Shown: positions 1-64,000 of the stretch, in pieces | How positions within the stretch are numbered: the stretch's first letter is position 1 | Layout of the letters: each line of letters starts with the position of its first letter | Origin: Larkinella soli | Lineage (GTDB): Bacteria > Bacteroidota > Bacteroidia > Cytophagales > Spirosomataceae | Assembly: GCF_003703975.1 (NCBI RefSeq) | Contig: NZ_QTJY01000003.1 | Coordinates: forward strand, 62,001 to 126,000 | DNA length: 64,000 nucleotides | Direction of reading: 5' to 3' | Made by a program: the position numbers and the translations under genes | Notes under the pieces: generated by a model | Databases searched by the model: none | The model's input: the letters and a program-made list of their open reading frames with translations, nothing else | What the model was told of the DNA's origin: nothing

Positions 1-676
1 TCCCGCTGTAATGAGATTGATAGCCGGCGATGGCGTTCAGGTTCAGCAGGTACTGGCGGTTGGCCCGGATAAAGACGTTGGGGTCGGTGAGTTCCTCCAG
101 CTCATCGAGGGAGTGATAGTCGGTCACGAGCTTCTGGCCGTCGGCCGTATACAGATAAATCAGTTCATTCCGGCAGAAATAGCCCACCTCTTCCTCCCGC
201 ACCGGCACGATGTTCCGGAGGTAATGGGCCGTAAACCGGTGTTTGTATTTCCGGGCCGTACCCGACACGTCGGACAGCAGGTCCCGCAGCTGCTCCCGGA
301 AATCCGTCGAAATGCCGCCCTGCTGCCAGCGGTGGAATTTCTCGAAAGCCGCCCGGAGTTCTTCCGGCTCGATGGGTTTCAGCAGGTAATCGACGCTGTT
401 GAGCTTGAAGGCCCGGATGGCGTATTCGTCGTAGGCCGTCGTAAAAATGATGGGGCAGCGAGGGTTCGTTTCCCGGTAAATATCGAAACTGACTCCGTCC
501 GACAGCTGGACGTCGGACAGGATCAGGTCCGGCTCGGGGTGGTGTTCGAACCAGTCCAGGGCGGATTTCACACTCGCCAGCGGGCCTTCCAGCCGGGCTT
601 CGGGTTCCAGCTGCCGCACCTGTCTTTCCAGCGTTTTGGCGACCAGCGGCTCGTCTTCGATCATCAGAATGGTCAT
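1..676 (-). CDS. LytTR-family response regulator, 3' end cut by window edge
   Basis: The translation on the minus strand begins MTILMIEDEP and reads as a CheY-like receiver followed by a LytTR DNA-binding domain. The phospho-acceptor is Asp55 in the LILSDVQL motif, the acidic pocket is IEDE near the N-terminus, and the conserved lysine is in YLLKPIEP near residue 105. The LytTR part starts near residue 150 and carries the family signatures FCRNELIYLYT and FIRANRQYLLN. The C-terminus lies outside the window. The likely cognate sensor is the LytS-type kinase at 1732-2748, about 1 kb away on the same strand but separated by two unrelated genes. The gene diverges from the four-helix-bundle gene at 763. 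Confidence 0.9.
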   Translation of the reverse strand, partial: MTILMIEDEPLVAKTLERQVRQLEPEARLEGPLASVKSALDWFEHHPEPDLILSDVQLSDGVSFDIYRETNPRCPIIFTTAYDEYAIRAFKLNSVDYLLKPIEPEELRAAFEKFHRWQQGGISTDFREQLRDLLSDVSGTARKYKHRFTAHYLRNIVPVREEEVGYFCRNELIYLYTADGQKLVTDYHSLDELEELTDPNVFIRANRQYLLNLNAIAGYQSHYSG

Positions 677-762
677 CGGCTATTCAATCGAAAAAAGGGG
701 TTGAACAAACATTCGACATCGACGGGAAGTTAATCTTTCAACTGACCATTATTGACCCGATT

Positions 763-1215
763 ATGATCACCAACGATGAAATTACGGACGTTCTGAACGA
801 CCTGGTAAAAATCAACAACGACCGGATCAACGGCTTCGAAAAGGCCGCCGAAGATATCGAGGACCCGGCCCTGGCCGACCTTTTCCGCCAGCTCACTACC
901 CAGAGCCGCAAATTCCGCAGCCAGATCGCCGACGACATCGTCCGCATGGGCGGAACCGTGCCGGGTGTCGAGGAAACGAGTGCCGGCAGCAAGCTGCACC
1001 GGGCCTGGATCGACATTAAATCCACCTTTACGGGCCATGACCGCAACGCCGTCCTGGACTCCTGCGTATTTGGAGAAAACGCGGCCGTCGAGGAATACGA
1101 GGAAGCCCTGGACGAAGAAGATCTCCCGGGCTACATCCGTGAAACCCTGAGCAGTCAGCTCTCCGAACTGCGGGCCACCCGCGACCAGATCGCGACGCTC
1201 CGCGACAACCTGTAA
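763..1215 (+). CDS. PA2169-family four-helix-bundle protein (DUF2383)
   Basis: The 150-residue protein is all-helical, Asp/Glu-rich and without a signal peptide, so it should be cytoplasmic. The pattern of the first helix (DVLNDLVKINNDRINGFEKA), then DPALADLFRQL and a final helix with LSELRATRDQIATLRD, matches the ferritin-like PA2169/DUF2383 family. Members are often linked to stress; their reaction is unknown. It diverges from the response regulator ending upstream and is followed by a perfect hairpin with a T run. The family call is from recognition of the sequence pattern; no function can be assigned. Confidence 0.85.
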   Translation: MITNDEITDVLNDLVKINNDRINGFEKAAEDIEDPALADLFRQLTTQSRKFRSQIADDIVRMGGTVPGVEETSAGSKLHRAWIDIKSTFTGHDRNAVLDSCVFGENAAVEEYEEALDEEDLPGYIRETLSSQLSELRATRDQIATLRDNL

Positions 1216-1263
1216 GCGCTCCGGCCCTTACGGTTTTCAGTAACCAACCAACCTGTGAATGCG

Positions 1264-1293
1264 GCCGGCCTGAACATCAGGCCGGCTTTTTTT
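1264..1293 (+). terminator. Rho-independent terminator
   Basis: A perfect 10-bp stem (GCCGGCCTGA / TCAGGCCGGC) with a 3-nt loop is followed by seven T. It lies 48 bp after the stop of the DUF2383 gene and between two convergent genes. Confidence 0.9.
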
Positions 1294-1300
1294 GCCTCTT

Positions 1301-1639
1301 TTATTTGCGGCCCAGACTTTTGGCGAGGTCGTCGAGCACCGTCGACAGCTGTCTCAGCTTTTCCTGGGAACCATCTTCCGCCGTTTCAACGGCCTGCCGG
1401 GCCAGCTTCGCCAGCGAGTGCAGCGACTCCGCGATAGTCAGCGTTTTTCCCGACGCCAGCGCCTTTTTCAGTTGTTCCAGCTCGTCGGCGATGTCGTCCT
1501 GGACCCGATGGCCGGCGCCGAGTGCCCGAACCCACTGGTCGATAAAACTGTTGGCCATCGATTGCAGATGGCCCGGATCGCTGTTCAGCTCCCGGAGGGT
1601 GATATCCAGCAGGTGGTCGGCATTATGTGCCTGCGTCAT
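1301..1639 (-). CDS. Hypothetical helical protein
   Basis: I do not recognise a family. The 112-residue product, started at MTQAHNADHLLDI, is predicted to be mostly helical, soluble and without a signal peptide. It has a leucine-rich C-terminal half with several LxxLA repeats that could form a coiled coil. A longer reading to 1711 adds a Trp/Pro-rich leader of poor coding quality, so I prefer the start at 1639. It lies 92 bp downstream of the sensor kinase on the same strand and could be the last gene of that transcript. Confidence 0.65.
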   Translation of the reverse strand: MTQAHNADHLLDITLRELNSDPGHLQSMANSFIDQWVRALGAGHRVQDDIADELEQLKKALASGKTLTIAESLHSLAKLARQAVETAEDGSQEKLRQLSTVLDDLAKSLGRK

Positions 1640-1731
1640 AGGATTGAGGGGAATAATGAGTGGAATCGTTGAACGTTCCCAATGTACGACGTTTCGCCAA
1701 TTCCTGGTCACCCTCCCACCTTCAAACTTAT

Positions 1732-2748
1732 CTAAACCAGCGGAACACTCACCTCGAACTTTTCCGGCTTCTCCTCCACCTTCACGTTTTTATCGCTCAG
1801 GAAGTGATAGAGCGCCTTCAGGTTGGTAAGCCCCTGGCCGTTGGACGTATCGACCCGGGTTTTGCGCTGGAGGTTGTTCTCCACCGTCACGTAGTCCTCG
1901 TCGGCCCGGATGCGGATCGTCAGCGGGTGAGCCGAGTCCGCAATGTTGTGCTTGATAGCGTTTTCGATCAGGATCTGAAGCGTCACCGGCACGATGGCCT
2001 TGTCCGAGGCTTCCTCCGACACCGACACCTGTACGTCGAGCGAGCCGTTGAACCGGGTCTTCAGCAGCGAAATATAGTTTCGGATGAAATCCAGTTCGGT
2101 TTCCAGACTGACCAGTTCCTTGTCCTTGTTCTGGATGACGTACCGGAACACCTTCGACAGCTGCCGCAGAAACTGCGAGGCCAGGTCGGGGTTTTCGTGG
2201 ATGAGGCCGTCGAGGGAGGACAGGCTGTTGAACAGAAAGTGCGGGCTGAGCTGGTTTTTCAGGTTATCGAGCTGCACCTGCACCTTCTCCTTCTCCAGCT
2301 GCGCGGCCCGCAGGGCGTTCTCCTGCCACTGTTTCAGAAAATGACTGGCGATAAAGCCCAGACAGATGACGGTGTTCGCCAGAAAAACCATGAGACCGAT
2401 GAAGATCACCGTGATCTCGTTGAGCATCTTATAGGCGGAAGGAACCAGGTACGTGACGATGAAAAAGCCGACGGCGAACAGCAGCGTCTTCACCACCGAC
2501 CAGGCCCCCAGCAGCTGGACCACCACCCGCAAAGCGATGTTCCGCTCGAAAGGCAGTCGCCGGTTCAGCCATTCGTTTAGTCCGTAGTGAAAAATCCAGA
2601 TGAAGTGCAGCACCCCCAGCGACAGCACGAACATGGCGGCCTGCATCTGCCAGGAGATTTCCTCGAACAGCCAGTGCCGGACGAACAGACCCCAGACGGC
2701 GAACAGGAAGAGAAGGATTTCGACGTATTTATTGAACTTTATTTTCAT
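1732..2748 (-). CDS. LytS-type sensor histidine kinase coupled to an exporter operon
   Basis: The N-terminal 140 residues hold about four membrane segments. A short coiled coil (about 145-165) leads into a His_kinase domain (PF06580 type) with the NQLSPHFLFNSL motif, phospho-acceptor His near 169. A HATPase domain follows, with N box ILIENAIKHNI and G box NGQGLTNL. It has no large sensor domain, so the membrane part probably senses. Its start overlaps the end of the ABC ATPase gene by 20 bp, so it is translated with the exporter. The most plausible partner regulator is the LytTR protein at the left edge. Confidence 0.92.
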   Translation of the reverse strand: MKIKFNKYVEILLFLFAVWGLFVRHWLFEEISWQMQAAMFVLSLGVLHFIWIFHYGLNEWLNRRLPFERNIALRVVVQLLGAWSVVKTLLFAVGFFIVTYLVPSAYKMLNEITVIFIGLMVFLANTVICLGFIASHFLKQWQENALRAAQLEKEKVQVQLDNLKNQLSPHFLFNSLSSLDGLIHENPDLASQFLRQLSKVFRYVIQNKDKELVSLETELDFIRNYISLLKTRFNGSLDVQVSVSEEASDKAIVPVTLQILIENAIKHNIADSAHPLTIRIRADEDYVTVENNLQRKTRVDTSNGQGLTNLKALYHFLSDKNVKVEEKPEKFEVSVPLV

Positions 2749-3424
2749 GGCTTCCGATAATCATACCGTCCGACATCTCGATGACCCGGTCGCAGCCGGC
2801 AGCATAGTCGGGGTCGTGCGTGACGGCAATAATGGTCTGCTGGTTTTCGCGGGCAATTTCCCGAAAGATATCGAAAACGATCTGCGTATTGGTTTTGTCG
2901 AGGTTGCCGGTCGGTTCGTCGCCCATCACGATGGTGGGGTCGTTGATCAGCGCCCGGGCAATGGCGACCCGCTGCTGCTGTCCGCCGGAGAGCTTGCCGG
3001 CCGGCTTGTTGGCGTGTTCGGCCATCCCGATCATCTTCAGTTTCTCGTAGGCCCGGTGTTCCACCTCCTTTTCGGAATACCGCCCCAGCTTCAGGGCCGG
3101 AAGCATTACGTTCCGGATCGCCGTGAACTCCGGCAGCAGAAAATGAAACTGAAAGACGAACCCCAGGTGCTCGTTCCGGAAACGCGACAGGTAATCCTGA
3201 CTGCGGCCGGTCACGGTTTCGCCGTTGATGGCGATGGTACCTTCATAGTCCGTATCCATCGTCGAAAGCAGGTACAGCAGCGTCGATTTGCCGCAGCCCG
3301 ACTTGCCGACCACCGCCAGAAACTCCCCCTTCTCCACCTCGAACGTTACCTCCCGGAGCACCTGAAACCGGTCGGGTTCGTAAAAGTATTTGTTTAGGTG
3401 CCGTGCCGTTAAAACCTTTTCCAT
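2729..3424 (-). CDS. ABC transporter ATP-binding protein, MacB/LolD type
   Basis: This 231-residue nucleotide-binding subunit has Walker [10 protein letters not shown], the ABC signature [15 protein letters not shown], Walker B IVMGDEPT and the switch histidine in AVTHD. It is of the length and type that pairs with FtsX/MacB permeases for export of lipids, peptides or antibiotics. It lies between the FtsX permease (1-bp overlap) and the histidine kinase (20-bp overlap). With the adaptor and TolC genes upstream it forms a complete tripartite efflux system. The substrate is unknown. Confidence 0.95.
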
Positions 3425-4680
3425 CAGCCTCTCAGGATTGATACCGGGTCCACCTTCGACGCCTTGCGGGAGGGAAAATACCCTGCCAGCACCGTCGTGA
3501 CGACCCCGAACAGGATGCCCATGACGTAGTAGGCCGGCTCGAAAAGGACCGGAAACGTTTTTATGCTTAGAAAGTCGCCCGCATCGAACGGGGTAATCGA
3601 CAATAAGTAGCTGAGCGTGAAACCGATCAGCAGTCCCAGCAAACCGCCCACCACACCGATGAACACCGCCTGAAGCAGAAAGATCAGAACGATGTCCCGG
3701 CCGTCGAAACCGGTCGCCTTCAGGATGGCGATGTCCTTGATCTTGTTGATCACGTTCATGTTCATGATGTTGTAAATTCCGAAGCCGGCCACGACCAGCA
3801 GCGTCATCGACACCACGAAGGTCATGACGTTCCGGATTTTCTCGCCCGCCAGAATGGCCGAGTTGGCGGTTGCCCAGTCTTCGGTATAGTAGCCGTACAT
3901 GGCCCGGAGTTTTTTGCCGAAAGGAATGGCCTGCAGCGGGTCCACCATCTTGATGTGGATGTCGGTAATGTAACTGGCATCCTTCTGCAGGATTTCCTGG
4001 ACGGTAGACAGGTTGGCGTAACTTTTCGTGTTGTCGAGCGTGCCGATTCCGAAGCCGAACGTCCCGATCACCCTCAGAATCATGGTGTTTCCCGACGGCG
4101 TCGCGATGCTGACCTTGTCGCCGGTCCGAACGTTGAGCTTCCGGGCCAGCACGTTGCCCATGATGAGGCCGTTGGGATTGCTCCGCAGGGCGTCGATCGA
4201 GCCGGACTTCAGCCGCGACCGGAGGTTATACAGGCGGTCTTCGCGTTCGATCTCGACCCCGGCGATGGTGCCCGAAATCTGGATGGGGCCGTTGTTGTAG
4301 AACACCTGCGTGCCGACCTGCGGAGAAACCCCCAGCACGCCCGGTTCACGCTCGATCCGCCGGGCGATGAGCAGACCGTTTTTCAGCCGGGCCAGCTGCT
4401 CTTTCGGCTTCTGGTGGTAGACCACGTTGAAGGCCGAATCGCCGGGATACAGCCGGTCGACGAGGCTCGGGCGCTGGGTGTTCACCTCGTTGTACATCCG
4501 GACGTGGGGACTGGCGTCGAGGGCCGAGTCCTCCAGAAATTGATTCACCCCCTGCATGAAGGAGATCATGGTGATGAACATGGCGATGCCGAACGTCACG
4601 CCCAGCATGGCGACCAGCGTCTGCCGTTTTTTGGACATCAGGTGCGTCCGGGCGATCTGGGAGGTGATGTGCAGATTCAT
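3424..4680 (-). CDS. MacB/FtsX-family ABC permease
   Basis: The 418-residue protein has the standard layout of the family: an N-terminal membrane helix after a short cytoplasmic stretch (LVAMLGVTFGIAMFITMISF), a long periplasmic domain (about 45-270), and three C-terminal helices from MTFVVSMTLLVVAGFGIYN onwards. The cytoplasmic loop NKIKDIAILKATGF is the usual ATPase contact. It ends SRKASKVDPVSILRG, a typical FtsX C-terminus. It overlaps the adaptor gene by 4 bp upstream and the ATPase gene by 1 bp downstream, which indicates coupled translation. Confidence 0.94.
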   Translation of the reverse strand: MNLHITSQIARTHLMSKKRQTLVAMLGVTFGIAMFITMISFMQGVNQFLEDSALDASPHVRMYNEVNTQRPSLVDRLYPGDSAFNVVYHQKPKEQLARLKNGLLIARRIEREPGVLGVSPQVGTQVFYNNGPIQISGTIAGVEIEREDRLYNLRSRLKSGSIDALRSNPNGLIMGNVLARKLNVRTGDKVSIATPSGNTMILRVIGTFGFGIGTLDNTKSYANLSTVQEILQKDASYITDIHIKMVDPLQAIPFGKKLRAMYGYYTEDWATANSAILAGEKIRNVMTFVVSMTLLVVAGFGIYNIMNMNVINKIKDIAILKATGFDGRDIVLIFLLQAVFIGVVGGLLGLLIGFTLSYLLSITPFDAGDFLSIKTFPVLFEPAYYVMGILFGVVTTVLAGYFPSRKASKVDPVSILRG

Positions 4681-5792
4681 AACCGGCTTCCGACCACGGT
4701 CGTATTTTCATCCAGGCCGCCTTTCACCTCCACGAGGTCGAAGTTTTCGGCGCCTTTCACAAATTTCACCTTTTTCTTCTCCCCGCCCTGCTCGACCCAG
4801 ACGCTGTCACTACCGACCACGTACGCCTTCGGTATGGTCAGCACCCGGGACAGCTTCGTGATGATGATGTTAGCTTCGACCGTCAGGCCGTAGTAGGCGT
4901 CGGGCTGTTCCCCCACGAACTCCGCATCGACCCGGAACGACTGATCGACCCGGTTCAGCTTGGGATAAATCTTGGAAACCCGGCCCTTAAAAATTTTGTC
5001 GGGATAGACGTCGGCCTTGATCGCCACCTCCTGCCCGACCCGCATCTTCCCGAAATCACTTTCATCCACCGCCAGCTGGGCGTACACCGCCCGGCCGCTG
5101 CCGATCAGGGCCAGCTGATCGTTGCGCCGGACGAATTCTCCCGGCTTTTTGGTGACCTCGTACACCTTCCCGGCCACGAAACTTTTCACGCGGGTGTTGC
5201 TTCCCTCCTCTTCGGTGGCCACGAACTGGCTCCGCGAATTCTGGAGATCGACAAAGAGCTGATTGCGGGTCCGCCGAAGGGCGCTCTGCCGGGCGGCATA
5301 GTCGTTCCGGGACGTCTGGTAGGCCAGCTGCGCCCGTTCCAGTTCCGCCTTCGAGGTGGCGTTCTGCCGGTACAGGTCCTGAAATCGGAAGAAATTGACC
5401 GAATCGTTTTCCAGGCGGGTCCGCGCGTTGCGGACCTGGGCCTCCTGCTCGGCCAGAACCGGCGAGTCGGGGCTCAGGTTCGACCGCGACTGCCGGTAGA
5501 CGGCCCCGGCGGCCTGCTCTCTGGCCCGTTCAGTGATGCCTTCCAGCACGAACAGCAACTGGTTTCGGCTGACCGAGTCGCCCTCGCTGACCAGCTGCTG
5601 CTGCAGGACGCCGTCGGCATTGGCAAATACCTTGTACTCGTTGCGGGGATAAATGCTGCCGGAGGCATACACGGCTTCGGTCAGCTCGCGGTACGTCGGT
5701 TTGATGCCCTCCTCACCCCGGCGGCAGGCCCCGAACGCAAGCGCCACGACCGTCAGGCCGAATACCGTTCGGATGACGACCCGGTTTTTCAT
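4677..5792 (-). CDS. Periplasmic adaptor (MacA/HlyD-type) of the exporter
   Basis: The product is a 371-residue membrane fusion protein. I chose the ATG giving MKNRVVIRTVFG; two upstream in-frame ATGs lie inside the TolC gene. A hydrophobic N-terminus ends in a possible lipoprotein cysteine (AFGACRRG). Next come a biotinyl-lipoyl-like half, an alpha-helical hairpin (about 75-190), the second lipoyl half (RVKSFVAGKVYEV), a beta-barrel domain (AIKADVYPDKIFKGRVSKIYP) and a membrane-proximal domain. It links the FtsX permease and TolC genes that flank it, with which it overlaps or nearly overlaps. Confidence 0.9.
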   Translation of the reverse strand: MKNRVVIRTVFGLTVVALAFGACRRGEEGIKPTYRELTEAVYASGSIYPRNEYKVFANADGVLQQQLVSEGDSVSRNQLLFVLEGITERAREQAAGAVYRQSRSNLSPDSPVLAEQEAQVRNARTRLENDSVNFFRFQDLYRQNATSKAELERAQLAYQTSRNDYAARQSALRRTRNQLFVDLQNSRSQFVATEEEGSNTRVKSFVAGKVYEVTKKPGEFVRRNDQLALIGSGRAVYAQLAVDESDFGKMRVGQEVAIKADVYPDKIFKGRVSKIYPKLNRVDQSFRVDAEFVGEQPDAYYGLTVEANIIITKLSRVLTIPKAYVVGSDSVWVEQGGEKKKVKFVKGAENFDLVEVKGGLDENTTVVGSRL

Positions 5793-5796
5793 GCGT

Positions 5797-7107
5797 TTAT
5801 TGTCCATTTCTGATGCGGAGAATCGTCTCATTGATAAATACGTTCGACAGGTTGTTCAGGTACCGGTTCTGAACGTTGAGGGCTTCGTTGAAGACGTTCA
5901 GATACTGATCGTAGGAAAAAATGCCCGCCCGGTATTTGATCAGGGCGATGCGGGTGTTCTGCTCGCTTAGTTCAAAGTTCCGGCGGTTCAGGTCCAGGGA
6001 GCCGACGGCCTGCGTATACGTATTCCGCAGATCGAGGTTATCCAGTTCGGCCTGATTCAATGCGTACTTCAGCTCGGTTTCCGCCTGTTGAATCCGCAGC
6101 CGCGCCCGGGTCAGGTTGGCCGTCCGCAGCCCGCCCGTGTAGATCGGAATATTCAGTTGAAGGCCGGTGATGCCGATGGGAAACCATTTTTTAGTGAAAT
6201 CGAGAAAATCGAACTCCTTGCGCTGGGCCTGCTGCGAATACCGGATATAGGCCGAAAGCGTCGGGCGCCGTAGGGCGTTTTCCCGGTCGAGCTGAAGGCG
6301 GTACAGTTCCAGCTGCGACCGCCGGAGAATCACCTGCGGCCGTTCGGTGCCGGCTCCCGTAATGCCCTCAATATGGGGTGCTTCCGTCGAGAAGCTCTGT
6401 TCCAGAACGAGCGAATCGCCGGTGGTGAGTCCGACCAGGATTTTCATTTGGTTGAGGTTCCGGATAAAGCTCAGTTCATTCTGGCGAAGCACGTCCTCGC
6501 TGGTCAGGGCGATGGATTGCAGCCGGTTGAACTCCAGCGGTTCGATCTGCCCCTTGTCGAGCCGCCGGCGGGCAATGGTGACGATGGTATCGGCGTTGGC
6601 CGCGTTCCGGCGGGCGATGTCGATGGCCGCCCGGGTCAGCAGGGTGGCGTGGTAGACGCGGGCCACCTGGGTCGAGATTTCATCCTGCAACACCAGGTTC
6701 TGGTTGTCGAGGATCAGGAGGTTCCGGCTGGTCAGGCCGAGGTCCAGCCGGGCGGCCCGGTTCAGCAGGGGGGCCGTCACCTCGGCCCCCGCCGTCAGGT
6801 TAAACGGCACCCCGAACTGGATGGTCCGGAATTCGCCGGGCTGCCCGCCCAGAAACTCGGCCGGGATCAGCTGGGTGGGAAGGGAATAATTGTAATCGAA
6901 ATTGGCAAAGGCCCGGGCGGTGGGCAGCAGGGCTGAACGGGCCGCCTGCCGCTGGAGGTCCTGGGCGGCCCGGTTCTGCCGGGCGATGACCAGCTCCGGG
7001 TTCCGTTGCCGGGCCAGCTGAATGGCCTCCTGAACGCTCCGGATCACGGTCTGGGCGCCCAGCCGAGGGCCGGTCAGCAACAGCAGCAGCAAACACAATT
7101 TTTTCAT
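5797..7107 (-). CDS. TolC-family outer membrane efflux protein
   Basis: The 436-residue protein starts with a signal peptide (LCLLLLLLTGPRLGAQ). It has the repeated helical hairpin pattern of TolC: QEAIQLARQRNPELVIARQN in the first half and a long helix with TELKYALNQAELDNLDLRNTY in the second. It ends with the YDQYLNVFNEALNVQNRYL helix common to the family. It is the first gene of the exporter operon and forms the outer membrane channel for the adaptor and permease downstream. A promoter-like element lies 22 bp before its start. Confidence 0.93.
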   Translation of the reverse strand: MKKLCLLLLLLTGPRLGAQTVIRSVQEAIQLARQRNPELVIARQNRAAQDLQRQAARSALLPTARAFANFDYNYSLPTQLIPAEFLGGQPGEFRTIQFGVPFNLTAGAEVTAPLLNRAARLDLGLTSRNLLILDNQNLVLQDEISTQVARVYHATLLTRAAIDIARRNAANADTIVTIARRRLDKGQIEPLEFNRLQSIALTSEDVLRQNELSFIRNLNQMKILVGLTTGDSLVLEQSFSTEAPHIEGITGAGTERPQVILRRSQLELYRLQLDRENALRRPTLSAYIRYSQQAQRKEFDFLDFTKKWFPIGITGLQLNIPIYTGGLRTANLTRARLRIQQAETELKYALNQAELDNLDLRNTYTQAVGSLDLNRRNFELSEQNTRIALIKYRAGIFSYDQYLNVFNEALNVQNRYLNNLSNVFINETILRIRNGQ

Positions 7108-7128
7108 GAGTGAATTTTAATTCCCATA

Positions 7129-7136
7129 CAAAGGAA
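7129..7136 (-). promoter_or_regulatory. Putative -7 element of the exporter operon
   Basis: On the minus strand the bases read TTCCTTTG followed by TA, five of six matches to the Bacteroidota -7 consensus TAnnTTTG. The element ends 21 bp before the tolC-like start codon. I see no clear -33 TTTG. Confidence 0.4.
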
Positions 7137-7178
7137 AAATCACCCGGAAAAGAACGCTTTTTTAATTCGGCGAAGCGG

Positions 7179-7201
7179 AAAAAACCGGCCGCGAGCCGGT
7201 T
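7179..7201 (-). terminator. Second hairpin, terminator or attenuator
   Basis: A 7-bp stem (AACCGGC / GCCGGTT) with a 5-nt loop is followed on the minus strand by six T. It lies between a stronger terminator and the start of the exporter operon, so it may be a back-up terminator for the upstream gene. Confidence 0.55.
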
Positions 7202-7225
7202 TACCTGACCGGTGAATCCACTCAT

Positions 7226-7256
7226 AAAAAAAGGCAACCCGGTTTAGGGTTGCCTT
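7226..7256 (-). terminator. Rho-independent terminator
   Basis: A perfect 10-bp stem (AAGGCAACCC / GGGTTGCCTT) with a 6-nt loop is followed by a T run on the minus strand. It lies 30 bp past the stop of the gene ending at 7286. Confidence 0.9.
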
Positions 7257-7285
7257 TTCTGGATCCGCCTTCGGACTGATTTTCG

Positions 7286-8059
7286 TCAATATTCGTAGCG
7301 AACCCAGCCGGGCAGCATGGCGCAGAGCAGCGGGTTCATCACTTTGGTTTCCTCGGCCGAAAGCCGTCTCTGGTCGTCATACCGCTTCTCCATCGAGGAA
7401 ATCGGTTTATCCTGCCCGGACCAGTATTCGTTGAGGACCCGGCGGTTTCCGGCAAAGCTGTGTTCGACTTTCCGGAACAGCTTTCCCTCCCCGTTGTAAT
7501 AGCTTTCCCGGCTCAGCACGTTTTTGCGGTATTCATATTCCACCCTGGTGGACAGGCGGTTCTGCAGATCGAAGCTTTCCTGAAGTACCTTTTTTCCGTC
7601 CCGGAAACCATAGCGGACCGTTCCGATCAGACTGAGCTGATTCTGGGGATACAGCACCTGATACTGACGCTCGGTTTTCAGGCTTCCGCCTTCATACTCG
7701 AATTCGAATACACTGCCGGGGGTCCAGCCGTCGAGGTTATAAGCTTTGAAAAAGTTGGTTTTCCGCACCAGCCGGCCGGCTTCGTCGTAGGTCAGTTCAT
7801 CATAGCTGAACACCTCCAGACTGCCTTTGGCGTTTCGGCTGATCCGGTTGACCCGGATCAGCCGCCGGGACGCATCGTACTTATATTCCTCGATAGATAA
7901 CGGATCTTCGCATTTGCCGGAATTGCAGTACAGTTTCCGGACGGCCCCGGCTTCGTCGTTGTAGGCCATCTCGCCGGGGTCGAGGCCCGGAACGACGGCA
8001 TTGTCCGTTTGACAGGCCACCCAGAACAGGGGGAGAATCAGGAGTAAGCGGTGTTTCAT
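7286..8059 (-). CDS. Putative lipoprotein with RHS/YD-like repeat pattern
   Basis: The 257-residue protein starts MKHRLLLILPLFWVACQT, a lipoprotein signal with a lipobox-like VAC. The body repeats short beta motifs of the type YDASRRLIRVNRIS, YDEAGRLVRKTNF and YEYRKNVLSRESYY. These resemble YD-repeat-like proteins of Bacteroidota that are anchored to the membrane; the role is not known. The reading frame extends far upstream, but the signal sequence fixes the start at 8059. It has its own terminator and is probably monocistronic. Confidence 0.8.
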   Translation of the reverse strand: MKHRLLLILPLFWVACQTDNAVVPGLDPGEMAYNDEAGAVRKLYCNSGKCEDPLSIEEYKYDASRRLIRVNRISRNAKGSLEVFSYDELTYDEAGRLVRKTNFFKAYNLDGWTPGSVFEFEYEGGSLKTERQYQVLYPQNQLSLIGTVRYGFRDGKKVLQESFDLQNRLSTRVEYEYRKNVLSRESYYNGEGKLFRKVEHSFAGNRRVLNEYWSGQDKPISSMEKRYDDQRRLSAEETKVMNPLLCAMLPGWVRYEY

Positions 8060-8148
8060 AGGGTCTGGAAGCGGGTGATTTGCCCCATAGACCCGCACCC
8101 CCTTCCGCAGGTTGGAAAGCCCCTGAAAATTTTTGACTCTCAGCCGGT

Positions 8149-9006
8149 TTACTTCCGCTCGATCCCTTCCAGCACCCGGCGGATGTCGTTCGCCCGGGCC
8201 ATGAAATGCAGGGAGGAGTGCAGGTCCTGCCCGTCGATGACCCGCTTGAATTCCTGGAGCAGTTCGATGTAATCGCCGAGCGCCTGCGACACGTTGGCGC
8301 GGTTCTGGTCGAAGATGGGCGCCCACATCTGCGGGGAGCTTTTCGCCAGCCGGACCGTCGAGCTGAACCCGGTGCTGGCCATGTCGAAGATGGCCTGCTC
8401 GTCCTTTTCCTTTTCCAGCACCGTCAGGCCCAGCGCAAACGAGCTGATGTGGCTCAGGTGCGAGACGTAGGCCAGGTGCAGGTCGTGTTCCTTCGGCGTC
8501 ATGTAGAAGATTTTCATGCCGATGTCGAGAAACAGCGCTTCCACCAGCTTCAGGCTGTCGGGATGGCTTTTTTCCCGGTCGCAGATGATCAGGTTCTTCG
8601 TCGGCAGCAGGTCGCGGAAGGCGGCTCCCGGCCCGGAGTTTTCGGTGCCGGCCATCGGGTGGGCAGCCACGAAGCGGGCGCGTTTGGGATGGGCGTCGGC
8701 GCGTTCGCAGATCAGGCCCTTGGTCGATCCCAGGTCGGTGACGGTCCCGTCGGCCGGAAGCAGGTCCAGCACCGGTTCGAGCAGGTCCAGGATGACGTTC
8801 ACCGGCGTCGCCAGCACGACCAGATCGCTCAGCGGAACAGCCTCCTGAAGCGGTTTCACTTCATCCACGATGCCTTTCGCCAGCGCGAGCCGCCCGTTGA
8901 CGGACGAGGCATCGACGCCGATGAACCGCGCTTTCGGATATTTTTCCCGGACCGCCAGCGCAAACGAACCGCCGAGAAGACCGACGCCTATAATGCTGAT
9001 ATTCAT
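8149..9006 (-). CDS. tyrA: Prephenate dehydrogenase
   Basis: The 285-residue enzyme has an N-terminal Rossmann fold starting NISIIGVGLLGGSFALAV, the motif TDLGSTKG, then VAAHPMAGTENSG, which is the conserved substrate-binding block of TyrA. A helical C-terminal dimerisation domain with HDLHLAYVSHLSHISSFAL follows. It converts prephenate to 4-hydroxyphenylpyruvate with NAD(P) in tyrosine synthesis. I took the ATG at 9006, where the fold begins. Its start overlaps the end of the aminotransferase gene by 4 bp, so the two steps to tyrosine are encoded together. Confidence 0.93.
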   Translation of the reverse strand: MNISIIGVGLLGGSFALAVREKYPKARFIGVDASSVNGRLALAKGIVDEVKPLQEAVPLSDLVVLATPVNVILDLLEPVLDLLPADGTVTDLGSTKGLICERADAHPKRARFVAAHPMAGTENSGPGAAFRDLLPTKNLIICDREKSHPDSLKLVEALFLDIGMKIFYMTPKEHDLHLAYVSHLSHISSFALGLTVLEKEKDEQAIFDMASTGFSSTVRLAKSSPQMWAPIFDQNRANVSQALGDYIELLQEFKRVIDGQDLHSSLHFMARANDIRRVLEGIERK

Positions 9007-10154
9007 AGTCTTTGGGTGGCTTCCTGAATCCGTTCCTTCGGCATGCACAGCGAAACCCGGATGTAGCGGTTTCCCTTGGGGCCGAAGATAAAGCCCGGAG
9101 CGATAAAAATGTGCTTGTTGTAAAGCAGGTCGTCGACCAGCTGCTCCGCCGAGGGAATGGAGTCGGGCAGTTTTGCCCAGAGGAACATGCCCTCCTGATC
9201 GTCGGTGTAGGTGCAGTTCAGGGCGTCCAGGAAGGCTTTGGCGGCATCCAGCCGTTCGTGGTAGACGGCGTTCCGTTCCTCATGCCACTCTTCCGGGTTG
9301 CCGAGGGCCTCGGCGGCCGCGTCCATTATGGGCCGGAACATCCCCGAATCGACGTTGCTCTTGATGGTCAGGACGGCGTCGATATACGGTTTGGCGGAGG
9401 CCATCCAGCCCACGCGCCAGCCGGCCATGTTATGGGATTTACTCATCGAATTCATCTCGATGGCCACCTCCGTCGCTCCTTCGATCGACAACAGGCTGAC
9501 GGGTGGTTTTTTATTGAGAATGAGGCTATAGGGATTGTCGTGGCAGAGCAGCACCCGGTGTTCACGGGCGAACCGCACGGCCCTTTCGAAGGTGTCGCGG
9601 ACGGCCGGCGCTCCGGTGGGCATATGCGGGTAGTTGAGCCACATGATCCGGGTGCGGGGAGTCGCCAGCCGCTCGACGGCCTCCCAGTCGGGCTGCCAGT
9701 TGCGGTGTTCGAGCAGGGGATATTCCTTTACTTCGGCCCCGACCATTTTACTGACGGCGCGGTAGGCCGGGTAGCCCAGTTCCGGCACCAGCACCTCGTC
9801 GCCCTCGTTCAGAAAGGTCAGGGAAATGTGCGTGATGCCTTCCTTGGAACCCATCAGGGGTAGAATCTCCGTGTCGGGGTTCAGCAGCACGTCGTAGGTC
9901 CGGACGTAAAACCGGGCGATGGCCGCCCGCAGGTCGGGGATTCCCTTATACGACTGATAACCATGGGCGTTGGGCCGGCGGGCCGATTCATACAAAGCCT
10001 GCAGGGTTTCTTCCGAGGGCATCATGTCGGGGTTGCCGATGCCGATGTTGATTACGTCGTGGCCGGCGGCCTGGAGCTTCCGCACCTCCGCCAGCTTCAC
10101 CGAAAAGTAGTACTCCTCGGTCTGTCCGGCCCGGTGGGCTAATGGAATAATCAT
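9003..10154 (-). CDS. PLP-dependent aminotransferase (class I/II), aromatic amino acid context
   Basis: The 383-residue enzyme has the fold-type I features: INIGIGNPDMMPSEE near the N-terminus, HGYQSYKGIPDLRAAIARFY, NYPHMPTGAP, and the PLP lysine in MNSMSKSHNMAGWRVG. The final arginine for the substrate carboxylate is in NRYIRVSLC. The start at MIIPLAHRAG is preferred because upstream residues do not fit. Together with tyrA, which it overlaps by 4 bp, it probably supplies the transamination of aromatic keto acids. A role with other keto acids (for example LL-diaminopimelate) cannot be excluded by sequence alone. Confidence 0.9.
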   Translation of the reverse strand: MIIPLAHRAGQTEEYYFSVKLAEVRKLQAAGHDVINIGIGNPDMMPSEETLQALYESARRPNAHGYQSYKGIPDLRAAIARFYVRTYDVLLNPDTEILPLMGSKEGITHISLTFLNEGDEVLVPELGYPAYRAVSKMVGAEVKEYPLLEHRNWQPDWEAVERLATPRTRIMWLNYPHMPTGAPAVRDTFERAVRFAREHRVLLCHDNPYSLILNKKPPVSLLSIEGATEVAIEMNSMSKSHNMAGWRVGWMASAKPYIDAVLTIKSNVDSGMFRPIMDAAAEALGNPEEWHEERNAVYHERLDAAKAFLDALNCTYTDDQEGMFLWAKLPDSIPSAEQLVDDLLYNKHIFIAPGFIFGPKGNRYIRVSLCMPKERIQEATQRL

Positions 10155-10215
10155 TCTCTGAACGGTAATTTCGCTGAAAAACTTCGACTGCCGCCCCGAA
10201 ACCGGAACGGAATCG

Positions 10216-10223
10216 CAAAAGTA
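10216..10223 (-). promoter_or_regulatory. Putative -7 element of the aminotransferase-tyrA operon
   Basis: The minus strand reads TACTTTTG, a perfect match to TAnnTTTG, 61 bp before the start codon at 10154. I see no good -33 TTTG. Confidence 0.45.
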
Positions 10224-10255
10224 CAAATCCTGAAAATCATTTGGTCAGCGGATTG

Positions 10256-10285
10256 ACAGTTCACCCTGAATTATCGACAATTCAC
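10256..10285 (+). promoter_or_regulatory. Candidate LytTR-binding direct repeat
   Basis: ACAGTTCAC (10256-10264) and ACAATTCAC (10277-10285) form a direct repeat with a 21-bp period. The general LytTR site is two 9-mers of type [TA][AC][CA]GTTN[AG][TG] separated by 12-13 bp. It lies 33 bp before the -7 element of the kinase/LytTR operon, which suggests autoregulation. Confidence 0.6.
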
Positions 10286-10318
10286 GTTTTTTTTATAGCT
10301 TTCTCCCTGAAAGGCACC

Positions 10319-10326
10319 GACTTTTG
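10319..10326 (+). promoter_or_regulatory. Putative -7 element of the kinase/regulator operon
   Basis: GACTTTTG followed by TA matches TAnnTTTG at five of six positions and ends 17 bp before the start codon at 10344. The LytTR-type direct repeat lies directly upstream. Confidence 0.45.
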
Positions 10327-10343
10327 TAGGAAGTTCGACCATC

Positions 10344-11414
10344 ATGCATACCGTGTCTCCTCCCATCCGTTTCGACGACCGGCTTTTCCGACTGTTCGGG
10401 ATTCCGCTGATCGCCTTCATGATGCCGCTGGTCTTCTTCGACCACAGCCTGTCGGAAGGTGCCCGGGCGCTGACTCCGATCTGGCTGGTTTCTCTGCTGC
10501 ATACCTGGATTTACTGGGAAGGAAACCGGGTCATCTATTTTCAGACCCGCAGGCGGTTTCCGCTGGTATCGCAGACCCACCGGCGCCTGACCTGGCTGAT
10601 GGTTCTTTCGGTAACGTTCACCCTGCTGGCCTGTTTCGTCATCAACGGCTTCCTGGATTTCTGCCTGCCGAATCCGAACATCAAAACGCCCTCCACCTTC
10701 ACTAAAAATGCCACCAGCCTCATCCTGACGGGCACCTGCCTGGCGATCTACGAGAGTGTTTATTATTTCCGGCTCCTTCAGGCCGCCCTGCTGGAGGCCG
10801 AACAGCTGAAGAAGGAGAACCTCCAGTCGCAGCTGGAAACCCTGAAGAATCAGGTCAACCCGCATTTTCTGTTCAACAGCCTCAACACCCTGGCGTCCAT
10901 TATCCCGGAAGACGCCGATCTGGCCGTGGAGTTCGTGCAGAAGCTGTCGAAGGTATACCGGTATATTCTGGAAATCAGGGACCTGCAAACCGTCAGCCTG
11001 AAGGAGGAACTGACCGCCCTGAAGGCCTACACCTTCCTGCTCCAGATTCGGTTCGGGGAGAACCTGAACATCCGGATCGACCTTCCGGACGAGCACCTGA
11101 CGGACCGGCTGGTGCCGCTGTCGCTCCAGATGCTGCTGGAAAATGCCGTCAAGCATAATATTATTTCTACCCAGAAACCGCTGTTCATCGAGGTCTTTAT
11201 CGAGAAGGAGCGCGTCATCGTGCGCAACAACCTTCAGCGGAAAAACCAGCCGACGGACTCGACGGGCCTGGGGCTGCCGAACATCCGCAACCGGTATCAG
11301 CTGCTGGCGAGCCAGCCCGTGGACGTGATCGTGACCACGCAGGCCTTCGCCGTGAGCCTTCCGCTGCTGCCCGCCCGCACCCCGGCCGGAGAACAACTTC
11401 TCATCAACGACTGA
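10344..11414 (+). CDS. LytS-type sensor histidine kinase
   Basis: The 356-residue kinase has four predicted membrane segments in residues 15-145, a coiled coil, and the His_kinase motif NQVNPHFLFNSLNTL with the phospho-acceptor His near 174. The ATPase domain follows with N box MLLENAVKHNII and G box TGLGLPNIRNRY. It lacks a recognisable extracellular sensor domain. The LytTR response regulator begins 9 bp after its stop, a typical kinase/regulator pair. The upstream region carries a direct repeat of LytTR type and a -7 element. Confidence 0.94.
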   Translation: MHTVSPPIRFDDRLFRLFGIPLIAFMMPLVFFDHSLSEGARALTPIWLVSLLHTWIYWEGNRVIYFQTRRRFPLVSQTHRRLTWLMVLSVTFTLLACFVINGFLDFCLPNPNIKTPSTFTKNATSLILTGTCLAIYESVYYFRLLQAALLEAEQLKKENLQSQLETLKNQVNPHFLFNSLNTLASIIPEDADLAVEFVQKLSKVYRYILEIRDLQTVSLKEELTALKAYTFLLQIRFGENLNIRIDLPDEHLTDRLVPLSLQMLLENAVKHNIISTQKPLFIEVFIEKERVIVRNNLQRKNQPTDSTGLGLPNIRNRYQLLASQPVDVIVTTQAFAVSLPLLPARTPAGEQLLIND

Positions 11415-11423
11415 CGCCAGCCT

Positions 11424-12185
11424 ATGAACGTTCTGCTGATCGAAGACGAACAGCCGGCCGCCAAGCGGCTGACCCGCATGCTGACCGGTCTGCGCCCGGA
11501 CCTGAAAGTGCTCGACGTTATCGACAGCGTCGAGGCTTCGGTCAAGTGGCTCCAGACCTTTCCGCGACCCGACCTGATGTTCCTGGACATTCAGCTGGCC
11601 GACGGCATCAGCTTCGATATTTTCAAACAGGTGGAGGTGAAAACGCCGGTGATCTTCACGACGGCCTACGACGAATACACGCTGAAGGCTTTCAAGGTCA
11701 ACAGCGTGGATTACCTGCTGAAGCCCATCGACCCCGAAGAACTGTCGGCCGCCCTCGACAAATACGATTCCCTGACCCGTGAACCCGCCGGGCTGGCCCC
11801 CGAGCTGGAAAAGCTGCTGAAGCAGCTCTCCGTTCCGAAACCGACCTACAAGGAACGCCTGCTGGTCAAAACCGGACAGCAGCTGGCCTACGTACCGGTC
11901 GATTCACTGGCTTATCTCTTTTCCGACGAGGGGCTGACCTTCGCGGTGGATGCGGCCGGAAAACGCTGGATTCTGGACTACACGCTCGACCAGACCGAAA
12001 CCTTTCTGCCGCCCCGGACCTTCTTCCGCATCAGCCGGAAATTCATCGTCCGCATCTCCTCCATCCTCCGGATTCACACCTATTTCAACAGCCGGCTGAA
12101 ACTGGATCTCCAACCCGCCACGGCCTTCGAAGTGATCGTCAGTCGGGAGCGGGTCGGAGAGTTCAAGGAGTGGCTGGATCAGTGA
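11424..12185 (+). CDS. LytTR-family response regulator
   Basis: The 253-residue regulator has a receiver domain with acidic pocket IEDEQ, phospho-acceptor Asp55 in MFLDIQLADG, conserved Thr/Lys in VIFTTAYDEY and YLLKPIDP, and a C-terminal LytTR domain (about 150-250). The LytTR signatures VDSLAYLFSDEG and FFRISRKFIVRISSI are clear. It pairs with the kinase immediately upstream. The gene meets the ATPase-less permease gene tail to tail with a 3-bp gap. The same binding-site type occurs before its own operon and before the TonB receptor gene at 19132. Confidence 0.95.
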   Translation: MNVLLIEDEQPAAKRLTRMLTGLRPDLKVLDVIDSVEASVKWLQTFPRPDLMFLDIQLADGISFDIFKQVEVKTPVIFTTAYDEYTLKAFKVNSVDYLLKPIDPEELSAALDKYDSLTREPAGLAPELEKLLKQLSVPKPTYKERLLVKTGQQLAYVPVDSLAYLFSDEGLTFAVDAAGKRWILDYTLDQTETFLPPRTFFRISRKFIVRISSILRIHTYFNSRLKLDLQPATAFEVIVSRERVGEFKEWLDQ

Positions 12186-12188
12186 CCG

Positions 12189-14858
12189 TCATTCGGAGCG
12201 CAGGCTGTTGACGGGATTGGTCAGGGCGGCCCGGAGGCTCTGGAAGCTGACCGTCAGCAGGGCGATTCCGCAGGCCAGCACGCCCGCCAGCACAAACACC
12301 CACCATTCGATGTCGATGCGGTAGATGAAGTCCTGAAGCCACTTATCCATCGCCCACCAGGCCACCGGCGACGCGATCAGCAGCGCCAGCCCCACCAGTT
12401 TGAGGAAGTCCTTCGACAGCAGCGCCACGATGCTCGCCACCGAAGCGCCCAGCACTTTCCGCACGCCGATTTCCTTCGTCCGCTGCTCGGCCGTAAACGT
12501 AGCCAGTCCGAAAAGACCCATGCAGGAGATCAGAATGGCAATCCCGGTGGCGGTGCTGACCAGCCGGCTTGTTTTCGTCTCCTTTTCGTACAGCCTGGCG
12601 ATGGAGTCGTCGAGGAACCGGTAGTTGAATTTCGTGTCGGGATGCACCTGGTTCCATTGTTCTTCCATAGCGGCCAGGGTGGCTTTTACCTCGCTCATCG
12701 GGCGGCCCTTCGTCGCCAGCCGGACGCCGAGGTTGCGTTCATTGCGCGGCATGTGGGCAATGAACGCGGGGCCGATCTTTTCGTGAAACGACTGCTCGTG
12801 GAAGTCGGCCACCACCCCGACGATCGGGTAGTATTTTCCCTGCCATTCCACCAGTTTACCGAGGGCGTCGGCCGGTTTCCGGAACCCGAGCATCCCGGCG
12901 TAGGTGCGGTTGATGACCATTTCGCTGAAGGTGTCGCTTTTCATGATGGCCCGGCCCGCCTGCAGGCGCAGGCCATACAGCGGAATATAGTTTTCGTCGC
13001 CGACCTTGGCCGACACGTCCATTTCAATCTCCCGTTTGCCCCGGTATTTCAGTTTGGTCATCATAAAGCTTTCGCCCATCGGCGGAAACCACTCCTTCGT
13101 CACCCGGTCTACCCCGGCCAGCTTCCGGAACCGTTCGGCCACCAGTTCGGTCTTTCCGGCCCGTCCGACGTCGACCGAGACGACCGCGTCCGTTGAAAAG
13201 CCGAGGTCTTTGTTCCGCATGAAGCTCATCTGCCGGCCCACCAGCAGGGTGCCGATAATGAAGATCAGCGAAATCGTGAACTGAAAAACGATCAGGCCCT
13301 TCCGCAGAAACCCTTTCTGCCCGCCCATCACGACCGAATGCCCTTTCAGTGACAGGGCGGGGCGGTAGGATGAAACCACCCAGGAGGGATATAACCCCGC
13401 CAGCAGGGAGGTGGCGATCAGGACCACGGCCAGAAAACCGATGGTTTTCAGACTGAACAGATCATACGTCAGACCGGCCGGGATCAGCGACCGGAAGGCC
13501 GAAAGTACCGGCCCGACGAGCGCCATAGCCACGACCATGGCCCCGAAGGTCAGCATGGCCGTCTCGCTCATGAACTGCGCGACCAGACCCTTCCGGCTGC
13601 TTCCGAAGACCTTCCGCACCCCGATCTCCCGCGCCCGGTAGACCGACTGGGCCGTCGCCAGGTTGATGAAGTTGACGGCGGCAATCAGCAGGATGAACAG
13701 GGCCACGGCCATCATGGCGTACAGCGTCGGCAGGTGAGCTTTCCGGGAATAGTTATCCATATAATCCGCATCGAAGTGCAGGTCGGACAGGGGCTGTAAG
13801 GCCGGTACGAACTTGAACTCCTGGCGGAAATGCCGTCGGGAGAAATCCTGGAACGGTTTTGTCAACTGGGCAGGATCGGTTCCGGCAGGCAGTTTGACGA
13901 AGGCTTGCGTGGAAGACCAGATGTCGTCCCACTCGTCGAGGTTGATCCACTTCATGTGCGGGCTGGCCCGGAGCGTGGCCGAGGAGATAAAATCGGTAAA
14001 GGTAAAGTCGGTCGGCCGGTCGCGGTCTTTCACGATACCCGCCACCCGGACCCGCACCGAATCGAGGTAAATCACCTCTTTTCCGAGCATCTGCTCCGGC
14101 GCCAGGTCCCCGAAGTATTTATGCGCTTTTCGTTCGGAAAGCACCACCTGATACGGCTCCCGGAGGGCGGTTTTCGGGTTTCCGGCCCGCCATTCGTACG
14201 AAAAGATGGAGAAGAACTCCGGGTCGGCGATAACCAGTTCGGCGTTGTCGACCCCGTGCCGGCGGCTTTCGAACCGTTTCGGTTTTTCCGTTCCGTCGGG
14301 AATCAACACATCCGTCTCGAAGTTATGAAAGGCCGCGACCGTTTCCAGCCCCGAAATTTCTTTCCGGAGGGCGGCCGGCACCGCATTCGGCGGAAAGCCG
14401 AATTTCTGTTTTTCTCCTTTGGCCCCGAACTGTCCCTCCCCGACCAGCCGGTAGATCCGCTCCCGGTCCGGATGGAAGGTATCGAAACTCAGCTCATAAT
14501 CGGTAATCAGGTAGATCCCGAGGCAGGCCAGGATGCCCAGCGTCAGGCCGAACAGGTTGATGAGGGTGCTGACCTTGTGTTTGGTCAGGCTGCGGAATGA
14601 GGTTTTCAGGTAATTGCGTAGCATGACGGGATGGAATAAGGAGGGCGTTGGAAAATCGGCCGGCCGGCGTTTCAATGCGAATGGCCGGATAAAACTCAGC
14701 ACATTGACCCAGTACCGCCGGCCGGCCCGGCCGGCGCCGAACCGGTCCAGGTCGCGCAGGTAGCGTTCGTGGAGGTCGCCCTGCACCTCCTCCAGCAGGT
14801 GGGGCGCGCAGAACCATGCCAGCAAACGCTCGGCCAGGAAGGGAGGATTCGCTTTCAT
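12189..14858 (-). CDS. Permease-prefix-domain FtsX-type ABC permease, copy 1
   Basis: The 889-residue protein begins with a cytoplasmic prefix domain of about 80 residues (CAPHLLEEVQGDLHERYLRD), the permease prefix domain 2 pattern. It continues with two tandem MacB/FtsX units: a helix near 100, a large periplasmic MacB-like domain, and three-helix bundles near 380-490 and at the C-terminus. Cytoplasmic loops YRAREIGVRKVFGSSRK and QRTKEIGVRKVLGAS are the ATPase contact motifs of this family. No ATPase gene is adjacent. It lies 7 bp downstream of a paralogue and shares its operon with a PadR regulator. Confidence 0.9.
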   Translation of the reverse strand: MKANPPFLAERLLAWFCAPHLLEEVQGDLHERYLRDLDRFGAGRAGRRYWVNVLSFIRPFALKRRPADFPTPSLFHPVMLRNYLKTSFRSLTKHKVSTLINLFGLTLGILACLGIYLITDYELSFDTFHPDRERIYRLVGEGQFGAKGEKQKFGFPPNAVPAALRKEISGLETVAAFHNFETDVLIPDGTEKPKRFESRRHGVDNAELVIADPEFFSIFSYEWRAGNPKTALREPYQVVLSERKAHKYFGDLAPEQMLGKEVIYLDSVRVRVAGIVKDRDRPTDFTFTDFISSATLRASPHMKWINLDEWDDIWSSTQAFVKLPAGTDPAQLTKPFQDFSRRHFRQEFKFVPALQPLSDLHFDADYMDNYSRKAHLPTLYAMMAVALFILLIAAVNFINLATAQSVYRAREIGVRKVFGSSRKGLVAQFMSETAMLTFGAMVVAMALVGPVLSAFRSLIPAGLTYDLFSLKTIGFLAVVLIATSLLAGLYPSWVVSSYRPALSLKGHSVVMGGQKGFLRKGLIVFQFTISLIFIIGTLLVGRQMSFMRNKDLGFSTDAVVSVDVGRAGKTELVAERFRKLAGVDRVTKEWFPPMGESFMMTKLKYRGKREIEMDVSAKVGDENYIPLYGLRLQAGRAIMKSDTFSEMVINRTYAGMLGFRKPADALGKLVEWQGKYYPIVGVVADFHEQSFHEKIGPAFIAHMPRNERNLGVRLATKGRPMSEVKATLAAMEEQWNQVHPDTKFNYRFLDDSIARLYEKETKTSRLVSTATGIAILISCMGLFGLATFTAEQRTKEIGVRKVLGASVASIVALLSKDFLKLVGLALLIASPVAWWAMDKWLQDFIYRIDIEWWVFVLAGVLACGIALLTVSFQSLRAALTNPVNSLRSE

Positions 14859-14865
14859 CGGATGT

Positions 14866-17454
14866 CTATTCCGTTTTCAAACTCTTGATCGGGTTGGCCA
14901 GCGCGGCCCGGATGCTCTGGTAGCTGACGGTCAGGGCCGCAATGCCGAAGGTGGTCAGGACGGCCACCAGAAACAGGGCCGGGCCGATGCTGATGTGGTA
15001 GGCAAACTCCCGCAGCCAGCCGTCCATCGCCCACCAGGCCACGGGAGCCGCGATCAGGAAAGCAATCGCCATCAGCCAGACGAACTCGCGGGAGAACAAG
15101 CCGACGATGCTGCCGACCGACGCCCCCAGCACCTTCCGAATGCCGACCTCGCGGGTGCGCTGCACGGCCATCAGCGACACCAGCCCGTACAGACCCAGGC
15201 TGCCGATCAGGATGGCGATCCCGGCAAACAGGCGGAAGGCGTTGTACATTTTCTCTTCCTGGGTGTAAATCCGGTCGATGTGCTGGTCCAGAAATTCGTA
15301 GTGAAACACGTCATCGGGGTTCATCGACTGCCATTCGCGCTCGAGGGCGGCCAGGGTCCGGGGTACGCCCTCGGGCCGGAGTTTGACGCTGACCTGCCAG
15401 AGCCAGGAGGTATTGTAGGCCAGAATACAGGCACGAATTTTCCTGTGCTTCGATTCGCTCTGAAAATCCTTCACCACACCCCGGATCTGCGCGGGCTGAT
15501 CGCCCGCCAGAAACCGCTTGCCGATGGCGTCCTGCGGGTTCCGGAAGCCCAGCCGTCTGATGAGCGTCTGGTTGACGACCACCCGGCCGACGGTATCTTT
15601 GCTCGTTTGCCGGGCGATGGGTTCGCCGGCCAGCAGTTCGAGTTTGAACATCGGCATATAGGCTTCGTCCACCAGCTTGAGTTCGGTCACGTCGTTCTCG
15701 TTCATGCCGTATTCAGGAGCCGAAAAGGGCATGAAGCTGGAGTTGGTGGCCGGGTTGGCCGACGAAAAGCTAAACTCCGCGACACCCGGGTTTTCCTTCA
15801 GTTTCTGCCGCAGGATGTCGGCCTTCTGGCCCGCCGGAAACAAGACGATGGCCTCCTTGTCGAACCCAAGATCCTGATTCCGGAAGAAATCCATCTGCCG
15901 GGCCACCACCAGCGTGCCGATGATCAGAACCTGCGAGAAGGTGAACTGCAGGATCACCAGCCCCTTGCGCAGCGTGAGACTGCGTCCGCCCGGCGAGGTC
16001 ATCCGGGATTTGAGGGCGATGATCGGCTGAAAGCCCGACTGCACCAGCGCCGGATACAGCCCGGCCAGGAGGATCGTTCCGCAAACCAGCGCCAGAATCA
16101 CCCCGATCACGGCCGGTTCCACCAGATGAGACGGATCGATCCGGATATTGAGCAGCGGCAGGCTGTAGGGAATAAAGAGCCGGACCGCAGCCAGGGCCAG
16201 CAGCACCGAAACCGCCACCAGAATGGCGGTTTCGCCCAGCACCTGCCCCACCAGCTGCGACCGCTGCGCCCCCATCACCTTCCGCACCCCAACCTCCTTG
16301 GAGCGCCGGACGGCCTGGGCCGTGGCGAGGTTGACGAAGTTGATGCAGGCGGAAAGAATGATAAACACCGCAATTCCGGCCAGTCCGTAAATCGTTCCTT
16401 TTGAGCGCGGACTGCTGGCCTGCGACAGGTAGCGCTGATCGAAATGGATCTCCCGCAGCGGCTGCATCAGCAGTTTCGCCTTGTCATTCTCAAACTGGTC
16501 CGGCCAGTTTTTGACCAGAAAATCCGGAAGCCGGGCTTCAATCCGACGGATGTCCAGTTTCGGGGGCAGAACGGCGAACAGATTACCGCCCTGAATGGAC
16601 CAGAAATTCTTCAGGTTGACCTCTTTCCGGACGGTTTCCCAGGAGGCCAGGTACCGGAACGTCAGGTGCGTGTTGGAGGGCAGATCCCGGATGACGCCGG
16701 AAACCCGCAGATTGTGACGGTTATCCAGCCCGATGATCCTGCCGACGGCGCCTGCTTCTCCGAAATATTTTCGGGCCACGGTCTCGGTAAGCACGACGGT
16801 ATTCGGTTCCTTCAGGGCGGTGGCCGGGTTGCCTTCGATCCAGTCGAAATCGAAGACCCGGGGAAAATCCTGATCCGCCCAGGCGAGCCCTTCCTCCCGA
16901 AACCGCTCGTTGCCGACCTTGATCAGGCTTTCGCCTTCATAATAATACTGGGAAACCAGCTCCAGTTCCGGAAAGTCGTTGCGAAGGGCCGGAGCCACGG
17001 CGAAGGATACGCTGGGGTTGAAGTCGATGCCGTTCAGGGTAACCCGGTAGGTCCGGTCGGCGCGGGCATGGAAGGCGTCGTAGGTCAGTTCGTTCCGCAC
17101 CACCAGAAAAATGACGATGCAGGCCGCCAGACCAAGCGCCAGGCCGGCCACGTTGATGAACGCATAACTTTTGTTCCGGCTAAGGTTCCGGAAGGCCACA
17201 GTAAAATAGTTGCGCAGCATATCGACAAAGAAAGGTTTAGGGTCGGTTTCTTGTTTTCGTTTCAGAAACTGCGGTCTCAGGAATCCAAGCACCTCCCGGG
17301 CATAGAGCCTCCGGGCGGTTTTTTCCCCATACAGATGCATGTTCCGGCCGAAGCGTTCGTACAGGTCGCCTTCGACCTCCTCCAGCAGGTGGGGTGCACA
17401 GCACCATTCCAGCAGCTTTCCGGCCCAGCGGGGCGGCATCGTTTGCGGTTTCAT
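14866..17454 (-). CDS. Permease-prefix-domain FtsX-type ABC permease, copy 2
   Basis: This 862-residue paralogue of the downstream gene has the same prefix domain (CCAPHLLEEVEGDLYERFGRN), two MacB/FtsX units and the loops VRRSKEVGVRKVMGAQR and VQRTREVGIRKVLGASV. Both end with a similar AALANPIKSL/AALTNPVNSL motif, which points to a tandem duplication followed by divergence. Its ATG overlaps the stop codon of the PadR gene (ATGA). The substrate is unknown; related orphan permeases are thought to use a shared ATPase encoded elsewhere. Confidence 0.9.
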   Translation of the reverse strand: MKPQTMPPRWAGKLLEWCCAPHLLEEVEGDLYERFGRNMHLYGEKTARRLYAREVLGFLRPQFLKRKQETDPKPFFVDMLRNYFTVAFRNLSRNKSYAFINVAGLALGLAACIVIFLVVRNELTYDAFHARADRTYRVTLNGIDFNPSVSFAVAPALRNDFPELELVSQYYYEGESLIKVGNERFREEGLAWADQDFPRVFDFDWIEGNPATALKEPNTVVLTETVARKYFGEAGAVGRIIGLDNRHNLRVSGVIRDLPSNTHLTFRYLASWETVRKEVNLKNFWSIQGGNLFAVLPPKLDIRRIEARLPDFLVKNWPDQFENDKAKLLMQPLREIHFDQRYLSQASSPRSKGTIYGLAGIAVFIILSACINFVNLATAQAVRRSKEVGVRKVMGAQRSQLVGQVLGETAILVAVSVLLALAAVRLFIPYSLPLLNIRIDPSHLVEPAVIGVILALVCGTILLAGLYPALVQSGFQPIIALKSRMTSPGGRSLTLRKGLVILQFTFSQVLIIGTLVVARQMDFFRNQDLGFDKEAIVLFPAGQKADILRQKLKENPGVAEFSFSSANPATNSSFMPFSAPEYGMNENDVTELKLVDEAYMPMFKLELLAGEPIARQTSKDTVGRVVVNQTLIRRLGFRNPQDAIGKRFLAGDQPAQIRGVVKDFQSESKHRKIRACILAYNTSWLWQVSVKLRPEGVPRTLAALEREWQSMNPDDVFHYEFLDQHIDRIYTQEEKMYNAFRLFAGIAILIGSLGLYGLVSLMAVQRTREVGIRKVLGASVGSIVGLFSREFVWLMAIAFLIAAPVAWWAMDGWLREFAYHISIGPALFLVAVLTTFGIAALTVSYQSIRAALANPIKSLKTE

Positions 17455-17789
17455 AGACTGACGGCGGGGAGGGATTGCGGAGCGATGGAATCCCAGAGTC
17501 GTTCGCGCATGGCCCGGATGTCGTGCAGCGTCCGGCTGCCCAGCACCGTCACCGCAAACAGCCGCTTCCGGCGGCCCCCGCGTTCGGCGGTGGCCTCGCC
17601 CAGCCGGGAGGTCAGCATGCCCTTTTCTTCCAGCCGGTGGAGGGCCGCATGCACAGCGCTGATGCTCACGGAACGGCCGGTCTGCCGGTCGAGTTCGTCG
17701 GTGATGGCCACCCCGTAGGCACCTTCACCCAGCACCGCCACCGTCAGCAGAACCACCTCTTCAAACTCACCCAGATAGGATCGTCTCAT
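17451..17789 (-). CDS. PadR-family transcriptional regulator
   Basis: The 112-residue protein, started at MRRSYLGEFEE, is a PadR-type winged helix. LGEFEEVVLLTVAVLGEGAYG is the N-terminal helix, SVSISAVHAALHRLEEKGML is the recognition helix and RRKRLFAVTVLGSRTLHDI is the wing and dimer helix. This short form is the subtype usually found next to prefix-domain permeases. It is the first gene of the operon with the two permeases (4-bp overlap). It probably represses its own operon through the inverted repeat just upstream. Confidence 0.92.
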   Translation of the reverse strand: MRRSYLGEFEEVVLLTVAVLGEGAYGVAITDELDRQTGRSVSISAVHAALHRLEEKGMLTSRLGEATAERGGRRKRLFAVTVLGSRTLHDIRAMRERLWDSIAPQSLPAVSL

Positions 17790-17795
17790 AGCCAA

Positions 17796-17829
17796 GGAGA
17801 TATAATTAATTTTTGTAGAACAAATCTCC
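17796..17829. promoter_or_regulatory. Candidate operator of the PadR operon
   Basis: An AT-rich segment is bordered by GGAGAT and ATCTCC, an inverted repeat with a 22-bp spacer, 6 bp upstream of the PadR start codon. The arms continue imperfectly inward. PadR proteins usually bind inverted repeats at their own promoter, but this one is not the classic ATGT-N8-ACAT form. Confidence 0.35.
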
Positions 17830-17959
17830 GGCCAGAAACGAAAATAGCCCTCTGGTGAATCCTGAAGGCCATTTTCGCCGGATACCTGTCCGAAATCGTA
17901 CACCGGGCTGTCCGGTGCCGAACAAAAAATCAGGTTCGGGTCAGTGAACAATGACGGTC

Positions 17960-18661
17960 TTAACGGACCGGCCGGAGCAGGTACGTCCTGCGGTCGTTGT
18001 CGATGGTCAGCCGGTAAGTCAGCCGTCGGCGGGAGTTCCCGATCTCCAGGCGGTAATTGCCGCCGGCCAGTTTCGACAGGTTTAGCACCCGGTTGTAGGT
18101 TTCCAGTGTGGTGGCCTCCTTATATACATAATAGCTGAGTTCGGTCGCCAGGCCGATCGTGATCTTTTCCTGAGCAGGATTGTTGAAACCGACCTGAAGC
18201 CGGCCCGTCGGGCTGACCACCGGATAGGCCGTCAGGGTTCCGTTCGGCTCCACCACGACGGGCCTTTCTTCGGTTTCGGGGCGCTCCCGTGATGTAGTGG
18301 GCAGAAAAGTGGCGCGCTCACTGGCAAGAAGTTCATGGGTTTTGAGCTGGTCGGCCAGGAGGCTGCTCTGCATCAGCTGCTTCAGCATTCCGTCGAACAG
18401 TCGGATGTTCCGCTTCGTCAGTTTGACATACCGACCCGCCAGGGTTTCCTGATACAACGGCTCGCCCTGCGCATTGAAAAACTGAATGACCGTGGAGCGG
18501 GTGGCGTAATTCGTCCGGAGTTTCCAGAAGCCGTTCGTCGTCGAATCGATGCGGGTGTAATGCCCTTCGGTCTGGGCACAAACCGGATTCTGACCCAGGA
18601 GGAAACCGGCAACGAGGAGGGCTCCTGCCATTCTGCTGCATTCATTGAGGAAATTTTTCAT
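17960..18661 (-). CDS. Secreted protein of unknown function with C-terminal beta domain
   Basis: The 233-residue protein, started at MKNFLNECSRMAGALL, has a signal peptide ending near VCAQ. The N-terminal part could be helical. The C-terminal 70 residues (QVGFNNPAQEKITIGLATELS onwards to GNYRLEIGNSRRRLTYRLTID) resemble the secretion-linked C-terminal or carbohydrate-binding-like beta sandwich found in many Cytophagales secreted proteins, but I do not see a full sorting signature. Function unknown. The gene is convergent with nothing and reads away from the TonB receptor gene. Confidence 0.75.
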   Translation of the reverse strand: MKNFLNECSRMAGALLVAGFLLGQNPVCAQTEGHYTRIDSTTNGFWKLRTNYATRSTVIQFFNAQGEPLYQETLAGRYVKLTKRNIRLFDGMLKQLMQSSLLADQLKTHELLASERATFLPTTSRERPETEERPVVVEPNGTLTAYPVVSPTGRLQVGFNNPAQEKITIGLATELSYYVYKEATTLETYNRVLNLSKLAGGNYRLEIGNSRRRLTYRLTIDNDRRTYLLRPVR

Positions 18662-19131
18662 GACCATCGTATTTGTTGGGAGAAAAAAAGGGGTAAAAAT
18701 TATTTCAACGTTTGTAGAAGAAATACGAAAACCGGAACGATGAAAATCGTTGTCCAGAAGAATACGGGAATTCAAGCGTGGTTAAGAAGAGAACGGCTGA
18801 CGAAACGCGGCCGGATTTTGCAGGAGAGATTGGTCAAGAAGGCATCCCATCGCCGGAAAACAATCCTTTCAGGCGGCTTTTGCTTATTGGACGGGAAAGG
18901 TATATAAAATGTTGCATCCGTTGCAATAACTTTTTGAAAATCTTTTTCATCCCCGGTTTTTCTTCCGTTTTCGCCCCTTCCCTTCCACAATTCACCGAAG
19001 TTGTCTAACAATTCAACCGGGCGGTCCGACAGCTCGCCGGAAACCGGTTTGGTTCCTGCTCCCGACGGCGAACTTTACACCGCCAATCAATCAGAACTCC
19101 TTGTAAACCAACCACAAAACCGTTCGCCGAG
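18662..19131. promoter_or_regulatory. Divergent intergenic region upstream of the TonB receptor
   Basis: This 470-bp region separates two divergent genes. I see no convincing gene: the short reading frames on both strands lack family signals. It holds a LytTR-type direct repeat at 18987-19016 and a weak promoter candidate for the receptor, TTTG at 19048-19051 and GAACTTTA at 19070-19077, spaced 18 bp. Confidence 0.5.
18987..19016 (+). promoter_or_regulatory. Candidate LytTR-binding direct repeat upstream of the TonB receptor
   Basis: ACAATTCAC (18987-18995) and ACAATTCAA (19008-19016) form a direct repeat with a 21-bp period. It has the same spacing and almost the same half-sites as the repeat upstream of the LytS/LytTR operon at 10256-10285. 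Confidence 0.6.
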
Positions 19132-21504
19132 ATGAAGACGCTTACCACCCTGTTTCTCCTCCTTTTCACCCTGGCCGCCTACAGCCAGACCACCCGCCCC
19201 ACCCAGACCGTCCGCGGTACCATTCTCGATGCGGCCTCCCGCACCCCCGTCGTCGGGGCCGCCGTGCGGGTTGTCGACAGTGAGCCGCTGATCGGCACGG
19301 TGACCGACACCGACGGCCGCTTCCGGCTGACCAACGTCCCGGTCGGGCGCATCAAACTGAAAATTACCTCCGTGGGCTACGAAGACCTGGCCCTGAATGA
19401 GGTGATCGTCAACGCCGGGAAAGAGGTCGTCCTCGACCTCCCGCTGACCGAAAGCGTTTCCAGCCTGAGCGAGGTGAACGTCTCCTACAAACGGGCGGAA
19501 GACCGCACCGTGGCGACCAACGAGATGGCGACCGTCAGCGCCCGGCCCTTCAACGCGGCCGATGCCGCCCGGTTTGCCGGCAGCTTCGGCGACCCCTCGC
19601 GCATGGCGGCCAACTTCGCCGGGGTGAGCGGGGCCAACGACGCCCGCAACGACATCATCGTCCGGGGCAACTCACCGGCTTCCCTCCTCTGGCGGCTCGA
19701 AGGGGTCAACATCCCCAACCCGAACCACTTCGGATCGCTGGGCACCTCGGGCGGGCCGGTATCGCTCCTGAACAACAACCTGCTCGCCAAATCCGACTTT
19801 CTGACGGGAGCCTTCCCGGCCGAATACGCCAACGCGCTCGGTTCGGTCTTCGACGTCCGGCTGCGGAAGGGCAACGACGAGAAGCGGGAATTTCTGGGCC
19901 AGCTGGGCTTCAACGGTCTGGAAGCCGGGGCGGAAGGGCCCTATTCGAAGAAGTCGAAGGCTTCCTACCTCATCAATTACCGGTATTCCTTCCTGGGCCT
20001 GATGAAGAACATCGGTTTTGAAATCGTCGGGGTGCCGCAGTATCAGGACTTTACGTTCAAGACCGATATTCCGGTGGGCAAACGGGGGCACCTGAGCGCC
20101 TGGACCCTGGCCGGGCGGAGCAACGCGACCTTCCTGGGCAAGGACGTGGATACCGAAAAACCGGATGCCTACGGCGACGAAAACACCAACACCCGCGTAA
20201 AGTATTCGACCGGCATCGCGGCCCTCTCCTACGAACACCGCTTCAGTGACCGCACCTACGGCAAGCTGACCTTCTCCGGCTCCCAGTCGACGCAGCTGTT
20301 CGAGGGCGACACCATCCTGTACAAAAACGATAAGGTGATCGACCGGGAAATCCGGGCGGAAAAAGCCGACTTCACGCAGCGGAAGCTGTCCCTGAACGCC
20401 TTCCTGTCGCACAAGATCAGCGCGAAGGACAAGGTGTCGGGCGGGGTCATCACCGACCTGATCCAGTATGACCTTTCCAATCAGGAGTACTACCCGGCCG
20501 CCCGCTCGCTTCGCAACAGCCAGGGCGAAACCATGCTGACGCAGGTCTACGGCCAGTGGAAACACCGCTTCGACGAACGCCTGACGCTGAACGGCGGGCT
20601 GACGTTCCAGTATCTCGAACTGAACGGCTCGACGGCCCTCGAACCCCGGGCGGGCCTGACGTATCAGCTAAGCCCGGGAAGCTCGCTGAACGTGGCCTAC
20701 GGTCTGCACAGCATGATGCAGCCCATTCTGACCTACTTCTACCAGAGCCCGCAACCCGACGGCCGGTATGCCCTGACCAACCGCGACCTCGGGTTTATGC
20801 GCAGCCACCACGCCGTGGTCGGCTATGACCGGATGCTGCGGGAAAACCTGCGGCTCAAGGTCGAAGCCTACCACCAGTGGATCTTCGACGCCCCGGTGGA
20901 GCGGACGCCCAGCTACTTCTCCCTCCTGACCGAAGGCTCCGACTTTGCGCCGGTCGATAAGGGAAATCTGATCAATGCCGGCACCGGTCGGAATTATGGG
21001 CTGGAAGTGACGCTGGAGAAATATTTCGCCGACAACTACTATTTTCTGGTCACGACCTCCCTGTTCGAGTCGAAGTACAAGGGCAGCGACGGCATCGAGC
21101 GGAACACGCCGTTCAACAACCGGTTTGTCGCCAACGTGCTGGCGGGCCGGGAGTTCCGGGTCGGGAAGCGGGGCAACGTATTCAGTATCAACTGGAAGCT
21201 GACCACCGCCGGGGGCCGGTACGTCACCCCGATCAACTTCAACCGCTCGGCGGAAGTGGGCCGCGAAATCCGGGATTACAACCGGGCCTTCACCGACCAG
21301 CAGACCGCCTATTTCCGGACCGACATCAAGATCGGATACAAGATCAACCGCGCCCGGCTGACCCACGAACTGGCCCTGGACCTCCAGAATCTGACCAATA
21401 ATCAGAACATTTTCCAGCAGGCCTACAATCCGCGCACCAACCGCATCGGCACGGCTTACCAGCAGGGCTTCCTGCCGATCCCGTTCTACCGGCTTACGTT
21501 CTGA
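19132..21504 (+). CDS. TonB-dependent receptor with carboxypeptidase-regulatory-like domain
   Basis: The 790-residue protein starts with a signal peptide (LFTLAAYSQ). An N-terminal carboxypeptidase-regulatory-like beta domain (about 25-110, VRGTILDAASRTPVVGAAVRV) is followed by a plug domain (about 115-240, NDIIVRGNSPASLLWRLEGV). The rest is a 22-strand-type outer membrane barrel ending in the aromatic FYRLTF. It should import a large nutrient or siderophore with TonB energy; no SusD-like partner is adjacent, so a polysaccharide role is less likely. The LytTR-type repeat 116 bp upstream suggests control by the kinase/regulator pair at 10.3-12.2 kb. Confidence 0.93.
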   Translation: MKTLTTLFLLLFTLAAYSQTTRPTQTVRGTILDAASRTPVVGAAVRVVDSEPLIGTVTDTDGRFRLTNVPVGRIKLKITSVGYEDLALNEVIVNAGKEVVLDLPLTESVSSLSEVNVSYKRAEDRTVATNEMATVSARPFNAADAARFAGSFGDPSRMAANFAGVSGANDARNDIIVRGNSPASLLWRLEGVNIPNPNHFGSLGTSGGPVSLLNNNLLAKSDFLTGAFPAEYANALGSVFDVRLRKGNDEKREFLGQLGFNGLEAGAEGPYSKKSKASYLINYRYSFLGLMKNIGFEIVGVPQYQDFTFKTDIPVGKRGHLSAWTLAGRSNATFLGKDVDTEKPDAYGDENTNTRVKYSTGIAALSYEHRFSDRTYGKLTFSGSQSTQLFEGDTILYKNDKVIDREIRAEKADFTQRKLSLNAFLSHKISAKDKVSGGVITDLIQYDLSNQEYYPAARSLRNSQGETMLTQVYGQWKHRFDERLTLNGGLTFQYLELNGSTALEPRAGLTYQLSPGSSLNVAYGLHSMMQPILTYFYQSPQPDGRYALTNRDLGFMRSHHAVVGYDRMLRENLRLKVEAYHQWIFDAPVERTPSYFSLLTEGSDFAPVDKGNLINAGTGRNYGLEVTLEKYFADNYYFLVTTSLFESKYKGSDGIERNTPFNNRFVANVLAGREFRVGKRGNVFSINWKLTTAGGRYVTPINFNRSAEVGREIRDYNRAFTDQQTAYFRTDIKIGYKINRARLTHELALDLQNLTNNQNIFQQAYNPRTNRIGTAYQQGFLPIPFYRLTF

Positions 21505-21604
21505 CCACCCCCCAGCCCCCTCCTTGCCAAGGAGGGGGAGAGCGCTGCCAGATTTAAACCCTGCGGAGCCACCCCCTCCTTACCAGGAGGGGGCTGGGGG
21601 GTGG
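21505..21604. repeat. GC-rich inverted repeat filling a convergent gene gap
   Basis: The outer arms CCACCCCCCAGCCCCCTCC and GGAGGGGGCTGGGGGGTGG are perfect inverses, about 60 bp apart. Each arm also contains a small hairpin (CCCCCTCCTTGCCAAGGAGGGGG; the mirror copy has TTACCAGG in the loop). It starts immediately after the stop codon of the TonB receptor gene and ends 1 bp before the stop codon of the hydrolase gene. It can act as a bidirectional terminator, and it looks like a dispersed REP-type element. Confidence 0.85.
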
Positions 21605-21605
21605 T

Positions 21606-22433
21606 TTAAAAGGTAGGCGGCTCCGGATGGAGGTCGGAATCCAGAAAATCGGTAATCATCGGAACCAGCCAATCCGGCCGCTGCATCATCCCGATATGGG
21701 TCGTTCCGGGAAGAATCGCCAGCCGGGATGGGGGCAGGCCGTGAACGTCGCCAAATTTTCCGCCCCCCAGGGCACGAAAAAGCTCCAGAGCGTGCTCATA
21801 GCGGACCCCGTCGGCGTCGCCGATGGCCAGGAAGACCGGGGCCGTTATCTTTTTAACCTCCTCCGACCAGTCATAGGGCTTCAGGTCGATGCTAATCACC
21901 TTTCGCACAAATTCCGGGAAATGGGCCGGATCGTTGCCGAGACGCTCGTATTGTTCGCGGATCGGAGTGCCCTCGAACATCTCGGGGGTGAACGTAGCAA
22001 AACCGGCTTCCACTTCGGGCCACCATCCATCGTGCCGAAAGGGTGCAGACATCACGACGAGCCGGCGTACCTGCTCCGGGTGACGCACCGCCACCTGAAA
22101 AGCCACGCCACCGCCCATGCTGTATCCCAGAATATCGGCCTGATCGACGCCGAGATGCCCTAGCAGCCCGGAAACGTCGTCCGCCATTCCTTCATAACTG
22201 ATTTCGCGCAAAATATCCCGGGTGCGGCCGTGCCCCTGCATCTCCACGGCGATTACCTGCCGGCTTTCGGCCAGAAGCGGTATGAACCGCGACCAGTTCA
22301 ACGGGATACTCATGTAGGAGCCGTGGAGCAGCACCAGGGGTTTCCCTTCGCCGTACACCTCGAAGTATAGCTTCAGCCCGTTCACGTCCGCATAGCCGCT
22401 GTCGGCGGGCTGTATAGTCTGGTCGTTACCCAT
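21606..22433 (-). CDS. Alpha/beta hydrolase
   Basis: The 275-residue enzyme has the alpha/beta hydrolase fold: oxyanion segment VLLHGSYM, nucleophile elbow GYSMGGGVA (Ser in GxSxG near residue 106), acid in AIGDADGVR and histidine in LPGTTHIG. There is no signal peptide. Its closest general type is the epoxide hydrolase/haloperoxidase group, but the substrate cannot be read. It lies 50 bp downstream of a reductase-family gene on the same strand and may belong to that ArsR-controlled cluster. Confidence 0.9.
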   Translation of the reverse strand: MGNDQTIQPADSGYADVNGLKLYFEVYGEGKPLVLLHGSYMSIPLNWSRFIPLLAESRQVIAVEMQGHGRTRDILREISYEGMADDVSGLLGHLGVDQADILGYSMGGGVAFQVAVRHPEQVRRLVVMSAPFRHDGWWPEVEAGFATFTPEMFEGTPIREQYERLGNDPAHFPEFVRKVISIDLKPYDWSEEVKKITAPVFLAIGDADGVRYEHALELFRALGGGKFGDVHGLPPSRLAILPGTTHIGMMQRPDWLVPMITDFLDSDLHPEPPTF

Positions 22434-22483
22434 GTCAATTGCCTGGTTAAAAGTGATGACTCCGAAGGTGAAAAATGCCTTAT

Positions 22484-23059
22484 TTATTTGACGACACGAT
22501 ACCAGAGGTGGGTGACGTGGGCGGTTTCGACCACCCGCAATTTCTCCAGCCCGATCGTACCTGAACCGGAATCCTCAAACAGCCGGATGCCTGATCCCAG
22601 CAACACCGGTACCAGATGGAGCTGAATTTCGTCCAGCAGCCCCAGTTGCAGGCATTGCCGGGCAATGTCGGCACCGGCTACCCCGACGGCCTTATCCCCG
22701 GCCGCCGACCGGGCCAGGGCGATGGCCCTTGCCACCCCGTCGGTAACAAACGTGAACGGCGAGTCGGGACCAGCCCACCGGTCGGGGACATGGTGGGAAA
22801 CGATAAAACTCGGAAGGCCCATCGGGTCCTGACCACCCCAGGCTTGAGCATCCTCGAAGGTGTTCCGGCCGGTCACGTTCGCGCCCAACTGGCGAAACGA
22901 CTCCCGAATTACCTCCGCGCTGATGGGGTCGGTTTTAAAGGTGAGGTCGTGGTTTGGCATCTGCACCTCGGTATCGCCCTGGCTGTACCAGGCATGTACC
23001 TCGTCGGTGCGGCCGTCGGGGCGGGCGATGAAGCCGTCCAGCGACATGGAGAGTTCCAC
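22484..23059 (-). CDS. Dihydrofolate reductase-family protein (RibD C-terminal type)
   Basis: The 191-residue protein starts MELSMSLDGFIARPDGRTDE, the signature of the RibD-C/YyaP-like family of NADPH reductases. It contains GANVTGRNTFEDAQAW and AGDKAVGVAGADIARQCLQLGLLDEI, the NADPH-binding and core helix motifs. The real substrate of stand-alone members is mostly unknown; they rarely make tetrahydrofolate. It lies 2 bp downstream of the SRPBCC gene, in an operon with an ArsR regulator. Confidence 0.9.
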   Translation of the reverse strand: MELSMSLDGFIARPDGRTDEVHAWYSQGDTEVQMPNHDLTFKTDPISAEVIRESFRQLGANVTGRNTFEDAQAWGGQDPMGLPSFIVSHHVPDRWAGPDSPFTFVTDGVARAIALARSAAGDKAVGVAGADIARQCLQLGLLDEIQLHLVPVLLGSGIRLFEDSGSGTIGLEKLRVVETAHVTHLWYRVVK

Positions 23060-23061
23060 AA

Positions 23062-23592
23062 TTACCTTTCCCGGCTGCCTTCCATCCGGTCCTGCCCCCC
23101 CCCGGCCAATTGTTGGTCGAGGGCCGCCAGCGTCTGCGTAAATCCCTCCTGAAAGCCCATCTTAAGGATGGTTTCCAGCTGGGCTACATCCTCGAAGCTA
23201 ATTCGGATTTCCACCTCCGTAACCGGCCCCCTCTCTTTGAACGTCAGGGTCCAGCCCGACTGGGGCATCTCCGGGCTCACCCGCCCTTCGGCATCGGTGA
23301 ACGAACTATGAGCGGCAAAATGCTCCTGGGGCCGGATGGACGTGTATTGAAGGAGATTCCAGTTCTCCTCCCCTTCCGGTCCGTTCATCGCGTAAAACCA
23401 CTGCCCCCCTTCGCGGAAGTCCATCGTTTTGGTCCGGGTTTTCCAGGGTTGGGGGGCCCACCACTGGTCCAGCAATTCCGGCCGGGTGAAGGCGGCCCAC
23501 ACGAACGGGCGTTCGGCGGAAAACTCGCGGAGTACGACAATGGTTTTGCCGGGTCTGTCGACCGAGAAGTCAAAGGAGAGTGGACGTATCAC
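23062..23592 (-). CDS. SRPBCC (AHSA1-like) domain protein
   Basis: The 176-residue protein is a hydrophobic-cavity START/Bet v1-like fold of the AHSA1 type. VLREFSAERPFVWAAFTRPELLDQWWAP is the N-terminal strand-helix, DFREGGQWFYAMNGPEG the middle, and GWTLTFKERGPVTEVEIRISF and KMGFQEGFTQTLAALDQQL the C-terminal strands and long helix. Such proteins bind small lipophilic ligands; function unknown. It overlaps the ArsR gene by 23 bp. Near the 3' end is an uninterrupted run of nine G on the coding strand. Confidence 0.9.
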   Translation of the reverse strand: MIRPLSFDFSVDRPGKTIVVLREFSAERPFVWAAFTRPELLDQWWAPQPWKTRTKTMDFREGGQWFYAMNGPEGEENWNLLQYTSIRPQEHFAAHSSFTDAEGRVSPEMPQSGWTLTFKERGPVTEVEIRISFEDVAQLETILKMGFQEGFTQTLAALDQQLAGGGQDRMEGSRER

Positions 23593-23908
23593 GTTGATTG
23601 GCTTGAAGGGTGATTAATACCTGATCCAGTTGATTGAAGCGGCTTTCCCAGCTTTTCCGGCATTGTTCCAGCCACTGCCCGATCTCGTCGAGTTTGCCGG
23701 CCTCCAGGACATAATAGATTTCGCGGCCCCGTGGCTCGGGTTGCAGCAGTCGGCATTCGGTCAGGATGCGCAGGTGTTTGGATACCGCCTGCCGGGAAAT
23801 GGAAAAGTGCTGCGCAAGCTGGTTCGGAGTCATCGCCTGCACGGCCATCAGCAAAACGATGGCTCGTCGGGTCGGGTCGGCAATCGCCTGAAAAACATCT
23901 CTTCGCAT
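23570..23908 (-). CDS. ArsR-family winged-helix regulator
   Basis: The 112-residue protein has the ArsR fold with FQAIADPTRRAIVLLM as first helix, LAQHFSISRQAVSKHLRILTECRLL as recognition helix and RGREIYYVLEAGKLDEIGQWL as wing and C-terminal helix. It lacks the cysteine metal motif, so it belongs to the SRPBCC-linked group rather than the metal sensors. It is the first gene of the operon with the SRPBCC and reductase genes. It is probably an autorepressor acting at the paired palindromes just upstream. Confidence 0.93.
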   Translation of the reverse strand: MRRDVFQAIADPTRRAIVLLMAVQAMTPNQLAQHFSISRQAVSKHLRILTECRLLQPEPRGREIYYVLEAGKLDEIGQWLEQCRKSWESRFNQLDQVLITLQANQRDTSTLL

Positions 23909-24127
23909 ACGGAAAGGGGGCGGCCGCAGGCCACGGTAATTTCAGTTGAATACCTCCTTCGCCACCGAACGGTTACAAATATATCCGCAACCATTCGGTT
24001 GCACAAGAGAGAAAATTTTTATTGAGGCAGCGGTCCGACGGGAACGGCCGGCGGCCACTACGCGCAGACAGTATCCCCGGCCTCTCTCTGGTCAGGAGCA
24101 GGCCGGGGGGTTCCGTACGGGAGGGCG
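23909..24127. promoter_or_regulatory. Intergenic region between two minus-strand genes with paired ArsR-type palindromes
   Basis: GCAACC-ATTC-GGTTGC (23988-24003) is a perfect 6-bp-arm palindrome. A related one reads GGTGGCGAAGG on one side and ACCGAACGGTT at 23964-23974, in the opposite orientation. Both have the AACC-N4-GGTT form that I associate with operators of SRPBCC-linked ArsR regulators. A GC-rich hairpin (CCCCGGCCT / AGGCCGGGG) lies at 24074-24108. No gene is seen here. Confidence 0.5.
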
Positions 24128-24736
24128 TTATGCTTTCAACGAAGCCTCCGCTCCCCGGTCAGGAAGGGGCTGGGGGGTGGTTTTTGACAACGACAGCAGA
24201 TATTTCAGCAAGGGCGCCAGGTGCAGCGCCTGAAACATTTCACCCTGCTCGACGATTTCGAGGGCGCGTTCCGGGGAGACGATGTGAACGGTGATTTCTT
24301 CGGTGCTTTCCAAATCCTGGGCCTGCTGGGGCCGGACGCCGGTCGCCAGATACGAAAAGGTACGGTTGGTGTGGGTACCGGGGTTGGCCGAAAGGGTCAT
24401 CAGTTCGCTCCATTCGCCCCCGCCGAAGCCGGTTTCTTCCAGCAGTTCCCGTTTGGCGGCTTCGAGCGGCTCTTCGCCCGGATCGATGACGCCCGCGCAG
24501 AGCTCGTAGTGGACCCCTCCGACCGCGTGGCGGTACTGCCGGATCAGCACCAGCTGCCCGTCATCCGTGACGGCCACGACGTTGAGCCAGTCGGGATATT
24601 CGAAGATATGGTATTCGTCGATGGCACCGCCCCCCGGCAGCCGGACTTTTTCCATCCGGACGGTGAACCAGGGTTTACGGTGGAGATACTCCGAATTCAG
24701 CACCTGCCAGGGCTGCGGATCATTCGTGTGGGACAT
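24128..24736 (-). CDS. Nudix hydrolase, ADP-ribose pyrophosphatase-like
   Basis: The 202-residue enzyme has the Nudix box from GVIDPGEEPLEAAKRELLEE to TGFGG, with the metal-binding REL-EE glutamates. The preceding IRQYRHAVGGVHYELCAG is typical of ADP-ribose/GDP-mannose pyrophosphatases (NudF type). It should cleave nucleoside diphosphate derivatives. The last 18 residues (KTTPQPLPDRGAEASLKA) are encoded by a diverged copy of the GC-rich dispersed repeat and are not part of the fold. No operon partner is evident. Confidence 0.9.
   Translation of the reverse strand: MSHTNDPQPWQVLNSEYLHRKPWFTVRMEKVRLPGGGAIDEYHIFEYPDWLNVVAVTDDGQLVLIRQYRHAVGGVHYELCAGVIDPGEEPLEAAKRELLEETGFGGGEWSELMTLSANPGTHTNRTFSYLATGVRPQQAQDLESTEEITVHIVSPERALEIVEQGEMFQALHLAPLLKYLLSLSKTTPQPLPDRGAEASLKA
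24145..24180. repeat. Diverged half of the GC-rich repeat inside the Nudix gene
   Basis: The end of this segment, GGGGCTGGGGGGTGG, is identical to 15 bp of the outer arm at 21590-21604. The loop CCCCGGTCAGGAAGGGG resembles the small hairpin there. It is contained within the 3' end of the Nudix coding sequence. Confidence 0.7.
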
Positions 24737-24866
24737 GATTTCAGGTTGTTATTCTCGCCTTCAAAGCTACGCATTCCGGTCCCGTAAATAGATACCGTCA
24801 ACAAATCAATTGTTAATTGGTTGAGGTTGCGTAACTTACTGTATCGTTCAATAAAACCCTGCGCTT

Positions 24867-25688
24867 ATGAAGTCTTTCTACGAGGAAGTAGTTTTCATTA
24901 CGGGTGCGGCTTCGGGAATCGGCCGCGAACTGGCCGAACAGCTCGTCGGTTACGGTGCAACGGTGATCGCCACCGATGTGGACGCCAAAGGCGTCGAGCG
25001 GCTGGCGGATGAACTGAGCGGGTCGGGAGGTCGGATCGACTGGTACCGGCTCGACGTTACGGATTATCATGCGGTGCGGCTGCTCGTTCAGCGGGTGGCC
25101 GACCAGTACGGTCGCATCGACTACGCCTTCTGCAATGCCGGCATCGGTATCTCGGGGGCGGTTCAGGAGCTGACGTCGGACGAATGGGAGCGGCTGCTGG
25201 CCGTCAACCTGAACGGCGTTATTTTTACGGCGACGGAAGTATACAGGCACATGGCCCGGCAGGGTTATGGGCACATCGTCAACACGGCTTCGATGGCCGG
25301 AACCACGCTCGGCGGCAGCCGGGTCCCCTACCAGACCACCCGACAGGCCGTGGTGGCCTTCTCCCGCGCGCTGCGGGCGGAAGGCCAGCAACTGGGCATC
25401 CGGGTGACGGCCTTCTGCCCTGAATACGAACCGGTTCTCCTGCTCGAAAACGGCCTGGCCGGCAGCCGCGGGGCTGCGCCGGATCTGAACCTGGCCTCGG
25501 CCGTGGAGCAGTTGCTCAACGGGGTTGAATTCAACCGCGAGTTGGTGGAGGTGTCCTTCTCCGACCGGCTGTTTGCCTGGATGAACCGGTTTACCCAGCC
25601 GATCATGCGGTCGGTGGCGGTCGGTGACCCGGCAAAGGTCCGCAAGGTTTCGACCCAACCCGAAACGGAAATCATGCATCACTGGTAG
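24867..25688 (+). CDS. Short-chain dehydrogenase/reductase
   Basis: The 273-residue SDR has the classical features: cofactor motif TGAASGIGRELAE near residue 13, NAGIGISGA, NTASMAG for the catalytic serine, and YQTTRQAVV, where YxxxK would be expected; the position of the lysine is arginine or threonine-shifted. A Tyr is present but the YxxxK lysine appears replaced, so catalysis may be altered. The substrate is unknown. The gene is followed by a strong terminator and diverges from the Nudix gene. Confidence 0.85.
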   Translation: MKSFYEEVVFITGAASGIGRELAEQLVGYGATVIATDVDAKGVERLADELSGSGGRIDWYRLDVTDYHAVRLLVQRVADQYGRIDYAFCNAGIGISGAVQELTSDEWERLLAVNLNGVIFTATEVYRHMARQGYGHIVNTASMAGTTLGGSRVPYQTTRQAVVAFSRALRAEGQQLGIRVTAFCPEYEPVLLLENGLAGSRGAAPDLNLASAVEQLLNGVEFNRELVEVSFSDRLFAWMNRFTQPIMRSVAVGDPAKVRKVSTQPETEIMHHW

Positions 25689-25699
25689 CCCTGCCCGTT

Positions 25700-25734
25700 G
25701 ACCCCGGAGCGCCCCGGTGCTTCGGGGTCGTTTT
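25700..25734 (+). terminator. Rho-independent terminator
   Basis: A GC-rich stem (GACCCCG / CGGGGTC, with further inner pairing) is followed by TTTT, between the SDR gene and the Crp-like gene. Confidence 0.7.
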
Positions 25735-25741
25735 CCCACCG

Positions 25742-26305
25742 ATGAACGATCTCTCCGCTTTTCTTGAGGAAAACGGCTTTTCCGCCGAAGACCGGGAAAC
25801 CATCCTGGGCGCCTTTCTCCCGCTGTCGTTCCGCAAGGGCGACTATTTTCTTCAGGAGGGCCAGACGACCCGGAAGATCGGCTATGTCCGCAAGGGGGTT
25901 TTTCAGTATTTCTACAACCACGACGGTGACGAAATCACGACGTATATCGCGTCGCCCGGCGGCTTTGTCGTTTCTCTCGGCAGCTTCCTGCAGCAGATGC
26001 CGGCCCGGGAGAACATCCGCGCCCTGACCGAAGCCGACCTGCTCGTCATCTCCAAAGAGCGTTTCGATCAGCTTCGGGCGGAGAACGACCGGTTTCAGGC
26101 TTTTTACGTCGGGTTGCTGGAAAGCCAGATGGTCTGCATCGACGACAGCCGCTTCAACCTCATCACCCTCACCGCCGAAGAAAGGTACCAGAAACTGCTG
26201 ACCGAAGAACCCCAGCTGCTGCAACTGGTTCCGCAGCATTACCTGGCCTCCATCCTGGGCGTGACGCCCCGGCACCTCAGCCGCATCCGCAAACAGGTTC
26301 GGTAA
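25742..26305 (+). CDS. Crp/Fnr-family cyclic-nucleotide-binding-like regulator
   Basis: The 187-residue protein has a double-stranded beta-helix domain (RKGDYFLQEGQTTRKIGYVRKG, then FVVSLGSFLQQMPARENIRALTEAD) and a short C-terminal helical domain ending LASILGVTPRHLSRIRKQVR, a helix-turn-helix. This is the Bacteroidota Crp subgroup of about 190 residues. It lacks a complete cAMP-binding set, so the ligand is uncertain. The start codon is 8 bp after the upstream terminator, so the promoter may overlap it. Confidence 0.9.
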   Translation: MNDLSAFLEENGFSAEDRETILGAFLPLSFRKGDYFLQEGQTTRKIGYVRKGVFQYFYNHDGDEITTYIASPGGFVVSLGSFLQQMPARENIRALTEADLLVISKERFDQLRAENDRFQAFYVGLLESQMVCIDDSRFNLITLTAEERYQKLLTEEPQLLQLVPQHYLASILGVTPRHLSRIRKQVR

Positions 26306-26367
26306 ACGTTTCTTTCAGCCTTCCCGATTTATAGACATTTGTCCGGAAGATTCGCCGGCCGCCGGCC

Positions 26368-26375
26368 GACCTTTG
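26368..26375 (+). promoter_or_regulatory. Putative -7 element
   Basis: GACCTTTG followed by TA matches TAnnTTTG at five of six positions and lies 25 bp before the start at 26401. A TTTG at 26338-26341 is 26 bp upstream, longer than the usual spacing. Confidence 0.35.
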
Positions 26376-26400
26376 TATCGTCACCTTTCCACAACACGAT

Positions 26401-26871
26401 ATGAAGACCATCGCTTTCTTCCTTCTGCTGGCCGCTGCCGGGCCGGCCTTCTCCCAGTCCCGGTTTTCCCGGCACGAATTCAGTATCAACGCCTTCCGGA
26501 ATCCGTCGGTCGGCCTGGAATACCGCTATCGCAGCGTGTCGGTCCATGCAGGCTATTACCCGACCGTCGTTTCCCGGAATCCGGAAGGCACCTACGTCAC
26601 TACCTCGTTCGTCCGCACCGGTCTGAGCTTCTGGTTCCTGCCGGTCGGGAAACGGGAGCATCCCTCCTCCTTTTATGCCTCCCTCTCCTGGGTTCGCGGG
26701 CTGGACCGTTCCTACCGGGGTGACCACGGCCTGATGGCCGACCTCGGTTTCCGCTGGATGGTCTGGAAGGGGCTGAACGTTCGGCTGGGAGCCGCCCTGC
26801 TGACCTCGCCGGGACACCGCCCGAAACTCAACCCGACCCCCGGTATCAGTTATTCCTTTTTCTCCCGTTAA
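26401..26871 (+). CDS. Small secreted beta-barrel-like protein
   Basis: The 156-residue protein has a signal peptide (FFLLLAAAGPAFSQ) and alternating beta-strand patterns rich in aromatic residues (VGLEYRYRSVSVHAGYYPTV, GLMADLGFRWMVWKGLNVRLG). It ends in ISYSFFSR, with a terminal aromatic as in small outer membrane barrels. I do not recognise a named family. A DUF4386-type gene follows 15 bp later, so the two may be cotranscribed. Confidence 0.75.
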   Translation: MKTIAFFLLLAAAGPAFSQSRFSRHEFSINAFRNPSVGLEYRYRSVSVHAGYYPTVVSRNPEGTYVTTSFVRTGLSFWFLPVGKREHPSSFYASLSWVRGLDRSYRGDHGLMADLGFRWMVWKGLNVRLGAALLTSPGHRPKLNPTPGISYSFFSR

Positions 26872-26886
26872 TCCCCCTTACGTCCC

Positions 26887-27645
26887 ATGAAAACTTCCCG
26901 ACCCGCCCGTTCCGCCGGAACGATGCTGCTTCTCGGCTCGACCCTCGTCCTGATTCCCTACACCCTTCTGACCCTGATTTTCGACTACCCGGCTATTCTG
27001 CGGGAGAGTCCGGGCGTCATCCTGACCCGGTTTCAGGAAGGCGGCCCGCAGCTGATTGCGGTCTGGTGGGCGTTTGCCCTGACCGGACTGCCCCTGCTGG
27101 CAGCGTTTGTCCGGCTGGGTCAACTGCTGGAAAACCGGCACCCCCTGGTTCGGCTCGCCACCACGTTCGGCCTGATCGGGGGCGTTGCCCAGATCGTCGG
27201 GTTGCTCCGCTGGACGTTTGTGGTGCCGGTGCTGGCCCGGTCCTACGTCACGACCGATGACCCGGCAGTAAAGGCGACCACGGAAGCGGTTTTTCAGGCC
27301 GTCCACCAGTTCGGCGGGGTGCTTCTCGGCGAATCCGTCGGGCAGTTGTTCACCATCGGCTGGACGGTATTGACTGCGCTCGCCCTCCGGCAGCTCGGGT
27401 GGATTTCCGGTCGGATGGCGGTTTTCGGCTATACGGCTTCGGGAGTTTATCTGCTGGCTCAGAGTGAGTTGTTCGCCACGGTTCTGCCCGGTTTTCCGGA
27501 GGTGGGCTGGGCGGGCCTGGCCGGCAGTACGCTCTGGCTGGTCTGGATGGCCGGAATCGGGCTTCGGTTACGCCGGCCGGCGCCGGACCATTCAAAAACC
27601 TTTGGGCCGTCCGCTGCGGAAAGTTTCCGTAATTTGCCGGCATGA
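26887..27645 (+). CDS. DUF4386-like membrane protein
   Basis: The 252-residue protein has about six membrane segments (for example LLLGSTLVLIPYTLLTLIF, AVWWAFALTGLPLLAAFV, FGLIGGVAQIVGLLRW). The pattern fits DUF4386 proteins, integral membrane proteins of unknown role. Its stop codon overlaps the start of the GNAT gene (ATGA), which indicates translational coupling. Confidence 0.8.
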   Translation: MKTSRPARSAGTMLLLGSTLVLIPYTLLTLIFDYPAILRESPGVILTRFQEGGPQLIAVWWAFALTGLPLLAAFVRLGQLLENRHPLVRLATTFGLIGGVAQIVGLLRWTFVVPVLARSYVTTDDPAVKATTEAVFQAVHQFGGVLLGESVGQLFTIGWTVLTALALRQLGWISGRMAVFGYTASGVYLLAQSELFATVLPGFPEVGWAGLAGSTLWLVWMAGIGLRLRRPAPDHSKTFGPSAAESFRNLPA

Positions 27646-28505
27646 CGATTCAATCCCTGAACGAGCTTAAACCGTCCCACCGCCAGGCCATTCAACGGAT
27701 CGAGCGCCTGTGTCAGGCCGAAGACGGTCTGGGGAGCCACCTGTACTGGGATAAGTCCATCAACTGCGTTCCTGAGATGCCGCACTGGTTTCTGCTCTAC
27801 GAGAAAAACCTGCTCATCAGCGTCATTTCGGCCTTTGCGCCCGGTTCCGCCGAGGTGGAGGTCTGCGGGTATACCCTGCCGCAGGCCCGCCGGAAAGGCT
27901 ATTTTTCGCGCCTGCTGAACACGGCCGCCGACGAGTTCCGCAAGTTCGGGTATCAACGGATGGTGCTGATCACCGACCAGCTTTCCCGGTCGGGCAAGGC
28001 CTTCATCCGGAAGCTCGGGGCCGTTTATTCCCATTCCGAATACCTGCTGATCTGGAAGCCTCTGCCCCGGGAGCAGGTACCCGACTACGACCCCCGAATC
28101 CGGCTCCGACCCGCCGGCCCCGACGAACTCGACACCCTCACCGACCTCAGCGTCAAAGCGTTCGGCGACACCCGGGAGGAAGCCCGGCGGCTGGTGGAGG
28201 CCACCATGGCGGCCCCGCACCGACGGCAGTACGTGGCCTGTCTGGACGAACGGATCGTCGGCATGGTGGGCGTGACGGTAGAGAAGCAGCAGGCCTACAT
28301 CATCGGGCTGGGCGTCGATCCCGACCACCACGGCCAGGGCTTCGGGCGGAGTATTCTTCTGCAACTGATCACGATTCTGCGGCAGACACCCCTCCAGGCC
28401 ATCCTGATCGAGGTCGATGCCGAAAACCGGTCGGCGCTGCACCTGTACGACAAATGCGGGTTCGAAGTGCAGCTCGGGCAGGACTATTACCGGGTCCCGC
28501 TCTGA
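27642..28505 (+). CDS. GNAT-family N-acetyltransferase
   Basis: The 287-residue protein carries two GNAT-type halves. The C-terminal one (about 150-287) has VGMVGVTVEKQQAYIIGLGVDPDHHGQGFGRSIL, the acetyl-CoA motif A (Q-G-x-G-x-G), and ends YDKCGFEVQLGQDYYRV. The N-terminal half (CGYTLPQARRKGYFSRLLNTA) also looks like a diverged GNAT core. The acceptor is unknown. It is convergent with the DUF2911 gene with a 6-bp gap. Confidence 0.88.
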   Translation: MTIQSLNELKPSHRQAIQRIERLCQAEDGLGSHLYWDKSINCVPEMPHWFLLYEKNLLISVISAFAPGSAEVEVCGYTLPQARRKGYFSRLLNTAADEFRKFGYQRMVLITDQLSRSGKAFIRKLGAVYSHSEYLLIWKPLPREQVPDYDPRIRLRPAGPDELDTLTDLSVKAFGDTREEARRLVEATMAAPHRRQYVACLDERIVGMVGVTVEKQQAYIIGLGVDPDHHGQGFGRSILLQLITILRQTPLQAILIEVDAENRSALHLYDKCGFEVQLGQDYYRVPL

Positions 28506-28511
28506 AGCCGG

Positions 28512-29633
28512 TTACATGTTGGCGTCTTTGCCCTCCTGAAGTTTCTGGATCATACCGGCCACACTGCTGCGGTTCAGTTCGTTGGGCGCCTGAGGAAGGG
28601 CCGCCTGAAGGTACGGGAGCGCCTTTTTATAATCGCCGATGGCCGACAGGCCGCGTCCCATGCCGACGTTGGTCGTGAACTGGTTCGGGTTCTTGTCGTA
28701 ATTCACCCTGAAGACCTCATAGGCTTCTTTGGCGCGTTTCTGCTGGAGCAGCGTGCGGGCATACTGGTGGAGTTCGTTCATGTTGCCCATCGGCACGGCC
28801 TCCTTCATCAGGGCCTCTGCTTCAGTCTGCCGGTTTAGGGCGGCCATCACGAGCGCCTTGGTACTGAGGGTCTGGAAGTTCTTCTGGCCGATGAAGGGGG
28901 CGCTAATGCCCTGATCGGCCCAGGCCAGTGCCTGCTCCAGATCGGTTTTGTTCTGGAGGCAGTAGCCGGCCGCCTGCACGAACGACTGCCACGTAAAACC
29001 CGGCGAATTGCGAAGTTCGTTCCGGAACGAAGCCACCTGAATTTTATGGACGTCCACCTCCACCCTGAAGGGAATCATTCGCTTCTCCCACAGCAGGGCG
29101 ACGGTCGCCCCGAGGTCGGTCTGGTCGACGAATTCGTATTTGAGCCATTCGACGCTCCGGTCGAGCGGCTGGTTCCGGACCGTCACCCGCAGCGCGTCTT
29201 CGGAGGGTTCGTAATAGAAGCTGCCCCAGGAGGTCGAATTTTTCGAAAAGATGACGGAGGTTTCCGACTCGCCCAGGATCATGAAAAGGCCATAGGTTCC
29301 GGCGGGCAGGTCTTTGCCTTCCACCCTGACGTCGTGCGAGAAGGTAATGGTGGTATTCTCATTGGCGCCGGCCCGCCAGGGGGCGGCTTTGCTGGTGCCG
29401 AATCCGGGGTCGGTCAGGCCGTAAGGCGCCACGGGCGTCCCCCAGATTTTACCTTCCCGCCCTTTGACGCCGGGCCGGTTGTAGAGGATCGTGACGGTCG
29501 AAATGCCGATCTGTTCGGACACCGTCGCCTTCTTGTTGCCTCCGTCGGGGGCGGTGGTGAGCCGGCCCTGCGCCCGGAGTGTAAACGTGGTCAGGATCAG
29601 GAGGATTCCGGCGAGTAAAGAGTTGGTTTTCAT
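28512..29633 (-). CDS. Secreted DUF2911-domain protein with TPR-like repeats
   Basis: The 373-residue protein, started at MKTNSLLAGILL, has a signal peptide ending LRAQ. Residues 25-165 form a DUF2911 domain (VTILYNRPGVKGREGKIWG, VAPYGLTDPGFG, and WRAGANENTTITFSHDVRVEGKDLPAGTYGLF). The C-terminal half (about 190-373) is helical and repetitive (EAYEVFRVNYDKNPNQFTTNVGM, KALPYLQAALPQAP), like tetratricopeptide units. Function unknown. It is the last host gene before the prophage boundary region. Confidence 0.9.
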   Translation of the reverse strand: MKTNSLLAGILLILTTFTLRAQGRLTTAPDGGNKKATVSEQIGISTVTILYNRPGVKGREGKIWGTPVAPYGLTDPGFGTSKAAPWRAGANENTTITFSHDVRVEGKDLPAGTYGLFMILGESETSVIFSKNSTSWGSFYYEPSEDALRVTVRNQPLDRSVEWLKYEFVDQTDLGATVALLWEKRMIPFRVEVDVHKIQVASFRNELRNSPGFTWQSFVQAAGYCLQNKTDLEQALAWADQGISAPFIGQKNFQTLSTKALVMAALNRQTEAEALMKEAVPMGNMNELHQYARTLLQQKRAKEAYEVFRVNYDKNPNQFTTNVGMGRGLSAIGDYKKALPYLQAALPQAPNELNRSSVAGMIQKLQEGKDANM

Positions 29634-29789
29634 AGAGATTGATGAGTGGAACAATACGGCGGATAAAGTAAAATGAAGCAAACCGTCTTCCTCTCCTCCA
29701 TTCTGGGGGATAATTGACAAAAACCCCGCTCGTTTAGCCCCCTATGTACCCCAAGTTCCCGTAATGCACCTATGATCAATCCGAAAATA

Positions 29790-29870
29790 CCAGGTACCTT
29801 CAGCACCCCCTTTCAGGTACAGCATTCCTCAAATCCGGTACGGCCCCACCCTTTCGGGTACGGGCATCCC
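29790..29870. repeat. Imperfect direct repeat near the integrase
   Basis: Two units share CCCTTTC(A/G)GGTAC(A/G)G(G)CAT(T/C)CC with an earlier GGTAC in each unit. The period is about 40 bp. Such repeats beside integrase genes are often arm-type binding sites, but this is inference. Confidence 0.4.
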
Positions 29871-29963
29871 CGCCACAAGGGGAGCAAAAGTACCTAAAAA
29901 TGGCCGATTCCAGCTCCGTAAGGCCATTTTACACTCATTGAATCATATTTCACATCAATCCCG

Positions 29964-30014
29964 ACGTGTACACGTTATATTGGCTTTCCTGTCCAATAAT
30001 TAAACGTGTATACG
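29964..30014. promoter_or_regulatory. Two palindromic sites before the integrase gene
   Basis: CGTGTACACG (29964-29973, perfect palindrome) and CGTGTATACG (30005-30014) are 41 bp apart. The second ends directly before the ATG at 30015, and the segments between are also roughly inverted (TTATATTGG / CCAATAATTAAA). Likely operators or recombinase-associated sites. Confidence 0.5.
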
Positions 30015-31319
30015 ATGATCAGCAAACGACGCATGGCGATTTCGCTTAAGTTCAGGCTTCGTCACGGGCAAACGACGGGTTCGGCCTACCGCCAGCTCCA
30101 GATTCGCCTTACCATCAACGGCCAGACGGCAACCGATTACGGCTCCGGCGAGTACGTTCGCCCGGATAAGTGGAATTACTTAGAGCAGAAAATGGTGGGC
30201 CGCTCCACCGAGGCCCAGGCGCTCAACGACAATTTGTCGGAGATTTACGCCCGCCACAAGGAGATCCTTCGTCAGCAGAAATCCGACTATCAGGCCGGCC
30301 GAAGGCCCGACCCACCGACGGCAGTCTCCGTCCGGGCGGCCTGGCTGGCCGAACACCGGCCCCACCTTCAGCCCAAAGCCCCCGACCCCATCGTAAAGCA
30401 CCCGAAGACGGTGCTGGAGCTGATGCGCGGCTACATCGAACACATGCGGTCGTATGAAGGCACCGAGCAGGCCTACTCGCCCAAGACGCTCCAGAACTGG
30501 GAGGCCCATTTCAACTCGGTGCGCAAGTACCTGCTCAAACTGGAGAAGACCGAGCTGACGCCCGCCCAGACCAGCCGCCACTGGTACAAGGCGTTGTACA
30601 CCTGGCTGCTGAAGCGGCCCATGAAAGCCGCCGACGCAGGGCGGCATCTGACCCACCTTCGGAAGGTGTTCGAGTATTACCACGAGGCCGGGGAGCTGCC
30701 GGAGAACCCGCTTCAGAACTACAAGCCTCCGACTTCTCCGCCCAAGCCGGTGTATTTTCTGGAAGAGCGGCACCTGACCCAACTGTGGCGGATGAAATGG
30801 CTCGGCGAGGCCGGGGTGGCGCTCGACTGGTTTCGGCTCATCTGCTACACGGGCATGGACGCGGGCGATCTGGCCCGGTACGTGGAAGACCCGGCGTCCC
30901 TGGAGGTGGAGACCGGCGACGGCGTGGTGATCGACACCAGCCGGCTGAAGACGGGCCTACGGGCGCAGATTCCCAAGCTGCTGGAGGTGGACGTGATCTT
31001 AAGGCGCTACCCCGGCGGCATTCCGTTCATGTCGGGCAAGACCATCAACACGTACACGCATAGGATCGAGGAAGAACTGGCCTTCCCGCAACGGATCACC
31101 TGCAAGATCGGCCGCAAGACCGCCGGGGCGCTGTTTCTGACGATGGGCTTTCGGCTCGAAGCCGTCTCGCTGATCCTGGGCCATGCCAGCGTGAAGACCA
31201 CCGAACGGTATTACGTGAAGATACTGCCGTCCATTGTTCATCACGAGATGAGACGCTTGAACAGCAAGGAAAAACCGGCGTGGCTGGGCGTCGGCAGTGA
31301 GCAGGAAAAACAGGCGTAA
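30015..31319 (+). CDS. Tyrosine integrase with non-canonical catalytic residues
   Basis: The 434-residue integrase has an N-terminal arm-binding part (about 1-110), a core-binding SAM-like domain (about 125-235) and a catalytic domain. The K of the beta-hairpin is in SRLKTGL, box II has the arginine in KIGRKTAG, and the end shows LGHASVKTTERYY with the tyrosine nucleophile near 400. The first catalytic Arg is replaced by Asp (TGMDAGDLARY) and the box II His by Lys. Loss of the first Arg is known from IntDOT of CTnDOT. I chose ATG 30015; a GTG at 30006 is in frame inside the palindrome. Confidence 0.9.
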   Translation: MISKRRMAISLKFRLRHGQTTGSAYRQLQIRLTINGQTATDYGSGEYVRPDKWNYLEQKMVGRSTEAQALNDNLSEIYARHKEILRQQKSDYQAGRRPDPPTAVSVRAAWLAEHRPHLQPKAPDPIVKHPKTVLELMRGYIEHMRSYEGTEQAYSPKTLQNWEAHFNSVRKYLLKLEKTELTPAQTSRHWYKALYTWLLKRPMKAADAGRHLTHLRKVFEYYHEAGELPENPLQNYKPPTSPPKPVYFLEERHLTQLWRMKWLGEAGVALDWFRLICYTGMDAGDLARYVEDPASLEVETGDGVVIDTSRLKTGLRAQIPKLLEVDVILRRYPGGIPFMSGKTINTYTHRIEEELAFPQRITCKIGRKTAGALFLTMGFRLEAVSLILGHASVKTTERYYVKILPSIVHHEMRRLNSKEKPAWLGVGSEQEKQA

Positions 31320-31428
31320 CGATCCGAATAGCTATACTGGTTAATTACTGTACCGCGCGGGCTTGTCCCCGGCCCGTGCTTACAATGATCCCGATTGCAA
31401 TTATGCAAGATGTAGCGTACCTTTCGGT

Positions 31429-31602
31429 ATGAACTACGTCACCCCGTACAAATACGCCAAACTTTGCGGCGTCTCGCATCAGGCCATCTACGAACGCATC
31501 CAGCGCGGATTGATTGAAGTGGTGCAGATTCCCAGTCCCGACGGACAGGTGAAGAACTACATTGATACTGACCGCTTTCCCCCTCAGAAACTCCGAAAAT
31601 AA
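31429..31602 (+). CDS. Small helix-turn-helix protein, excisionase-like
   Basis: The 57-residue protein begins MNYVTPYKYAKLCGVSHQ and continues as a MerR/AlpA-like winged helix (AIYERIQRGLIEVVQI), as in Xis/AlpA proteins that help excision or activate a promoter. The start at ATG 31429 fits the fold; an in-frame upstream start only adds an implausible leader. It lies 109 bp after the integrase, as expected for an excisionase. Confidence 0.75.
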   Translation: MNYVTPYKYAKLCGVSHQAIYERIQRGLIEVVQIPSPDGQVKNYIDTDRFPPQKLRK

Positions 31603-31629
31603 AAGTTAATTATCTTGCATATATACAGG

Positions 31630-31637
31630 TTATTTTG
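31630..31637 (+). promoter_or_regulatory. Putative -7 element of the DUF5131 gene
   Basis: TTATTTTG followed by TA matches TAnnTTTG at five of six positions, 32 bp before the start at 31669. The flank is AT-rich. Confidence 0.35.
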
Positions 31638-31668
31638 TAGGTTAGCGATACAAATAAGATAGACCAAA

Positions 31669-32508
31669 ATGGGAGTCGAAACCGCGATTAGCTGGACGGA
31701 TGCCACCTGGAACGTAGCCAGAGGCTGCACGAAAGTGGATGAGGATTGTAAGTACTGCTATATGTACCGGGAAAGCCTCAACAATACCCGCTACAATCCG
31801 AAGGCCGTAGAACGCACGAAAACCGTGTTTAATCTGCCCTTGCGATTGAAGGAGCCGCAGCGGGTCTTTACCTCATCGCTGACAGACTTCTTCCATGAAG
31901 CGATTGACCCGTTCCGCTATGAGTGTTTCGACATCATCCGCCGTTGCCCGCACCTGACCTTTCAACTGCTGACCAAGCGGCCCGAACGGATTCACGATGC
32001 TTTGCGCAATGCATACGATGAAGCCCATTGGTATAATCTGCCTGAACTGGGCAATATGATGTTTGACTGGAAAAACGGCCGGATGCCTAAGAACGTCTGG
32101 CTCGGGACTTCTATCGGCAGTCAAAGCAGTATTCAACGACTGTTCGACCTATTGTCCTTAGCCGCTCCGCGAGATGGGGGCGTTTACTTTCTTTCCCTCG
32201 AACCCATGCACGGCGAAATCATTCTGCCTTTAGACGAGGAAGTTGATTTTGGCCCGAAGGTGAAGGACTTGCTCAAGTGGGTCATCATCGGCGGGGAAAG
32301 TGGCAACGAAAATGGGATGTATCGCTACCGGCCGTGTCGCCTTGAATGGATTGAGAATCTGGTTGACCAGTGCCAGACTGCCGGAATTGCCGTTTTCGTC
32401 AAGCAGTTGGGCACGCACATTGCAAAGGAATTGGGCCTGAAACACCGACACGGGGCCGACCCTTCGGAATGGCCCGAACATTTGAGAGTTCAACAGTTTC
32501 CGGTTTAA
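31669..32508 (+). CDS. Phage Gp37/Gp68-family protein (DUF5131), radical-SAM-like cysteines
   Basis: The 279-residue protein starts SWTDATWNVARGCTKVDEDC and has a cysteine cluster CX6CX2C at residues 20, 27 and 30 (the last two in DCKYCYMY). It continues FTSSLTDFFHEAIDPFR, TKRPERI, NVWLGTSIGSQ and the conserved WVIIGGESG. This is the Gp37/Gp68 (DUF5131) family, common in phages and predicted to be a TIM-barrel enzyme with an iron-sulfur cluster. No reaction is established. A TA-type -7 element lies upstream. Confidence 0.9.
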   Translation: MGVETAISWTDATWNVARGCTKVDEDCKYCYMYRESLNNTRYNPKAVERTKTVFNLPLRLKEPQRVFTSSLTDFFHEAIDPFRYECFDIIRRCPHLTFQLLTKRPERIHDALRNAYDEAHWYNLPELGNMMFDWKNGRMPKNVWLGTSIGSQSSIQRLFDLLSLAAPRDGGVYFLSLEPMHGEIILPLDEEVDFGPKVKDLLKWVIIGGESGNENGMYRYRPCRLEWIENLVDQCQTAGIAVFVKQLGTHIAKELGLKHRHGADPSEWPEHLRVQQFPV

Positions 32509-32524
32509 CCCATTCCTATCCCCC

Positions 32525-32791
32525 ATGAAACCCCTCCTGCCCTACCTCCTGCTCATCCCCGCGTCAGCGGCCCTGTACTACCTCCTCAAGCCTGTCCTGC
32601 GCCAGAACGACGACGAAGCCGCCCGCGTGGATGCCCTCGAACGCATGGCCCACAAGGCTGAAGGCGAGGATGATCTCCGGGCCGCGCTGGCTGCCTGCGA
32701 GGATTTGCTGAATCGGGTCATGCTGCCGCAGCACGAGGCCCGGGTGCTGGCGGTGAAGGGGGAGGTGGAGAAGAAGTTGAACTGTAAATAG
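32525..32791 (+). CDS. Small membrane-anchored phage protein
   Basis: The 88-residue protein has an N-terminal hydrophobic helix (LLPYLLLIPASAALYYLL) and a charged helical remainder ending EVEKKLNCK. I do not recognise a family. It could be a single-pass inner membrane protein with its helical part in the cytoplasm. It lies 16 bp after the DUF5131 gene and 4 bp before the next gene. Confidence 0.65.
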   Translation: MKPLLPYLLLIPASAALYYLLKPVLRQNDDEAARVDALERMAHKAEGEDDLRAALAACEDLLNRVMLPQHEARVLAVKGEVEKKLNCK

Positions 32792-32795
32792 AGAT

Positions 32796-33224
32796 ATGGA
32801 AACGAAAACAGAAGCAGAGACTGAACGTTTTGCCCGACTTATCGATAATGCTCGATACGGAGCCGAACTGACCTTTGAACAGGAAAAAGAAGCCCGTGAC
32901 TTAGGGTTGGTGGTCGTATTCGGTGCGTCCGATGACCTCATGGAACTCCGTGGCGCGCTCGATGACGAATTAGACTGTTACGACGGTGGCACGTTTTATC
33001 TTGACAAAAACGGTCCTCTACCGAACCGGGATGAAATTGAGGAAGACGGCGCCCTCGAAGCGTATTTCGAGCGGAAAAAGGCGGCCCACAAGATCGAAGC
33101 CGTTTGGGGGGAAGGGGAATGGTCTTGGTCGTACCGTACCGATATTCCTCACGCTACATTTACTGTTTTTGAAGACAGAGAGAAGTACTGTCAGGGCATC
33201 GTGTTCGCCTTAAACAACCTTTGA
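32796..33224 (+). CDS. Hypothetical acidic phage protein
   Basis: The 142-residue protein has an N-terminal helical part (ETERFARLIDNARYGAELTFEQEKEARDL is its core), then a beta-rich part (LVVVFGASDDLMELRG, DCYDGGTFYLDKNGPLP) that could be a small alpha/beta fold. I do not recognise a family. It has no signal peptide. Early-region position and AT-richer composition support a phage accessory gene. Confidence 0.6.
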   Translation: METKTEAETERFARLIDNARYGAELTFEQEKEARDLGLVVVFGASDDLMELRGALDDELDCYDGGTFYLDKNGPLPNRDEIEEDGALEAYFERKKAAHKIEAVWGEGEWSWSYRTDIPHATFTVFEDREKYCQGIVFALNNL

Positions 33225-33230
33225 CCCCGC

Positions 33231-33287
33231 CTAATACGGCAACTCATCCCCGTACATCCGCCGTTTCATCGGGTCGATGGGCGGGGG
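33231..33287 (-). pseudogene. Gene remnant, C-terminal paralogue of the gene at 33613
   Basis: Read on the minus strand, these 57 bp encode PPPIDPMKRRMYGDELPY and a stop. The intact gene at 33613-33966 ends PPPLKEDRRMYGDELPY. Only this tail remains; an in-frame stop lies directly before it. It lies in the gap between two plus-strand genes. Confidence 0.75.
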
Positions 33288-33307
33288 CTAAACTTCAAGA
33301 TAGAGAA

Positions 33308-33541
33308 ATGAGCCGAATCGAGGAAGTCATTGAAGACGAAACCCACCGTATTGTTCTGGTAACCGACCCGACCGACCCGACATTTCTTAACTACGTTTAC
33401 TTCGTTCCTGCCGGGAAGTGGGGTAAAAAAAGGCGCTGGCACTTACAGGACAACCGGCTGGTAAGTAAGCGGCTACCTGTCGAAGAAGTTGAAAATCTAT
33501 TTAAGGGCAGTGGCCTTTCCGAAAAAAGAAACCCGGAATAG
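33308..33541 (+). CDS. Hypothetical small phage protein
   Basis: The 77-residue protein starts MSRIEEVIEDETHRIVLVTD. It has an N-terminal alternating strand pattern and a basic C-terminal part (GKKRRWHLQDNRLVSKRL). I do not recognise a family. A hairpin at 33531-33552 spans its stop codon. The upstream frame extends to 33221, but the remnant gene overlaps there and the internal ATG fits better. Confidence 0.6.
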   Translation: MSRIEEVIEDETHRIVLVTDPTDPTFLNYVYFVPAGKWGKKRRWHLQDNRLVSKRLPVEEVENLFKGSGLSEKRNPE

Positions 33542-33552
33542 TGGTTCCGGGT
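33531..33552 (-). terminator. Rho-independent terminator on the minus strand
   Basis: A perfect 8-bp stem (ACCCGGAA / TTCCGGGT) with a 6-nt loop is followed on the minus strand by a T-rich run (TTCTTTTTTC). It lies 60 bp after the stop of the minus-strand gene ending at 33613. Confidence 0.8.
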
Positions 33553-33612
33553 CGGGCCTACGATACTCTCGTAAGGGGGGCTGCACAAAGATAGCTAAAA
33601 ATGACTCTTAAG

Positions 33613-33966
33613 TCAATAGGGAAGTTCGTCACCGTACATCCGGCGGTCTTCCTTGAGAGGCGGGGGCGTCTGCTCGCACAGGGCGCGGATGGCAACGTAG
33701 GTCGGGTGCTGCTTATCACCCCCGGCCAGATCAGCCACCATGGCCAGCAGCTGGCGGTAATCCTCCGAATTGAGCGCCACAAAGCCGACCTCCAGCGACA
33801 GGTTCTGCTCCTTGCTGCCGCGTTCGCTGCGGGCCTCCTTGAACTGGAGGTAGTGGAACAGTTCGGGAACCATCTCGTAGGTGAGGTTTAGCCGGTCTTT
33901 CTGGGAGCGGTAGTGCCGCAGGTCGCGGCCGGTCAGGTTTTTGGTAGTGCGGGTTTTGAAGAGCAT
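33613..33966 (-). CDS. Hypothetical phage protein
   Basis: The 117-residue protein, started at MLFKTRTTKNLTGRDLRHYRSQK, is helical and basic at the N-terminus and more acidic later (EDYRQLLAMVADLAGGDKQHPTYVAIRALCEQ). I do not recognise a family. It runs divergently from the YopX-like gene, 18 bp apart, and has its own terminator at 33531-33552. A fragment of a paralogue lies at 33231-33287. Confidence 0.6.
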   Translation of the reverse strand: MLFKTRTTKNLTGRDLRHYRSQKDRLNLTYEMVPELFHYLQFKEARSERGSKEQNLSLEVGFVALNSEDYRQLLAMVADLAGGDKQHPTYVAIRALCEQTPPPLKEDRRMYGDELPY

Positions 33967-33984
33967 AGAACAAAGGTAATAGAC

Positions 33985-34419
33985 ATGAGACAGATTAAAT
34001 TCAGGGCGTGGGATGCCGAACAAAAACGAATGTTTTATCCCGGCGACAAATACACTTCTGTGGCGGTATTCAAATACGATAAGCATACCGCTGACCTTTC
34101 CTCTGTAGATATTGGGGAGGGAAGTTGGGAATGGGAAGTTTACGGAATCAATTGGAGGGCGGACGCTCAGGACAAGCAGCCTCTAATCCTGATGCAATGC
34201 ACCGGACTGAAAGACAAAGATGGCAAAGACATCTATGAGGGCGACCGCCTCAGACGCGGAGAAATGACAACTATTGTCTTCTGGGATGAGTTTAGTGCCA
34301 GTTTTCTCATGCAGGATAAGGCACTCAACAATCTTCCGATGGAGTTTAGAGAGATTGGCTGGAAATGGCAGGTGGCAGGTAACCTTTACGAAAACCCGGC
34401 AAAGAAAGAACCCGCCTGA
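33985..34419 (+). CDS. YopX-family phage protein
   Basis: The 144-residue protein starts MRQIKFRAWDAEQKRMFYP and contains LMQCTGLKDKDGKDIYEGDRLR and a later VAGNLYENP, the two signatures of YopX-like phage proteins. The family is common in phages of Firmicutes and Bacteroidota; its function is not established. ATG 33985 is the family start; an upstream extension is not typical. Confidence 0.93.
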   Translation: MRQIKFRAWDAEQKRMFYPGDKYTSVAVFKYDKHTADLSSVDIGEGSWEWEVYGINWRADAQDKQPLILMQCTGLKDKDGKDIYEGDRLRRGEMTTIVFWDEFSASFLMQDKALNNLPMEFREIGWKWQVAGNLYENPAKKEPA

Positions 34420-34485
34420 AAAATCACTAATTTACGGCCTTAACCCGCCGTCGCCATGCCCCATTCCCGCCAGCGCCTGTACACC

Positions 34486-34731
34486 ATGAAACGAGTTCCG
34501 AACCCGTGGGAGTTGGGCTACGACTTCCAGAAGGCTTTTGAAGCCGAAGACTACGAAACCTGCGCCACCATCAAGCGGCAGGTCGAACACCTGATCGCCA
34601 CCGGGCAGCTGGATGAGCAGTTGATGCAGGGCTTCCGCTCATGGAATCCCCAAACGCAGCGGTTTGAAGGCGAGCCGACGCACCGCTTTAACGGGCTGTA
34701 CGACGCCTACTGGCAGCAGCACCCCTGCTGA
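34486..34731 (+). CDS. Hypothetical small phage protein
   Basis: The 81-residue protein starts MKRVPNPWELGYDFQKAF; an ATG 30 bp upstream would add ten residues. It is mostly helical (AEDYETCATIKRQVEHLIAT) with a C-terminal aromatic tail (YDAYWQQHPC). I do not recognise a family. Confidence 0.55.
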   Translation: MKRVPNPWELGYDFQKAFEAEDYETCATIKRQVEHLIATGQLDEQLMQGFRSWNPQTQRFEGEPTHRFNGLYDAYWQQHPC

Positions 34732-34806
34732 GCCAGCACCGCGCGAAGCAGCCCGGAATGGGAGCGGATGCTGTGGAACTTAGAACGGCCCAGAGAGGGC
34801 AGATAA

Positions 34807-35532
34807 ATGGATATGGAACTACCACAGGAAGAATTAGATCGACTCATGCCCCGGCCTCAGTTGGGCGAATGGCTGTATATCGTTAAAGGATATGGAACCT
34901 ACTTATCCCTTCATAAATACGTTTATCAGGGCTACAACCGGGACCAGCCATCGCGTTGGATTTTTTACGACTACACCTACCCTTGGGAACAAGGCCCGCC
35001 CAAACAGGTGTCATTTATTCAGGCCGATTTACTTAAAGAAAACGTGTTTCGTTCTCTTAAGGAAGCGCAGGGCTTTTATTTCGGCCAGGTTCATGAATTT
35101 TACCAGAGGGCAAGAAATACTTACCTTGAGGTCATCGCCAACCCTGAACCTGCTCCTTTGAAAGTCGAAGGGCCGGAGAATAAATGGTATTTAGTTAAAC
35201 CGCAAACGGAGTACTCTGCGCCTGAGCCAAATAAGCCCGAGCCGCCAAAACCCACGCCACCTCCGGCCCCGGCGCCTTCAGGCAAGAAGTCTATTCCTTC
35301 CAGCCCTCTGGAAATTGTAATGTACGTCCTAAACTCAAAGAAGCCCCTTGTGGCAATCGCGGAAGAGTGGGAAGTCGTTCCGCTAACAGTGGGTAATAGG
35401 TTCCTGCGGGCAATGGGTGAATTGGCAAAGGATAACTCCGAGTTGGCTGTAATTCTTGGTCGGGAAAAGACTTCCGAAAAGCTCCGTTTACGCAAGGACA
35501 AGATTCTGGCGGCCCTTCAGCAACCCGCCTGA
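34807..35532 (+). CDS. Hypothetical phage protein with proline-rich linker
   Basis: The 241-residue protein has an N-terminal globular part with many aromatic residues (GEWLYIVKGYGTYLSLHKYV), a proline-rich linker near residues 140-160 (PEPPKPTPPPAPAPS), and a C-terminal helical domain of about 75 residues (IVMYVLNSKKPLVAIAEEWEVV, with a helix-turn-helix-like spacing). I do not recognise a family; a two-domain DNA- or protein-binding role is only a guess. It is the last early gene and is followed by a terminator. Confidence 0.65.
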   Translation: MDMELPQEELDRLMPRPQLGEWLYIVKGYGTYLSLHKYVYQGYNRDQPSRWIFYDYTYPWEQGPPKQVSFIQADLLKENVFRSLKEAQGFYFGQVHEFYQRARNTYLEVIANPEPAPLKVEGPENKWYLVKPQTEYSAPEPNKPEPPKPTPPPAPAPSGKKSIPSSPLEIVMYVLNSKKPLVAIAEEWEVVPLTVGNRFLRAMGELAKDNSELAVILGREKTSEKLRLRKDKILAALQQPA

Positions 35533-35538
35533 CACCAA

Positions 35539-35567
35539 AAAGCCCGGAACCAAGCGGCCCGGGCTTT
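35539..35567. terminator. Bidirectional terminator between early and late blocks
   Basis: A perfect 9-bp stem (AAAGCCCGG / CCGGGCTTT) with an 11-nt loop lies between the last plus-strand early gene and the end of the minus-strand late operon. A run of A on its left side gives T's on the minus strand. Confidence 0.8.
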
Positions 35568-35702
35568 CCCATTGTTTTTCTCTGTCCAATGAAGGCGCAG
35601 CAAGCAGGACGGTCCGCCGTTGCGGTCTGCGCCAGTATCTTCAAGGGTGGGGAGAACGGTGCCGGAGCATGGCCCCGGCTTGTTCCAGACTATTCCTAAC
35701 CC

Positions 35703-36287
35703 TTATCCTTCCTGTTCCTTGTAATGCCGATAGGCAGCCGCCAATTTCAAATCGTAGTGATTGTCGCGGTAGTTCTCGCCGTTGTATTTGGCAGCAAACC
35801 CCGCCCAATCCTTTGCCCTCAACTCATCGGCCAGCCCCTTCGAGATGCAGAACCGGCAGAACGCGAGCAGATGCTCATGCACCCCTAATTTCATCGCATC
35901 CACGAAGGCATGAACGTCCTGAAAACCGCACCGCCAGGCATTGAACCCCATGATCTGGAACATGCCCCAGCTCGTGGATTGCAGGGCCGCGTCGGGACTG
36001 AGCTTCATCGCCACCGCCAGCCGCTTGTAATCCTTCGCCGGGCCTTTATTGTAGCGGCCATCGGCGAAATACGGGTGTGAGATGGTCGGGTAGCCCACGT
36101 CGTAAATCCGGTTGGTCAACTTCCGAAACCAATGCCCCTCGAACCGGAGCACCAGCCGCCCGTCGTTTAAGAATCCCTTGCCGGCGGCCTCTACATCGGC
36201 CACGGCCTTCACCGTCGCTACCTCCACGCCCAGCAAGTCCGCCGCCTGTTGGAAGTCGGCGTCGGTCAGTGTGGTCTTTACTGCCAT
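35703..36287 (-). CDS. N-acetylmuramidase (endolysin)
   Basis: The 194-residue protein is an N-acetylmuramidase of the DUF3380 type. It has the likely catalytic Glu33 in VADVEAAGKGF, then LVLRFEGHWFRKL, the conserved STSWGMFQIMGFN and the C-terminal AAKYNGENYRDNHYDLKLAAAY. It has no signal peptide, so it needs a holin, and the membrane proteins just upstream are candidates. It would hydrolyse peptidoglycan at the end of infection. It is the last gene of the late operon. Confidence 0.93.
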   Translation of the reverse strand: MAVKTTLTDADFQQAADLLGVEVATVKAVADVEAAGKGFLNDGRLVLRFEGHWFRKLTNRIYDVGYPTISHPYFADGRYNKGPAKDYKRLAVAMKLSPDAALQSTSWGMFQIMGFNAWRCGFQDVHAFVDAMKLGVHEHLLAFCRFCISKGLADELRAKDWAGFAAKYNGENYRDNHYDLKLAAAYRHYKEQEG

Positions 36288-36322
36288 CTCGTTTATAAGT
36301 TACTCAATTCGTTGCGTTTATC

Positions 36323-37252
36323 CTACCGCCTGCGCTTCAGAAAATCAAACAGTTTGCGCTTTCGGGGGGCAGGAGCCGAATCCCGCCTGACTACCACCCC
36401 GGCGGCCTGGCTGCTGTCCCTCAGCGTCGTATCGGCCACCACGGAGGCGACGACTTTCTGCACCGTGTCGACCTTCATGACCACCGCTTCGACCTTCTCC
36501 TGCGTGGCCTCCTGCCGCCGGCTGACCCGGCTCAGATCCTGCCGCACCACGCGGGTGGTCTCCCGCAGCTGCCGTTTGAGCCGGGCGTTCTCCCGCGTGG
36601 TCTCCGCCAGTGTCGTGAGCATGGCCGCCTGATTGCTCAGCGACTGCTTCAGCCCCTCGGCCAGCCCCTCGGCCAGCACCCGCACCTGACGGGTCTCCTG
36701 CCGGTTGCGCCGGATGCTCACCTGCTGCTGGCGGCCCAGCTTCTCCTGCCGCTTGGAGGCCCCCACCAGGTAGTGCAGCGTGTCGGGACTCTCCCGGTAG
36801 AACGAGGTGATGCCCGCCCCGAGCGAGACCAGCACCACCAGCCCCAGAATAGTCGCCACCACCTGCCAGGTGCGGCGGTTGAGCGTCAGTTCCTCGGGCC
36901 GCTGGCCCTTGTAGAGCCGGAACACCCGCACCAGGCCCGACATGGCGATCAGCGTCACCAGCAGCGGCAGCGACAGGCTGATGATGCGGGCATCGTAGAA
37001 GGAGATGGCGAACATCATGGACGACACGCCGATGATGCAGCACAGCAGCAGCTTGTAGGGCACCGACAGCCCTTTGGTGAACTCGAGAATGCCCCAGTAG
37101 GCGACGGCCAGCACCCCCAACGCCATCGTCAGGATGTAGTACAGGAGCAAATCCAGAATCCGGGTGACCTCCGGGCTGGCCTGAATGAAGGGCAGCAGGT
37201 AGGCGACATCCACCGCATACGCCCCGTAGAACCATTGTGCAATCTTTCTCAT
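36323..37252 (-). CDS. Multi-pass membrane protein with cytoplasmic coiled coil
   Basis: The 309-residue protein has about five membrane segments in residues 10-165 (for example LLLYYILTMALGVLAVAYWG and VVATILGLVVLVSLGAGI). A long helical, Arg/Gln/Glu-rich stretch (about 180-290, LKRQLRETTRVVRQDLSRVSR) should form a coiled coil. It ends with a basic tail. It overlaps the holin-like gene by 4 bp. I do not recognise a family; a role in lysis timing is plausible from position only. Confidence 0.7.
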   Translation of the reverse strand: MRKIAQWFYGAYAVDVAYLLPFIQASPEVTRILDLLLYYILTMALGVLAVAYWGILEFTKGLSVPYKLLLCCIIGVSSMMFAISFYDARIISLSLPLLVTLIAMSGLVRVFRLYKGQRPEELTLNRRTWQVVATILGLVVLVSLGAGITSFYRESPDTLHYLVGASKRQEKLGRQQQVSIRRNRQETRQVRVLAEGLAEGLKQSLSNQAAMLTTLAETTRENARLKRQLRETTRVVRQDLSRVSRRQEATQEKVEAVVMKVDTVQKVVASVVADTTLRDSSQAAGVVVRRDSAPAPRKRKLFDFLKRRR

Positions 37253-37644
37253 GGCTTTTCTTCGTCCTTGCCGAGCAACCAGCGTTTCAAAAAACCTTTT
37301 AGTGTGGAATTGGGATTACGTTCAAAACCTTGCGCCAGCCGCCGGAAGCCCATCAGAATCCAGACTCCGCCCACGCCCGTCGCCATCGCCAGAATGCCCG
37401 CCGGGTAGACCCCCAGCCTGCGCTCCTCGTGCGCCCAGCCCGCCAACAGAATCGCCAGGGCGGTGGAGGCCAGCACCGTGACGACGTTGTAGGCCACATC
37501 GCGCCGGTGGCGAACTTCGGCCTCGTCGGAGGCCGACACCACGCGGGTGAACAACGCGCCCAGAAAGGCGATGGGCAGGGCCTTGACCCAGAAAGGCACA
37601 TTCGCCAGGATCTGGAAAAATTCGGTTACGGATGCACTTTCCAT
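37249..37644 (-). CDS. Holin-like membrane protein
   Basis: The 131-residue protein has an N-terminal amphipathic stretch and three predicted membrane segments (ALPIAFLGALFTRVV, VVTVLASTALAILLAG, ILAMATGVGGVWILM), with a basic C-terminus (STLKGFLKRWLLGKDEEKP). This size, topology and position next to the endolysin fit a phage holin. Motifs alone do not prove it. The gene ends inside the start of the next membrane protein gene. Confidence 0.65.
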   Translation of the reverse strand: MESASVTEFFQILANVPFWVKALPIAFLGALFTRVVSASDEAEVRHRRDVAYNVVTVLASTALAILLAGWAHEERRLGVYPAGILAMATGVGGVWILMGFRRLAQGFERNPNSTLKGFLKRWLLGKDEEKP

Positions 37645-37916
37645 CGTTGGGGGTGCCGGCCGGAGCGGTGCGGCCTACGGCGGTTATGTTGATACGTTGT
37701 TATCAGACAACTCCGGCAGCGGCGGCTTCCTTTCTCGATGGTCGGGCCGGGCCGGTGGTGGGAATCCGGGGCAGGCCCTCGGTTATTTTGGGTGCGGTAC
37801 TTTGGTAATCAGGTACTTAATGCGTATATTACTATCTCATTATCATCCTCCTTTTTTGTCGCACGGGCGTTGGGCTGGTCTGCAACTTTTTTATCCCCCA
37901 GCGCCCGTTTTTTTCT
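37645..37916. other. AT-richer region between late operon and a plus-strand gene
   Basis: A 272-bp stretch without a supported gene. Its right half is AT-richer than the flanks. At its right end it carries a strong hairpin with a T run that abuts the next start codon. I see no clear promoter. Confidence 0.4.
37864..37914 (+). terminator. Rho-independent terminator or 5' leader hairpin
   Basis: An 11-bp stem (CGGGCGTTGGG / CCCAGCGCCCG) with one G-T pair and a 22-nt loop is followed by seven T. The T run ends 2 bp before the start codon at 37917, an unusual position that suggests an attenuator-like leader. Confidence 0.75.
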
Positions 37917-38198
37917 ATGGAAAAGCCTCTGAAAAAGAACGGGTTCATTCAAACAAGTATCCTTGTTGGGCTGGAGGATAACTTCCCTATTCACTATCCT
38001 TATGAAGGGTTGGCAAAAAGCCTTGCTGTCGCCGAATGGATGTTCCAGTTCCTTGAATGGAACGATGGAACCTCCGACTATCCCGGATTGGGGTACGTCA
38101 TTGAGGAAGGTGATGCACCCGAGTTGGATGAGTTCTTCCCGTATGACCATACCGAACTGTACATCTTGGGCCAGCGGCACCCCATGCGCATGAACTAA
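37917..38198 (+). CDS. Small acidic phage protein of unknown function
   Basis: The 93-residue protein has an aromatic- and acid-rich sequence (LEDNFPIHYPYEGLAKSLAVA, EEGDAPELDEFFPYDHTELYIL). The minus-strand frame across it is longer but has a poorer protein pattern, so I prefer this strand. It is convergent with the patatin gene (4-bp overlap). I do not recognise a family. Confidence 0.55.
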   Translation: MEKPLKKNGFIQTSILVGLEDNFPIHYPYEGLAKSLAVAEWMFQFLEWNDGTSDYPGLGYVIEEGDAPELDEFFPYDHTELYILGQRHPMRMN

Positions 38199-39109
38199 AC
38201 CCCCTCACCCTTCACGCCCAGCGCCTCCACCGCCGCCTGCCTCGCCATGACACGCAGGGCTTCGAGCCGTTTGGGGTCGGTGTCGTAGACCGACTGCATC
38301 ACCGAGGGCAGAAAGATTTGCCGCAGGCCGATGCCGTGCCGGTTACACAGCACTTCCTCGCCCCACTCATCCGACTTCGATACCTCGATGGTCATAATGT
38401 CCAGCGTTCTGGTCAGGGCCGCGTAGACGTCGGCCAGCTGCCAACCCTCCCCTTTCTCGTCCTTGTAATCCTTCGGGCGGCTGTAGATGGAAACCATCTC
38501 CGTGGTGGCCGTAGCGTGCGTTTCCAGCCACTTCATGGACGCGATGTGACTCCGTAAGCCTCCGTCCACCAGAAGGCGCCTCTGGCCCTCTATGGCGATT
38601 TCTACGGGTTTCGTAAACACCGGAATACTGCCCGAAGCCAGCACCAGTTTCAGGGCGGTTTCAAAGTCGTAGTCTTTCAGGTTGGTGAACACCTCGGCCC
38701 CGGTGATCAGATCGACCGCCAGCGTCCAGCATTCGGGCCGGGCGGGGTCAGCCGCCCATGCTTTGAACTCGGCTTCGGTGATGATCGACCGCAAAAGGTC
38801 TAACGACTTCTCCTGACGCCCTAAGTACTCCCGGCCCCGAACGGCGTTCCAGATACCGGCGGGGGAAATGCCGCCCTTTCGGGTGACCGGCGAGGGGTCG
38901 AACATCCGCCCGAGCATATCGTGAAGGATTTCGCCGACTAAGGCTTTGGCCTCTTTCCGTTTGTCCATTGCAAGGGGAAAGAAGGCGTAGGACGAAGCCG
39001 ATACGCCCGTGTAGGCGTCGGGCTTGAAGCCCGAATCCAGCACGACGCCAGCGGCTTCCAGAATGCCAACCAGGCGAGTGCCGCCCCCCGATCCGTGAAT
39101 GGCTCTCAT
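38195..39109 (-). CDS. Patatin-like phospholipase in a phage late operon
   Basis: The 304-residue protein has all patatin elements: oxyanion loop GSGGGTRLVG at residues 6-15, nucleophile elbow GVSAS with Ser37, and DGG with Asp182 (VDGGLRSH). The Ser-Asp dyad is complete, so it should be an active acyl hydrolase on phospholipids or related lipids. It has no signal peptide. Its start overlaps the tail-spike gene end by 4 bp, so it is translated with virion genes. Virion-borne or lysis use, or lipid attack on rivals, are possible. Confidence 0.9.
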   Translation of the reverse strand: MRAIHGSGGGTRLVGILEAAGVVLDSGFKPDAYTGVSASSYAFFPLAMDKRKEAKALVGEILHDMLGRMFDPSPVTRKGGISPAGIWNAVRGREYLGRQEKSLDLLRSIITEAEFKAWAADPARPECWTLAVDLITGAEVFTNLKDYDFETALKLVLASGSIPVFTKPVEIAIEGQRRLLVDGGLRSHIASMKWLETHATATTEMVSIYSRPKDYKDEKGEGWQLADVYAALTRTLDIMTIEVSKSDEWGEEVLCNRHGIGLRQIFLPSVMQSVYDTDPKRLEALRVMARQAAVEALGVKGEGV

Positions 39110-40623
39110 AACGGTGTATAGGTCATGCCACCCGTCGCCATGACCGGCGTGAGGGTGTAGGTGATGTTGGCGGCTTCGGGTACGTTGTTCACCTGCGTGA
39201 TCGACAGGGTGATCGTTTTGGTTGCCCCGTTGGCCGTGCCCGCCAGCGCCAGGCTGGTGATCGACTTGCTGGCGATGTTCGAGGTCGACAGCGTGCCCAG
39301 CGCGTCGATGGTGACCACCCCGTAGCCGATGGCGACCCGAAACAGGTGCGACCCGGAGATATTGGTCGACTGAAAGCCGATGCCCACCAGAAACACCGGG
39401 TTGGTATCGCCCGAGTAGTTGATGGTGACAATCTGCGTGGCCGAGTTATTCGCTACCCCTGATTTCTTGTAGGTGTACCCCGTCGGGACGCCAGTGCCCT
39501 GCCCGGAGAGGTAGGCGTTGATGGTGTAGTCGGTTTGCAGGCCCGAATAGACCACGTTCTTGAACGCCTTCGCCGAATCCTCGATGTTGGCCGCCCCGCC
39601 CCGGAGCGTCACGTTGCTCAGCTGAATGCGGCCCGTGCAGGTGGTGGTCGCCGTGAAGTACAGACAGTTGATCTGCACATGCCCGCTGTTGTCGACCGTC
39701 AGGTTGCTCACCGAAATGCCGTCCAGCCCATCGACGGGACTGCTGTTCTCGTTGGAGAAGCGGAAGGTGCCGTTTTTGATGTTGACGTTGCTGATGGTGA
39801 CGTCCTTCAGCTTAGACAGCGAAGAGAAGTTCTGCACGAAGAACGCGCCGGTGTAGCCCAGCGAGGGGTCGTTGGTGCTGTAGTAGCCCACGTCGTTGAT
39901 GCGGACGTTGCGCATGTTCTTCGCCCAGTCGGCCTTGACGATGATCGGCCCGAAGTTGTGGTTTTTCCCCCGGTAGCCCACCAGCGAGACGTTGTTGGCC
40001 TTGATGGCGATGCCCCAGACATTGCCGTGGGTAACGATGTTGCGAAGGTCCACATCCTGATAGTCCTCGATGCGGACGCAGTGAAAGGCCGAGCTGCGCA
40101 ACTTGCCGAGGAAGACACAATCGTAAATCTTCGCCACCTTCTTCACGACGGTTCCATCATTCGTGTTGCTGCCGTTGAAGCCCGGAACCGTCAGGCTCAG
40201 GTTATCGCCCTCCACCACTTTGGTGCTGAAGACCAGGTTCTGCGCCGTAAAGCCCGAGGCCAGCACCGTGACGGCCCCTTCGATCACCGGCGTGGCGTTC
40301 ACCAGCACTTCGTTGTCGCGGTCGTACTGCGGGGGGCTGATGCCGATCAGGCTCACGCCGGGCTTGGAGATGGTTGCCACCGCCGTGTAAGGAGGGTCAT
40401 TCAGCTTAATATCATCCAGAATGATCGTCCCCCCGCCCGAGGGCAGGGCGGCATAGGCGGCCGGCAGGTCCGAGTAGTCGGCGTTGGCGTTGTATTTGGA
40501 GACAAACAGCACCAACGCCTTCTGGGCCGCCGTGGCGAGGCGGCTCTTTTCGGCGTTGGTGTAGCTGTTCTCGGAGAGGCCGAGGCCCTCTTTGGCCTTG
40601 AAGGCGGTGTCTAATCTTCCCAT
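39106..40623 (-). CDS. Beta-helix tail spike/fibre protein
   Basis: The 505-residue protein has a helical N-terminal part (AEKSRLATAAQKALVLFVSKYN), then a long stretch of short repeating strands with hydrophobic and Asn ladders (VSLIGI, VNIKNGTFRFSNENS, ISVSNLTVDNSGHVQINCLY), as in right-handed beta-helix pectate-lyase-like tail spikes. The last 130 residues form a separate beta domain. It is likely a receptor-binding or glycan-degrading tail spike. It overlaps the patatin gene and follows the 40626 gene by 2 bp. Confidence 0.8.
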   Translation of the reverse strand: MGRLDTAFKAKEGLGLSENSYTNAEKSRLATAAQKALVLFVSKYNANADYSDLPAAYAALPSGGGTIILDDIKLNDPPYTAVATISKPGVSLIGISPPQYDRDNEVLVNATPVIEGAVTVLASGFTAQNLVFSTKVVEGDNLSLTVPGFNGSNTNDGTVVKKVAKIYDCVFLGKLRSSAFHCVRIEDYQDVDLRNIVTHGNVWGIAIKANNVSLVGYRGKNHNFGPIIVKADWAKNMRNVRINDVGYYSTNDPSLGYTGAFFVQNFSSLSKLKDVTISNVNIKNGTFRFSNENSSPVDGLDGISVSNLTVDNSGHVQINCLYFTATTTCTGRIQLSNVTLRGGAANIEDSAKAFKNVVYSGLQTDYTINAYLSGQGTGVPTGYTYKKSGVANNSATQIVTINYSGDTNPVFLVGIGFQSTNISGSHLFRVAIGYGVVTIDALGTLSTSNIASKSITSLALAGTANGATKTITLSITQVNNVPEAANITYTLTPVMATGGMTYTPL

Positions 40624-40625
40624 AG

Positions 40626-40973
40626 TCAGGCTTCGACGATCCAGCGGAGTTTAGGACTTGAATCGGTAGGTACGTAGCGGTAGAGCGAGGGCACGCCCCC
40701 GGCGGTCTCGTCGGCGGTCACCTCGACGAAGTGATACCGGCGCTGGCCCGAGGGTGTCGCCGTCTCATACGTGGTTACGTAGGTCAGCGCGTCGGCATAG
40801 GTGGCGACACTTGCATTTCCGACACTGACGCGGATTTCGTCGCCCGGCGTGCGCGCATAGGCACCCGCTGCATCGTAAACCAGTTCGCGGATGCCGTCGG
40901 CCGCATCCATGCCCAGATTGACGGCCGGGGCCGAGCGGGGCGGGATCGGGGAGAACTTGGTTGAGTCGCTCAT
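40626..40973 (-). CDS. Hypothetical tail-associated protein
   Basis: The 115-residue protein is beta-rich (AVNLGMDAADGIRELVYDAAGAY, IRVSVGNASVATYADALTYV) with a compact C-terminus (VPSLYRYVPTDSSPKLRW). I do not recognise a family. It overlaps the upstream gene by 4 bp and lies among fibre genes, so it is probably a small tail fibre or fibre accessory protein. Confidence 0.6.
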   Translation of the reverse strand: MSDSTKFSPIPPRSAPAVNLGMDAADGIRELVYDAAGAYARTPGDEIRVSVGNASVATYADALTYVTTYETATPSGQRRYHFVEVTADETAGGVPSLYRYVPTDSSPKLRWIVEA

Positions 40974-41593
40974 TTCGCGTAGATATAAGGAATTAGCTGG
41001 TTAACGTTCAGTGCGTTGAAGGTTGACAGCGTGGCATCCAGGGCTGCCGAGGCCTTGCTGCCCGAACGGTAGGGTTCAGCCGTCTTGTTGATGTTGGTAA
41101 GGTACGCGGGGCCGGCCGCCCGGAAGTTGACCATCGTCGTACCCGTGCCGATAATCATGAAGTAATAGACCCGGCCCCGGATCAGGTTGACCGGCGTGTC
41201 CAGCGTGCCGACCTTCTCACCCGCCCCGCCCGCTGCCCAGATGGTCCGCATATCGACCCAACCCAGGCGGTTGAAACGGCTGTTGACCGTGTCCCATTCG
41301 TAAATGCCATGCCCGTTTTTGCCGGTTCCGGTATCGCCCCCGCCCAGGTTGGTTGAAACGAAGGTGCCCATCTGGGTCACCGTCTCGGTGAACGGGGCCA
41401 GAAAGGCGTGATGGTACACCGCCCCCGAGGTCATGCTGGTCGAAGAGGATTGCAGCGAAGAAATCGGGAATGTCTCGACCTTGACGCCGTTGATGGCCCG
41501 GTCTCCCGCCAGCAGCGATGAATACGGGGCCGCCTTGATGTCGCCGCCGATCTGGGTAATCAGGTCCGAAAGCCGTGAAATCAGCGTCGCCAT
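40970..41593 (-). CDS. Tail fibre protein with shared N-terminal module
   Basis: The 207-residue protein starts MATLISRLSDLITQIGGDIKAA, nearly the same as the next gene upstream. After it comes a beta-rich globular region (VYHHAFLAPFTETVTQMG, GRVYYFMIIGTGTTM). The N-terminal module probably joins it to the tail tip or to a common base; the C-terminal part may bind host surface sugars. The catalytic role, if any, is unknown. Confidence 0.7.
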   Translation of the reverse strand: MATLISRLSDLITQIGGDIKAAPYSSLLAGDRAINGVKVETFPISSLQSSSTSMTSGAVYHHAFLAPFTETVTQMGTFVSTNLGGGDTGTGKNGHGIYEWDTVNSRFNRLGWVDMRTIWAAGGAGEKVGTLDTPVNLIRGRVYYFMIIGTGTTMVNFRAAGPAYLTNINKTAEPYRSGSKASAALDATLSTFNALNVNQLIPYIYAK

Positions 41594-41596
41594 CGG

Positions 41597-42121
41597 TTAT
41601 GCTTTTGCCGTGTTGTACAGAGCCACCAGGTCGGTGTCGGGGTTGCCGATTTCGACCGAGCCGTAGGCGTCGATGTTGGTGCGGGCGTTCTGCTTCTGCG
41701 TCGAGTTCAGTCCCTGGTTGTTGACGTCATGCCGCACCCGGTTGCCCACCGCCGTTACCAGGGCCGCATCGGCCGTGTCGTTAGCCTGTAGGGCGGTAGC
41801 GATTTCGGCCAGCGTGTCGTAGGCCGTGCCCACCCCGCCGAGGATTTCGTTCTTGGCGTCGGACTTGGCCTCGTCGATCTCGGCGCGGATCTTGCTGTTG
41901 GACCACGTCTGGGTCGTCGAGTTCTCGACGGCGTCATTGATGCTGGTGCCACCCCCGGAAGCGGCTTCGGCCACGCCCAGCACCTCGTTGATGGCGTCGA
42001 CGAGGCTGTCCTTGTCGGTGGTGTCGAGGTCGGCCAGTGTACCAATACGGGTAAAGGCGGTTTTAATGTCGCCACCGACGGCGGTGATCAGGTCGCTTAA
42101 GCGGGATGCGAGTGTTGCCAT
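41597..42121 (-). CDS. Short tail fibre protein with shared N-terminal module and trimerisation region
   Basis: The 174-residue protein begins with the MATLASRLSDLITAVGGDIK module shared with its neighbour. A repeated helical and Asp/Asn-rich stretch (KDSLVDAINEVLGVAEAASG and LAEIATALQANDTADAAL) follows, typical of the trimeric coiled region of phage tail fibres. A short C-terminal tail (AYGSVEIGNPDTDLVALYN) ends it. It probably forms a trimeric tail appendage. Confidence 0.7.
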   Translation of the reverse strand: MATLASRLSDLITAVGGDIKTAFTRIGTLADLDTTDKDSLVDAINEVLGVAEAASGGGTSINDAVENSTTQTWSNSKIRAEIDEAKSDAKNEILGGVGTAYDTLAEIATALQANDTADAALVTAVGNRVRHDVNNQGLNSTQKQNARTNIDAYGSVEIGNPDTDLVALYNTAKA

Positions 42122-42125
42122 TGCT

Positions 42126-42620
42126 TTAGGTCATTTTTGCGATTAAGTACATGAATCGAAAATCCGGGGCGTCCTCGATGTTCTCTTCGATCAACTCGGT
42201 CAGTTCATCCGGCAGGCCGTCCTCGCCTTCCACGCGGACGGTCATGGCGAAGGCCAGCGTCGTTTCGTCCGGCAGCTCGAAGGTCAGGTTGACCTCCTGC
42301 GGGTCATTGGAAGCGCCCGCCCCGCCCGACAGGCCCTTCAGTTCGACCTCACCGGCGACCTCACCGCCCCAGAAGATTTTCAGCACCGCCGTGGATGCCC
42401 CTAAGTTGCCCGTCTGAAGGCCCGAGAGCGTGACGAGGGTATCGTCCCCGTCGGCGGAGATCGTGGGCTGCATCGAGCTTTTGCGCCCGTACTGCCACAG
42501 TTCAGCCGTCACCGGCTGGGGGTCGGCCCCGTCCGAGAGGGTGAACCGCACCCGGGCGAGGTAGGCGTTGCCCCGGTAGAGGGCCACCCGGCGGCGCTGG
42601 GGTCTGAGGTCAGTTGTCAT
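42126..42620 (-). CDS. Hypothetical tail-associated protein
   Basis: The 164-residue protein starts MTTDLRPQRRRVALYRGNAY; the frame open further upstream overlaps the next gene and is not used. It is beta-rich (AYLARVRFTLSDGADPQPVTAEL, LTFELPDETTLAFAMTVRV) with an acidic C-terminal stretch (LTELIEENIEDAPDF). It overlaps the gene upstream by 4 bp. I do not recognise a family; a baseplate or fibre-base role is likely from position. Confidence 0.65.
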   Translation of the reverse strand: MTTDLRPQRRRVALYRGNAYLARVRFTLSDGADPQPVTAELWQYGRKSSMQPTISADGDDTLVTLSGLQTGNLGASTAVLKIFWGGEVAGEVELKGLSGGAGASNDPQEVNLTFELPDETTLAFAMTVRVEGEDGLPDELTELIEENIEDAPDFRFMYLIAKMT

Positions 42621-42961
42621 CGGTAGCGGATGTTTTGGGGACCGACAATATCCCCGTTGCCAAAGAGCGTGTACTCCCCCGCCGGGTAGATGCCCTGCCC
42701 CAGGCCCGCGCTCTCCTCGCTGAGCACCCGGTACTTGGTCGGCAGGATGGGGTTCGGCTCCAGCGTCAGGGCGGTATAGTCGTCTACTTCCTTCGCCACG
42801 CCGGCCGCGCCCGGTTGCAGCTTGGCCAGTTCGGACTCGATCCAGTCGCGGGGGGCCGGGTAATTGGGCAGCACGGGCCGCCCGCCGACCCAGACGATCT
42901 TGTCGAGGGCGATGCTTTCCTGATCGCGGGGGATAGTGGTCGTATTTCCGCAGTTGCACAT
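42617..42961 (-). CDS. Hypothetical tail-associated protein
   Basis: The 114-residue protein starts MCNCGNTTTIPRDQESIALD, with two cysteines in the first four residues. The rest has short strands (KIVWVGGRPVLPNYP, GEYTLFGNGDIVGPQ). I do not recognise a family. The 4-bp overlap with the gene downstream shows that the two are translated together. Confidence 0.6.
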   Translation of the reverse strand: MCNCGNTTTIPRDQESIALDKIVWVGGRPVLPNYPAPRDWIESELAKLQPGAAGVAKEVDDYTALTLEPNPILPTKYRVLSEESAGLGQGIYPAGEYTLFGNGDIVGPQNIRYR

Positions 42962-42965
42962 GGTC

Positions 42966-45134
42966 TTAGCTGAGCGTTACCGATTTGAGCGTCCCCCCGT
43001 CGTTGACCCACAGTTTGACGCTGTTATCGCTGGTGTTCTTGTAGACGGCGTAGCGCGAGGCCGGAATGTCCGAGGCCGTGGGCGCCCCCGCCTTGCTGCG
43101 CATCTTGGGCAGGCCGTTGACGAAGCCCGAGCCGTCGTACTGCACCAGATCGCCGTCGGCAAGGCCCGACATGGCCTGCGTGGTCAGCGCCCGGATGGTC
43201 GCATACCACGTATTGTCGAAGCCGTTTCTGAGCCGCCAGCCGATGTAGCTCCCGTTGAGGTTGCTGATGAAGTCATTCGTCCAGTATTCCCCGCCCGGGT
43301 GCGCCAGATGGTTCCGGGTGCGGTACCACCAGTTGATGCCGAAGGGGTCGGCCGGGTAGCCCGTCACCCCCGGAGCCGCGTTGATCGTATCGAAGCCTGA
43401 AGGCGTATCTGAAGTCGCTTCCGTGCGGAAGGTAGCCCGGCTCGAATGCGTCCCCTGCACGTACAGTGAGGGGTTGTGGCTGACGGCCGGGGGCGGGTTG
43501 ACGATGCCGTCGTGGGTGATGCCGAAGCCCGACTCCGCGTAGTTGGTGATGTGGGCGTAGCCCGAGAAATGGCTGGTAAAGATGATCGTGTTGGGCTGGG
43601 TGATGTTCAGCGCCACGGCGGTCTGCGTATTGTTGCCCGCCACAAAATGCGAGTTATAGATCACTGCCCGCCCGATTCTTGCCCCGGCGATATACCCCTT
43701 GATGTACAGGCCGTCGATGAACACCTGCCGGGTCGACGTGCCGTCCGACTGCTGCCAGTTGATCACCCCGTCGCGGAAGGTGGTGTTGATGATGCGGATG
43801 AACTGATTGCCCTTATTCTCGTAGGCTACCTGCATCGAAGAATCCAGGTTGCAGGCTTCCACGGTAAGGGTGGTGTTCGTCAGGGAAGCCCCCGAGTAGT
43901 TGGCGACCGAGAACTTCGCCAGCGTGCCTTCCGAGTAGCAGTGGGACATCACGGCCGGGCCGGAGAAAGAGAACACCCCGTCGGTATCCGAGCCGGACAG
44001 GCCGCCCCCGCACTTGTAGGCTTTACAGCCGGTCAGTTCCAGCAAAAACTCGTTGTTCAGCCCCTCGAAGCCCGACACGCACTCGAACGCCTTGCAGCCC
44101 TCCATCTGCACTTTCGCCTTCTCCGAGCAGCCGAAGCCGATCAGAAAGTTCGTCGCCGTGCAGTTAAACAGCGTCACGCGGTGGCCGAAGGGGTTGCTTT
44201 GCTCCCCTTCCGTCCAGAAGCCCGCCGAAGGGTTCAGCGTGCCCGATTTGTAGGCGTGGCAGTTGAGAAACTCCGTATCCGGGGCGTTGTCGCTATCGAA
44301 GGCGTCCCCGTTGCAGTCGTAGCTGTAGCAGTAGGTGAACACGGTGCTGCGGGCGTCGTCACCGGCCAGAAAGCTGGCCTTGCCGCCGACGGCGTGGTAC
44401 TGTTTCTGGCCCCGGGCAATGCAGAACTCAACGCGGTTGTTGGCCGTGGGCACGACGTTGAACTGCTGACCGTCCGAAAACACCCCGGAGACCACAAAGG
44501 AGGTGGCGTCCCCGTTTCTGACTTCGCACAGGCGGACGGTGTTTTCGTTGCCCGAGAGCCAGAAGCCACCTTCGATGGGGCTGTCGTCGCAGTCGAAGGT
44601 GATGCCCTCGATGATGACGTTGTTCTGGCGGGTTTCAAAGCCGTTGCCCCGGGCCGCCGAACGTTTAAAGATCGTCTGGCCGGGTATCCCCTTGATCTTA
44701 ATGCCGTCCATGTCGATGGCAAACGGGTTGATGCCCTCGAACTCCCCGGCCGGGAAGGAAATCTGCCCCGGTAGCCCCGCATCCCGGAACCGCTGCACGA
44801 TGCGGTTCAGCGCCAGCGACCAGTTGCTGTCGCCCGGCTGCACGAACGCCTGCACGGGGTAGTCGGTCAAAAGGTTCTCCACGGCCAGCCGCGAGGCGTT
44901 CTGCGCCGCGTTCAGCACGATCAGGTGCGAGGGAAAGCCTCCCGTGGCGGGCATTTCGGCCCAGTCCGGCTCGCCGATCTCGATGCCGTCGATGAGCTTT
45001 TTAACCAGCCCGTAGGACGCTGGGTAGGTATCCAGCGCGGGCGGCTGATCGGCGGGCACCGGCCAGCACAGTTTGCTCAGCGGGACGCTGCATTCCAAAA
45101 GATCACCTCCATGTATTTGCGTTTTCTCTGCCAT
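42966..45134 (-). CDS. Large right-handed beta-helix tail spike
   Basis: The 722-residue protein has an N-terminal 130-residue part, then a central beta-helix (about 130-480) with repeated short strands and about a dozen cysteines (FTYCYSYDCNGDAF, EFLNCHAYKS, VTLFNCTATNFLIGFGC, GCKAYKCGGGLSG). The final part (KAGAPTASDIPASRYAVYKN) is a beta C-terminus common in Bacteroidota phage fibres. The stacked Cys/Asn ladders fit a pectate-lyase fold. It is a likely receptor-binding or glycan-cleaving spike. Confidence 0.85.
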   Translation of the reverse strand: MAEKTQIHGGDLLECSVPLSKLCWPVPADQPPALDTYPASYGLVKKLIDGIEIGEPDWAEMPATGGFPSHLIVLNAAQNASRLAVENLLTDYPVQAFVQPGDSNWSLALNRIVQRFRDAGLPGQISFPAGEFEGINPFAIDMDGIKIKGIPGQTIFKRSAARGNGFETRQNNVIIEGITFDCDDSPIEGGFWLSGNENTVRLCEVRNGDATSFVVSGVFSDGQQFNVVPTANNRVEFCIARGQKQYHAVGGKASFLAGDDARSTVFTYCYSYDCNGDAFDSDNAPDTEFLNCHAYKSGTLNPSAGFWTEGEQSNPFGHRVTLFNCTATNFLIGFGCSEKAKVQMEGCKAFECVSGFEGLNNEFLLELTGCKAYKCGGGLSGSDTDGVFSFSGPAVMSHCYSEGTLAKFSVANYSGASLTNTTLTVEACNLDSSMQVAYENKGNQFIRIINTTFRDGVINWQQSDGTSTRQVFIDGLYIKGYIAGARIGRAVIYNSHFVAGNNTQTAVALNITQPNTIIFTSHFSGYAHITNYAESGFGITHDGIVNPPPAVSHNPSLYVQGTHSSRATFRTEATSDTPSGFDTINAAPGVTGYPADPFGINWWYRTRNHLAHPGGEYWTNDFISNLNGSYIGWRLRNGFDNTWYATIRALTTQAMSGLADGDLVQYDGSGFVNGLPKMRSKAGAPTASDIPASRYAVYKNTSDNSVKLWVNDGGTLKSVTLS

Positions 45135-45137
45135 CGG

Positions 45138-46583
45138 TTAGAGGTTGAAGACTTCGGCTTTGGTTTCGTTGCCGACGACGGGTTTGGTGAAGGCGAACAC
45201 CTGCCCGGTCGCCATATGCTTGATGCGGATGCCCGGCTGCGCCTTTTTCGGCGGCAGGAACGGGTCGTAGAAACACACCTTGATTTTTCCCGACAGCACC
45301 TCCGTTTCAGCGATGCCCGCCTTCTGGCTGAGCATGTAGAGGATGTACGGGCTGGAGCCGGGGTCTTTCCAGGTGGCCCCGCCGTCGTAGCTCACCTGGG
45401 CGTAGGCTTTCGTGCCGTAGCCGCCCAGCGCGTCGTAACTTTTCTTCCAGCGGGTGACGCCCGAATGGTAGCCGTCGTGCCCCTTGTTCGGCTCCTGAGA
45501 ATAGCCCAGCTGCCCTTCCGATGTCCACGGAAACGACGAAGGGCTGCCCGGGTCGGGCGTCCACCGTTCGAGCGGTTTGCCGCCGTACCAGATTCCGAAG
45601 GCGTGCTGTTTGTTGATGTCGGCCGTCCCGCGTCCGCCCTGGCTGAAGGGCACCAGCCCCTTCTTGTCGGCGCCGGGTGCGCCCTGCATGGCCCAGAAGC
45701 CCATCGCTACCGCCTGCGAGGTGGGAATGTGCAGATGGCCGAACGCTTCCACTTTACCGGCGGGGTTGGTCGTGCGGAACACATACGGCCATCCCGAATG
45801 GGCGATGGATTCGCCGACCGACTCGTAGGGCGGCCAGACGAACCAGACGATGTATTTGGTCCAGCCCGCGATGACGTAGCAGTCCTCAACGTGCATGGCC
45901 CGGTGAACCAGCGCGTTGTTGTTGTAGGGCTGCTGCGGGTACAGGCGGATGTTGGCCGCCGTATGCACGTCGGCCAGCGTCTTGGTGCTGCCGTCCATCG
46001 CCGTATACGTGTTGTTGAAAAACGGGATGGAGGCTTTGGCGGCCGTCGCGTTGGCGTAGCGGTTGACGAAGCTGCTGCTGAGGGCATTCGAGGCCACCAG
46101 CGTGTCGGCGTTGTACATCGACGTATCGCCGTAGCTGCCGTAGTTGATGGCATTGGCGCCAAAATCCGCCAGCTGAATCTCCTGGATGCGTTCGTTGTAC
46201 CAGAACGCCTGATTCGACCCGGCCGCCACGTAGTACTCGCCCTCCTGGTTCTGGTTGCCGAAGAAGAACGTACAGGCGGATTGGTTGGCCGCGTTGCGCA
46301 CCTGCGTGCGGGTCATGTTGGCCGCCCCGGAGACGTTGGCCCCGTTGTTTTTCATCACATTGGCGCCGGTGATCTTGTGGCTGGTCGCCCGCTTGGTGTT
46401 GTCGAAGCCCCAGCCGCTATGATCCAGATGGGTGACGCCCACCGTATAGTATTTGTTGTTGTCGGGGTGCAGCAGCGGATACGCCCCGTACAGCCGCCCG
46501 GCCGGTAAGGTCATCGGGTCGTAGAGGTACGGGTACAGCGCCAGCTGGCCGGGTTCAAAGCGGGTGTCGACGATTTCGGGCAT
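45138..46583 (-). CDS. Hypothetical virion protein, tail-region
   Basis: The 481-residue protein has no signal peptide and is rich in Gly, Asn, Tyr and Trp (GGRGTADINKQHAFGIWYGGK, YVAAGSNQAFWYNERIQEIQ), typical of large beta structures. I do not recognise a family. It lies between a large adhesin-like tail protein and the beta-helix spike, so it is probably part of the distal tail. A region with TYTAMDGSTKTLADVHTAAN may be helical. Confidence 0.6.
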   Translation of the reverse strand: MPEIVDTRFEPGQLALYPYLYDPMTLPAGRLYGAYPLLHPDNNKYYTVGVTHLDHSGWGFDNTKRATSHKITGANVMKNNGANVSGAANMTRTQVRNAANQSACTFFFGNQNQEGEYYVAAGSNQAFWYNERIQEIQLADFGANAINYGSYGDTSMYNADTLVASNALSSSFVNRYANATAAKASIPFFNNTYTAMDGSTKTLADVHTAANIRLYPQQPYNNNALVHRAMHVEDCYVIAGWTKYIVWFVWPPYESVGESIAHSGWPYVFRTTNPAGKVEAFGHLHIPTSQAVAMGFWAMQGAPGADKKGLVPFSQGGRGTADINKQHAFGIWYGGKPLERWTPDPGSPSSFPWTSEGQLGYSQEPNKGHDGYHSGVTRWKKSYDALGGYGTKAYAQVSYDGGATWKDPGSSPYILYMLSQKAGIAETEVLSGKIKVCFYDPFLPPKKAQPGIRIKHMATGQVFAFTKPVVGNETKAEVFNL

Positions 46584-46822
46584 CAGCGTAAGAGGGTTTG
46601 CACTTCTTCCGGGGTCAGGTACGCACCGCCGTCTTCGGCCTCGTTATCGAAGACCCACACCCGATGGCTGTTGACGGTCTGGTTTTCGCTGTACCAGGCT
46701 TTCACCTGGTCGAGCGTTTCGGCATGGCCCACATCAATGAGCGAATTGCCGTAGGGGCTAAAGCTCTTGTTGCCCGGCGTCAGGATGCGCTGTTGAATTT
46801 TGTATCGTTTCGGCTTTTCCAT
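46583..46822 (-). CDS. Hypothetical small phage protein
   Basis: The 79-residue protein starts MEKPKRYKIQQRILTPGN and has an alternating alpha/beta pattern with VKAWYSENQTVNSHRVWVFD. I do not recognise a family. Its last base overlaps the start of the next gene and its own start lies 3 bp after the 1048-residue gene's end, so it belongs to the tail operon. Confidence 0.55.
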   Translation of the reverse strand: MEKPKRYKIQQRILTPGNKSFSPYGNSLIDVGHAETLDQVKAWYSENQTVNSHRVWVFDNEAEDGGAYLTPEEVQTLLR

Positions 46823-46825
46823 GTC

Positions 46826-49800
46826 TTAGCTGGGGAGGTTGGTATAGACTTCCTGGGTGCCGCGCCCGGCAAACCAGATCCACTGGTAGTAGGGGCTGCC
46901 CTGGTCGTTGGTGTTCAAATTCAAGTCCGCGCCCGTCGTCGACTTGGTGACAAACCAGGCGAACATCATGGGTTCGGGGTCGATTTCCACTTCCAGTTCC
47001 GAGCCGACGAAGGTGCCGACCGGAATACTGTTCAGGCTGGTACCGTTGAACCCGTTGGTAATGGCGCCATTTTCCCAGAACAGCAGGTTATTGTACCCCG
47101 CCTTGTTGTAATTGCGGATGTTGGAGACGTAGGCTTTGCCGCCTGCGTGGCGGACGCGGAAGTCGTAGACGTCGTTCTGGGCGGTGATGGTGCGGTTCTG
47201 CGCCGGCGCGTCCACCGGGCGGGCCGGGTAGACCTGCCGGATGGTGCCGACAGCATCCCCGTTACGGCTGTAGTAGACCGAGATGACCTGCGTGCTGTTG
47301 GGCAGCCGAAACTTGAACTCCCGGGGCGTCTCAAACTCGATGCCCGACAGTTCGTTGCCGCCGATGCCGCCCGCCATCCGGTTGTAGCCCTGCGGGTAGC
47401 TGCCCGTCCCCATCGTCCCCCAATCATCGGGATAGACGTACCAGGTATATTCGAGGTTGCCCGTGGTAACCTCCCCGTAGACGACCACCGACCGACAGAT
47501 GCCGTTGACGATGGAGTTGGGCGCGATGCCGATGCGGACAATGGAGGGCGATACCAGCGTGCCGACCGTAAACGAGGTGTTTTGAACGGCCGAGGTGTTG
47601 GTCTTCAGCCGCGCTTCGGCGATGTAGCCCCCGTCGGCCAGCACGGCGTTGGAAATCAGCTCGTAATAGGTCTTACCCGAAGGAATCGCCCCGTCGGTCC
47701 AGTCGATGACCGTCGTGCCGCCCGTGGTACGAAGCCGGAACTGCACCAGCGCCGTGGCGTCCGAGCGCAGGGTGGCCTTCTTCTCTGAGGAAAGCCGGGT
47801 CACGTCGTAGTAGACGTTGGTGATGCTGTCCGAGGTGGTGGCCGGGTACAGCTGCACGGTCATGTTCGTCGTGTTGTCGGTGACTGTCACGTTGGCCGAA
47901 AACTGGTTGCCCGGGTTGTCCGACTGCCGCACGATGACCTTGTAGGTGCTGCCGCGTTGCAGGCCCGTAAAGCCGATGGCCCGGCGGTTGTGGCTGCCGC
48001 CGTTGTCGTCGGTGAAGGCGCCCGTGGCCGCCGTCTTGATCGCCGGAGCGGGCGGGTTGTAGGTGAAGCCCACGCCCTGCACCTGCACGTCCCACGTCCC
48101 CGCATCGACCGTAAACAGCGCCGTTCCCGCCTGCTGGCCCGTCTTTTCGACCTGAAAGATCAGTTTGGTCAGCGACTGGACGACGTTGACCTTGTTGACC
48201 GTGAGCGTAAAGTCGGCGGGCGTCTCGGCCTGCCCGTCGGAGGCCCAGACCCGGATGCGCCGGGCGTCGGTGGTCGTTCCGGCTGCGCCCCCGAAGACCG
48301 CCGTACCGGAGAACACCCCGCCCGAGAAGGTCACCCATGAAGGGAGGTTGCCGATTTCGGCCCCGGCGCTGTCGACCTCTTTGGCCCGGTAGGTCAGGTT
48401 ATCCAGGTCGGCGTCGTTGAAGTTGGGCCTAATGTCCAGGTTCCACGTCTGCCCTTCCTGCCGCGTGACGTTGCCGATGGGCGTCAGCACCGCCGGGGGC
48501 GTGTTGACCTTGACGTGCCCCGATCCGCGAAGCTCATTGATTTTGACCGCCACACCCGTGGCCGACTGTTGCAGGCGGATGTAGCGCGTCGTCGGCCGGG
48601 GGTTACCCAGATCAACGGGCCAGGAGTCATTAATCCCTGCCAGGTTCTGCGTGGCCGACACGCCCGGGGTATTGATGACATTGGTGAGCGTCCCCGTCGT
48701 CATGGCGGGCAGCGTCACGCCGTCTTTGGCCAAAATCAGCCACAGCCCGCCGGTGCCGTTGGCGCCCGGCAGTCCGTCGGCAATGATCTCCAGTTCGTCC
48801 AGCACGTAATCCTTGCCCAGATCGACCTGAAGGCCCTCCTGGGCGCCGTTGGAAGACAGCCAGAAGGTGGCGTCGTCGTCATCGTTGGCGTGGGTGGCCG
48901 TGCCGCTCGAAGCGGTGATGGCCTTGCCCACGACGATGTTGGACGGTTCGGGGTAGATGCGGCCCTGCCCGCCGGCCTCGTAAGTAAACTGTTCCTCGAT
49001 GACGTTGGGCGAGCCTTCCACGTGCGCCCGCAGCGTGTATTCTTCCCCATCCACCGGGCCGATCATCACGTAGGAGAAGTCGGAGACGCCATCGAACAAA
49101 CTGCCTTTGGTCAGGCCCGTCTGGCTCCAGGCGCGTTCGGAGAGAACGACGACATCGGCCGAGTCCAGCAGCTCCAGCCGCATCTGCTCGCCGGTGCCGA
49201 AGGCGTAGAGGAACAGCACCCCGCCCTCATCCGACCAGAAGATGTCGGTGAACAGCTCGGGAACCGGGGCGGGCTGGATGGTGATGAGAATATCCACCGA
49301 CGTCGACAGGCCCGTGGGGCCGATGCCGGTGAGCTTAACGATGGTGCTGCCGGGCTGGGTGGTGATGGCGGCCGGGGGGTCGGGCGTCTTGATGACCCGG
49401 TTCACCTCGTCGCGGATCATGCCCATCGGCGGGGCCGTGATGGCGTAGCGCACCGCCCCGGGGAAGACCGGAAACTGCCACGAGAAGGGCTGGCCCGCGA
49501 TGGCCGTCTGGTCGGTGATGCCCGCCGGAACCGTGGGCGGGGTCTGCTGCTCACCCCCGCCCGTGGCCGAGGTCGCCACCAGGCGGATGGTGCCGTTGGG
49601 CTGCTTGATGAACCCGGCGGCGCAGTCTACTTCCTCGTAGCAGGTGGTGTCGTTGAGGCGGAGGCCGCCGAAGGTCGCCATGCGCCCGGAGACCGAATCG
49701 ACGCTGAGTACGGAGTCCAATCCTTGTAAGTTTGCTCGTCCATCGGTGGAACCAAAGGTGTATTCAGCAACCAAAACTTTTTCATCGGGCAGCCCTCGAA

Positions 49801-49972
49801 AGGCCGCCGCGAATACATCGTAGGTACGGCCCGGAACGAACGCATCACCGTTTTCGTCGGCTTCAAATACCGGATTGGTCTGCCAGTGGACGTTATCCAG
49901 CGAGTACTCCCAGACGATGCCTTTTTGGGGGTCAAAAACCGGGTTCCGTACAGTTATCGTGCGTTCGTTCAT
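46826..49972 (-). CDS. Large tail adhesin with Ig-like and discoidin-like domains
   Basis: The 1048-residue protein has a beta-rich N-terminus, a putative Ig domain near 165-230 (ITDQTAIAGQPFSWQFPVFP), then an F5/8 type C (discoidin)-like domain near 345-480 (VGKAITASSGTATHANDDD, LQVDLGKDYVLDELEI), a cadherin-like putative Ig domain near 510-600 (LTPIGNVTRQEGQTWNLDI) and more beta domains. Such domains bind sugars or surface proteins, so this is probably the main host-contact tail protein. It overlaps the tail-tip gene by 4 bp. Confidence 0.8.
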   Translation of the reverse strand: MNERTITVRNPVFDPQKGIVWEYSLDNVHWQTNPVFEADENGDAFVPGRTYDVFAAAFRGLPDEKVLVAEYTFGSTDGRANLQGLDSVLSVDSVSGRMATFGGLRLNDTTCYEEVDCAAGFIKQPNGTIRLVATSATGGGEQQTPPTVPAGITDQTAIAGQPFSWQFPVFPGAVRYAITAPPMGMIRDEVNRVIKTPDPPAAITTQPGSTIVKLTGIGPTGLSTSVDILITIQPAPVPELFTDIFWSDEGGVLFLYAFGTGEQMRLELLDSADVVVLSERAWSQTGLTKGSLFDGVSDFSYVMIGPVDGEEYTLRAHVEGSPNVIEEQFTYEAGGQGRIYPEPSNIVVGKAITASSGTATHANDDDDATFWLSSNGAQEGLQVDLGKDYVLDELEIIADGLPGANGTGGLWLILAKDGVTLPAMTTGTLTNVINTPGVSATQNLAGINDSWPVDLGNPRPTTRYIRLQQSATGVAVKINELRGSGHVKVNTPPAVLTPIGNVTRQEGQTWNLDIRPNFNDADLDNLTYRAKEVDSAGAEIGNLPSWVTFSGGVFSGTAVFGGAAGTTTDARRIRVWASDGQAETPADFTLTVNKVNVVQSLTKLIFQVEKTGQQAGTALFTVDAGTWDVQVQGVGFTYNPPAPAIKTAATGAFTDDNGGSHNRRAIGFTGLQRGSTYKVIVRQSDNPGNQFSANVTVTDNTTNMTVQLYPATTSDSITNVYYDVTRLSSEKKATLRSDATALVQFRLRTTGGTTVIDWTDGAIPSGKTYYELISNAVLADGGYIAEARLKTNTSAVQNTSFTVGTLVSPSIVRIGIAPNSIVNGICRSVVVYGEVTTGNLEYTWYVYPDDWGTMGTGSYPQGYNRMAGGIGGNELSGIEFETPREFKFRLPNSTQVISVYYSRNGDAVGTIRQVYPARPVDAPAQNRTITAQNDVYDFRVRHAGGKAYVSNIRNYNKAGYNNLLFWENGAITNGFNGTSLNSIPVGTFVGSELEVEIDPEPMMFAWFVTKSTTGADLNLNTNDQGSPYYQWIWFAGRGTQEVYTNLPS

Positions 49973-52323
49973 CGTACTTTCATGCCAACTAAAACCTTAG
50001 TAACAGATTCGACCAGTTGATCCCGACCGGCATCCCGGACACGCAGAATCAGGCGCTCCGGGTCAAGTCGAGGCAGCGGCTTGTTGCCCTGTCCGTCATC
50101 ACCTTCTACTTCCAGTTTGACCAACCCGGTTGCCATCTCTTTCAGCAGCAGCTGCACCTTCCAGCTGGCGTCGTTGCCGTTGATGGTGCCGGTGTTGGGT
50201 GAAATGGTGCTGCCGTCGCCCGTATCAAGGATGGGCACCCGATTGCCGCTGCTATCCTCCCATTCGCTGGTGTAGACCATCGAGCCGACCTCGGCCGGAA
50301 TCTCGACGGCCCGCACTTTGGCGATGCGGTAGCGGTCGGTGTATTCCAGCGTCAGAATCAGCATCCGCAGGCCGCCCAGCTCGGGGAACAGCAGCACGTC
50401 GTAGGCCCTGAGGTCGGTCTGGCAGAACAGCTCGCCGTCGTAGCATTGCCGGGGCTTGCCCAAAAGCCGCAGCCGGTCGCGGGCCAGAATCTTGACCAGC
50501 GGGGCGGGGTTGTCGAACGGGTCGGGATCGGACACCCAGCCCGACGTGCCGGTTTGTCCGTCGATGCGGAGCAGCGAGGCGTAGTTCAGCCGGTAGGCCG
50601 TATGGTGCTGCGGGACGCCCGAGAGCGGCACGGTGATGTAGTCGAAGCGGGCGCCCTGCTGGTCGCCCAGCGGCACGATCACCTCGTCGGTCTTCCGGCG
50701 CGGGCCTTCGATGCCCTCCAGTTCGGCGGACCACTTCTCGCTGCGCATCGCCTCGCGGGACTTGTCGACGCGGCTGAGCGAGAAGTTCTTCAGTTCAATG
50801 GCCGGGGTGGGGCTACCCGTCTGCCCCTGCAAATTAATCGGCCGGTAGGCGTAGATGATCAGCTGGTACTGTTGCCCCGCCGGGACGGGCTGCATGGTCA
50901 CCGAGAAGCGTTTGCCCTTCGTGGGCCGCGCTTTGGTGATGCCCACGCCCGCCTGGTATTCGTTGGTGTCGAAGAAGTACAGGGACTTGCCCCGGTCGTT
51001 GTTGTCTTTCCAGCTGCCGTCCGGCTGGAGGATGTAGGTGGTCGGCCCTTCGGGGTTGTAGGCGACGATGCGCAGTTTCAGCCCCCGGCTGTTGATGTTG
51101 ATGTATTCGCCCGAAAGCGTCCATTCGTCGGTGCCGCTGTAGCCGTCGGTGATGGTGACCACCGGCAGCTGGACGGCCTGCGGGTCGCTTTTCTGCGCTC
51201 CCGCGTCCGAAGTGCCTTCGATTCTCAGGCGATAGGGGTCTTCCACCGTACCCGCGCCCACGCGCGAGGCGACGATACCCCCGAGTTTGGTGTAACCCAC
51301 GGGAAAGCCCGAGGCCATGTTCTCGTAGCCGGTGTTGGACAGAAAGTTCTTTTCCCGGCCGTATTCGAGGTTGACGACGACCTTATGGTACTGCGGCTCG
51401 ATGGAGAGCATCGCCCCGGTGATGGGCTTCAGATCATAGCTGCGGTAGACGGGCTTGCCGACCTCTTCGACGATCAGCTCGGGCGTCACCCAGTCGGCCG
51501 GGTCGGTGTAGTAGACCCACTCGATGGCCGGGTTGCCCGCGTCGGTATCGGCGTAGAGGCCCACCCGGTAGATGCGGAAGGCGCCGTTCTCCTGCACGAT
51601 GCGGGCGCCGAAGGATAGGAGTATCCCCCGCAGCACGTCGTAGCACGACTGCCAGACGCCGTTCGCATCCTGAAACCGCAGGTCGTTGTGCTTGGTGGTA
51701 AAGAGCGTATTGAACGGCTCGGTGGGGTAATCCCCGCTCACCAGCTGGTTCTGCTCGGCCAGTTTGAGCGAGAAGGCGAACGGGTATTCGTAGTCGAGCC
51801 GGGAGAGGCATTCGATGACCGTGGAGATGGACGGCCACACCCGCGAAGCGCCGGGATAGTCGATGTTTTTGAGCGTCTGAAGCCCGCATTTGGCCGTAAA
51901 CGACACGGGATAGGGTGCGGAAGCATACGGCTCAGAGGCATCGAAGGGGGTAATCCAGCCGCTGAAGAGATTCACCCAGTTGTCCGCCGTCTCCTCGGCT
52001 TCGACGGTGACGAAGAACGTGCGGTCGTCGTCGGTGTAGAGGTCTTTCAGGGCGAAGGTGTCGCGGGTGACCAGCCGAATGGTGGCCTTCTTGCCCAGGA
52101 TCGGCTCGAAAGGGTCGGTGTTGCTGCCTTCCGTCTCGATGCGGTAGGGGTCACCGCCCCCGGTGATATAGTCCTCGTCGCGCTCCAGCTCGTCGGGGTT
52201 GCCCTCGTAGCCCTTCAGGTAGATGTGAATGCGCTTGCGGCGGCCCAGGTCGGTCGTGCCGGGCAGCGAACGCTCCCGGTAGCGGGTCCAGAATCGTAGG
52301 TTGTATCCGGCCGGCGTGGGCAT
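49969..52323 (-). CDS. Tail tip/baseplate (Tal-like) protein
   Basis: The 784-residue protein starts with a mixed beta region (GYNLRFWTRYRERSLPGTTDL, LGKKATIRLVTRDTFALKDLY) that could match the ring-forming domain of siphophage tail-tip proteins. A middle part (WVNLFSGWITPFDASEPYAS) resembles distal tail hub domains, and the C-terminal part is beta-rich. It has no cysteine-rich or enzyme motif. Its place after the tape measure (with accessory genes between) fits Dit/Tal function. I did not find a definite family motif. Confidence 0.7.
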   Translation of the reverse strand: MPTPAGYNLRFWTRYRERSLPGTTDLGRRKRIHIYLKGYEGNPDELERDEDYITGGGDPYRIETEGSNTDPFEPILGKKATIRLVTRDTFALKDLYTDDDRTFFVTVEAEETADNWVNLFSGWITPFDASEPYASAPYPVSFTAKCGLQTLKNIDYPGASRVWPSISTVIECLSRLDYEYPFAFSLKLAEQNQLVSGDYPTEPFNTLFTTKHNDLRFQDANGVWQSCYDVLRGILLSFGARIVQENGAFRIYRVGLYADTDAGNPAIEWVYYTDPADWVTPELIVEEVGKPVYRSYDLKPITGAMLSIEPQYHKVVVNLEYGREKNFLSNTGYENMASGFPVGYTKLGGIVASRVGAGTVEDPYRLRIEGTSDAGAQKSDPQAVQLPVVTITDGYSGTDEWTLSGEYININSRGLKLRIVAYNPEGPTTYILQPDGSWKDNNDRGKSLYFFDTNEYQAGVGITKARPTKGKRFSVTMQPVPAGQQYQLIIYAYRPINLQGQTGSPTPAIELKNFSLSRVDKSREAMRSEKWSAELEGIEGPRRKTDEVIVPLGDQQGARFDYITVPLSGVPQHHTAYRLNYASLLRIDGQTGTSGWVSDPDPFDNPAPLVKILARDRLRLLGKPRQCYDGELFCQTDLRAYDVLLFPELGGLRMLILTLEYTDRYRIAKVRAVEIPAEVGSMVYTSEWEDSSGNRVPILDTGDGSTISPNTGTINGNDASWKVQLLLKEMATGLVKLEVEGDDGQGNKPLPRLDPERLILRVRDAGRDQLVESVTKVLVGMKVR

Positions 52324-52407
52324 GGTCTTGGGGCTTTCCCAAAGTTACCCCGGCCCCGAGGGGCAATCGTGCCGTTTACTACAATGTCAGCCCCCCCCTA
52401 ACCGAGT

Positions 52408-52435
52408 GAAAGCCCGACCGTTGGGCCGGGCTTTC
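52408..52435. terminator. Terminator-like hairpin
   Basis: A perfect 9-bp stem (GAAAGCCCG / CGGGCTTTC) with a 10-nt loop. The T tracts on both sides are short, so termination strength is uncertain. It lies between hicB and the tail-tip gene. Confidence 0.6.
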
Positions 52436-52522
52436 TGTCAGCTTTGCAACCTTTTGCTGGGGGTGGTGCGGCCTGCCTGGAGACGGCAACCAACCGTTTA
52501 GAAGATACGAAAAATTGCCCTT

Positions 52523-52906
52523 TCAGGCAAGGGAAACGTTGACCAGTTTCTGGCCCAGCTGCCGAACGGCGTCTTCGATCTTTTTGACCTGCTCGGCCGA
52601 CGGGTGCTTGCTGCCCGCGACGTAGTGCCGCAGCAGGCTCGGGTTCATGCCGGCCGCTTCGGCAATCCGGCTGATGTTGAGAAACGGATGCGATTCAAAG
52701 AAGGCCGTCAGGTCATAGCGGACGTCCCATTCGAGGGGATCACCCACCTCATTGAACTCTTTCAACAGAACCGTCATCTGCACCTTGAGGGTTTCCAGAT
52801 CATCCGCATAGTCAACCAGCAGGTTGTCATCGTAGTTGACGCGCCCCCACAACTTGCCGTCCTCGGCCTTTTCCACGACCAGGACGATGTTTTTGTGTTT
52901 TGCCAT
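52523..52906 (-). CDS. hicB: HicB-family antitoxin with C-terminal helix-turn-helix
   Basis: The 127-residue protein has an N-terminal HicB domain (IVLVVEKAEDGKLWGRVNYDDNLLV) and a C-terminal Cro/C1-type HTH (ISRIAEAAGMNPSLLRHYVAGSK). It should neutralise HicA and repress their promoter. It lies 29 bp downstream of the hicA gene and both run with the late operon. Its presence inside the tail region of a prophage fits a moron that stabilises the prophage. Confidence 0.93.
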   Translation of the reverse strand: MAKHKNIVLVVEKAEDGKLWGRVNYDDNLLVDYADDLETLKVQMTVLLKEFNEVGDPLEWDVRYDLTAFFESHPFLNISRIAEAAGMNPSLLRHYVAGSKHPSAEQVKKIEDAVRQLGQKLVNVSLA

Positions 52907-52935
52907 GATTTACAAGTTATAAACAGGCAGACAGG

Positions 52936-53118
52936 TCATTGAAGACCTGCCTGCTTAAGAATCGATTTGATGGTTCCCCGGGGTAAGTCACCCGAATGCA
53001 TCGGAACCGTCACTTTTCCACGTTTAACGGGATGAACGAGTTGAAGGTGGCTACCCTTCTGGTCTTTCTTGACCCATCCGTCGTCGTGGAGGATTTTGAG
53101 GATTTGCTTAGCCGTCAT
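52936..53118 (-). CDS. hicA: HicA-family mRNA interferase toxin
   Basis: The 60-residue protein is a HicA double-stranded-RNA-binding-like fold with the catalytic His24 in QKGSHLQLVHP and MHSGDLPRGTIKSILKQAGL at the C-terminus. It cleaves mRNA when free. It is upstream of hicB, in the hicA-hicB order. The preceding 190 bp contain a promoter region shared with the divergent DUF4468 gene. Confidence 0.93.
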   Translation of the reverse strand: MTAKQILKILHDDGWVKKDQKGSHLQLVHPVKRGKVTVPMHSGDLPRGTIKSILKQAGLQ

Positions 53119-53215
53119 GTGTGCGATTGTTTGACTCTATAAAGGTCGCATATTTGCGCCACATATCCAAATAATTGAGTCACTTTTTTGTGACTTTTTT
53201 TCATCACCCCCCGCA

Positions 53216-53245
53216 GCAGTTCACCCACCCCCCGCAGCCGTTCAC
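53216..53245 (+). promoter_or_regulatory. Candidate LytTR-binding direct repeat in the prophage
   Basis: GCAGTTCAC (53216-53224) and GCCGTTCAC (53237-53245) have a 21-bp period and the GTTCAC core also seen in the host site at 10256. It ends 11 bp upstream of the -35 hexamer, a position typical of an activator. Confidence 0.6.
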
Positions 53246-53256
53246 GAAGCACAGTA

Positions 53257-53286
53257 TTGACATTCTGGCATACAATGTGCTACTAT
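53257..53286 (+). promoter_or_regulatory. Promoter of the DUF4468 moron
   Basis: TTGACA (53257-53262), an 18-bp spacer and TACTAT (53281-53286), close to a sigma-70 consensus. The same bases also give TACTATTG, five of six matches to TAnnTTTG. The start codon is 24 bp downstream, at 53311. Confidence 0.65.
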
Positions 53287-53310
53287 TGCCTATCAAAACG
53301 TTGAAAGGCA

Positions 53311-53883
53311 ATGAGAACGAGTGTGGTGCTGGTGTTGATGCTCTGGTCGCTGGCGGCCGTAGGGCAAAAGCGGTATATGAAGCCGGAGGAACTGAATATG
53401 CCCCTGAACCCGGAAACGGGGCTGTGGACGTATACGGAAGTAGTAGAGGTGCCGGGCGTATCGGCTACCGACCTGTACAACAAGGCGAAGGCTTTCTTCT
53501 TCAATCAGTTCAACAATGCTGATGCGGTCATCCAGGTAGATGACCCGGGCAAGCTGCTGGCGGCTAAAGGCATTGTAAGCATCAGTTTTGGTCCGTCAAC
53601 GGGCTTCCAGGGGTCCGGGCGCTACTGGATTCCGATAGAGATTCAATTCAAGGACGGACGATACCGTTACGAAGTGAAAAACATTGCCATCTCAATTCCT
53701 GGCAACCCATTAGACCGAACCTCCATTGAACAGATGCGGACGATGTACATGGAAAAGGTCAAACTCAGTGAGAAACAGATCGAGCAGGCCAAACAGGGCA
53801 TTGTGGTGATGGACGAAGGCTTCAAAGGCTTTTTAGCCACCTTTAAAAAGGCGATGCAGGCCCCGAAGAAAGACGACTGGTAA
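53311..53883 (+). CDS. Secreted DUF4468-like protein, moron
   Basis: The 190-residue protein has a signal peptide (VLVLMLWSLAAVGQ) and the DUF4468 pattern YTEVVEVPGVSATDLYNKAKAFFFNQF, with VDDPGKLLAAKGI and RYRYEVKNIAI, a TBP-like fold with an exported role. Function is unknown. The C-terminal helical tail ends KAMQAPKKDDW. It is the only plus-strand gene between hicA and the LytTR gene, and its stop codon directly abuts the stop codon of the LytTR gene. Confidence 0.9.
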   Translation: MRTSVVLVLMLWSLAAVGQKRYMKPEELNMPLNPETGLWTYTEVVEVPGVSATDLYNKAKAFFFNQFNNADAVIQVDDPGKLLAAKGIVSISFGPSTGFQGSGRYWIPIEIQFKDGRYRYEVKNIAISIPGNPLDRTSIEQMRTMYMEKVKLSEKQIEQAKQGIVVMDEGFKGFLATFKKAMQAPKKDDW

Positions 53884-54237
53884 TCAGCTTTTGTACGCCC
53901 GGAAGTACTTGAAGGGGAAGTCGGCCACCCGGCGACGGGCCACCTCAAAGTGTAGTCCGCCCTTTAGTTTTACATACCCGTTTTGAGCCGCTATTCCGCC
54001 CCGGTGAGCGTACTTCCGCACGTAGAGGGGATTGATTAGGTAGGTCTTGGAAGTGCGCCAGAAATGCGGCAAAAGCGCGTTGTATCGCTTGAGCGTGTAG
54101 CTGCTCAATACCTCGCGGTTATCGGTGAGAAAGAAGCGGGTGTATTTACCTTCGGCCCGAAGGTAGAGAATCTGCCGGTGCGTCAGGGTCACCGGAGCGT
54201 GGCCGTAGCTGCGGATGGTGATGACCGGCTCAGCCAC
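53884..54237 (-). CDS. Stand-alone LytTR DNA-binding regulator in the tail operon
   Basis: The product is a 117-residue LytTR domain without a receiver. It has VITIRSYGHAPVTLTHRQILYLRAEG and HFWRTSKTYLINPLYV, the signature of LytTR proteins. I chose a GTG at 54237: it overlaps the tape-measure stop (GTGGCTGA). The upstream ATG at 54291 would lie deep inside that gene. It is a likely regulator of the DUF4468/hicA promoter region, where a LytTR-type repeat is present. Confidence 0.85.
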   Translation of the reverse strand: MAEPVITIRSYGHAPVTLTHRQILYLRAEGKYTRFFLTDNREVLSSYTLKRYNALLPHFWRTSKTYLINPLYVRKYAHRGGIAAQNGYVKLKGGLHFEVARRRVADFPFKYFRAYKS

Positions 54238-56365
54238 CCTGCTCCCGGTTTCGCATTTGAAGAACCGCTTCCAGGTCCTGACCCCGGGCAATAAACCGCA
54301 CCGTATCGGGAATGGCGTTCAGGCCACCCCCACCCCCTCCGTACTTATCCAGAAGGGTGTTGACCTGGTCGCCCCGCAGGACATATTCGGGGTTGATGCG
54401 GGCGTCGTAGTTGTCACCGATCATCGCCAGCGTCGGGCCGGTGGCCGCCCCGCCGGTGGCAAGCTGGGGGATCATGTTGCCCATTCCTCGCACCAGCCCG
54501 GATGCCAGTTTAAGCCCCGCCCCCGCTTTCAGGTTGCCTTTCCCTTTGGCGACCAGAAAGGGGTCTAAGGAGACCGCCCCTGCCGCGATCATCGCCAGAC
54601 CGGCAATAATCTTCGACTGCGCCACTTTGTTGAGATAGTCGGCCAGCAGGCCCACCCCCATACTCAGAATCTGTTTCAACGCGCTCTGCGTGCCGGTAAA
54701 CAGGCTCACGGCAATCTGCCCGAACCCTTCGGCGGCACTCATGGCGGTTTCAATCCCGGCATAGCGAATGTCCTCGGCCATATTCATCAGGATATTGGCG
54801 AAGGCGTCTTTTTGCTTCTCAGCCTCTTTATTCAGCCCCTCGAAAAACTTCTTCATGCCCGGCAGGGCGGGGTTGGTTTCAAACCACTTGCCCAGCCCTT
54901 CGATCTGGTGCTGGAAGGCCTGCACAAACGGCAGGTCGGTTTTGTCGGCGATGCCCATGCGGTCCTGCAAAAAGCCCTGCTTCATGCGCAGCTCCACCGG
55001 CACCTCGACGCCCGGATTCTTGGCCTTGAAGTCGGCAATCTGCTTTTCGACAATATCCAGCTGCTTCTTAAAGACGTCGGAGATGGTATAGGCTTCCCGG
55101 AAATGTTCTTTGGTGGTCTTGGTCGTACCCCCACCCCCGGACGGTTTGATGACGGGCGCATTGCCCGCGCCCCGCTCCTGCCGCCGTAGTTCGGCGTTGG
55201 CGCGGGAGTAGTCTTTCAACAGTTGTTGCAGCGACGTCAGTTCGGCCTCTACCTCTTCTTTGGTGCGACTGAACGGCCCGCGCTTCAAACGGGCGATGGC
55301 CGACCAGTCGGTCACCTCCAGTTCGGTCTTTACGTCCTCAATGGCCTGCTGCACCCCCTCAAACTCCTTGATGCGTTCGGGCAGTCCCTTGATTTTAAAG
55401 TCCTGAACCCGGCCGGCGTTGGCCCCGAACAACTCCAGCTTGGTCGCCGCCAGCCGGGGATTCAGCAGATCGCGCAGCGCCAGAAAATCCTTGCCTCCAA
55501 CCAGGGCGCGGAGGCCCTGCGCGAAGGAAGCGATGCCCTTGCCGAGTTTGGCGAAAAAGGTGTCGATGCCCGCCGTCTGGCTGAACTCTGAGACAAGTAG
55601 TTTAATCTGATCGGTGGCCCGCTGCCACTGCCCTGCCATCGTATTGACGTTTGCCTGGGCGTTGGCCCCGTAGACCCGCTCTAACTGTTCAGCGAACTTA
55701 GGCAGTACATCACTGGCGGCTACCTGCCCCTGTTCCAGCATCTTTCCGAGTTGCTGTTCCGACACCCCTGCCGCTTTTGCAAACAGCCCGAAGGCTCCGG
55801 GGATGCGTTCACCCAATTGACCCCGAAGTTCTTCCGCCGAGACCGTGCCTTTCGACATCATCTGCGAGAGGGCCAGCAGGGCGCCTTCGGTCTGGTCGCT
55901 GGAAAGTTGCAGGGCGGCCGAGGCTTTGGAGACGGCCAGGAATATTTTCTCGGTGGCTTCACCTTGCAGGGCCGTGCCGTTGGAGGCGGCTTTCAGCCCT
56001 TTGTAGGCATTGGAAAGGGATTCAATGGAAAGCCCGTACTGGTCGGCGGTCGCCTTCAGGAAGTTTTGCGTGCGGGCGTAATCCTGCGCCGAAGAGGAAA
56101 CGGCTTTCAGGGACGTGTCCATCCGCTGAAAGTCCGACACGATCTGTAAGCCCTGTTTGGCCGCTGCGATGGCGGCACTCATGGACAGCAGCCCCCCGAC
56201 AAAATTGTTGAGACTGCCCATCGGCAGTTTGAAGCCCCGGTCCATCTGCTGGCCGACCGACTGTGCCGACTGGCCGAGCCTGCGGATGCGGCCTTCAGCG
56301 CGGTTGGCCCCCCGTTCCAGATCGGAGGGGTCCAGCGTAATCTCAACGGTTAACCGGCGTTCCAT
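54230..56365 (-). CDS. Tape measure protein
   Basis: The 711-residue protein has the pattern of a siphophage tape measure: an N-terminal part with ERGANRAEGRIRRLGQSAQSVG, a TMP-type block TSLKAVSSSAQDYARTQNFLKATADQYGLSIESL, then LGQRIPGAF-like and helical regions (LKQSLSMGVGLLADYLNK type), and hydrophobic stretches near 600-640 (IIAGLAMIAAGAVSL). It fixes the tail length and helps DNA ejection. It overlaps the gpT extension by 23 bp upstream and the LytTR gene by 8 bp downstream. Confidence 0.9.
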   Translation of the reverse strand: MERRLTVEITLDPSDLERGANRAEGRIRRLGQSAQSVGQQMDRGFKLPMGSLNNFVGGLLSMSAAIAAAKQGLQIVSDFQRMDTSLKAVSSSAQDYARTQNFLKATADQYGLSIESLSNAYKGLKAASNGTALQGEATEKIFLAVSKASAALQLSSDQTEGALLALSQMMSKGTVSAEELRGQLGERIPGAFGLFAKAAGVSEQQLGKMLEQGQVAASDVLPKFAEQLERVYGANAQANVNTMAGQWQRATDQIKLLVSEFSQTAGIDTFFAKLGKGIASFAQGLRALVGGKDFLALRDLLNPRLAATKLELFGANAGRVQDFKIKGLPERIKEFEGVQQAIEDVKTELEVTDWSAIARLKRGPFSRTKEEVEAELTSLQQLLKDYSRANAELRRQERGAGNAPVIKPSGGGGTTKTTKEHFREAYTISDVFKKQLDIVEKQIADFKAKNPGVEVPVELRMKQGFLQDRMGIADKTDLPFVQAFQHQIEGLGKWFETNPALPGMKKFFEGLNKEAEKQKDAFANILMNMAEDIRYAGIETAMSAAEGFGQIAVSLFTGTQSALKQILSMGVGLLADYLNKVAQSKIIAGLAMIAAGAVSLDPFLVAKGKGNLKAGAGLKLASGLVRGMGNMIPQLATGGAATGPTLAMIGDNYDARINPEYVLRGDQVNTLLDKYGGGGGGLNAIPDTVRFIARGQDLEAVLQMRNREQGG

Positions 56366-56714
56366 TCTTTTCTTTGTTGAGGTGTTTCAGGCTGGCGTAG
56401 AGTAGCTTGAGAATCTGCCCGCCTTCGAGTCCCTGCGTGTCGGGGCGGTCCGAGGGCAGCGGCCACAGTTTGTGCGGTTCGATGGGTTTTTTAGCGTACT
56501 GGTTGCGGATCAGCGTAGCCGTTACCCGCTCCCGTCGAATAGCCTCTTCCTGCAATCGGCGCTGCTTCTGCCAGTAGCCCTCGGCCAGCACCCGGAACTG
56601 GCCGAAAGACATCTCGAACCAGAACTCGCGGAACGTGCGGCCGATCTCGCCCGTAGCGATGGATTCTAACTCTCGCCAGGTGACGGGCTTGTCCCGTCCT
56701 GCGCCTTTTTTTTT
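56343..56714 (-). CDS. gpT extension made by -1 frameshifting from gpG
   Basis: This frame has no convincing start of its own: upstream of the A run its reading is gpG in the wrong frame. From the run it encodes about 121 residues (GAGRDKPVTWRELESIATGEIG to KHLNKEKNGTPVNR), fused to gpG by a -1 slip. This is the classic gpG/gpGT pair of lambda-like and HK97-like phages, in which the T domain binds tail tube and the fusion binds tape measure. It overlaps the tape measure gene by 23 bp. Confidence 0.8.
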   Translation of the reverse strand, partial: KKKGAGRDKPVTWRELESIATGEIGRTFREFWFEMSFGQFRVLAEGYWQKQRRLQEEAIRRERVTATLIRNQYAKKPIEPHKLWPLPSDRPDTQGLEGGQILKLLYASLKHLNKEKNGTPVNR

Positions 56715-57106
56715 GCTTCCTCCAGCGCGGCATTGGCCTCGGCGACGCGGTCGTTCAGCCCTGCAAACCACTCATCCACCTTGTCGGGGTGGATGTTGAG
56801 GATGGAAGCGCAGAAGGCGTCACGAATCGCCTTTCCCTGCCCTTCCTTGTCGGCCGCGTCAATCCATTCGCAGGCTTCAAACTCGGTGAGCCTGACGTTG
56901 GAATCCATCGCCATTGCCGCATGTTCAGCACCCGCCTGCATCATTGCGACCATTGCGCGGTGCAGGTTACGCCCCGAAAACTGGGTCAGCATGTCCAGTT
57001 CGTCGGCGCTGCACTCCATGAGGTCGCAGAACCGTTTGGCCGCGTAGGTACCAAAGGTGAGGTGGAGGGTCTTTTCGCCGTCGGTGATCCGGGCCGTCAG
57101 TCGCAT
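56666..57106 (-). CDS. gpG-like tail assembly chaperone with -1 frameshift site
   Basis: The 146-residue protein starts MRLTARITDGEKTLHLTFGTYAAKRFCD. It is helical, sits between tail tube and tape measure, and is followed in the -1 frame by a second open frame, which together define a gpG tail assembly chaperone. Near codons 131-134 lies a run of nine A, read in frame as GCA AAA AAA AAG, containing A-AAA-AAG, the dnaX-type slip heptamer. Most ribosomes would stop at 56666; the rest make the gpGT fusion. Confidence 0.85.
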   Translation of the reverse strand: MRLTARITDGEKTLHLTFGTYAAKRFCDLMECSADELDMLTQFSGRNLHRAMVAMMQAGAEHAAMAMDSNVRLTEFEACEWIDAADKEGQGKAIRDAFCASILNIHPDKVDEWFAGLNDRVAEANAALEEAKKKAQDGTSPSPGES

Positions 57107-57110
57107 AGGC

Positions 57111-57548
57111 TTAGTCGATGGTGATAGATACCGCGCCCGTCACATGGATGGTCAGCGAAACGTCGGCAGCCGCCTGATTGTCGAGCGTCAGATCGTGCGA
57201 TTCCACCCAGCCCTCGAAGTCCAGCTTCACCTCGTCACCACCAACGGTGCCTTTCAGCCGCCAACGGGTTACTGCTCCCGAATCGAACAACGCGAAGGTG
57301 TCTTCAATGCCCATCTTGCCGGTGGCTGGGGCTGTGTCGATGCGGGCGGTCAGGTCGAGCGTACCGGATTTTAAGCCAGGAATACTTTCTTCCCAATCAT
57401 TGCCGTCTTTATTGGTAATGTCTATCGCGGCGCGAGACAGCGAAAACGAGGTGGTCACCTGCATTGAGATCAGCGTCTCGGTATCGGGTGACCCCGTAGT
57501 GACTTTGTAGAGTTTGAGCTGGCCGCCCTCAAATGCAGTTGTTGCCAT
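57111..57548 (-). CDS. Tail tube protein
   Basis: The 145-residue protein has the tail tube pattern: MQVTTSFSLSRAAIDITNKDGNDWEESIPGLKSGTLDLTA, then WRLKGTVGGDEVKLDFEGWVES and a final beta strand. It resembles the phage tail 2-type family of siphophage tubes. It is 16 bp after the tail-terminator gene and 4 bp before gpG, the usual order. It forms the hexameric rings of the tail. Confidence 0.85.
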   Translation of the reverse strand: MATTAFEGGQLKLYKVTTGSPDTETLISMQVTTSFSLSRAAIDITNKDGNDWEESIPGLKSGTLDLTARIDTAPATGKMGIEDTFALFDSGAVTRWRLKGTVGGDEVKLDFEGWVESHDLTLDNQAAADVSLTIHVTGAVSITID

Positions 57549-57564
57549 TGCTTTTTAGGTTGTT

Positions 57565-58002
57565 TTAAGTCGTTTCGTGAATCAGATGTCTCAGGGTCGC
57601 AATGCGCTGGTACAAAATCACCCCGCCCGACGCGGCGGACAGGGGGAAGGTCGTCACCAGCGACACGCCGTAAATGTTCAGTCCGGGCTGTTGCGGCAGT
57701 CCATGCTCGCCCGGCGCGGGCAGGATGCGGTCTAACGCTGCGTTCAGCACGTCCTCCGAGCGTTTGAAGCCGATCTGGTTGCCCGCCCCGGTGGTCACCG
57801 CCGACAGGTTCAGTTCGACCTCCTGGCCGAAGGTGGTCTTGGTGTTATCGCCCGTGGCCGTCACCGAAGTGATGACCAGTTTGGGGTCGGCGGCCGTATC
57901 CGGCGCCTGGGTATCGTAGACCTTCACGGCCGTGCCGTTCACCGTCAGGCCCGAAAGGCACTGAACGTAGGCGGTACGGAGGGCGGTGGCCGTGTCGATC
58001 AT
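57565..58002 (-). CDS. Putative tail terminator protein
   Basis: The 145-residue protein has VKVYDTQAPDTAADPKLVITSVTATGDNTK and EVELNLSAVTTGAGNQIG, a pattern seen in DUF3168/gpU-like tail completion proteins. It is located between the HK97-gp10-like gene (4-bp overlap) and the tail tube, as expected. It would cap the growing tail. The call rests on position and overall pattern. Confidence 0.7.
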   Translation of the reverse strand: MIDTATALRTAYVQCLSGLTVNGTAVKVYDTQAPDTAADPKLVITSVTATGDNTKTTFGQEVELNLSAVTTGAGNQIGFKRSEDVLNAALDRILPAPGEHGLPQQPGLNIYGVSLVTTFPLSAASGGVILYQRIATLRHLIHETT

Positions 58003-58409
58003 AGTCTTCTTAGGTACTGCATCAGCCGCTCCATCAGGGCGCGGGTTTCGGCGCTGTAGGCCGGAATCAGAAAGGGCCGGGCCGGAAGGTTGACGCTTCG
58101 GATGCCCCGGCCCCGAAAGGCGGCGGCCAGATCACCCCAGCCGTCGGGTACATCCACCCGTCCACCCGTGCCGAACTCGATGTAAGGTGCGTAGGGTGCG
58201 TTGGCGGTCACTTTCGCCCCCTTGCCTCCGCTGGTGGCCTCGTAGGTGATGCTCTGCCGCAGCTTGCCCGTATCGACGGGGGCATTGGCTTTGGCTCTCG
58301 CCTCGATCAGCCGCCCGGTGGCTTCCACTTCGGCCTCGGCGACCTCGGGTACCTGACGGGCGAGGCGGGCCAGATCACGTTCCAGTTCTTTCAGCCCCCG
58401 CACCTTCAT
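57999..58409 (-). CDS. HK97 gp10-like head-tail joining protein
   Basis: The 136-residue protein has the diagnostic HK97-gp10 pattern: NAPVDTGKLRQSITYEA, then ANAPYAPYIEFGTGGRVDVP and ARPFLIPAYSAETRALMERL. These proteins join the head and tail in siphophages. It overlaps both neighbours by 4 bp. Confidence 0.93.
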   Translation of the reverse strand: MKVRGLKELERDLARLARQVPEVAEAEVEATGRLIEARAKANAPVDTGKLRQSITYEATSGGKGAKVTANAPYAPYIEFGTGGRVDVPDGWGDLAAAFRGRGIRSVNLPARPFLIPAYSAETRALMERLMQYLRRL

Positions 58410-58720
58410 CGTTGTATGGCGATGATGCGCAGCACGCGCTGGGTTTCATCCAGAGGCAGCGGCGGCCCTTGCAGCGTCCAGGCGCTGCCGCCGTAGCTTA
58501 AGGTATCCCCCGCCCGTAGCTCGGGCACGTTCTGGTTCCAGAAGTCGAAGACCAGCACCATCCCGAAGCCTTGTTGCAGGTTTTCCAACGTCATCGTCGG
58601 TTTGGCGAATTTGACGCTGCCCGAGGTGGTGAAGATGTCTTCGGCCTCCCCCTGGGTGCTGCCCCCGGCCCCGTCGTCGATCACTACGGCCCGGCTGATG
58701 GTGATTTTCGCGCGGATCAT
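58406..58720 (-). CDS. Head-tail adaptor (head closure) protein
   Basis: The 104-residue protein is beta-rich: IRAKITISRAVVIDDGAGGSTQGE, NLQQGFGMVLVFDFWNQNVPEL, then GDTLSYGGSAWTLQ. The pattern fits the phage head-tail joining (gp16/SPP1-type) adaptor. It is located between the gp6-like connector and the gp10-like protein, the standard position. Confidence 0.85.
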   Translation of the reverse strand: MIRAKITISRAVVIDDGAGGSTQGEAEDIFTTSGSVKFAKPTMTLENLQQGFGMVLVFDFWNQNVPELRAGDTLSYGGSAWTLQGPPLPLDETQRVLRIIAIQR

Positions 58721-59286
58721 GAGAACCGTTTCAGATGCGCCACCAGCTGCCGCCAGTTGCCCGTCAGTTTACGCGGAGGCTGAAAGCCCGTCGTCTGGCT
58801 GTACAAATCGGCCGCGCAGACGATCACCGCCCGCCGGATTTCCTCCGGCAAGGGGTAGGCCGCATCGTCGGCCGTGCTGAAGCCCGCCGTGTATTCCACC
58901 GTCACCCCATCGGTAAAGCGTCCCCGCAGGTACGGGTAGCCGCCTGATGTCAGCACGCCCGGCGTCGTGTCGGTCACCGTGGACGTGCCGGCCACGTAGG
59001 TTACGGTGGGGGCGGGCGAGGCGTGGACCGGCCCGTAAGGCAGGCGTGTCACCCCGCTCATCGATGACCAGGTGGCTGTGCGCTCGGAGACCGTCAGCGA
59101 CAGACCGAGAAACCCTTCGACCATCCCCACGGCAGGCAGAATCTGCGCCTCCAGCAGAGCGGTCGTCTCGACGCTTACGTTGTCCATCTCCAGTTGCTGG
59201 GCCACCTCGTCGGCCGACACGGGGAAGTCCTCGGTGCGGTTCAGCAGGGCGGTGTCAACGGGCGATATGGACAGCGTCGGCGTCAT
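58717..59286 (-). CDS. Head-tail connector, gp6-like
   Basis: The 189-residue protein has the HK97 gp6-type helical pattern, LEMDNVSVETTALLEAQILPAVGMVEGFLG, with a central beta insertion and a helix near EEIRRAVIVCAADLYSQTTG. These proteins form a ring under the portal. It is next in order after the 76-residue gene and overlaps the adaptor gene by 4 bp. Confidence 0.85.
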   Translation of the reverse strand: MTPTLSISPVDTALLNRTEDFPVSADEVAQQLEMDNVSVETTALLEAQILPAVGMVEGFLGLSLTVSERTATWSSMSGVTRLPYGPVHASPAPTVTYVAGTSTVTDTTPGVLTSGGYPYLRGRFTDGVTVEYTAGFSTADDAAYPLPEEIRRAVIVCAADLYSQTTGFQPPRKLTGNWRQLVAHLKRFS

Positions 59287-59288
59287 GG

Positions 59289-59519
59289 TCAGGCTTCTTT
59301 GGTCTTGCGCTCGTCGGCGGCTTTGTCCTCTTTGGTGGTCTTTTTGGCGGCCGTCTTCTCTTCTTTCTCTTCGATGTATTCGGCCCGCCCCTTGTCGACC
59401 AGGGCTTTTGCCACGTCGGGATCGACCGACACCTGATTGCCCACCTTCTTGCCATAGGCAGCGGCGGTCGACTCGGCGGTCAGTCTGATCTTGACGCGGG
59501 GGTTGTCGTTCTTAGCCAT
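59289..59519 (-). CDS. Small basic/acidic tail-end protein, head operon
   Basis: The 76-residue protein has an N-terminal strand (RVKIRLTAESTAAAYGKKVGN), a helix (DPDVAKALVDKGRAEYIEE) and a Lys/Glu-rich low-complexity tail. I do not recognise a family with certainty; small proteins of this type often lie after the major capsid gene. It has a 1-bp gap to the upstream gene and a 2-bp gap to the connector gene. Confidence 0.65.
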   Translation of the reverse strand: MAKNDNPRVKIRLTAESTAAAYGKKVGNQVSVDPDVAKALVDKGRAEYIEEKEEKTAAKKTTKEDKAADERKTKEA

Positions 59520-59520
59520 G

Positions 59521-59880
59521 TCAGTAGCTGTTGGCGATGAGGTACGTTACCTTCTGGGCCGCTGTCGGGCTGGCCGTGCCGTTGCCTGCCCCCACGACCC
59601 GGACGCTGCCGATGCCGGAGGTGAACACCAGCCGCCCGCCCTTGTCGTAGGCCCGCACCCGGGCGCCCGTGGTGGTGCCGTGAACCACTACGTGTAGATC
59701 ACCGCGCCGGTAGGTGATGATCACCGGCAGGGTCGCCGTCGTATCCTCCAGCACGATAGTACCAGAGGTGGAGGTAGCCGCCGTGATTTTGGTGACCTTG
59801 CCCAGCACCGGGCTTTGGGCCTGCGTGCGGAAGGAGAGGGCCAGAAAGGCGATACCGAACAGTAACAGTGCTTTTTTCAT
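59521..59880 (-). CDS. Secreted protein in the head operon
   Basis: The 119-residue protein starts with a clear signal peptide (LLFGIAFLALSFRTQAQ, cleaved A-Q). The rest is beta-rich (GKVTKITAATSTSGTIVLEDTTA, VIITYRRGDLHVVVHGT). No family recognised. A signal peptide is not expected in a capsid operon, so it is probably a moron that modifies the host cell envelope, or a decoration-like protein with a pseudo-signal. It lies between the major capsid and a small connector-side gene. Confidence 0.75.
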   Translation of the reverse strand: MKKALLLFGIAFLALSFRTQAQSPVLGKVTKITAATSTSGTIVLEDTTATLPVIITYRRGDLHVVVHGTTTGARVRAYDKGGRLVFTSGIGSVRVVGAGNGTASPTAAQKVTYLIANSY

Positions 59881-59929
59881 GTCCGTGAAAGGAAAGTGTG
59901 GGGAGAGGTCGGCCCCCTCCCCCGGTGAG

Positions 59930-61189
59930 TTACGCGGTCAGTGCGGCGATGGCGTCATCGAACGACCCTTTCACGATGGCCTGCGGCCGGTAGATCGGGA
60001 AGGCCAGACGCTCTTCGATCACGCAGGTCACCATGTTCTTGATGACGTTGTCGCGGTCCTGATCGAACAGGCGAACCTGAGCGGCCATGCGGTCGAGAAC
60101 CTGCATCCACTTCGTGTCCAGCACGTAGAAGTCGTCGTCGTTGACGTTGTTGTTCTGGATGATGATGGTGCCGTCGACGGTGATCTGGTCGGTGCCCGGG
60201 TAGACCGGGAAGATGTAGTGGCCGTCGGAGCCTTTGGCAAGGCGCATCTTGGCGTAGTCTTCCGGCGAGACCAGAATGTAGTTGGGCAGCAGGTTCAGCT
60301 TGCGCAGCTGCTTCTTGGCGGCCACCAGCACGTCGAAATTGTTGGCCGAGGCGACCGTCAGCGCACCGGCCGCGAAGGCCGTCGCCACCGTGTCGATGCC
60401 CGTCAGGTTCTGGCCGTTGCCGTCACCGTAGAGCAGCTGGTCGTCTTCGACGTTGCGCAGCTCTTCCAGCCCCCGCATCGTCAGGTAGCTCATCAGGTAC
60501 GGGATGTCGTCCATCATCTCTTCCGGCAGGCGGAAGTACCCGGCGATCTTGCGCACCGGGGCGTCGTACATCTGAAGGTCCCAGTCGATCTGCGGCTTTG
60601 TGCCCCCGGCGGCTACCGTCGTGAAGGCACCCTCACCGCCGGTTTCCCGGGCGAAGCGAACGGTGTCTTTGGTCGTCTGCCCCTGCGGGAAGATGGGCCG
60701 GATGTGCGACTCCTGAAGCGGGTTGATGATGCCCGGGCGCACGTCGTAGCCGATGAAGTACGAGCCGGTCAGGTTGGAGGCCGACAGGTCACCCACGGCT
60801 TTCAGGTCGAACTCGATGGGCTGCTTGCTGCGGTTGTTCTTGACGCGCTCGGCGATGGTCATACCGCCTTCGCCTTTCTCGTAGAACAGCTCGTGCAGGT
60901 GCTTGATGAAGGACTTGGGCCTGCCGTTGTCCTCGCTGGCCGGAGCCTTCGACCGCTGAAGTTCGGCGAACTTTTTCTCGGCGGCTTCGGTGTATTCCTG
61001 GTGCTTCTGGGCGAGGTTCTTGATCTCGCTCTTCAGCTCTTCGTCGGTCTTGCCTTTGTCGGCCACCTGCGCCTCGGCGGCCTTGAGCCGGTGATCCAGG
61101 GCACTGGTAATTTCCTTCACCTGCTTGGTGATGTCTTCTTTAGCGGTGTCGAGGGCTTTCTCGATGACCACCATGCTCTCGTCTGCCAT
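59930..61189 (-). CDS. Major capsid protein, HK97 fold
   Basis: The 419-residue protein has an N-terminal delta domain, helical and charged (about 1-90, KEITSALDHRLKAAEAQVADKGK), then the HK97-type shell with AEFELREMVDDIPY-type P-loop: FRLPEEMMDDIPYLMSYLTMRG, then LLYGDGNGQNLTGIDT (glycine-rich), and the C-terminal VTCVIEERLAFPIYRPQAIV. It builds the icosahedral head. It lies 2 bp from the prohead protease gene. Confidence 0.95.
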   Translation of the reverse strand: MADESMVVIEKALDTAKEDITKQVKEITSALDHRLKAAEAQVADKGKTDEELKSEIKNLAQKHQEYTEAAEKKFAELQRSKAPASEDNGRPKSFIKHLHELFYEKGEGGMTIAERVKNNRSKQPIEFDLKAVGDLSASNLTGSYFIGYDVRPGIINPLQESHIRPIFPQGQTTKDTVRFARETGGEGAFTTVAAGGTKPQIDWDLQMYDAPVRKIAGYFRLPEEMMDDIPYLMSYLTMRGLEELRNVEDDQLLYGDGNGQNLTGIDTVATAFAAGALTVASANNFDVLVAAKKQLRKLNLLPNYILVSPEDYAKMRLAKGSDGHYIFPVYPGTDQITVDGTIIIQNNNVNDDDFYVLDTKWMQVLDRMAAQVRLFDQDRDNVIKNMVTCVIEERLAFPIYRPQAIVKGSFDDAIAALTA

Positions 61190-61191
61190 TG

Positions 61192-61890
61192 TCAGTTGCG
61201 GAGATTGATCGTGAAACGGTTTTTGATGGCGTCGGCGATCTGCTGGACATCCGGCTGAGTGGGCGTTTCCGGCTCAGTGGTTTTGCTCTTGAGGTATTGG
61301 CCGATTTGGTTGTATTTGGCTTGAATTAATTCGTAGGTGGCATCCTGCCAGTGGCCCGTATGGAGCATCTTTTCGAGCGCTTCCATCATCTCCAGCACGT
61401 CGGCGTGGGATTTCAGGCCCGTCAGGGGGGTGTTGGGGTTGGCTCCGTAGAAGGTGAGCGTGGAGCCTTCAAACAGCTGCGCTTCGGCCAGTTCGTTGCC
61501 CCGGGTGGTCTTCTGCTCCTTGATGGTGCGGTAGCCGATGGAATGCTCGAATTTGTAGCCGCTGTCGAATCCGGCGATGATCAGTTCGGCGTTGGGGATG
61601 AACTGCCCCTGCCGGTTCTTGATGAGCTGGGATTCGTAGCCGAGGCCGGTGGTATCTTCCTGTAGGGATTGAAAGACGCCGACGGGCTGCGTGGTGTTGT
61701 GGTTCAGCAGGTGCTTGATGCGTCCGGTGCCGACCGGCCCGTTTTCGGCGACGGTCTTGACGAAGGTTTTGCCCTTGACCGTGTAATCGCCGTCGCTATC
61801 CACCAAATCCCAATAGGAAAGGTAGCCGGTGATGACGCCTTTGACGGCATCGACATCGGTTACACTAATGTTGAGGTCTTTGAATTTCAC
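61192..61890 (-). CDS. HK97-family prohead protease
   Basis: The 232-residue protein has the protease core: HLLNHNTTQPVGVFQSLQED with His60/His64 and FEHSIGYRTI with His116-Ser117, then the ELAEAQLFEGSTLTFYGANPNTP block. It cleaves scaffold and capsid protein during maturation. A 50-residue C-terminal tail may act as a scaffold. The start is a GTG at 61890. A perfect palindrome lies 15 bp before it. Confidence 0.93.
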   Translation of the reverse strand: MKFKDLNISVTDVDAVKGVITGYLSYWDLVDSDGDYTVKGKTFVKTVAENGPVGTGRIKHLLNHNTTQPVGVFQSLQEDTTGLGYESQLIKNRQGQFIPNAELIIAGFDSGYKFEHSIGYRTIKEQKTTRGNELAEAQLFEGSTLTFYGANPNTPLTGLKSHADVLEMMEALEKMLHTGHWQDATYELIQAKYNQIGQYLKSKTTEPETPTQPDVQQIADAIKNRFTINLRN

Positions 61891-62025
61891 CGGCGGAAAC
61901 GTTAGCTAACAGTTGTGTTAGCGAAGTTCCCTATACGTGCGCGATGAATCCGGGTAGATTTTACCCGACTATTGAGTAGTTTTTACCTGATTTTTAGTAT
62001 ATTAGGAGTATAAACGAAGCCGATT
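61891..62025. promoter_or_regulatory. Divergent phage region with two operator-like elements
   Basis: GCTAACA-GTTG-TGTTAGC (61905-61922) is a perfect 7-bp-arm palindrome. GTAGATTTTACCCGA (61954-61968) and GTAGTTTTTACCTGA (61976-61990) are direct repeats with a 22-bp period, and the first also forms GGGTA-N5-TACCC. It separates the protease gene from a plus-strand gene pair and is AT-rich. Confidence 0.6.
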
Positions 62026-62358
62026 ATGTCACTTCTCCACCTGCCTGTCCCTGACATGGAGGCACTACGCGAGGCTGAAAAGCAGAGAATTAAGTTCCTG
62101 AAGATGGTAGGTTACCCCGAACGGATTAGCCACTGGCTCAAAGATGTGACTGCCTATCAGCGAATGGAGTACGATTATCTTATGGATTGCGAGTCGCTGG
62201 CCTTGTTCGTTGAACTACGCTTTGCAGGGAAGAAGCCGAAAGGGTTCCGCGATGCGGACGACGCTCGGTTCTCTTTCGGTCGGTTGCCGGATAGAGTGCG
62301 TAAGTTTAGGGTCTACTCGGACAAGGTACGGCTTTTGGATAGCTACGAAGATTGGTAA
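62026..62358 (+). CDS. Hypothetical plus-strand phage protein
   Basis: The 110-residue protein starts MSLLHLPVPDMEALREAEKQR and is helical and basic (RIKFLKMVGYPERISHWLKD, DDARFSFGRLPDRVRKFRVYSDK). I do not recognise a family. The start has an AGGAG-like sequence 14 bp upstream (ATTAGGAGTATAAAC). It is opposite to the late operon, so it is probably expressed from its own promoter with the next gene. Confidence 0.65.
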   Translation: MSLLHLPVPDMEALREAEKQRIKFLKMVGYPERISHWLKDVTAYQRMEYDYLMDCESLALFVELRFAGKKPKGFRDADDARFSFGRLPDRVRKFRVYSDKVRLLDSYEDW

Positions 62359-62359
62359 C

Positions 62360-62683
62360 ATGGGAAGAAGTAACCTGCCTGCCACCTCATCAGGCTTTAA
62401 CGCCGACGATCAGGAGATCATCGACCTGGTTACGCCACTGATGCAATACATGGTGGACATTAACGACACGTACATGCGTTTTCGGTTTCCGCGTGGGGTA
62501 CTGTCTCACGAAATCAGAATCAGGCAATTAACCCGGCTCTTTAAGGAGATTACTATTGATCTTGACGACTACAGGTACGGGGGTGGGCTAAATCCGGGGG
62601 ATGCCGCCACCTACACGTTTTACTTTCGTTCCCGCACTACTTTGCCCGGGCCGCCGCCAGCGTCCGGGTTGCTCCCTGCTTGA
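62360..62683 (+). CDS. Hypothetical plus-strand phage protein
   Basis: The 107-residue protein starts MGRSNLPATSSGFNADDQEI. It has a helix (LVTPLMQYMVDINDTYMRFRFP), then LTRLFKEITIDLDDYRYGGG and a proline-rich tail. I do not recognise a family. It begins 1 bp after the stop of the upstream gene. Its end overlaps by 47 bp the end of the minus-strand gene at 62637. Confidence 0.65.
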   Translation: MGRSNLPATSSGFNADDQEIIDLVTPLMQYMVDINDTYMRFRFPRGVLSHEIRIRQLTRLFKEITIDLDDYRYGGGLNPGDAATYTFYFRSRTTLPGPPPASGLLPA

Positions 62684-62876
62684 CCGGAGAATTGGCGTTA
62701 TACCGCTTGATGAAGGCGTCGAACTTGACGGACAGGTAAAACCCATACCGCACGAAAAAAAGCTCCTGAGCAGCCTCAAAAGCGTCTTCCCGGCTGGCTT
62801 TGTGAATCTCCCGCTTGCACTTCTCGTAGAGCGTCACGAAAGCGTCGTAATCCGTCGGTCGTTTGTTTTGCGTCAT
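62637..62876 (-). CDS. Hypothetical small phage protein
   Basis: The 79-residue protein starts MTQNKRPTDYDAFVTLYEKCKR. It is helical with an Ala-rich C-terminal stretch (ASREDAFEAAQELFF, GATRTLAAARAK). I do not recognise a family. It is 3 bp downstream of the next gene and both begin ACCTATGACGCAAA, so they share a start context. Confidence 0.6.
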   Translation of the reverse strand: MTQNKRPTDYDAFVTLYEKCKREIHKASREDAFEAAQELFFVRYGFYLSVKFDAFIKRYNANSPVKQGATRTLAAARAK

Positions 62877-62879
62877 AGG

Positions 62880-63119
62880 TTACAAGTCGAATTTGTCCCC
62901 GAGTCTGGCCCGGATGATGATGTACTCCGTCTGGGCGTCCGAACCTGGACTCATGTGCAGTATCTTTTCGCCTAATTCGTCGTAGAGGTCACGGGCCTCG
63001 TCGAGGGTCATGTCTGCCCGGCTGGTCTGAATGTCCAATAACAGAAGATCCAAAGCCGTACAGGTGTCCTGAATCCTTTTTCTGAGCCGCCAAACGGCGT
63101 TCGGGTCAATTTGCGTCAT
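62880..63119 (-). CDS. Hypothetical small phage protein
   Basis: The 79-residue protein, started at MTQIDPNAVWRLRKRIQD, is helical and acidic (LLLLDIQTSRADMTLDEARDLYDELGEKI). I do not recognise a family. The frame is open further upstream, but only this ATG lies after the stop of the next gene. It overlaps the small membrane protein gene by 4 bp. Confidence 0.6.
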   Translation of the reverse strand: MTQIDPNAVWRLRKRIQDTCTALDLLLLDIQTSRADMTLDEARDLYDELGEKILHMSPGSDAQTEYIIIRARLGDKFDL

Positions 63120-63286
63120 AGGTGGTTCAGAATGTTTTTCACAGCATACATGAGAATGCCTAAGCCTAACGTAAAGGTCAATGACCCAAAGGCCAGAGCC
63201 AGCATTCCGTAAGTGCCGGGGCCGACTTTGACGACACGCATAGGCGGACGCGGTGGGGCAGGTTTGGGAGTCTCTAAATTGTTCAT
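63116..63286 (-). CDS. Small single-pass membrane protein
   Basis: The 56-residue protein, started at MNNLETPKPAPPRPPMRVVK, has a proline-rich N-terminal stretch and one hydrophobic segment (TYGMLALAFGSLTFTLGLGILMYAV). I do not recognise a family. Its ATG overlaps the stop codon of the upstream gene (ATGA). Confidence 0.6.
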   Translation of the reverse strand: MNNLETPKPAPPRPPMRVVKVGPGTYGMLALAFGSLTFTLGLGILMYAVKNILNHL

Positions 63287-63510
63287 TTTCGCATCCAGTT
63301 TGGGCATGGATTTGCCCGGTAGTACTTACCATCCTTGCCGAAATCCCAAACGCTACTGGTTTCTCGCATTAGTGGCAGGACTTCCTTTTCCCGAATCAGA
63401 GCCTGTTTGGCTTTTCGGCGGTAAGAACGATTAGCGAACCGTTTACAGTCCTTTTCGCTGTCGCAGGTCGTAATCGCGATGTAAGGTTTTTTCTTTCTGC
63501 TTCTGCTCAT
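63283..63510 (-). CDS. Small basic cysteine-containing phage protein
   Basis: The 75-residue protein, started at MSRSRKKKPYIAITTCDSEKD, is highly basic with two close cysteines (CDSEKDCKRFANRSYRRKAKQA) and a third at the end (PCPNWMRK). A nucleic-acid-binding role is possible. I do not recognise a family. It is 1 bp after the upstream gene. Confidence 0.6.
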   Translation of the reverse strand: MSRSRKKKPYIAITTCDSEKDCKRFANRSYRRKAKQALIREKEVLPLMRETSSVWDFGKDGKYYRANPCPNWMRK

Positions 63511-63511
63511 G

Positions 63512-63730
63512 TCAGTAAGAATGCTCGAAGTCGATTTTCGTGAGTTCGTCCCGTTCGTTGAAGTGGAAGGTGATAATCGAGTATTCAGGCCCGCCAAAGG
63601 TCAACCAAGACAGTTCTTCGTGGCTACCCTCCAGCCGAATGCGGTTTAGAAGTTCCATGTATTCGTAGTCCAGTTCGGCGTCGTATAGCGCCCCGCGAAT
63701 CTGGTCTAACTTGGTTGGGAAGGTGTTCAT
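63512..63730 (-). CDS. Hypothetical small phage protein
   Basis: The 72-residue protein starts MNTFPTKLDQIRGALYDAELD. It is helix-then-strand (YEYMELLNRIRLEGSHEEL, SIITFHFNERDELTKIDFEH). I do not recognise a family. It overlaps the MuF-like gene by 4 bp, so it is translated from the same transcript. Confidence 0.6.
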   Translation of the reverse strand: MNTFPTKLDQIRGALYDAELDYEYMELLNRIRLEGSHEELSWLTFGGPEYSIITFHFNERDELTKIDFEHSY

Positions 63731-64000
63731 ACCGTTTCTTCGCTTAGTTCCTGCATCAACTCCCCGGCCGCCAGCCGCTGCGGGATGTCGGGTTTAGGGG
63801 CCAGCACCGGCAGCCCGTTCCGCATCTTGGGTACATACGAAACGGCACATCGACACGAGACCACATTAGCCGCCCCTCCCGCCGGGTCGCCGGGGTATTT
63901 CATCTTCCGCCCTCCGACCACAAACAGCGCATCCTTCGGAATCGGAGGCTTGCCGAGCATGGCCCGGTGGGCGGGGCGGGTTCTCGAATCCCCCGTGGCA
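63727..64000 (-). CDS. MuF-like minor head protein, 5' part outside the window
   Basis: The visible C-terminal part reads TGDSRTRPAHRAMLGKPPIP, then GGRKMKYPGDPAGGAANVVSCRCAVSYVP. This is the conserved C-terminal block of Mu F-like head morphogenesis proteins: the DSRTRxxH motif and the cysteine pair CRC. It continues past the right edge. Upstream genes in the prophage should be portal and terminase. Confidence 0.9.
   Translation of the reverse strand, partial: ATGDSRTRPAHRAMLGKPPIPKDALFVVGGRKMKYPGDPAGGAANVVSCRCAVSYVPKMRNGLPVLAPKPDIPQRLAAGELMQELSEETV

What the first reader, a model, noticed from the sequence alone, without database searches (positions are those of the whole stretch)
53205..54237. 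Phage-borne LytTR regulator beside a LytTR-type activator site and a strong promoter
Seen: a receiverless LytTR gene is buried in the tail operon between tape measure and the DUF4468 gene. Upstream of DUF4468, GCAGTTCAC and GCCGTTCAC have a 21-bp period and end 11 bp before TTGACA-N18-TACTAT. Known: LytTR proteins bind two 9-mers (core GTT) 12-13 bp apart. The same spacing and core are found at the host LytTR operon. Inference: a prophage moron circuit in which the phage LytTR, or the host LytTR, activates a secreted protein (and maybe represses hicA) in the lysogen.
Basis: partly seen in the sequence, partly recalled or inferred. Interest (0 to 1): 0.85.

Follow-up and report, generated by a model that had tools for sequence, protein, structure and literature searches.

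The report
Prophage moron with LytTR-type operator
A virus dormant in a bacterial chromosome carries a small, probably secreted protein gene whose promoter is preceded by what looks like a landing site for a LytTR-type regulator, more probably one of the host's many than the virus's own neighbouring copy; the site is real in the sequence but its function is untested.

Summary
GCAGTTCAC (53216-53224) and GCCGTTCAC (53237-53245) lie 12 bp apart and end 11 bp before TTGACA-N18-TACTAT, upstream of a DUF4468 gene in a prophage. They sit inside one 21-bp tandem duplication (19 of 21 bases), the only one of period 16-40 with at most two mismatches in 285,853 bases of this genome examined. The geometry is that of published LytTR operators (PMC6193735, passages). 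The neighbouring phage LytTR is a real LytTR protein, but its start overlaps the tape-measure stop, and in the one independent relative (G008) it keeps that place without DUF4468, hicAB or this repeat. So a local phage LytTR-DUF4468 circuit is not supported. Host sites upstream of LytTR genes resemble the phage site (ACAGTTCAC-12-ACAATTCAC at 10256), so a host LytTR is the better candidate binder, at a similarity that chance could reach genome-wide. DUF4468 genes lie near tape-measure genes in at least 5 of 21 other loci, hinting at a lysogeny function, perhaps superinfection exclusion. Extra: the prophage has a second receiverless LytTR upstream of its packaging genes.

The parts
53205..53245 (+). 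21-bp tandem duplication that carries both 9-mers
53216..53224 (+). putative LytTR half-site 1, GCAGTTCAC
   Evidence: sequence
53237..53245 (+). putative LytTR half-site 2, GCCGTTCAC
   Evidence: sequence
53257..53288 (+). promoter-like: TTGACA-N18-TACTAT, also TTG-N21-TACTATTG
53311..53883 (+). DUF4468 protein, 190 aa, signal-peptide-like N-terminus (by eye); phrog_4002
53884..54237 (-). receiverless LytTR protein, 117 aa, GTG start overlapping the tape-measure stop (a TTG start at 54291 is also possible)
54230..56365 (-). tape measure protein (TMP_3)
52936..53118 (-). hicA toxin gene
52523..52906 (-). hicB-like antitoxin gene; only its HTH region is recognised, just below the Pfam cut-off
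53178..53195 (-). inverted repeat AGTCAC-N6-GTGACT, candidate HicB operator (inference)
10256..10285 (+). host site ACAGTTCAC-N12-ACAATTCAC upstream of a membrane-protein (kinase-like, by eye) and LytTR gene pair
11424..12185 (+). host LytTR response regulator
18987..19016 (+). second host site ACAATTCAC-N12-ACAATTCAA (a third, weaker half-site follows at 21 bp)
19132..21504 (+). gene with a SusC/RagA-like N-terminal region (TonB-linked receptor-like; below the family cut-off) downstream of the second host site

Best explanation
A moron block (hicAB plus a divergent DUF4468 gene) was inserted between the tail genes of a prophage. Shown by sequence: DUF4468 has a promoter-like element of its own, with a 21-bp-period direct repeat of LytTR geometry 11 bp upstream of -35. 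Inferred: a host LytTR response regulator (one of about 60) binds the repeat as a dimer and activates DUF4468 in the lysogen, so that the prophage gene follows a host signal. The adjoining phage LytTR is a separate tail-operon gene, made with the tape measure late in induction, and does not drive this promoter. Inferred further: DUF4468 is exported and acts at the envelope of the lysogen, perhaps in superinfection exclusion.
For: Geometry: 9-mers, 12-bp spacer, 11 bp to -35, as in LytTR regulatory systems (PMC6193735, passages: most spacers 12 bp, strong bias to 10 bp upstream of -35). In 563,704 strand-bases of this genome a GTT-core pair (7 of 9 or more alike, period 21) followed at 4-14 bp by a Bacteroidetes-type promoter occurs once, here; 0 in 10 one-strand shuffle passes (the filter was written after the site was seen; without the promoter, 7 pairs with 8 of 9 alike, one of them counted twice). 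The duplication is the only one of its class in 285,853 bases (two overlaps among the stretches mean about 7 kb was counted twice, and the stretches were picked around LytTR genes). Similar sites lie upstream of three host LytTR loci in the gene's orientation: C3:72256 (14 of 18 half-site letters shared), C7:133783 (15 of 18), C15:119070 (14 of 18) (letters counted by me). ACARTTCAC-N12-ACARTTCAC has 11 hits at up to 3 mismatches against 3 for the reversed control, the phage site among them. Intergenic DNA of host LytTR loci shows period-21 9-mer repeats most often: 13 clusters, at most 6 at any other period 12-39. LytTR is tied to the tape measure: start/stop overlap in both prophages, DUF4468 and hicAB not found in G008, and in Rudanella L136 the next tail gene follows the tape measure at once. 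GC 0.47-0.54 over about 52.7-54.05 kb against 0.56-0.65 on either side (most of hicB lies outside the dip). DUF4468 near tape-measure genes in at least 5 of 21 other loci.
Against: No binding or expression data. The phage site has 3 mismatches to the host motif, a level at which the control pattern also gives hits (3 at up to 3 mismatches); a stretch inside an ORF of G008 (L045 13081) scores the same 14 of 18 against the host site. The three host sites were picked out of 59 hits of a phage-derived pattern, whose reversed control gave 19. A general LytTR consensus showed no excess at period 21 or 22 in host LytTR intergenic DNA (8 and 7 hits; shuffles 8.4 and 9.3), and inner, mostly coding slices of the same loci also have 13 period-21 clusters, as well as 11 at 15 and 16 at 18. 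Neither host site in the window is followed by a promoter that my scan accepts. The repeat is a whole-unit duplication, which could be slippage. 0 of 18 other DUF4468 genes examined carry a GTT-type site, and there is only one copy of the locus: the IMG/VR copy is the same DNA over the 7 kb compared.
Confidence: 0.4

Rival explanations
1. The phage LytTR next door (or the second phage LytTR upstream of the packaging genes) binds the repeat and switches DUF4468, for example when the tail operon is transcribed.
For: Adjacency; intact LytTR fold: best PDB match is AgrA LytTR bound to DNA, 3bs1, E 8e-6, model pLDDT 80. LytTR regulators often act on local promoters (PMC6193735, passages). One other DUF4468 locus of 21, L271, has a LytTR ORF within 1.5 kb, with a transposase-like ORF between them (by eye).
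Against: G008 keeps the LytTR after the tape measure without DUF4468 or this repeat. No second copy of the site in this prophage (other, unlike repeats of period 20-22 exist there). It should be read with the tail operon and so be absent in a quiet lysogen (inference).
Confidence: 0.2
2. The repeat is a neutral tandem duplication (replication slippage on a C-rich stretch) next to an ordinary constitutive promoter; no LytTR protein is involved.
For: The whole 21-bp unit, spacer included, is duplicated with 2 differences (and sequence). Not found in the related loci examined.
Against: Such duplications are rare here (1 in 285,853 bases); this one has exactly the LytTR period, a GTT core and the LytTR distance to -35.
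Confidence: 0.3
3. The repeat belongs to hicAB control: an operator for HicB, or an upstream element of the divergent hicA promoter.
For: It lies in the hicA-DUF4468 divergent gap; the hicB-like product has an HTH.
Against: An inverted repeat nearer to hicA (53178-53195) fits a HicB operator better. Direct repeats 11 bp upstream of the opposite promoter are not expected for HicB (recalled).
Confidence: 0.1

Closest known systems
LytTR regulatory systems (LRS) and LytTR operators (HdrR, BrsR; PMC6193735, passages)
   Same: 9-bp direct repeats, 12-bp spacer, about 10 bp upstream of -35
   Different: no LytTR-plus-membrane-inhibitor operon behind the repeat; the target is a prophage gene
AgrA P2/P3 promoters (PMC4227749, passages)
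   Same: direct repeats upstream of a promoter with a long -35/-10 spacer (18 and 20 there, 18 here)
   Different: host quorum system; binder known there, unknown here
Prophage genes for superinfection exclusion, e.g. Ltp of TP-J34 (PMC3952083, passages)
   Same: exported product of a temperate phage (here predicted by eye); Ltp acts on the tape measure protein
   Different: DUF4468 is another family of unknown function; its link to the tape measure is by gene position only
HicAB toxin-antitoxin modules
   Same: HicA_toxin domain followed by a gene with an HTH
   Different: the antitoxin is recognised only by its HTH, just below the Pfam cut-off

Membership tests
LytTR DNA-binding protein (gene 53884-54237) | LytTR domain by sequence and fold | tested here: met
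   PF04397 43.8 bits against a cut-off of 22.6; AlphaFold model best match AgrA LytTR 3bs1, TMq 0.68
LytTR DNA-binding protein (gene 53884-54237) | FhRhHRS DNA-contact motif | tested here: inconclusive
   here FWRTSKT: R kept, H replaced by S, a basic residue next; G008 has FWRISKG (motif from PMC4227749, passages)
LytTR operator | pair of 9-bp direct repeats 10-13 bp apart, just upstream of -35 | tested here: met
   12 bp apart, 11 bp to TTGACA; definition from passages of PMC6193735 and PMC11347149
LytTR operator | bound by a LytTR protein | not testable with these tools
   needs gel shift or footprinting
LytTR regulatory system (LRS) | LytTR gene with a membrane-inhibitor gene in one operon behind the repeat | tested here: not met
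   the repeat precedes DUF4468; LytTR is in the tail operon beside the tape measure
Phage moron | extra gene with its own promoter between phage structural genes, often of different base composition | tested here: met
   gene order, promoter-like element, GC dip over hicA and DUF4468, gap closed in Rudanella L136; promoter activity not tested
HicAB module | HicA toxin domain with adjacent HicB | tested here: inconclusive
   HicA PF07927 E 8e-22; partner has only a weak HTH match
Superinfection-exclusion protein | blocks a related phage from outside | not testable with these tools
   position near tape-measure genes in at least 5 of 21 other loci is suggestive only

The most novel reading that the evidence does not exclude
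A prophage has placed an envelope moron under a host LytTR two-component regulon by duplicating a 21-bp unit into a LytTR operator, so that lysogenic conversion follows a host signal; the same phage carries two receiverless LytTR proteins of its own, one coupled to the tape measure and one at the head of the packaging genes, acting as late regulators.
Probability: 0.15. Interest if true: 0.65.

Novelty: new member of a known kind. Interest (0 to 1): 0.4.

Why it matters
If a host LytTR drives this promoter, a prophage cargo gene is wired into a host two-component regulon, in a genome with 64 LytTR domains (two of them in this prophage) whose targets are unknown to me. The 21-bp-period repeats upstream of LytTR genes give a handle for predicting LytTR targets in such genomes. 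DUF4468 genes near tape-measure genes are a testable lead on superinfection exclusion.

Tried and rejected
Phage LytTR as partner of DUF4468: rejected as the main reading after G008. Other LytTR relatives of the phage protein: 12 further loci (L011, L012, L018, L039-L041, L155-L160) showed no tape-measure-like neighbour by eye within 1.5 kb. General LytTR consensus across host loci: no signal. A pattern built from the phage site and the host site together hit both without mismatch and nothing else below 2 mismatches; it is circular and not used as evidence. A stricter duplication filter (one mismatch allowed) did not find the phage repeat at all; the two-mismatch filter was chosen after that. 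Conservation of the host site: of the two closest orthologous operons (76 and 71% identity), G121 (L227) keeps a site of the same layout and G100 (L226) only a degenerate one (by eye). Upstream of other DUF4468 genes, one of 18 (L262) has an AT-rich period-21 pair without GTT core and one (L260) a period-25 pair; three loci gave no anchor to find the gene start and were dropped. No match of the phage LytTR (E up to 1e-5) or of DUF4468 (E up to 1e-3) in 50,697 phage records. No PDB sequence match for either protein. Literature: searches for LytTR with tape measure, with prophage and direct repeat, with binding site and Bacteroidetes, with bacteriophage and moron, and for DUF4468 listed no paper that treats this by its title or the start of its abstract; the papers in those lists were not opened. 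The Bacteroidetes promoter motif (TAnnTTTG with an upstream TTG) and the loose LytTR consensus were recalled; one search looked for the first and only its listing was seen.

Full report
What is there. The window is G000:C3:62001-126000 of a 6.92-Mb genome with 64 LytTR domains. A prophage runs from a tyrosine integrase-like gene at 30006 past the window's end; packaging genes lie in L047, and a GroEL-like gene (by eye) in L289 marks host DNA again. On the minus strand the tail genes read tail tube, two small ORFs, tape measure (54230-56365), LytTR (53884-54237), then hicA, a hicB-like gene, and the next large tail gene (49969-52323). The DUF4468 gene is on the plus strand, convergent with LytTR and divergent from hicA.

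The repeat. 53205-53224 and 53226-53245 differ at one of 20 bases; over 21 bases they differ at two. TRF scores it highest of 28 rows in the window (75; next 56). It is the only duplication of period 16-40 with at most two mismatches in 285,853 bases of this genome (about 7 kb of these counted twice, stretches chosen around LytTR genes). Within it GCAGTTCAC and GCCGTTCAC lie 12 bp apart, and the second ends 11 bp before TTGACA-N18-TACTAT. Published LytTR systems have 9-bp repeats, mostly 12 bp apart, with a strong bias to 10 bp upstream of -35 (PMC6193735, passages). In a post hoc test, the pair plus a Bacteroidetes-type promoter at 4-14 bp occurs once in 563,704 strand-bases, here, and not in ten one-strand shuffle passes. 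The host's own site fails that filter because its second core is ATT.

Who binds it. Host sites in the window: ACAGTTCAC-12-ACAATTCAC at 10256, upstream of a kinase-like (by eye) and LytTR gene pair, and ACAATTCAC-12-ACAATTCAA at 18987, upstream of a TonB-linked receptor-like gene. The pattern ACARTTCAC-N12-ACARTTCAC has 11 hits with up to 3 mismatches in the genome, against 3 for the reversed control; the phage site is one of nine hits with exactly 3 mismatches. Two further LytTR loci, at C7 and C15, have GCAGTTCAT-12-GTCGTTTAC and GCCGTTCAG-12-GCCGTTCGT upstream. These are 3 of the 59 hits, whose reversed control gave 19; I did not test that share formally. Intergenic DNA from 51 of the fetched LytTR loci (72 regions) shows 13 clusters of period-21 repeats and at most 6 at any other period from 12 to 39; inner, mostly coding slices of the same loci also give 13 at 21, but with 11 at 15 and 16 at 18, as codon periodicity would. 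A general LytTR consensus gave no excess, and my promoter scan accepts no promoter behind either host site in the window.

The phage LytTR. It is a true LytTR protein by profile and fold. Its GTG start overlaps the tape-measure stop; in G008 the ATG of a protein 40% identical overlaps the tape-measure stop as ATGA. In G008 the LytTR is followed by about 6 kb of other genes; DUF4468 and hicAB were not found there. Against the phage site the best G008 match in L045 is 13 of 18 letters; against the host site one stretch inside an ORF reaches 14 of 18, as the phage site does. No period 20-22 pair was found in the intergenic DNA of L045, while L287 and L288 have unlike ones. In Rudanella paleaurantiibacter the next tail gene follows the tape measure at once. 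So the gap after the tape measure takes up different extra genes, and the LytTR goes with the tail operon in this genus rather than with the DUF4468 cassette. The IMG/VR copies are the same DNA as the window and as G008 over the stretches compared, so the independent evidence is one prophage.

The target. DUF4468 (PF14730, phrog_4002) has a signal-peptide-like start (by eye). Of 21 other DUF4468 matches in 222 genomes of the family, 5 (L259, L261, L269, L270, L272) lie near ORFs that match tape-measure families; these five were picked by eye for testing, so 5 is a minimum. None of 18 upstream regions examined has a GTT-type 21-bp repeat; three loci were dropped because my script found no anchor for the gene start. 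One locus, L271, has a LytTR ORF nearby. An exported product near the tape measure recalls Ltp, a superinfection-exclusion lipoprotein whose target is the tape measure protein (PMC3952083, passages); that is analogy only.

Verdict.

Noticed in passing
L047:7068-7418 (G000:C3, outside the window, same prophage): A second receiverless LytTR protein (116 aa) whose start overlaps the stop of an 81-aa ORF, just upstream of a ParB/methyltransferase-like gene and the terminase genes (names by eye), the place of a late activator; no LytTR ORF was found there in the G008 prophage.
   Followed up: partly
window 18966-19037: Half-sites with 21-bp period (ACAATTCAC, ACAATTCAA, then the weaker ACAGCTCGC) upstream of a TonB-linked receptor-like gene: perhaps a second target of the host LytTR at 11424-12185.
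   Followed up: partly
L227 (G121) and L226 (G100), upstream of the orthologous LytTR operon: L227 keeps ACAGTTCAT-12-ACAGATCAC at the same place; L226 has only a degenerate form; CGAC just 5' of the half-sites looks shared (by eye).
   Followed up: partly
L244 (G054), about 2270-2340, between a LytTR gene and the next gene: Several GTTCACC pairs of 21-bp period (such as GGTTCACC and CCGTTCACC), on both strands, beside another LytTR gene.
   Followed up: no
L045:10410-16700 (G008): About 6 kb of other genes, including a repressor-like HTH gene (by eye), sit in the gap between LytTR and the next tail gene, where the window has hicAB and DUF4468: an insertion hot spot.
   Followed up: no
L259, L261, L269, L270, L272: DUF4468 genes near tape-measure genes in other genomes of the family, convergent with them in L269 and L272 as with the tail operon here.
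   Followed up: partly
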